NCBI GenBank assembly: GCA_028706735.1
Contig: JAQTVS010000057.1
Location: forward strand, 1 to 11,812
DNA from: Thiomonas sp.
GTDB taxonomy: Bacteria > Pseudomonadota > Gammaproteobacteria > Burkholderiales > Burkholderiaceae_C
DNA length: 11,812 nucleotides
Direction of reading: 5' to 3'
Shown here: piece after piece, positions 1 through 11,812 of the stretch
How positions within the stretch are numbered: the stretch's first letter is position 1
How the letters are laid out: every line of letters starts with the position of its first letter
Notes under the pieces: model-generated
What the model was told of the DNA's origin: nothing
Database searches by the model: none
Seen by the model: the letters and a program-made list of their open reading frames with translations, nothing else
Position numbers and translations under genes: made by a program

Positions 1-1696
1 GGCGGTCAGGGTGAAGACCGAGTTCTTGCTGCATGGTTTCGCGGATCTTGAACTTCTGCATCTTGCCGGTAATGGTCATGGGGAACGCGGACACGAACCG
101 GATGTAGCGCGGAATTTTGTAGTGCGCGATCTGGCCTTTGCAAAACGCGCGAATGTCCTCGTCCGTGGGAGACGTGCCGGGCTTGGGGATGACCCAGGCG
201 CACAGTTCTTCGCCGTACTTCGGGTCGGGCACGCCGACCACCTGCACGTCCTGGATCAGCGGATGGCGGTAGAGGAATTCCTCGACCTCGCGCGGGTAGA
301 TGTTCTCGCCGCCCCGGATCACCATGTCCTTGATGCGGCCGACGATGTTGACGTAGCCGTCGGCATCCATGGTGGCAAGGTCGCCCGTGTGCATCCAGCC
401 TTCGGGGTCGATGGCCTCGTGCGTCTTCTCGGCGTCGCCCCAGTAGCCGTGCATCACCGAATAGCCCTTGGTGCAAAGCTCGCCGGTTTCGCCGGGCGCC
501 ACGGTGTCGCCGCTTTGCGGATCGACGATCTTCACTTCCAGATGCGGCTGCACCTGCCCCACCGTGCTCACCCGCTTGTCCAGCGGGGTGTCGGTGGAGC
601 TTTGGCAGCTCACCGGCGCAGTCTCGGTCATGCCGTAGGCGATGGTGATCTCAGACAGATGCATGTCGCGCACCACCCGTTTCATCACCTCGGTCGGGCA
701 GGGGCTGCCAGCCATGATGCCGGTGCGCAGGGTGCTCAGATCGAACTCGGCAAAGCGCGGGTGGTCGAGCATGGCGATGAACATGGTCGGCACGCCGTGC
801 AGCCCGGTGCAGGCTTCGTCCTGCACGCACTCCAATGTGAGCAGTGGATCGAAGGCGTCGTTGGGATAGACGATGGTGGCGCCATGCGTGAGGCAGGCGA
901 GGTTGCCCAGCACCATGCCGAAGCAGTGGTACAGCGGCACCGGAATGCACAGCCGATCTTCGGCTGTGAGCTTCATCGCCTCACCAATAAAGAAACCGTT
1001 GTTCAGGATATTGCTGTGGGTCAGCGTGGCGCCCTTGGGGAAGCCGGTGGTGCCGCTGGTGAACTGGATGTTGATGGGCTCGTGCGCGTGCAGTGTTGCC
1101 GCCACCTGGGGCACCGCCGGGTCGTCGGCGCTGCCGCGGGCAATCCAGTCGGCAAAGCGCAGCATGCCGGGCTCTTCCGCCGTGCCCAGATGCACCACCA
1201 GTTTGAGATCGGGCAGGCGCGCGGCGCGCAACTCGCCCGGCGCGCAGGTGGCCAGCTCCGGCGCGAGTTCGCGCAGCATGGCGAGATAGTCGCTGGTCTT
1301 GAATGTGGTCATGGTGACCAGCGCCTTGCAACTCACCTTGTTGAGCGCGTACTCCACTTCGGCGGTGCGATAGGCCGGATTGATGTTCACCAGAATCACG
1401 CCGATCTTGGCCGTCGCCAGTTGCATCAGCACCCACTCCGTGCAGTTGTGCGCCCAGATGCCGATGCGGTCGCCCTTGCGCAGTCCGCTGCGCAGCATGG
1501 CGCTGCCCAGTCGGTCCACCTCGTGCTTGAGCGCGGCGTAGCTGAGGCGGCGGCCCTGATGGCGCACCACGAGCGCCTCGTGCGCGCCCATGCGCTGCGC
1601 CATGGCATCGAAAAAATCACCCAGGGTCTGGGTGATCAGCGGCTGATCGGTTGTGCCGCAGGCATAGGACTGCACCAGCGGGGCGGGCTTGTTCAT
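1..1696 (-). CDS. Acyl-CoA synthetase (AMP-forming, ACSF2-like), 3' end cut by window edge
   Basis: Converts a free carboxylic acid, ATP and CoA into acyl-CoA, AMP and PPi. It is the activating step for the beta-oxidation enzymes encoded upstream in the same operon. 565 codons are visible from the ATG at 1696 and no stop is reached. The ANL-superfamily motifs are all present: the P-loop [12 protein letters not shown] begins at T213 with K221; YGMTE is at 354-358; TGDLA has its Asp at 439; [20 protein letters not shown] follows at the hinge; and the C-terminal catalytic lysine is K545 in MTITGKMQK. Only a few C-terminal residues should be missing. The sequence around the P-loop ([11 protein letters not shown]) resembles the ACSF2 group of medium/long-chain fatty acyl-CoA synthetases. 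Exact chain length or branching preference cannot be read from sequence. A GAGGAG ribosome binding site lies about 7 bases before the ATG. The gene is 49 bp downstream of the isomerase-like gene and is probably cotranscribed with it. Confidence 0.9.
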
Positions 1697-1723
1697 GATG
1701 ATTCTCCTCGTATCCATCCATTG

Positions 1724-1739
1724 CCCGCGTCAGCGCGGG
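1724..1739 (-). other. Small intercistronic hairpin
   Basis: A perfect 6-bp GC stem (CCCGCG / CGCGGG) with a 4-base loop sits in the 49-bp gap between the isomerase-like gene and the acyl-CoA synthetase gene. No T-run follows it on the minus strand, so it is not a classical intrinsic terminator. It could stabilise or process the mRNA between the two cistrons, or it could be chance in GC-rich DNA. Confidence 0.35.
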
Positions 1740-1745
1740 TCGTGT

Positions 1746-2351
1746 TCAAAACCCGCCCGTTTCCAGCCAGCGCTCAAGCTGCGGCAACCGGTCCACGCCC
1801 CAGAAGGGCTGCGCGTCCACCACCAAGTAGGGCGCGCCGCACATGCCTTCTTCCAAGGCGCGGTCGCAGTTGGCCTTGAGCTGGGCCTTGATGGCGGGGT
1901 CTGCGGTGTAGCGCGCCACGGCATCGGCAGGCAAGCCCTGCTCAGCGGCCAACTGTTCGAGCACCGGCAGCTCGGCGATGTTGCGGCTGTGTGCGAAATA
2001 GGCCGAGAAGCAGCGATGCAGCCACGGCGCGGCCTGCGCCGGCAGTTCGCGTTGCAGGCCGATGAGCACCCGCGCGGCCTGGTAGGTGGCGATGGGAAAC
2101 GGATCTGGATGCGCATACGCGACGCCCAGATAACGGGCCGAGCGTGGAATGTCGATGCGGGCGTAGTCGCCCTTGAGCGGCTGGTCGATCAGCGGCTTCG
2201 ATCCCGTCGCCTGGAACACCGGCCCGAGCAGCACGGGCACCCATTCGATGTCGCGCAGGTGGCGGGCGGCAATCGCTTCGATCTGCGTGCTCGCCAGATA
2301 AGCGTAGGGCGAGGAGAAATCGAAGAAAAAGGTGATCGGGCTGACGGGCAT
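1746..2351 (-). CDS. 2-hydroxychromene-2-carboxylate isomerase-like protein (DsbA / kappa-GST fold)
   Basis: 201-residue protein, a normal length for the 2-hydroxychromene-2-carboxylate (HCCA) isomerase family: thioredoxin-fold, glutathione-dependent cytoplasmic enzymes related to DsbA and kappa-class GST. The N-terminus carries the family signature FFFDFSSPYAYLAS, with S13/S14 where the family places its glutathione-activating serine instead of a CxxC. The C-terminus has the cis-proline loop GAPY (P174) and the family ending FWGVDRLPQLERWL. There is no signal peptide. The founding enzyme acts in naphthalene degradation, but no ring-cleavage genes are in view. This copy is embedded in an acyl-CoA catabolic operon, so its real substrate is unknown; calling it a glutathione-dependent isomerase or oxidoreductase is as far as the sequence goes. 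An AAGGAG ribosome binding site lies about 6 bases before the ATG. It lies 23 bp downstream of the acyl-CoA dehydrogenase stop. Confidence 0.85.
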   Translation of the reverse strand: MPVSPITFFFDFSSPYAYLASTQIEAIAARHLRDIEWVPVLLGPVFQATGSKPLIDQPLKGDYARIDIPRSARYLGVAYAHPDPFPIATYQAARVLIGLQRELPAQAAPWLHRCFSAYFAHSRNIAELPVLEQLAAEQGLPADAVARYTADPAIKAQLKANCDRALEEGMCGAPYLVVDAQPFWGVDRLPQLERWLETGGF

Positions 2352-2374
2352 CGGAGTCTCCTTGTGAGGTTGTT

Positions 2375-3583
2375 TTACAACGCGCGGGCGATGAGCATGT
2401 TCTGCACGTCGCTGGTGCCTTCGTAGATCTGGCAAACCCGCACGTCGCGCCAGATGCGCTCCACGGCAAAGTCTTCCACATAGCCGTAGCCGCCGTGAAT
2501 CTGCAGGGCGGCGCTGCACACGCGCTCGGCCATTTCGCTGGCCAGCAGCTTGGCCATCGCCGCCTCCTTCAGACAAGGCTGGCCCGCGTCTTTCAGGCTG
2601 GCGGCGTGCCACAGCAGTTGCCGCGCGGCCTCGATCTGCGTGGCCATGTCGGCCAGACGGAACTGCACCGCCTGATGCTCGAACAGCGGCTTGCCGAAGG
2701 CGCTGCGCTCGCGGGCGTAGCGCAGCGCGGCGTCGAACGCCGCACGCGCCATGCCCACAGCCTGCGCCGCAATGCCGATGCGTCCGCCCTCCAGCCCGGA
2801 CAGCGCGATCTTGTAGCCCGCACCCTCGGCGCCGATGCGGTTTTCCGCAGGAATGCGACAACCCTCGAAGCGGATCTGCGCGGTGTCGCTGGCAGACTGT
2901 CCCGTCTTGTGTTCCAGCCGTTCGACGATGTAGCCCGGCGTGTCGGTGGGCACGAGGAAGGCGCTGATGCCCTGTTTGCCCGCGGCGCGGTCGGTGGCGG
3001 CCAGCACGATGGCGACCTGTCCGTTCTTGCCGCTGGTGATGAACTGCTTGACGCCGTCGAGGACGTAGTGGTCGCCATCCTGTGCAGCAAGCGCCGGGCC
3101 GCCCCAAGCTTGCTGCACCCCCTCGGGGGGCGAGGCCGGTCTGCCGGCATCAGGGGGCACATGCCTGGCCGTGGTGCGCAGGTTGGAGGCGTCCGACCCG
3201 GCCTGCGGCTCGGTCAGCGCGAACGCGCCGATCCATTCGCCGCGCGCCACCGGACGCAGCCACTGATCTTTCTGCGCGTCGGAGCCCCAGGCCATGAGGA
3301 TGGAGCACACCGGGCAATTGTTCACGCTCACGATGGTGCTGGTCGCGCCATCGGCCGCGGCGATCTCCTCGATGGCCAGCGCGAGAGACAGATAGTCCAG
3401 CCCGGCGCCGTCCCACTGCGTGGGCACGGCGATGCCCAGGCAGCCAAGCCCGGCCAGGCCGCGCAGCGCCTCGCGCGGGAAGCGGGCGACGCGCGCCCAT
3501 TGCGCGGCGTGCGGGGCGATCTCGGCCTGGGCGAAGTCGCGCACCGCGTCACGGATCATGCGGTGATCGTCATTGAGAAGCAT
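2375..3583 (-). CDS. Acyl-CoA dehydrogenase (short/medium-chain type) carrying an in-frame repeat-derived insert
   Basis: FAD enzyme that makes the alpha,beta-double bond in acyl-CoA, passing electrons to ETF. 402 residues. Visible motifs: N-terminal helical domain starting [19 protein letters not shown]; beta-domain FAD motif [10 protein letters not shown] followed by LRTTA to about residue 139; KQFITSG after residue 176; C-terminal IYEGTSDVQ with E388 as the probable catalytic base, as in SCAD/MCAD. Residues about 141-168 (Pro/Gly/Ala-rich, [15 protein letters not shown] onward) do not belong to the family. They are encoded by a copy of a palindromic repeat, and removing them leaves about 374 residues, the usual family size. 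The start was chosen by family N-terminus; no clear Shine-Dalgarno precedes it, and reading further upstream would translate a REP-like element. It is separated from the thiolase by 114 bp of that element. Substrate is uncertain: a short straight-chain or branched acyl-CoA. Confidence 0.93.
3096..3163 (+). repeat. Three-stem palindromic repeat, copy A, inside the acyl-CoA dehydrogenase gene
   Basis: About 65 bp that aligns with the element at 6709-6773. Both begin GGGCCGYCCCAAG and share CCCCC(T/A)CGGGGGGCG in the middle and GGGGGC at the end. Predicted stems are: outer 3101-3105 with 3154-3158 (GCCCC/GGGGC), hairpin 1 3118-3122 with 3126-3130 (CCCCC/GGGGG), and hairpin 2 3135-3139 with 3144-3148 (GCCGG/CCGGC, loop TCTG). 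Here it is translated on the minus strand without frameshift or stop. Boundaries are approximate; the edge with the host gene cannot be set without an uninserted homologue. Orientation is given as that in which GGGCCG comes first and is arbitrary. Confidence 0.8.
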
Positions 3584-3612
3584 GGCAGGATTGTTGTCGT
3601 GGAACGGAACGC

Positions 3613-3690
3613 GCTCCCCTCCCACACAGCGTGGAGGAGGAGCGGGCCACTCCCTCCCCATGCGTGGGGAGGGCTGGGGTGGGGAGTGTT
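3613..3690. repeat. REP-like double hairpin between thiolase and acyl-CoA dehydrogenase genes
   Basis: The 114-bp gap 3584-3697 is filled by a GC-rich element. Its right part is a perfect 9-bp stem (CCCTCCCCA at 3652-3660, TGGGGAGGG at 3665-3673, loop TGCG) followed by GCTGGGGTGGGGAGTG. Its left part is an imperfect stem (GCTCCCCTCCCAC against GTGGAGGAGGAGC). The format of paired hairpins with a GGGCTGGGGTGGGG tail is that of common bacterial intergenic REP-type repeats, from memory. Lying inside an operon, it may protect upstream mRNA from 3' exonucleases or attenuate expression of distal genes. There is no T-run for a standard terminator. Confidence 0.7.
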
Positions 3691-3697
3691 TGGGCAC

Positions 3698-4876
3698 TCA
3701 CAGCAGTTCGACAGCCATTGCCGTGGCCTCGCCGCCGCCGATGCACAGCGCAGCGACGCCCTTCTTCAGCCCCTGCTTGCGCAGCGCACCCAGCAGGGTG
3801 ACGACGATGCGCGCTCCCGACGCGCCGATGGGATGGCCCAGCGCCACCGCGCCGCCATGCACGTTGACGATCTCATGCGGCAGCTTGAATTCGCGCATGG
3901 CCGCCATGGTGACAGCGGCGAAGGCTTCGTTGACTTCCCACAGGTCCACGTCGGCCGCCTTCCAGTCGGTCTTGTCGAGCACCTTTTGAATGGCCCCCAC
4001 GGGCGCTGTGGTGAACCACTCCGGCGCCTGCGCATGCACCGCATGGGCGCGAATGCGAGCGATCGGCGCGCAGCCCAGCGTGTCGGCGGTGGACTGGCGC
4101 ATCAGCACCAGCGCCGCAGCGCCGTCGGAAATGCTCGACGAGGTGGCGGCGGTGATCGCGCCGTCCTTCTTGAACGCCGGCTTGAGTCCGGGGATCTTGT
4201 CGAGCTTGGCCTTGAACGGCTGCTCGTCGCGCGCGATTTGCACTTCGCCACCGCGCCCGGCGACGGTCACCGGCGCCATTTCCCAGTCGAAGCTGCCGTC
4301 CTCGTTGGCGCGCTTGCTGCGCTCGGTGGAGGCAATGGCGAAGGCGTCCATCTCCTCGCGGCTGAAGCCGTATTTGCTCACGCAGCTTTCGGCGAACACG
4401 CCCATGGCCTTGCCGCGGTCGTAGGCGTCTTCCAGGCCGTCGAGCGCCATGTGGTCGTAGAACTGGGTGAGGCCGTATTTCACCCCCTTGCGCACGAAGG
4501 CCAGGTGCGGCGCGTTGGTCATGCTCTCCATGCCGCCAGCCACCATCACGTCAGCGCTGCCCACAGCGAGCATGTCGTGGGCGAACATCATCGCCCGCAT
4601 GCCAGAGCCGCACATTTTGGAGAGCGTGACCGCGCCCGCCGATTGCGGCAGCCCGGCCTTGAGCGCGGCCTGGCGCGCGGGGGCCTGGCCCTGCCCGGCC
4701 ATCAGGCAGTTGCCCATGAGCACTTCGTTCACGGCGTCGCCCGCGATGCCCGCGCGCTGCACGGCGGCGGCAATGGCGGTGGCGCCGAGTTCCCAGGCGG
4801 GCACGGCGGCAAAGTCGCCGAGCAGGCCGCCAATGGGCGTGCGTGCGGCAGAAACAATCACGATGGGGTCAGTCAT
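3698..4876 (-). CDS. Acetyl-CoA acetyltransferase (thiolase family)
   Basis: 392 residues, the normal size for a type II biosynthetic/degradative thiolase. It catalyses reversible thiolysis of acetoacetyl-CoA (or another 3-ketoacyl-CoA) to acetyl-CoA, in the cytoplasm. All catalytic residues are visible: nucleophile C89 in [14 protein letters not shown]348 in [19 protein letters not shown], and C378 in the C-terminal [21 protein letters not shown] follows the active-site region as in acetyl-CoA acetyltransferases. The ATG overlaps the aceK stop (ATGA, 4873-4876), and a GGAG ribosome binding site sits inside the end of aceK, so translation of the two is probably coupled. Whether it works on acetoacetyl-CoA only (AtoB/PhaA role) or on longer 3-ketoacyl-CoA cannot be settled from sequence. 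I see nothing abnormal in it. Confidence 0.94.
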
Positions 4877-6687
4877 GTTGAAGTCTCCATAACGGGTTGA
4901 GTGGCTTGGTTTTCGATCAGATGGGCGCGTGCATGCCGGAAGCGGCGCGTCGCGTCGTAGGTGAACACGTCGTACAAATGCCCCTCGCGGATGCGGCTCT
5001 GGTGCTCCTGCCAGAAGGTCGCATCGAGCAGGTCGGCGTGGTGCTTCATGAAGACGGCGCGCACCTTGGGGTTGCCGAGCAGAAACTGGCCGAAGGTCTC
5101 GGGAAAGACGTCGTGCGGGCCCACGGCGTACCAGGGCTCGGCGGCCATTTCGTCCTCTTCGTTGCGCGGCGCGGGCACGCGGCGGAAGTTGCAGTCGGTG
5201 ATGTACTCGATCTCGTCATAGTCGTAGAACACCACCTTGCCGTGGCGAGTGATGCCGAAGTTCTTCCACAGCATGTCGCCGGGAAAGATATTGGCCGCAA
5301 CCATGTCCTTGATGGCGTTGCCATATTCAATGACGGCGGCCTCGAGCTGGGCGTCGTCGGCTTCCTGCAGATAGATGTTGAGCGGAATCATGCGCCGCTC
5401 GATGTAGCAGTGGCGGATGATCATGGTGTCGCCGTCGTATTCGAGCTGCGAAGGGCAGAAGGTCTCGATTTCGGCGACGAGTTCGGGCGAGAAGCGCGCC
5501 CGCTCGAAGGCCACGTTGGAATATTCCAGCGTCTCGGCCATGCGCCCCACGCGGTCGTGCTGCTTGACCAGCAGGTACTTGCCCTTGATCTTGTCGCGCG
5601 TCGTGTCTTTCTGCGGCGGATAAAAATCCCTGATGACCTTGAACACGAAGGGAAACGACGGCAGGGTGAACACCACCATCACCATGCCCTTGATGCCGGG
5701 AGCGACGATGAACTGGTCGCTCGAATGCCGCAGGTGATAGAGGAAATCGCGGTAGAACAGCGTCTTGCCCTGCTTGGCCAGACCCAGCGCGTTGTACAGC
5801 TCGGCGCGCGGCTTGCGCGGCATCAGGCTGCGCAGGAACTGCACGTAGGCCGAGGGAATTTCCATGTCCACCATGAAATAGGCGCGGGCGAAGGAGAACA
5901 GCAGCAGCATGTCGTCCTCGCTGAGCAGCGCGGTGTCGATGTAGAGCTGGCGCTGGGCGTCGTGCAGGATGGGCAGCGCCAGCGGAAACTCGGTGAAGCC
6001 GTTGATCACCTTGCCCACCGCATACGCGCCCTTGTTGCGATAGAACAGCGAATCGAGCATCTGGATCTGGAAATTCGCCCGCAGCCGCACATCGCTGCCG
6101 AAGCGCCGCTGCACCGCGCGCAATACGTCGGCGATGTCGCGCTCCAGGTTCTCGAAGGGACGTTCAAGCTGGAAGTTCTCGATCGCCCGGCGCAGGCAGG
6201 CGTGCAGGGCCTCGTGGGTGTGCGGGTAATACACACGGAACGTCGGTTTGGCGGCGGGCTCCTCGTTCTCGATGTACTCGGTGGACAGCGCCGGGCGCAC
6301 GAACAGGAACTCGTTGTTGAAATGCTCGCGCCGCAGGATCTTGGTCGTCACCGAGTTGAAGAAGGTCTCGGCCAGCTCGGGCTGGTGGTGATTGGTGAGC
6401 AGGCCGATGTAGTGCAGCTTGGCCTGCTGCCAAATCCCCATGGGCTGGTTGCCGGCATCGAGTTCGTTCTGCAGGCGCTCGGTGGCCTCGTCCACCCGCT
6501 GGTCGTAAAACGCGATGCGCTCGCGCTGCGCCGCCTGCTGCGCGGCCCAGTCGGCCCGCTCGAACCGCTGCTTGGCCGCGGCGCTCACTTGGCGGAACAG
6601 GCGGTAATGGCGATTGAAGCCGTCGAGCATGGTGCGTGCCATGGCAAAAGCCACGGGGGAATCGAGGCGGGGCGGGAATTGGTTCAT
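4873..6687 (-). CDS. aceK: Isocitrate dehydrogenase kinase/phosphatase
   Basis: 604 residues; similar in size to betaproteobacterial AceK and slightly longer than the E. coli protein. The single active site phosphorylates isocitrate dehydrogenase, switching it off so that isocitrate enters the glyoxylate bypass, and also dephosphorylates it. Features seen: an N-terminal regulatory half starting [19 protein letters not shown]; the ATP-binding segment [23 protein letters not shown] with K350; the catalytic region [11 protein letters not shown] with D471; and the DYDEI segment with D489 and D491. The start was chosen at [14 protein letters not shown], with GAGAG about 7 bases upstream; earlier in-frame codons would run through the palindromic repeat. 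In enterobacteria aceK follows aceBA; here it instead heads an acyl-CoA catabolic operon and overlaps the thiolase start by 4 bp. I am very sure of identity; the operon role is inferred. Confidence 0.97.
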
Positions 6688-6708
6688 CGGATCTCTCAAG
6701 GAAACGTA

Positions 6709-6773
6709 GGGCCGTCCCAAGTTTTCTTGACCCCCACGGGGGGCGGGCTGGGCGCAGCCCGGCCCTGGGGGCG
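6709..6773 (+). repeat. Three-stem palindromic repeat, copy B, in the aceK upstream region
   Basis: Second copy of the element found inside the acyl-CoA dehydrogenase gene. Stems: outer GTCCC (6714-6718) with GGGGC near 6768-6772 (one G-U pair), hairpin 1 CCCCC (6731-6735) with GGGGG (6739-6743), and hairpin 2 GGGCTG (6745-6750) with CAGCCC (6755-6760), loop GGCG. A further GGGCC/GGCCC pairing (6709-6713 with 6761-6765) is possible. It starts 22 bp upstream of the aceK ATG and would lie in the aceK 5' leader if the promoter proposed at 6800-6828 is right. Confidence 0.8.
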
Positions 6774-6799
6774 CGCAGCAAAGCGAAGACGCTCTGCCC

Positions 6800-6828
6800 A
6801 CTGTAAGCCTGCACCGCGCGCAAGGCAA
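6800..6828 (-). promoter_or_regulatory. Candidate sigma-70 promoter for the aceK operon
   Basis: On the minus strand a TTGCCT (-35, at 6823-6828) and TACAGT (-10, at 6800-6805) are separated by exactly 17 bp; each box matches 4 of 6 consensus bases. It is the best pairing I found in the aceK/aminotransferase divergent gap (6688-6926). Transcription from it would start about 105 bases before the aceK ATG and include repeat copy B. Weak matches of this kind also arise by chance. Confidence 0.35.
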
Positions 6829-6926
6829 AGCGCCCAGCGCTTGACGCCGCTGCGTGCTAGGCTTTTTGGGTTTTCGGCGCAGGCGCAGCGCCGCCTTTTT
6901 CGATTCACAAGACCTGGAGATTTCTG

Positions 6927-8081
6927 ATGCCCGCCTTGCTGCCCAACGTTGATCCCGATGGACTGCTGGAGTATTCGGTGGTTTACACCGACCGCTCGCT
7001 CAACCACATGTCGGCCAAGTTCCAGCAGGTCATGCGCGATCTGTCGTCCCTGCTCAAACAGGCCTACAACGCGCAGGCGGCGGTCATCGTGCCCGGCAGC
7101 GGCACGTTTGCCATGGAGGCCGTGGCGCGGCAATTCGTGCAGGGAGCACCCGTGCTCATCGTGCGCAATGGCTGGTTCAGCTATCGCTGGAGCCAGATCA
7201 TCGAGACCGGGCATTTGTCCGACAAGGTGACGGTGCTCAAGGCGCGCCGTCTGGCCGATGTGCCCGAGTCGCCCTTCACGCCAGCGCCCATCGACGAGGT
7301 GGTCGCCACCATCGCCCTTGATGCGCCCGCCGTGGTGTTCGCCCCGCATGTGGAAACCTCCGCCGGCATGATGCTGCCCGACGACTATCTGCGCACCGTG
7401 GCCGACGCGGTGCATGCGGTGGGCGGCCTGTTCGTGCTCGACTGCATCGCCTCCGGTGCGATGTGGGTGGACATGCAGGCCACCGGCGTGGACGTGCTGG
7501 TCAGCGCACCGCAAAAAGGCTGGAGCGGCCAGCCCTGCTGCGGCTTTGCGCTGCTGTCTGAGCGGGCGCTTGCGCGGCTGGAGACGACCACGAGCGACAG
7601 CTTTTCCTGCGACCTGAAAAAATGGCACCAAATCATGCAGGCGTATGAAAAAGGCACGCATGCCTACCACGCCACCATGCCCACCGACACCCTGGCCGAA
7701 GTGCGCGACCAGATGCGCGAGGCGTTCAGCTACGGCCTGCCCGCGCTCAAGACCGCGCAGATGGAACTGGGCCGCGCAGCGCGCGCTTCGTTGGAGCGGC
7801 GCGGCGTCAAGAGCGTGGCGGCGCCCGGTTTTCAGGCGCCGGGCGTGGTGGTGAGCTACACCCGCGACCCTGACATTCAGAACGGCAAAAAGTTTGTGGC
7901 ACAGGGCATGCAAATCGCCGCTGGCGTGCCGCTGGCATGCGACGAACCGGCCGACTACATGAGTTTCCGCCTCGGCCTGTTCGGCCTGGACAAATGGAAG
8001 GACGTGCCCGCCGCCGTGCAGCGGCTGGACGCCACGCTTGACGCGGTGGGGTTGCACATGCCGGAAAAGGTGCATCGGTAA
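6927..8081 (+). CDS. Class V aminotransferase (alanine/serine-glyoxylate aminotransferase-like)
   Basis: 384-residue PLP enzyme of aminotransferase class V. Visible landmarks: [13 protein letters not shown] near residue 55 (PLP-phosphate region); [24 protein letters not shown] with D172, which should hold the PLP pyridine nitrogen; and [15 protein letters not shown] with K197 as the Schiff-base lysine. This pattern fits the alanine-glyoxylate / serine-glyoxylate / 2-aminoethylphosphonate-pyruvate subgroup rather than cysteine desulfurases. Substrates are not readable from sequence; glyoxylate as amino acceptor is plausible given divergent aceK but unproven. A GGAGA ribosome binding site lies 7 bases before the ATG. 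It is transcribed away from aceK, stands alone, and converges on the isovaleryl-CoA dehydrogenase gene with a 68-bp gap. Confidence 0.88.
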
Positions 8082-8143
8082 CCGCCTCTGTAACTGCATC
8101 ACCCGCCGCATCAGTCGCTCAGCCCTGTTCGCTATCCAGCTTC

Positions 8144-8160
8144 ACGGCTTCACGCCGTTT
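8144..8160 (+). terminator. Possible weak terminator hairpin after the aminotransferase gene
   Basis: ACGGC (8144-8148), loop TTCAC, GCCGT (8154-8158), then a short TTT. It sits in the convergent region, with the dehydrogenase stop codon in the loop. Stem and T-run are short, so function is doubtful. The rest of the 68-bp gap shows nothing else. Confidence 0.25.
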
Positions 8161-9340
8161 GCGCGAACAGTTCTCGGCCGATCAGCATGCGGCGGATTTC
8201 GCTGGTACCCGCGCCGATCTCGTACAGCTTGGCGTCGCGCCACAGTCGGCCAAGAGGGTAGTCGTTGATATAGCCGTTGCCGCCGAAAATCTGGATGCCC
8301 TCGCCCGCCATCCAGGTGGCCTTTTCGGCGCACCACAGAATCACGGCCGCACAGTCTTTTCGCACCGAGCGGGCGTGGCCGTCGCCCAGGGCGTCGAGAT
8401 TCTTGCCCACGGTGTAGAGCAGGCTGCGCGCGGCCTGCAGCACGGTGTACATATCGGCCAGCTTGCCCTGGATGAGCTGGAACTCGCCGATGCTCTGGCC
8501 GAATTGCTTGCGCTCATGCACATAGGGCACCACGCTGTCCATCACCGCCTGCATGATGCCCACCGGCCCGGCAGCGAGCACCGCGCGCTCGTAATCCAGG
8601 CCGCTCATCAGCACGTTGACGCCGCCGTTCAAATGGCCCAGCACGTTCTCTGCGGGCACCTCGCAATCCTGGAACACCAGCTCGCCGGTATGGCTGCCGC
8701 GCATGCCCAGCTTGTCGAGCTTCTGCGCCACTGAAAAACCCTTGAAACCCTTCTCCACCAGGAAGGCGGTGATGCCTTTGGAACCCGCGGCCGGGTCGGT
8801 CTTGGCGTAGACCACGAGCACGTCGGCGTCCGGCCCGTTGGTAATCCACATCTTGCTGCCGTTGAGCACGTAGGCGTCGCCGCGCGGGTTGGCGTGCAAT
8901 TGGGCGCGCAGCGTCATGCTCACCACATCGCTGCCCGCGCCCGGCTCGCTCATCGCCAGCGCGCCCACGTGCTCGCCGCTCAGCAGCTTGGGCAGGTACT
9001 TCTCCTTCTGCGCGGCGCTGCCGTTGCGGCGGATCTGGTTGACGCAAAGGTTGGAATGCGCACCGTAGCTTAAGCCCACCGAGGCGCTGGCGCGGGAGAT
9101 TTCTTCCATCGCCACCATATGCGCCAGATAGCCCATGCCCGTGCCGCCATCGGCCTCGGGCACAGTGACGCCCAGCAGGCCCAGGTCGCCGAACTTGCGC
9201 CACAGATCCATCGGGAACTGATCGGTGCGGTCGATCTCGGCCGCGCGCGGGGCAATTTCTTGCTCGGCAAAGTCGCGCACGGCCTCGCGCAGGGCGGCGA
9301 TGTCCTCGCCAAGTTGAAAGTCCAGTCCGGGCAGTTGCAT
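8150..9340 (-). CDS. liuA: Isovaleryl-CoA dehydrogenase
   Basis: 396-residue acyl-CoA dehydrogenase that oxidises isovaleryl-CoA to 3-methylcrotonyl-CoA in leucine breakdown, donating electrons to ETF. Isovaleryl-CoA-dehydrogenase-type features are clear: [26 protein letters not shown] (FAD contact), [23 protein letters not shown], and [14 protein letters not shown] with E251 at the position of the internal catalytic glutamate special to this subfamily. The C-terminal [12 protein letters not shown] lacks the SCAD-type glutamate, as expected. The ATG at 9340 has an AGGAGA ribosome binding site about 4 bases upstream and the length matches the family. It lies 44 bp downstream of the PaaI-type thioesterase gene and is probably cotranscribed with it. 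The other leucine genes (methylcrotonyl-CoA carboxylase, HMG-CoA lyase) are not in this window. Confidence 0.93.
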
Positions 9341-9384
9341 GGGGTCTCCTCGGTTTGCTTTGTCTGTGATTCGGTGTCGGGTGT

Positions 9385-9834
9385 TCAGTACCGTCTGCGC
9401 ACCGGCGCAATGGTCTGCTGCATGACTGCGCAGGGTGTCTCGGCGCCGTCTGCGGCGCGGTGCACCACTTCTGCGGTCGTCACGATGATGCGTTTTCCCG
9501 CGCGCACCACCCGCCCGCAGGCGCGCAATTCGCCGTCGCCAAAGGCGGCCAAGAAGTTGATCTTGTACTCCACTGTGGTGACCTCGTCGCCCTCGGGCGC
9601 CAGGGTCATGGCCGCATAGCCGCCCGCCACGTCGGCCAGCGCGCCGATGGCCCCGCCGTGGAAACCGCCTTGCTGCTGAGCCGCCCGCTCGGAATACGGC
9701 AAGCGCAGCACCACCTCACCGGGCGCCAGCCGCACGATTTCCACGCCCAGGGTCTGCATCAAGCCCTGGCGGGAAAAGCTCTGGCGAATGGCTGCGTTCT
9801 TCTCGGCACAGAGCACTGCGGGGGCGGTGGTCAT
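9385..9834 (-). CDS. PaaI-family hotdog acyl-CoA thioesterase
   Basis: 149-residue single hotdog-domain protein, typical for the PaaI/4HBT thioesterases that hydrolyse acyl-CoA (phenylacetyl-CoA, medium-chain or aryl-CoA) and work as cytoplasmic tetramers. The catalytic signature [18 protein letters not shown] is intact, with H59-G60-G61 on the central helix and D68 as the probable catalytic acid. [11 protein letters not shown] and [17 protein letters not shown] are the usual strands that follow. It precedes the isovaleryl-CoA dehydrogenase gene by 44 bp on the same strand and is the first gene of that pair. A role in relieving CoA trapping during branched-chain acyl-CoA catabolism is inferred from position; the substrate is unknown. 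It is divergent from the diguanylate cyclase gene across a 162-bp regulatory gap. Confidence 0.88.
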
Positions 9835-9883
9835 GGGGGCGAGTCTCCGGTGGCACTGCTCTGATGGCAGTGCAATACGGTGA

Positions 9884-9912
9884 ATCTTACCTTCCGTTTA
9901 CGTCAACGTGAA
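9884..9912 (-). promoter_or_regulatory. Candidate promoter and palindromic operator for the thioesterase/dehydrogenase pair
   Basis: On the minus strand TTCACG (9907-9912) and TAAGAT (9884-9889) are 17 bp apart, each 4 of 6 to consensus. Overlapping the -35 is a 16-bp dyad TTTACGTCAACGTGAA (9897-9912), where 12 of 16 positions agree with their reverse complement. ACGT-centred dyads of this type resemble, from memory, sites of LiuR, the MerR-family regulator of leucine/isovalerate (liu) genes in proteobacteria. That match is an inference. Confidence 0.4.
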
Positions 9913-9926
9913 TACCGGCCACGCAA

Positions 9927-9954
9927 GTGGCACGCACGCAAAAATGTGGCACGC
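9927..9954 (+). repeat. Tandem 9-bp direct repeat GTGGCACGC
   Basis: Two exact copies of GTGGCACGC at 9927-9935 and 9946-9954, repeating every 19 bp, lie between the candidate operator and the start of the diguanylate cyclase gene. The spacing is close to two helical turns, so the copies would face the same side of the DNA, as expected for an activator or repressor binding as a tandem dimer. Chance occurrence is possible. Confidence 0.4.
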
Positions 9955-9996
9955 CGTGACATGGTTCACATGAAGGACGCGGGCCGCGCCTGAATA

Positions 9997-11628
9997 ATGC
10001 AGTTGTTCTCTCACGCAAGCGCACTCAGTTCCACTTCCGCAATGATCTGGCCCCGCCGCCCCCTCGACTCCGGCACAGCGAACAGCGGCGACACCCTGCT
10101 GCCTGCAATCGACCCGGGCCACCCCCTCAGCACCCTTGGCCTGTTTCGTCAGACGGAGGATGAGCATGCCTATCTCCGCAGCGCCTGGCCGGACATCGCG
10201 GCCCGGCTGCGCCTGCTCGGCCTGGCGGGTGGCGGCGTATTCATGCTGGCCAGCGTGGTGGACTGGACCAAGCTGCATGACACGCCGCAGTTTTGGGCCA
10301 TTCTGCTGGCGCGGCTGCTGGTGCTGGCGCTGGGCATCAACCTGTGGCGGGCAGCACGCACTGGCGTGCAGAAAAGTCCGGCCGCTCTGCGCAACGCGCT
10401 GATCGCTTTTCAAATCGGCGGTATTGTGGGCTTCCGGCTGGTGAACCTGGCCTATGGCGATTACTCGCCGAACCAGGGCATGTCGGGGCTGCTCATGGTG
10501 CTTGCGTTCTACGCCTTCGTGCCCATGCTCAGCCCGGTCAATTTCTGGCTGCTGCCCGCGTCCACGGCCACCCTGTTCATCATGGCGGCCGGTTGGTTCG
10601 ACGCCACGTCGCGTGATCTCACGGCCATGCTGGTGATCGCCGTGTTCGTGCATCTGCTGGGCTGGTCTGCGGCGGTGCGCAGCGCCCGCAGCGGCAGGCT
10701 GGCCTGGCTGGAGCGCCTGCGCCTGGCGCAGGAAATGGAGGAACGCCGCGCCGCAGAGAGCAATCTGCGCCATCTGTTCGAGGTCTGCCCTGTGCCGCTG
10801 GTGCTCAGCGAGCGGGTTGATGGCAAGGTGCTGCGCTTCAACCGCTCGGCACAGGCCTTGCTCGACCCCCATGGCATGTATCCCGACCCGGGCTCCGCCC
10901 ATGCGTCGAGCTTCTACGCCGATGTGCAGTCGCGTCAGGCGATCAGTCAGGCCCTGCGCGAGCGCGGCGAAGCGGGCCCGGTGGATGTGCGCATGCTGAC
11001 TGCTGCGGGCACCGACATCCAGGTGATGTTGCAGGCGCGCTGTTTGCGCTACGACGGCAAAGTGGCGGTGCTCACCAGCCTGGTCGAGATGACCGAGCGC
11101 AAACAACGCGAACAGGCATTGCTGCGGCAGACCCAGACCGACATGCTGACCGGCCTGTACAACCGTCGTGGATTTTTTGAGCGGACAGAACCCGTGCTGC
11201 GCGAAGCGCGCAGCACGCTGTCGTGCCTGCTGCTGATCGACGCGGACCATTTCAAGCGCGTCAATGACACGCATGGGCACGCTGTGGGCGACGCCGTGCT
11301 GCTGCAGCTTGCCAGCCGCATGAGCGCTGCGCTGCGCGATGGCGATGTCATCGGTCGCATCGGCGGTGAAGAATTCGCGGTGTTTCTTCCGGGCGCCGAC
11401 CTGAAAACCGCTGCCGCATTGGCCGAGCGCATTCGCGAGCTGGTGGCTCGCCATGCGCTGCGCATCCATGGCCTGCGGGTGCCGATGACGTTGAGCATCG
11501 GCGTCACCCGCCTGCTGCCTGGCGAAATGACCCTGGACGCCGCCCTCAGCCGCGCCGATGCTGCGATGTATCTGGCCAAGCAAGGCGGGCGCAACCGGGT
11601 TGAAATGGCTTCAGCGTTGGCGCAGTGA
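9997..11628 (+). CDS. Membrane-bound PAS-GGDEF diguanylate cyclase
   Basis: 543-residue inner-membrane sensor that makes cyclic di-GMP from two GTP. Order: soluble N-terminus to about residue 65; about six hydrophobic segments between residues 68 and 230 (for example FWAILLARLLVLALGINLW and LTAMLVIAVFVHLLGW); a short helical linker LAQEMEERRAAESNL; a PAS-like domain about 250-370; and a GGDEF domain about 375-540 opening with TDMLTGLYNRRGF. The active site is G456-G457-E458-E459-F460, the functional GGEEF form, and an inhibitory I-site RxxD (RDGD, R447-D450) lies five residues before it, so product feedback inhibition is expected. I could not assign the 6-TM sensor region to a named MASE family. 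The start is uncertain: a stop lies just upstream, no clear Shine-Dalgarno precedes the ATG at 9997, and M16 is an alternative. It is convergent with the MerR-like gene, 18 bp apart. Confidence 0.9.
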   Translation: MQLFSHASALSSTSAMIWPRRPLDSGTANSGDTLLPAIDPGHPLSTLGLFRQTEDEHAYLRSAWPDIAARLRLLGLAGGGVFMLASVVDWTKLHDTPQFWAILLARLLVLALGINLWRAARTGVQKSPAALRNALIAFQIGGIVGFRLVNLAYGDYSPNQGMSGLLMVLAFYAFVPMLSPVNFWLLPASTATLFIMAAGWFDATSRDLTAMLVIAVFVHLLGWSAAVRSARSGRLAWLERLRLAQEMEERRAAESNLRHLFEVCPVPLVLSERVDGKVLRFNRSAQALLDPHGMYPDPGSAHASSFYADVQSRQAISQALRERGEAGPVDVRMLTAAGTDIQVMLQARCLRYDGKVAVLTSLVEMTERKQREQALLRQTQTDMLTGLYNRRGFFERTEPVLREARSTLSCLLLIDADHFKRVNDTHGHAVGDAVLLQLASRMSAALRDGDVIGRIGGEEFAVFLPGADLKTAAALAERIRELVARHALRIHGLRVPMTLSIGVTRLLPGEMTLDAALSRADAAMYLAKQGGRNRVEMASALAQ

Positions 11629-11646
11629 TGCGCGGCGCGAACCGAC

Positions 11647-11812
11647 TCACCCGCCCTGTTTTTTCAGCAGCCCCCGCGCTTCCGCCTCGTAGGCGCGGAT
11701 TTCCTCCAGCGTCGCCTTGAGATCGGCCATGCGACCCTCAATGTCGGCGCGGTGCGCGGCCAGCACTTCCAGATAGCGGCGCAGTTGCGGCACGGTGTCG
11801 CGCGGCGACTCG
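11647..11812 (-). CDS. C-terminal end of a MerR-like transcriptional regulator (partial)
   Basis: An open frame enters from the right edge and ends at the TGA at 11647-11649, giving 54 residues plus stop. The visible part is a long charged helix, QLRRYLEVLAAHRADIEGRM continuing ADLKATLEEIRAYEAEARG, then a short KKQGG tail. Heptad-like leucine spacing and the pattern L-x-x-HR-x-x-(I/V)-x-x-R-x-x-(D/E)-L-x-x-x-L-x-x-I fit the dimerisation helix of MerR-family regulators. The DNA-binding domain, and any metal or ligand site, is outside the window, so the family call rests only on this helix; another coiled-coil protein is possible. It faces the diguanylate cyclase gene tail to tail. If MerR, a candidate target is the ACGT dyad upstream of the PaaI/isovaleryl-CoA dehydrogenase pair. 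Confidence 0.55.
   Translation of the reverse strand, partial: ESPRDTVPQLRRYLEVLAAHRADIEGRMADLKATLEEIRAYEAEARGLLKKQGG

Follow-up and report, generated by a model that had tools for sequence, protein, structure and literature searches.

Residues 141–167 of an acyl-CoA dehydrogenase (ACAD) from a Thiomonas sp. genome are very likely encoded by a copy of a palindromic repeat of 78–83 bp that is probably mobile, and the translated repeat is predicted to form a disordered loop that is likely tolerated rather than useful. The repeat is spread through one large family of Betaproteobacteria, and in one genome ten proteins carry it in frame, an ABC ATPase and RecD among them with tandem arrays; relatives of the same genus have empty sites. 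Because matched protein pairs with and without the insert exist, tolerance, folding cost and the mobilising mechanism are directly testable. The finding also warns annotators that such segments of predicted proteins are repeat DNA and not domains.

The ACAD insert and its repeat family

The window, meaning the whole stretch of DNA that was analysed, comprises 11,812 nucleotides of Thiomonas sp. (assembly GCA_028706735.1, contig JAQTVS010000057.1), and its genome is called G000 below. The following features were located in the window.

2378–3583, minus strand: ACAD gene (short-chain, or butyryl-CoA, type), 402 aa, with the stop codon at 2375–2377
3083–3163, minus strand: in-frame repeat insertion of 81 bp, residues 141–167 of the ACAD, placed by the covariance model and the gap in orthologues
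3108–3118, minus strand: 5' arm of the terminal stem, 11 bp, perfect in the ACAD copy, placed by sequence, fold and family covariation
3082–3092, minus strand: 3' arm of the terminal stem, its last base lying one base beyond the insert, placed by sequence and fold
3118–3129, minus strand: second hairpin of the repeat, CCCCC-GA-GGGGG, placed by sequence and nearly invariant across the family
6696–6774, minus strand: intergenic copy of the same repeat, 79 bp, placed by the covariance model (85 bits, E = 4.3e-12), which used it as one of its building copies

The Pfam domains Acyl-CoA_dh_N, _M and _1 were all matched in the ACAD, and the best PDB match of its structural model was a Brucella butyryl-CoA dehydrogenase with 59% identity. 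The original prediction had placed a dispersed repeat in frame in this gene at 3096–3163. Its presence and frame were confirmed, while its extent proved to be 3083–3163; likewise, the predicted start of the insert at about residue 141 held, and its end, given as about 168, lies at residue 167. Without the insert the protein has 375 residues, in agreement with the expected usual size of about 374. The same length was found in the Thiomonas-named orthologues, one partial record excepted, and was read in six of the eight Thiomonas genes with an empty site (G002 and G004 being outside that count). Residue E388, which the original prediction took to be catalytic and intact, occupies a column that is invariant across 49 sequences.

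A covariance model was built from 19 copies of the repeat with the ACAD copy left out. It found the ACAD copy at 3083–3160 with 70 bits and an E-value of 2.3e-9 over the whole genome. The two copies in the window were 79% identical over 47 bp without gaps (3086–3132 and 6699–6745). When the ACAD copy was folded as a single sequence (-46 kcal/mol, z -2.3), its GGGGG paired with the first CCCCC and not as in the second hairpin. No Rfam family was matched in the window at the gathering cut-off. A second type of GC-rich repeat, CTCCC...GGGGAGGG, was observed at 3615–3690, directly upstream of where the ACAD gene begins. In G000, many copies of the main repeat (L008, L010 and L011, for example) have sequence like it in place of their right half and so form composite units.

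The genome-wide search yielded far more than the two copies compared in the original prediction. At least 133 matches at E <= 0.001 were identified in G000 with the covariance model (a lower bound, 150 candidates having been scored), and an initial BLAST search had returned at least 56 at the same threshold (40 of 132 candidates scored). This copy number is far above chance. In the family of the window's genome, 86 of 120 genomes were positive for the repeat, as counted with stricter filters and 39 scored candidates per genome. Plasmid records gave three partial DNA matches and zero protein matches.

Repeat units were mostly 78–83 bp long, with 81 and 78 bp the commonest lengths, and contained two internal hairpins, which are the palindromes seen in the repeat. 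Its features include the CCGGGCCGCCCCAAG loop and a hairpin of CCCCC-GGGGG. Read in the direction of the ACAD gene, the unit consists of GNGCCCCC, a variable hairpin, GCCCCCCGAGGGGG, and a terminal stem enclosing the conserved loop TTGGGGCGGCCCGGC. The arms of the terminal stem were highly variable (TGAGAAAAC/GTTTTCTCA and CAAGGAAAC/GTTTCCTTG; GCAGCAAGC/GCTTGCTGC in the ACAD copy) and stayed paired, with changes on both sides in seven of nine stem pairs. For both helices together, 96.6% of cells were paired. This outcome, stem changes included, was reached in none of 500 shuffles and by no slid control, in a test of 17 sequences whose structure was borrowed from one of them. The GC content was 0.76–0.78 in three ACAD copies of the repeat.

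When the unit is read with its terminal hairpin first, CTC closed the left flank in 55 of 92 non-tandem copies, compared to a background of 1.3%, and the unit's own end was usually GCGCTC; the ACAD copy is preceded by CTG, not CTC. No terminal GTAG or CGTC was present among 127 flank rows of the repeat. Tandem arrays showed a spacing of 78–83 bp. Short arrays with this spacing were also seen at L177, L216 and L238 (G000 contigs C171, C300 and C370), where a divergent variant with CAAGAAACACGCCG, TAAGAAACACGCCG or ACGGGAACACGC ends also differs in its right end and is perhaps a sister family.

Repeat copies in other proteins of the genome

The ACAD is not an isolated case: nine further proteins of G000 hold the repeat internally, so that ten proteins, the ACAD included, carry a total of 13 copies in an open frame. 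The survey covered up to 1.1 kb on each side of the 133 copies and searched for frames that were open through the repeat and coding-like on both sides. The ORFs for reading were picked by hand, and 23 of the 133 copies were translated. Besides the ACAD, the following proteins were found.

LivG-like ABC ATPase: three tandem copies directly ahead of the LLLLDEP motif
RecD: two copies
RsmD: one copy, with the Pfam match split in two
DUF1989 protein: repeat internal, with the Pfam match split in two
P-type ATPase: repeat internal
GlcF: one copy, internal
GMC oxidoreductase: repeat internal
Polyketide synthase: repeat between the KS linker and the acyltransferase
PAS sensor: repeat internal, with Pfam support on one side only
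MurI, a glycosyltransferase, TtcA, a DUF2889 protein and a patatin: five proteins with the repeat near an end

Names that go past the Pfam ones (such as LivG, RecD, GlcF, MurI and TtcA) are in part provisional. Judging from the reading frames, each host protein likely carries an extra loop of 26 or 27 residues per copy. In the sense of the gene, the hairpin end came first at nine of the ten internal loci, the ACAD being the exception among these few cases. When the translated LivG copies were used as the query, ten proteins were returned, the LivG protein itself included. The others included an asparaginase (assigned to Thiomonas sp. by NCBI) and an aldehyde dehydrogenase, each with two copies, a ferritin-like protein whose N terminus holds three, and a near-identical LivG (P0122) with two copies compared to three in G000.

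Several candidates were dropped from the survey. The genes at C110, C297, C206 and C167 and the antisense frame at C66 were unconvincing, and at C104 the repeat precedes the likely start. A pair of copies on contig C15, lying between a methyltransferase-like and a permease part, was kept out of the internal list as ambiguous. At this locus (L149, 1–2157), one open frame joins the methyltransferase-like and ABC permease parts across two tandem copies; the two parts may be neighbouring genes, a fused gene or sequences joined in assembly.

The length of the unit was divisible by three in 42 of 59 non-genic copies with full ends, 35 of which were 81 bp long. For in-gene copies with a complete end, 15 of 18 were multiples of three by the model's ends (19 were marked), and among the in-gene copies measured at 80 bp by those ends are the one in the ACAD, with its insert of 81 bp, and the two on C15, spaced 81 bp apart. 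The consensus unit was free of stop codons in three of six frames at 81 bp and in four of six at 78 bp. Given unit lengths that are multiples of three and these stop-free frames, roughly four in ten random insertions into genes would leave a readable protein.

Empty sites, history and effect of the ACAD insert

To compare occupied and empty sites, we used a group of 13 Thiomonas genomes including G000. The ACAD insert was present in four of them (G000, G003, G005 and G011) and the site was empty in eight, while the gene was split between contigs in G009. The eight empty-site proteins matched the window's ACAD as two blocks, from residue 1 to 140 (141 in G012) and from 167–170 to 402. The alignment with homologues thus showed the clean gap that the original prediction had expected, 27 residues long, and most orthologues lack the insert. 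The group is called Thiomonas because it includes G008, whose ACAD locus shows no difference along 3,702 bp from the locus of Thiomonas bhubaneswarensis DSM 18181 (L068).

Empty sites were checked for five genes, those of the ACAD, RsmD, LivG, GlcF and RecD, and were found for all five. Based on the ends of protein matches, RsmD was unbroken in 11 of the 12 other genomes (no orthologue was seen in G003), LivG in all 12, and GlcF in ten of 12 (G007 and G012 lacked an orthologue). The RecD site contained two copies in G000, one copy in G006 and G012, and none in G001, G005, G007 and G010. The DNA of the sites was read in four relatives for RsmD, three for LivG and three for GlcF, and none of these three genes showed a target duplication beyond a few bases. 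At RsmD, 78 bp had been added with a two-base overlap, CT. Because CTC is found on either side of many copies, and at both array ends in RsmD and LivG (GCGCTC at LivG), a target duplication of 2–3 bp is possible and would look the same as the unit's end. Since G005, with the ACAD insert, and G006, with a RecD insert, are two-contig genomes, an artefact confined to one metagenome bin does not account for the insert pattern.

The 27-residue insert was shared by the ACADs of G003, G005 and G011, which have 87–90% protein identity to that of the window, and by the metagenome proteins P0001, P0002, P0003 and P0016. Full-length carriers differed by 10–17% from the window's ACAD. Shorter forms with 13 extra residues (L065 and P0019) or 11 (P0024) look like eroded copies; P0019 is near-identical to L065 at the site and has three extra C-terminal residues. 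With the same insert in these other full-length carriers, and shorter forms besides, the earlier reading of the insertion as recent is not supported. L063, which has a full-length insert by protein, scored 15.9 bits with the covariance model (E = 0.73), and L065 had no match; the model match being weak or none, the repeat origin of these two is read from position and residues. With the insert as query at E <= 1, the protein of the window itself and P0001 were the only ones recovered, and P0120, P0002, P0003 and P0016 were all missed.

On a 54-row ACAD tree built without the insert columns, presence of the insert required ten changes, nine of them within the 41 rows on the Thiomonas side, and a single carrier clade was rejected (AU test, p = 0.0002). 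A single old insertion alone is therefore insufficient. The Thiomonas inserts have a common orientation, register and length, and those of G000, G003, G005 and G011, in which the repeat is clear at the DNA level, share a GCAAGC stem that is absent from the other 132 matches in G000. Because of these shared features, we favour one origin followed by precise loss, or by exchange or recombination between species.

Outside Thiomonas, few unbroken sites were found. Among the 150 matches listed for 349 family genomes, five genomes were unbroken across the site, three from Thiomonas plus G200 and G244. In G200, which belongs to another genus, the same ACAD hairpin holds an in-frame copy of the repeat that runs the other way round (46.8 bits, E = 4e-7 within 33 kb) and has its own stem, GTTTCACC/GGTGAAAC; on this reading of its sequence the hairpin was hit independently. 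At this hairpin (L287, about 1930–1960), G244 carries about 14 additional residues with no repeat match. P0120, which falls outside Thiomonas on the tree, is longer by 27 residues at this site that read repeat-like (VPP..PPPPEGV), and it is the exception among 13 outgroup rows in the alignment, the other 12 of which lack the insert. In 63 ACAD-locus stretches of other Burkholderiales, the covariance model gave one weak match (L104, E = 0.004).

Alternatively, the insert may have arisen several times at the same nucleotide in Thiomonas, the site being a target hotspot, a possibility that we consider real but on balance unlikely. The nine changes and the rejected clade would be expected from it, as would the independent insertion in G200, possibly a further one in the source of P0120, and the lower synonymous divergence of the insert compared to the rest of the gene (pS 0.22 and 0.37, respectively, from few sites). 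However, repeated insertion would have to produce the same orientation, register and length each time, and the private GCAAGC stem points to one origin.

Once in place, the ACAD insert evolves almost neutrally. Among five carriers, pN/pS was 0.80 in the insert, compared to 0.17 in the rest of the gene, from which the three codons after the insert were omitted; the value for the insert is rough, with about 23 synonymous sites per pair and single-pair dN/dS ranging from 0.27 to 1.84. An AlphaFold2 model of the ACAD from 49 sequences (mean pLDDT 79.6, pTM 0.81) had a fold matching solved butyryl-CoA dehydrogenases. In this model, residues 147–149 and 151–168 had pLDDT values below 50 and were located between the strands 138–142 and 172–181, which is consistent with the predicted position at a turn of the beta domain. 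These observations fit a floppy loop that is tolerated by the enzyme, as the original prediction had supposed. A single-sequence model of RsmD reached a pLDDT of 37, too low to be informative.

Recruitment of the insert for a function, such as an interaction loop or stability at acid pH, would be consistent with the full length retained in several lineages, but it is improbable given the near-neutral pN/pS, the shortening in three rows (P0019, L065 and P0024, two of them near-identical) and the absence from close relatives.

The open frame and its conservation suggest that the insert is translated. Merging of neighbouring copies in G000 gave 102 arrays, of which 16 were too near the end of a stretch and 69 were without coding on both sides of one strand by our own coding score. 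The remaining 17 had coding on both sides of one strand, and 11 of these were open and in frame, three contained a stop and three a frame change. The strong hairpins, with the fold energy given above, and the six disrupted arrays would agree with an insert that is skipped by the ribosome, as hop elements are, or removed by splicing. We regard this as very improbable, since under skipping the 11 open frames would be needless, the common unit lengths preserve frame, and the six arrays may be boundaries of neighbouring genes or broken genes. Finally, the 27 residues have scarcely any chance of being an ancestral part of the enzyme that resembles the repeat in composition only: scattered carriers are also expected from many losses and one of the 13 outgroup rows has extra residues at the site, but the other 12 have none, unbroken sites are confined to the five among the matches listed, the DNA, hairpins included, fits the repeat model at E = 2e-9, and G200 carries the repeat there in the other orientation.

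Mobilisation and relation to known elements

At the filled sites, repeat units were probably gained and not lost. By analogy with IS200/IS605-type elements and the REPs of Escherichia coli, the repeat may insert as a folded single strand beside CTC, and a new unit would land behind the CTC that ends an old unit, so that tandem arrays grow. The likeness to these elements lies in the hairpin unit, the target duplication that is very short at most, and the short motif at both ends. A short target duplication would fit a classical transposase.

A Y1 transposase (PF01797) was considered as the mobiliser and rejected. Six of the 13 Thiomonas genomes and 88 of the 120 family genomes contain it, and it was unlinked to the repeat: both were present in 62 of the 120 genomes, the repeat only in 24, Y1_Tnp only in 26, and neither in eight (p = 0.82, Fisher's test). 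Seven of 24 genomes with at least ten repeat copies were without Y1_Tnp, and G005, G006 and G008 had 41, 58 and 36 repeat matches, respectively, and zero Y1_Tnp. At five Y1 loci, the covariance model gave one weak match (L249, E = 0.025). The sole Y1_Tnp protein found in G000 has 282 aa (L247, 1465–2313, contig C270), and no copy of the repeat was found along L247.

More tentatively, the repeat might be a frame-neutral coding transposon that, by virtue of its length and composition, writes linkers of 26–27 residues, single or tandem, into any permissive loop, with the ACAD loop hit independently across genera and orientations. If true, such a transposon would provide a natural linker-scanning experiment in these bacteria.

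Coding palindromes are best known from Rickettsia. The available part of one source describes RPEs as in-frame palindromic elements within Rickettsia genes (PMC10969869), and the Thiomonas repeat resembles them as a palindromic repeat found in frame in many unrelated genes. RPEs are about 150 bp long and are described from Rickettsia, while the Thiomonas repeat uses several frames and is tandem in some genes. For the coding repeat in Thiomonas, no earlier report was found in a literature search that covered few subscription journals.

Among shorter palindromes, the GTAG/CGTC REPs are 20–40 bp long and mostly intergenic, and in several species some lie in frame inside ORFs, single or grouped, encoding 20–82 aa; intragenic copies occur in recBCD genes too (PMC3733652, as far as its available text goes). 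The Thiomonas repeat is similar in its short palindromes, its mostly intergenic location, its in-frame copies in ORFs and its hit in a recBCD gene. Compared to those REPs as described in that text, its unit is longer, at 78–83 bp, holds two hairpins and lacks both terminal tags. According to the accessible portion of a further report, TnpA-REP enzymes cut at a CT dinucleotide 5' or 3' of the hairpin, with GTAG as the guide (PMC8266576). CTC often precedes and ends the Thiomonas unit, which resembles TnpA-REP and IS200/IS605 elements as portrayed there, but no GTAG beside the hairpin and no associated Y1 transposase were found. The repeat also differs from REPtrons (REPs with a RAYT), since no Y1 transposase gene was associated with it in the 120 genomes.

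The closest description is that of the Beta-proteobacterial repeat element (BRE), published in 2011, and the repeat family is probably BRE, matched by description and not by letters. In the part of that paper available to us, BRE is a GC-rich chromosomal element of 75–91 bp (about 90 bp) with at most 29 copies per genome, found in Bordetella, Polaromonas, Acidovorax, Delftia and others, Burkholderiales included, in a table that does not extend to Thiomonas (PMC3110155). Its units are tandem with few or no bases between them and vary in copy number per locus, and some copies lie wholly inside coding sequences (same part of PMC3110155), so the earlier view that such a coding repeat was undescribed in Burkholderiales is not supported. 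The Thiomonas repeat is likewise GC-rich, 78–83 bp long and betaproteobacterial (86 of 120 family genomes), and its tandem units also vary in number, with three in LivG of G000 and two in P0122, and with two, one or none in RecD. To the BRE description, as represented in the available part of PMC3110155, our analysis adds putative translated products, empty sites in genes, a candidate target motif and a fold.
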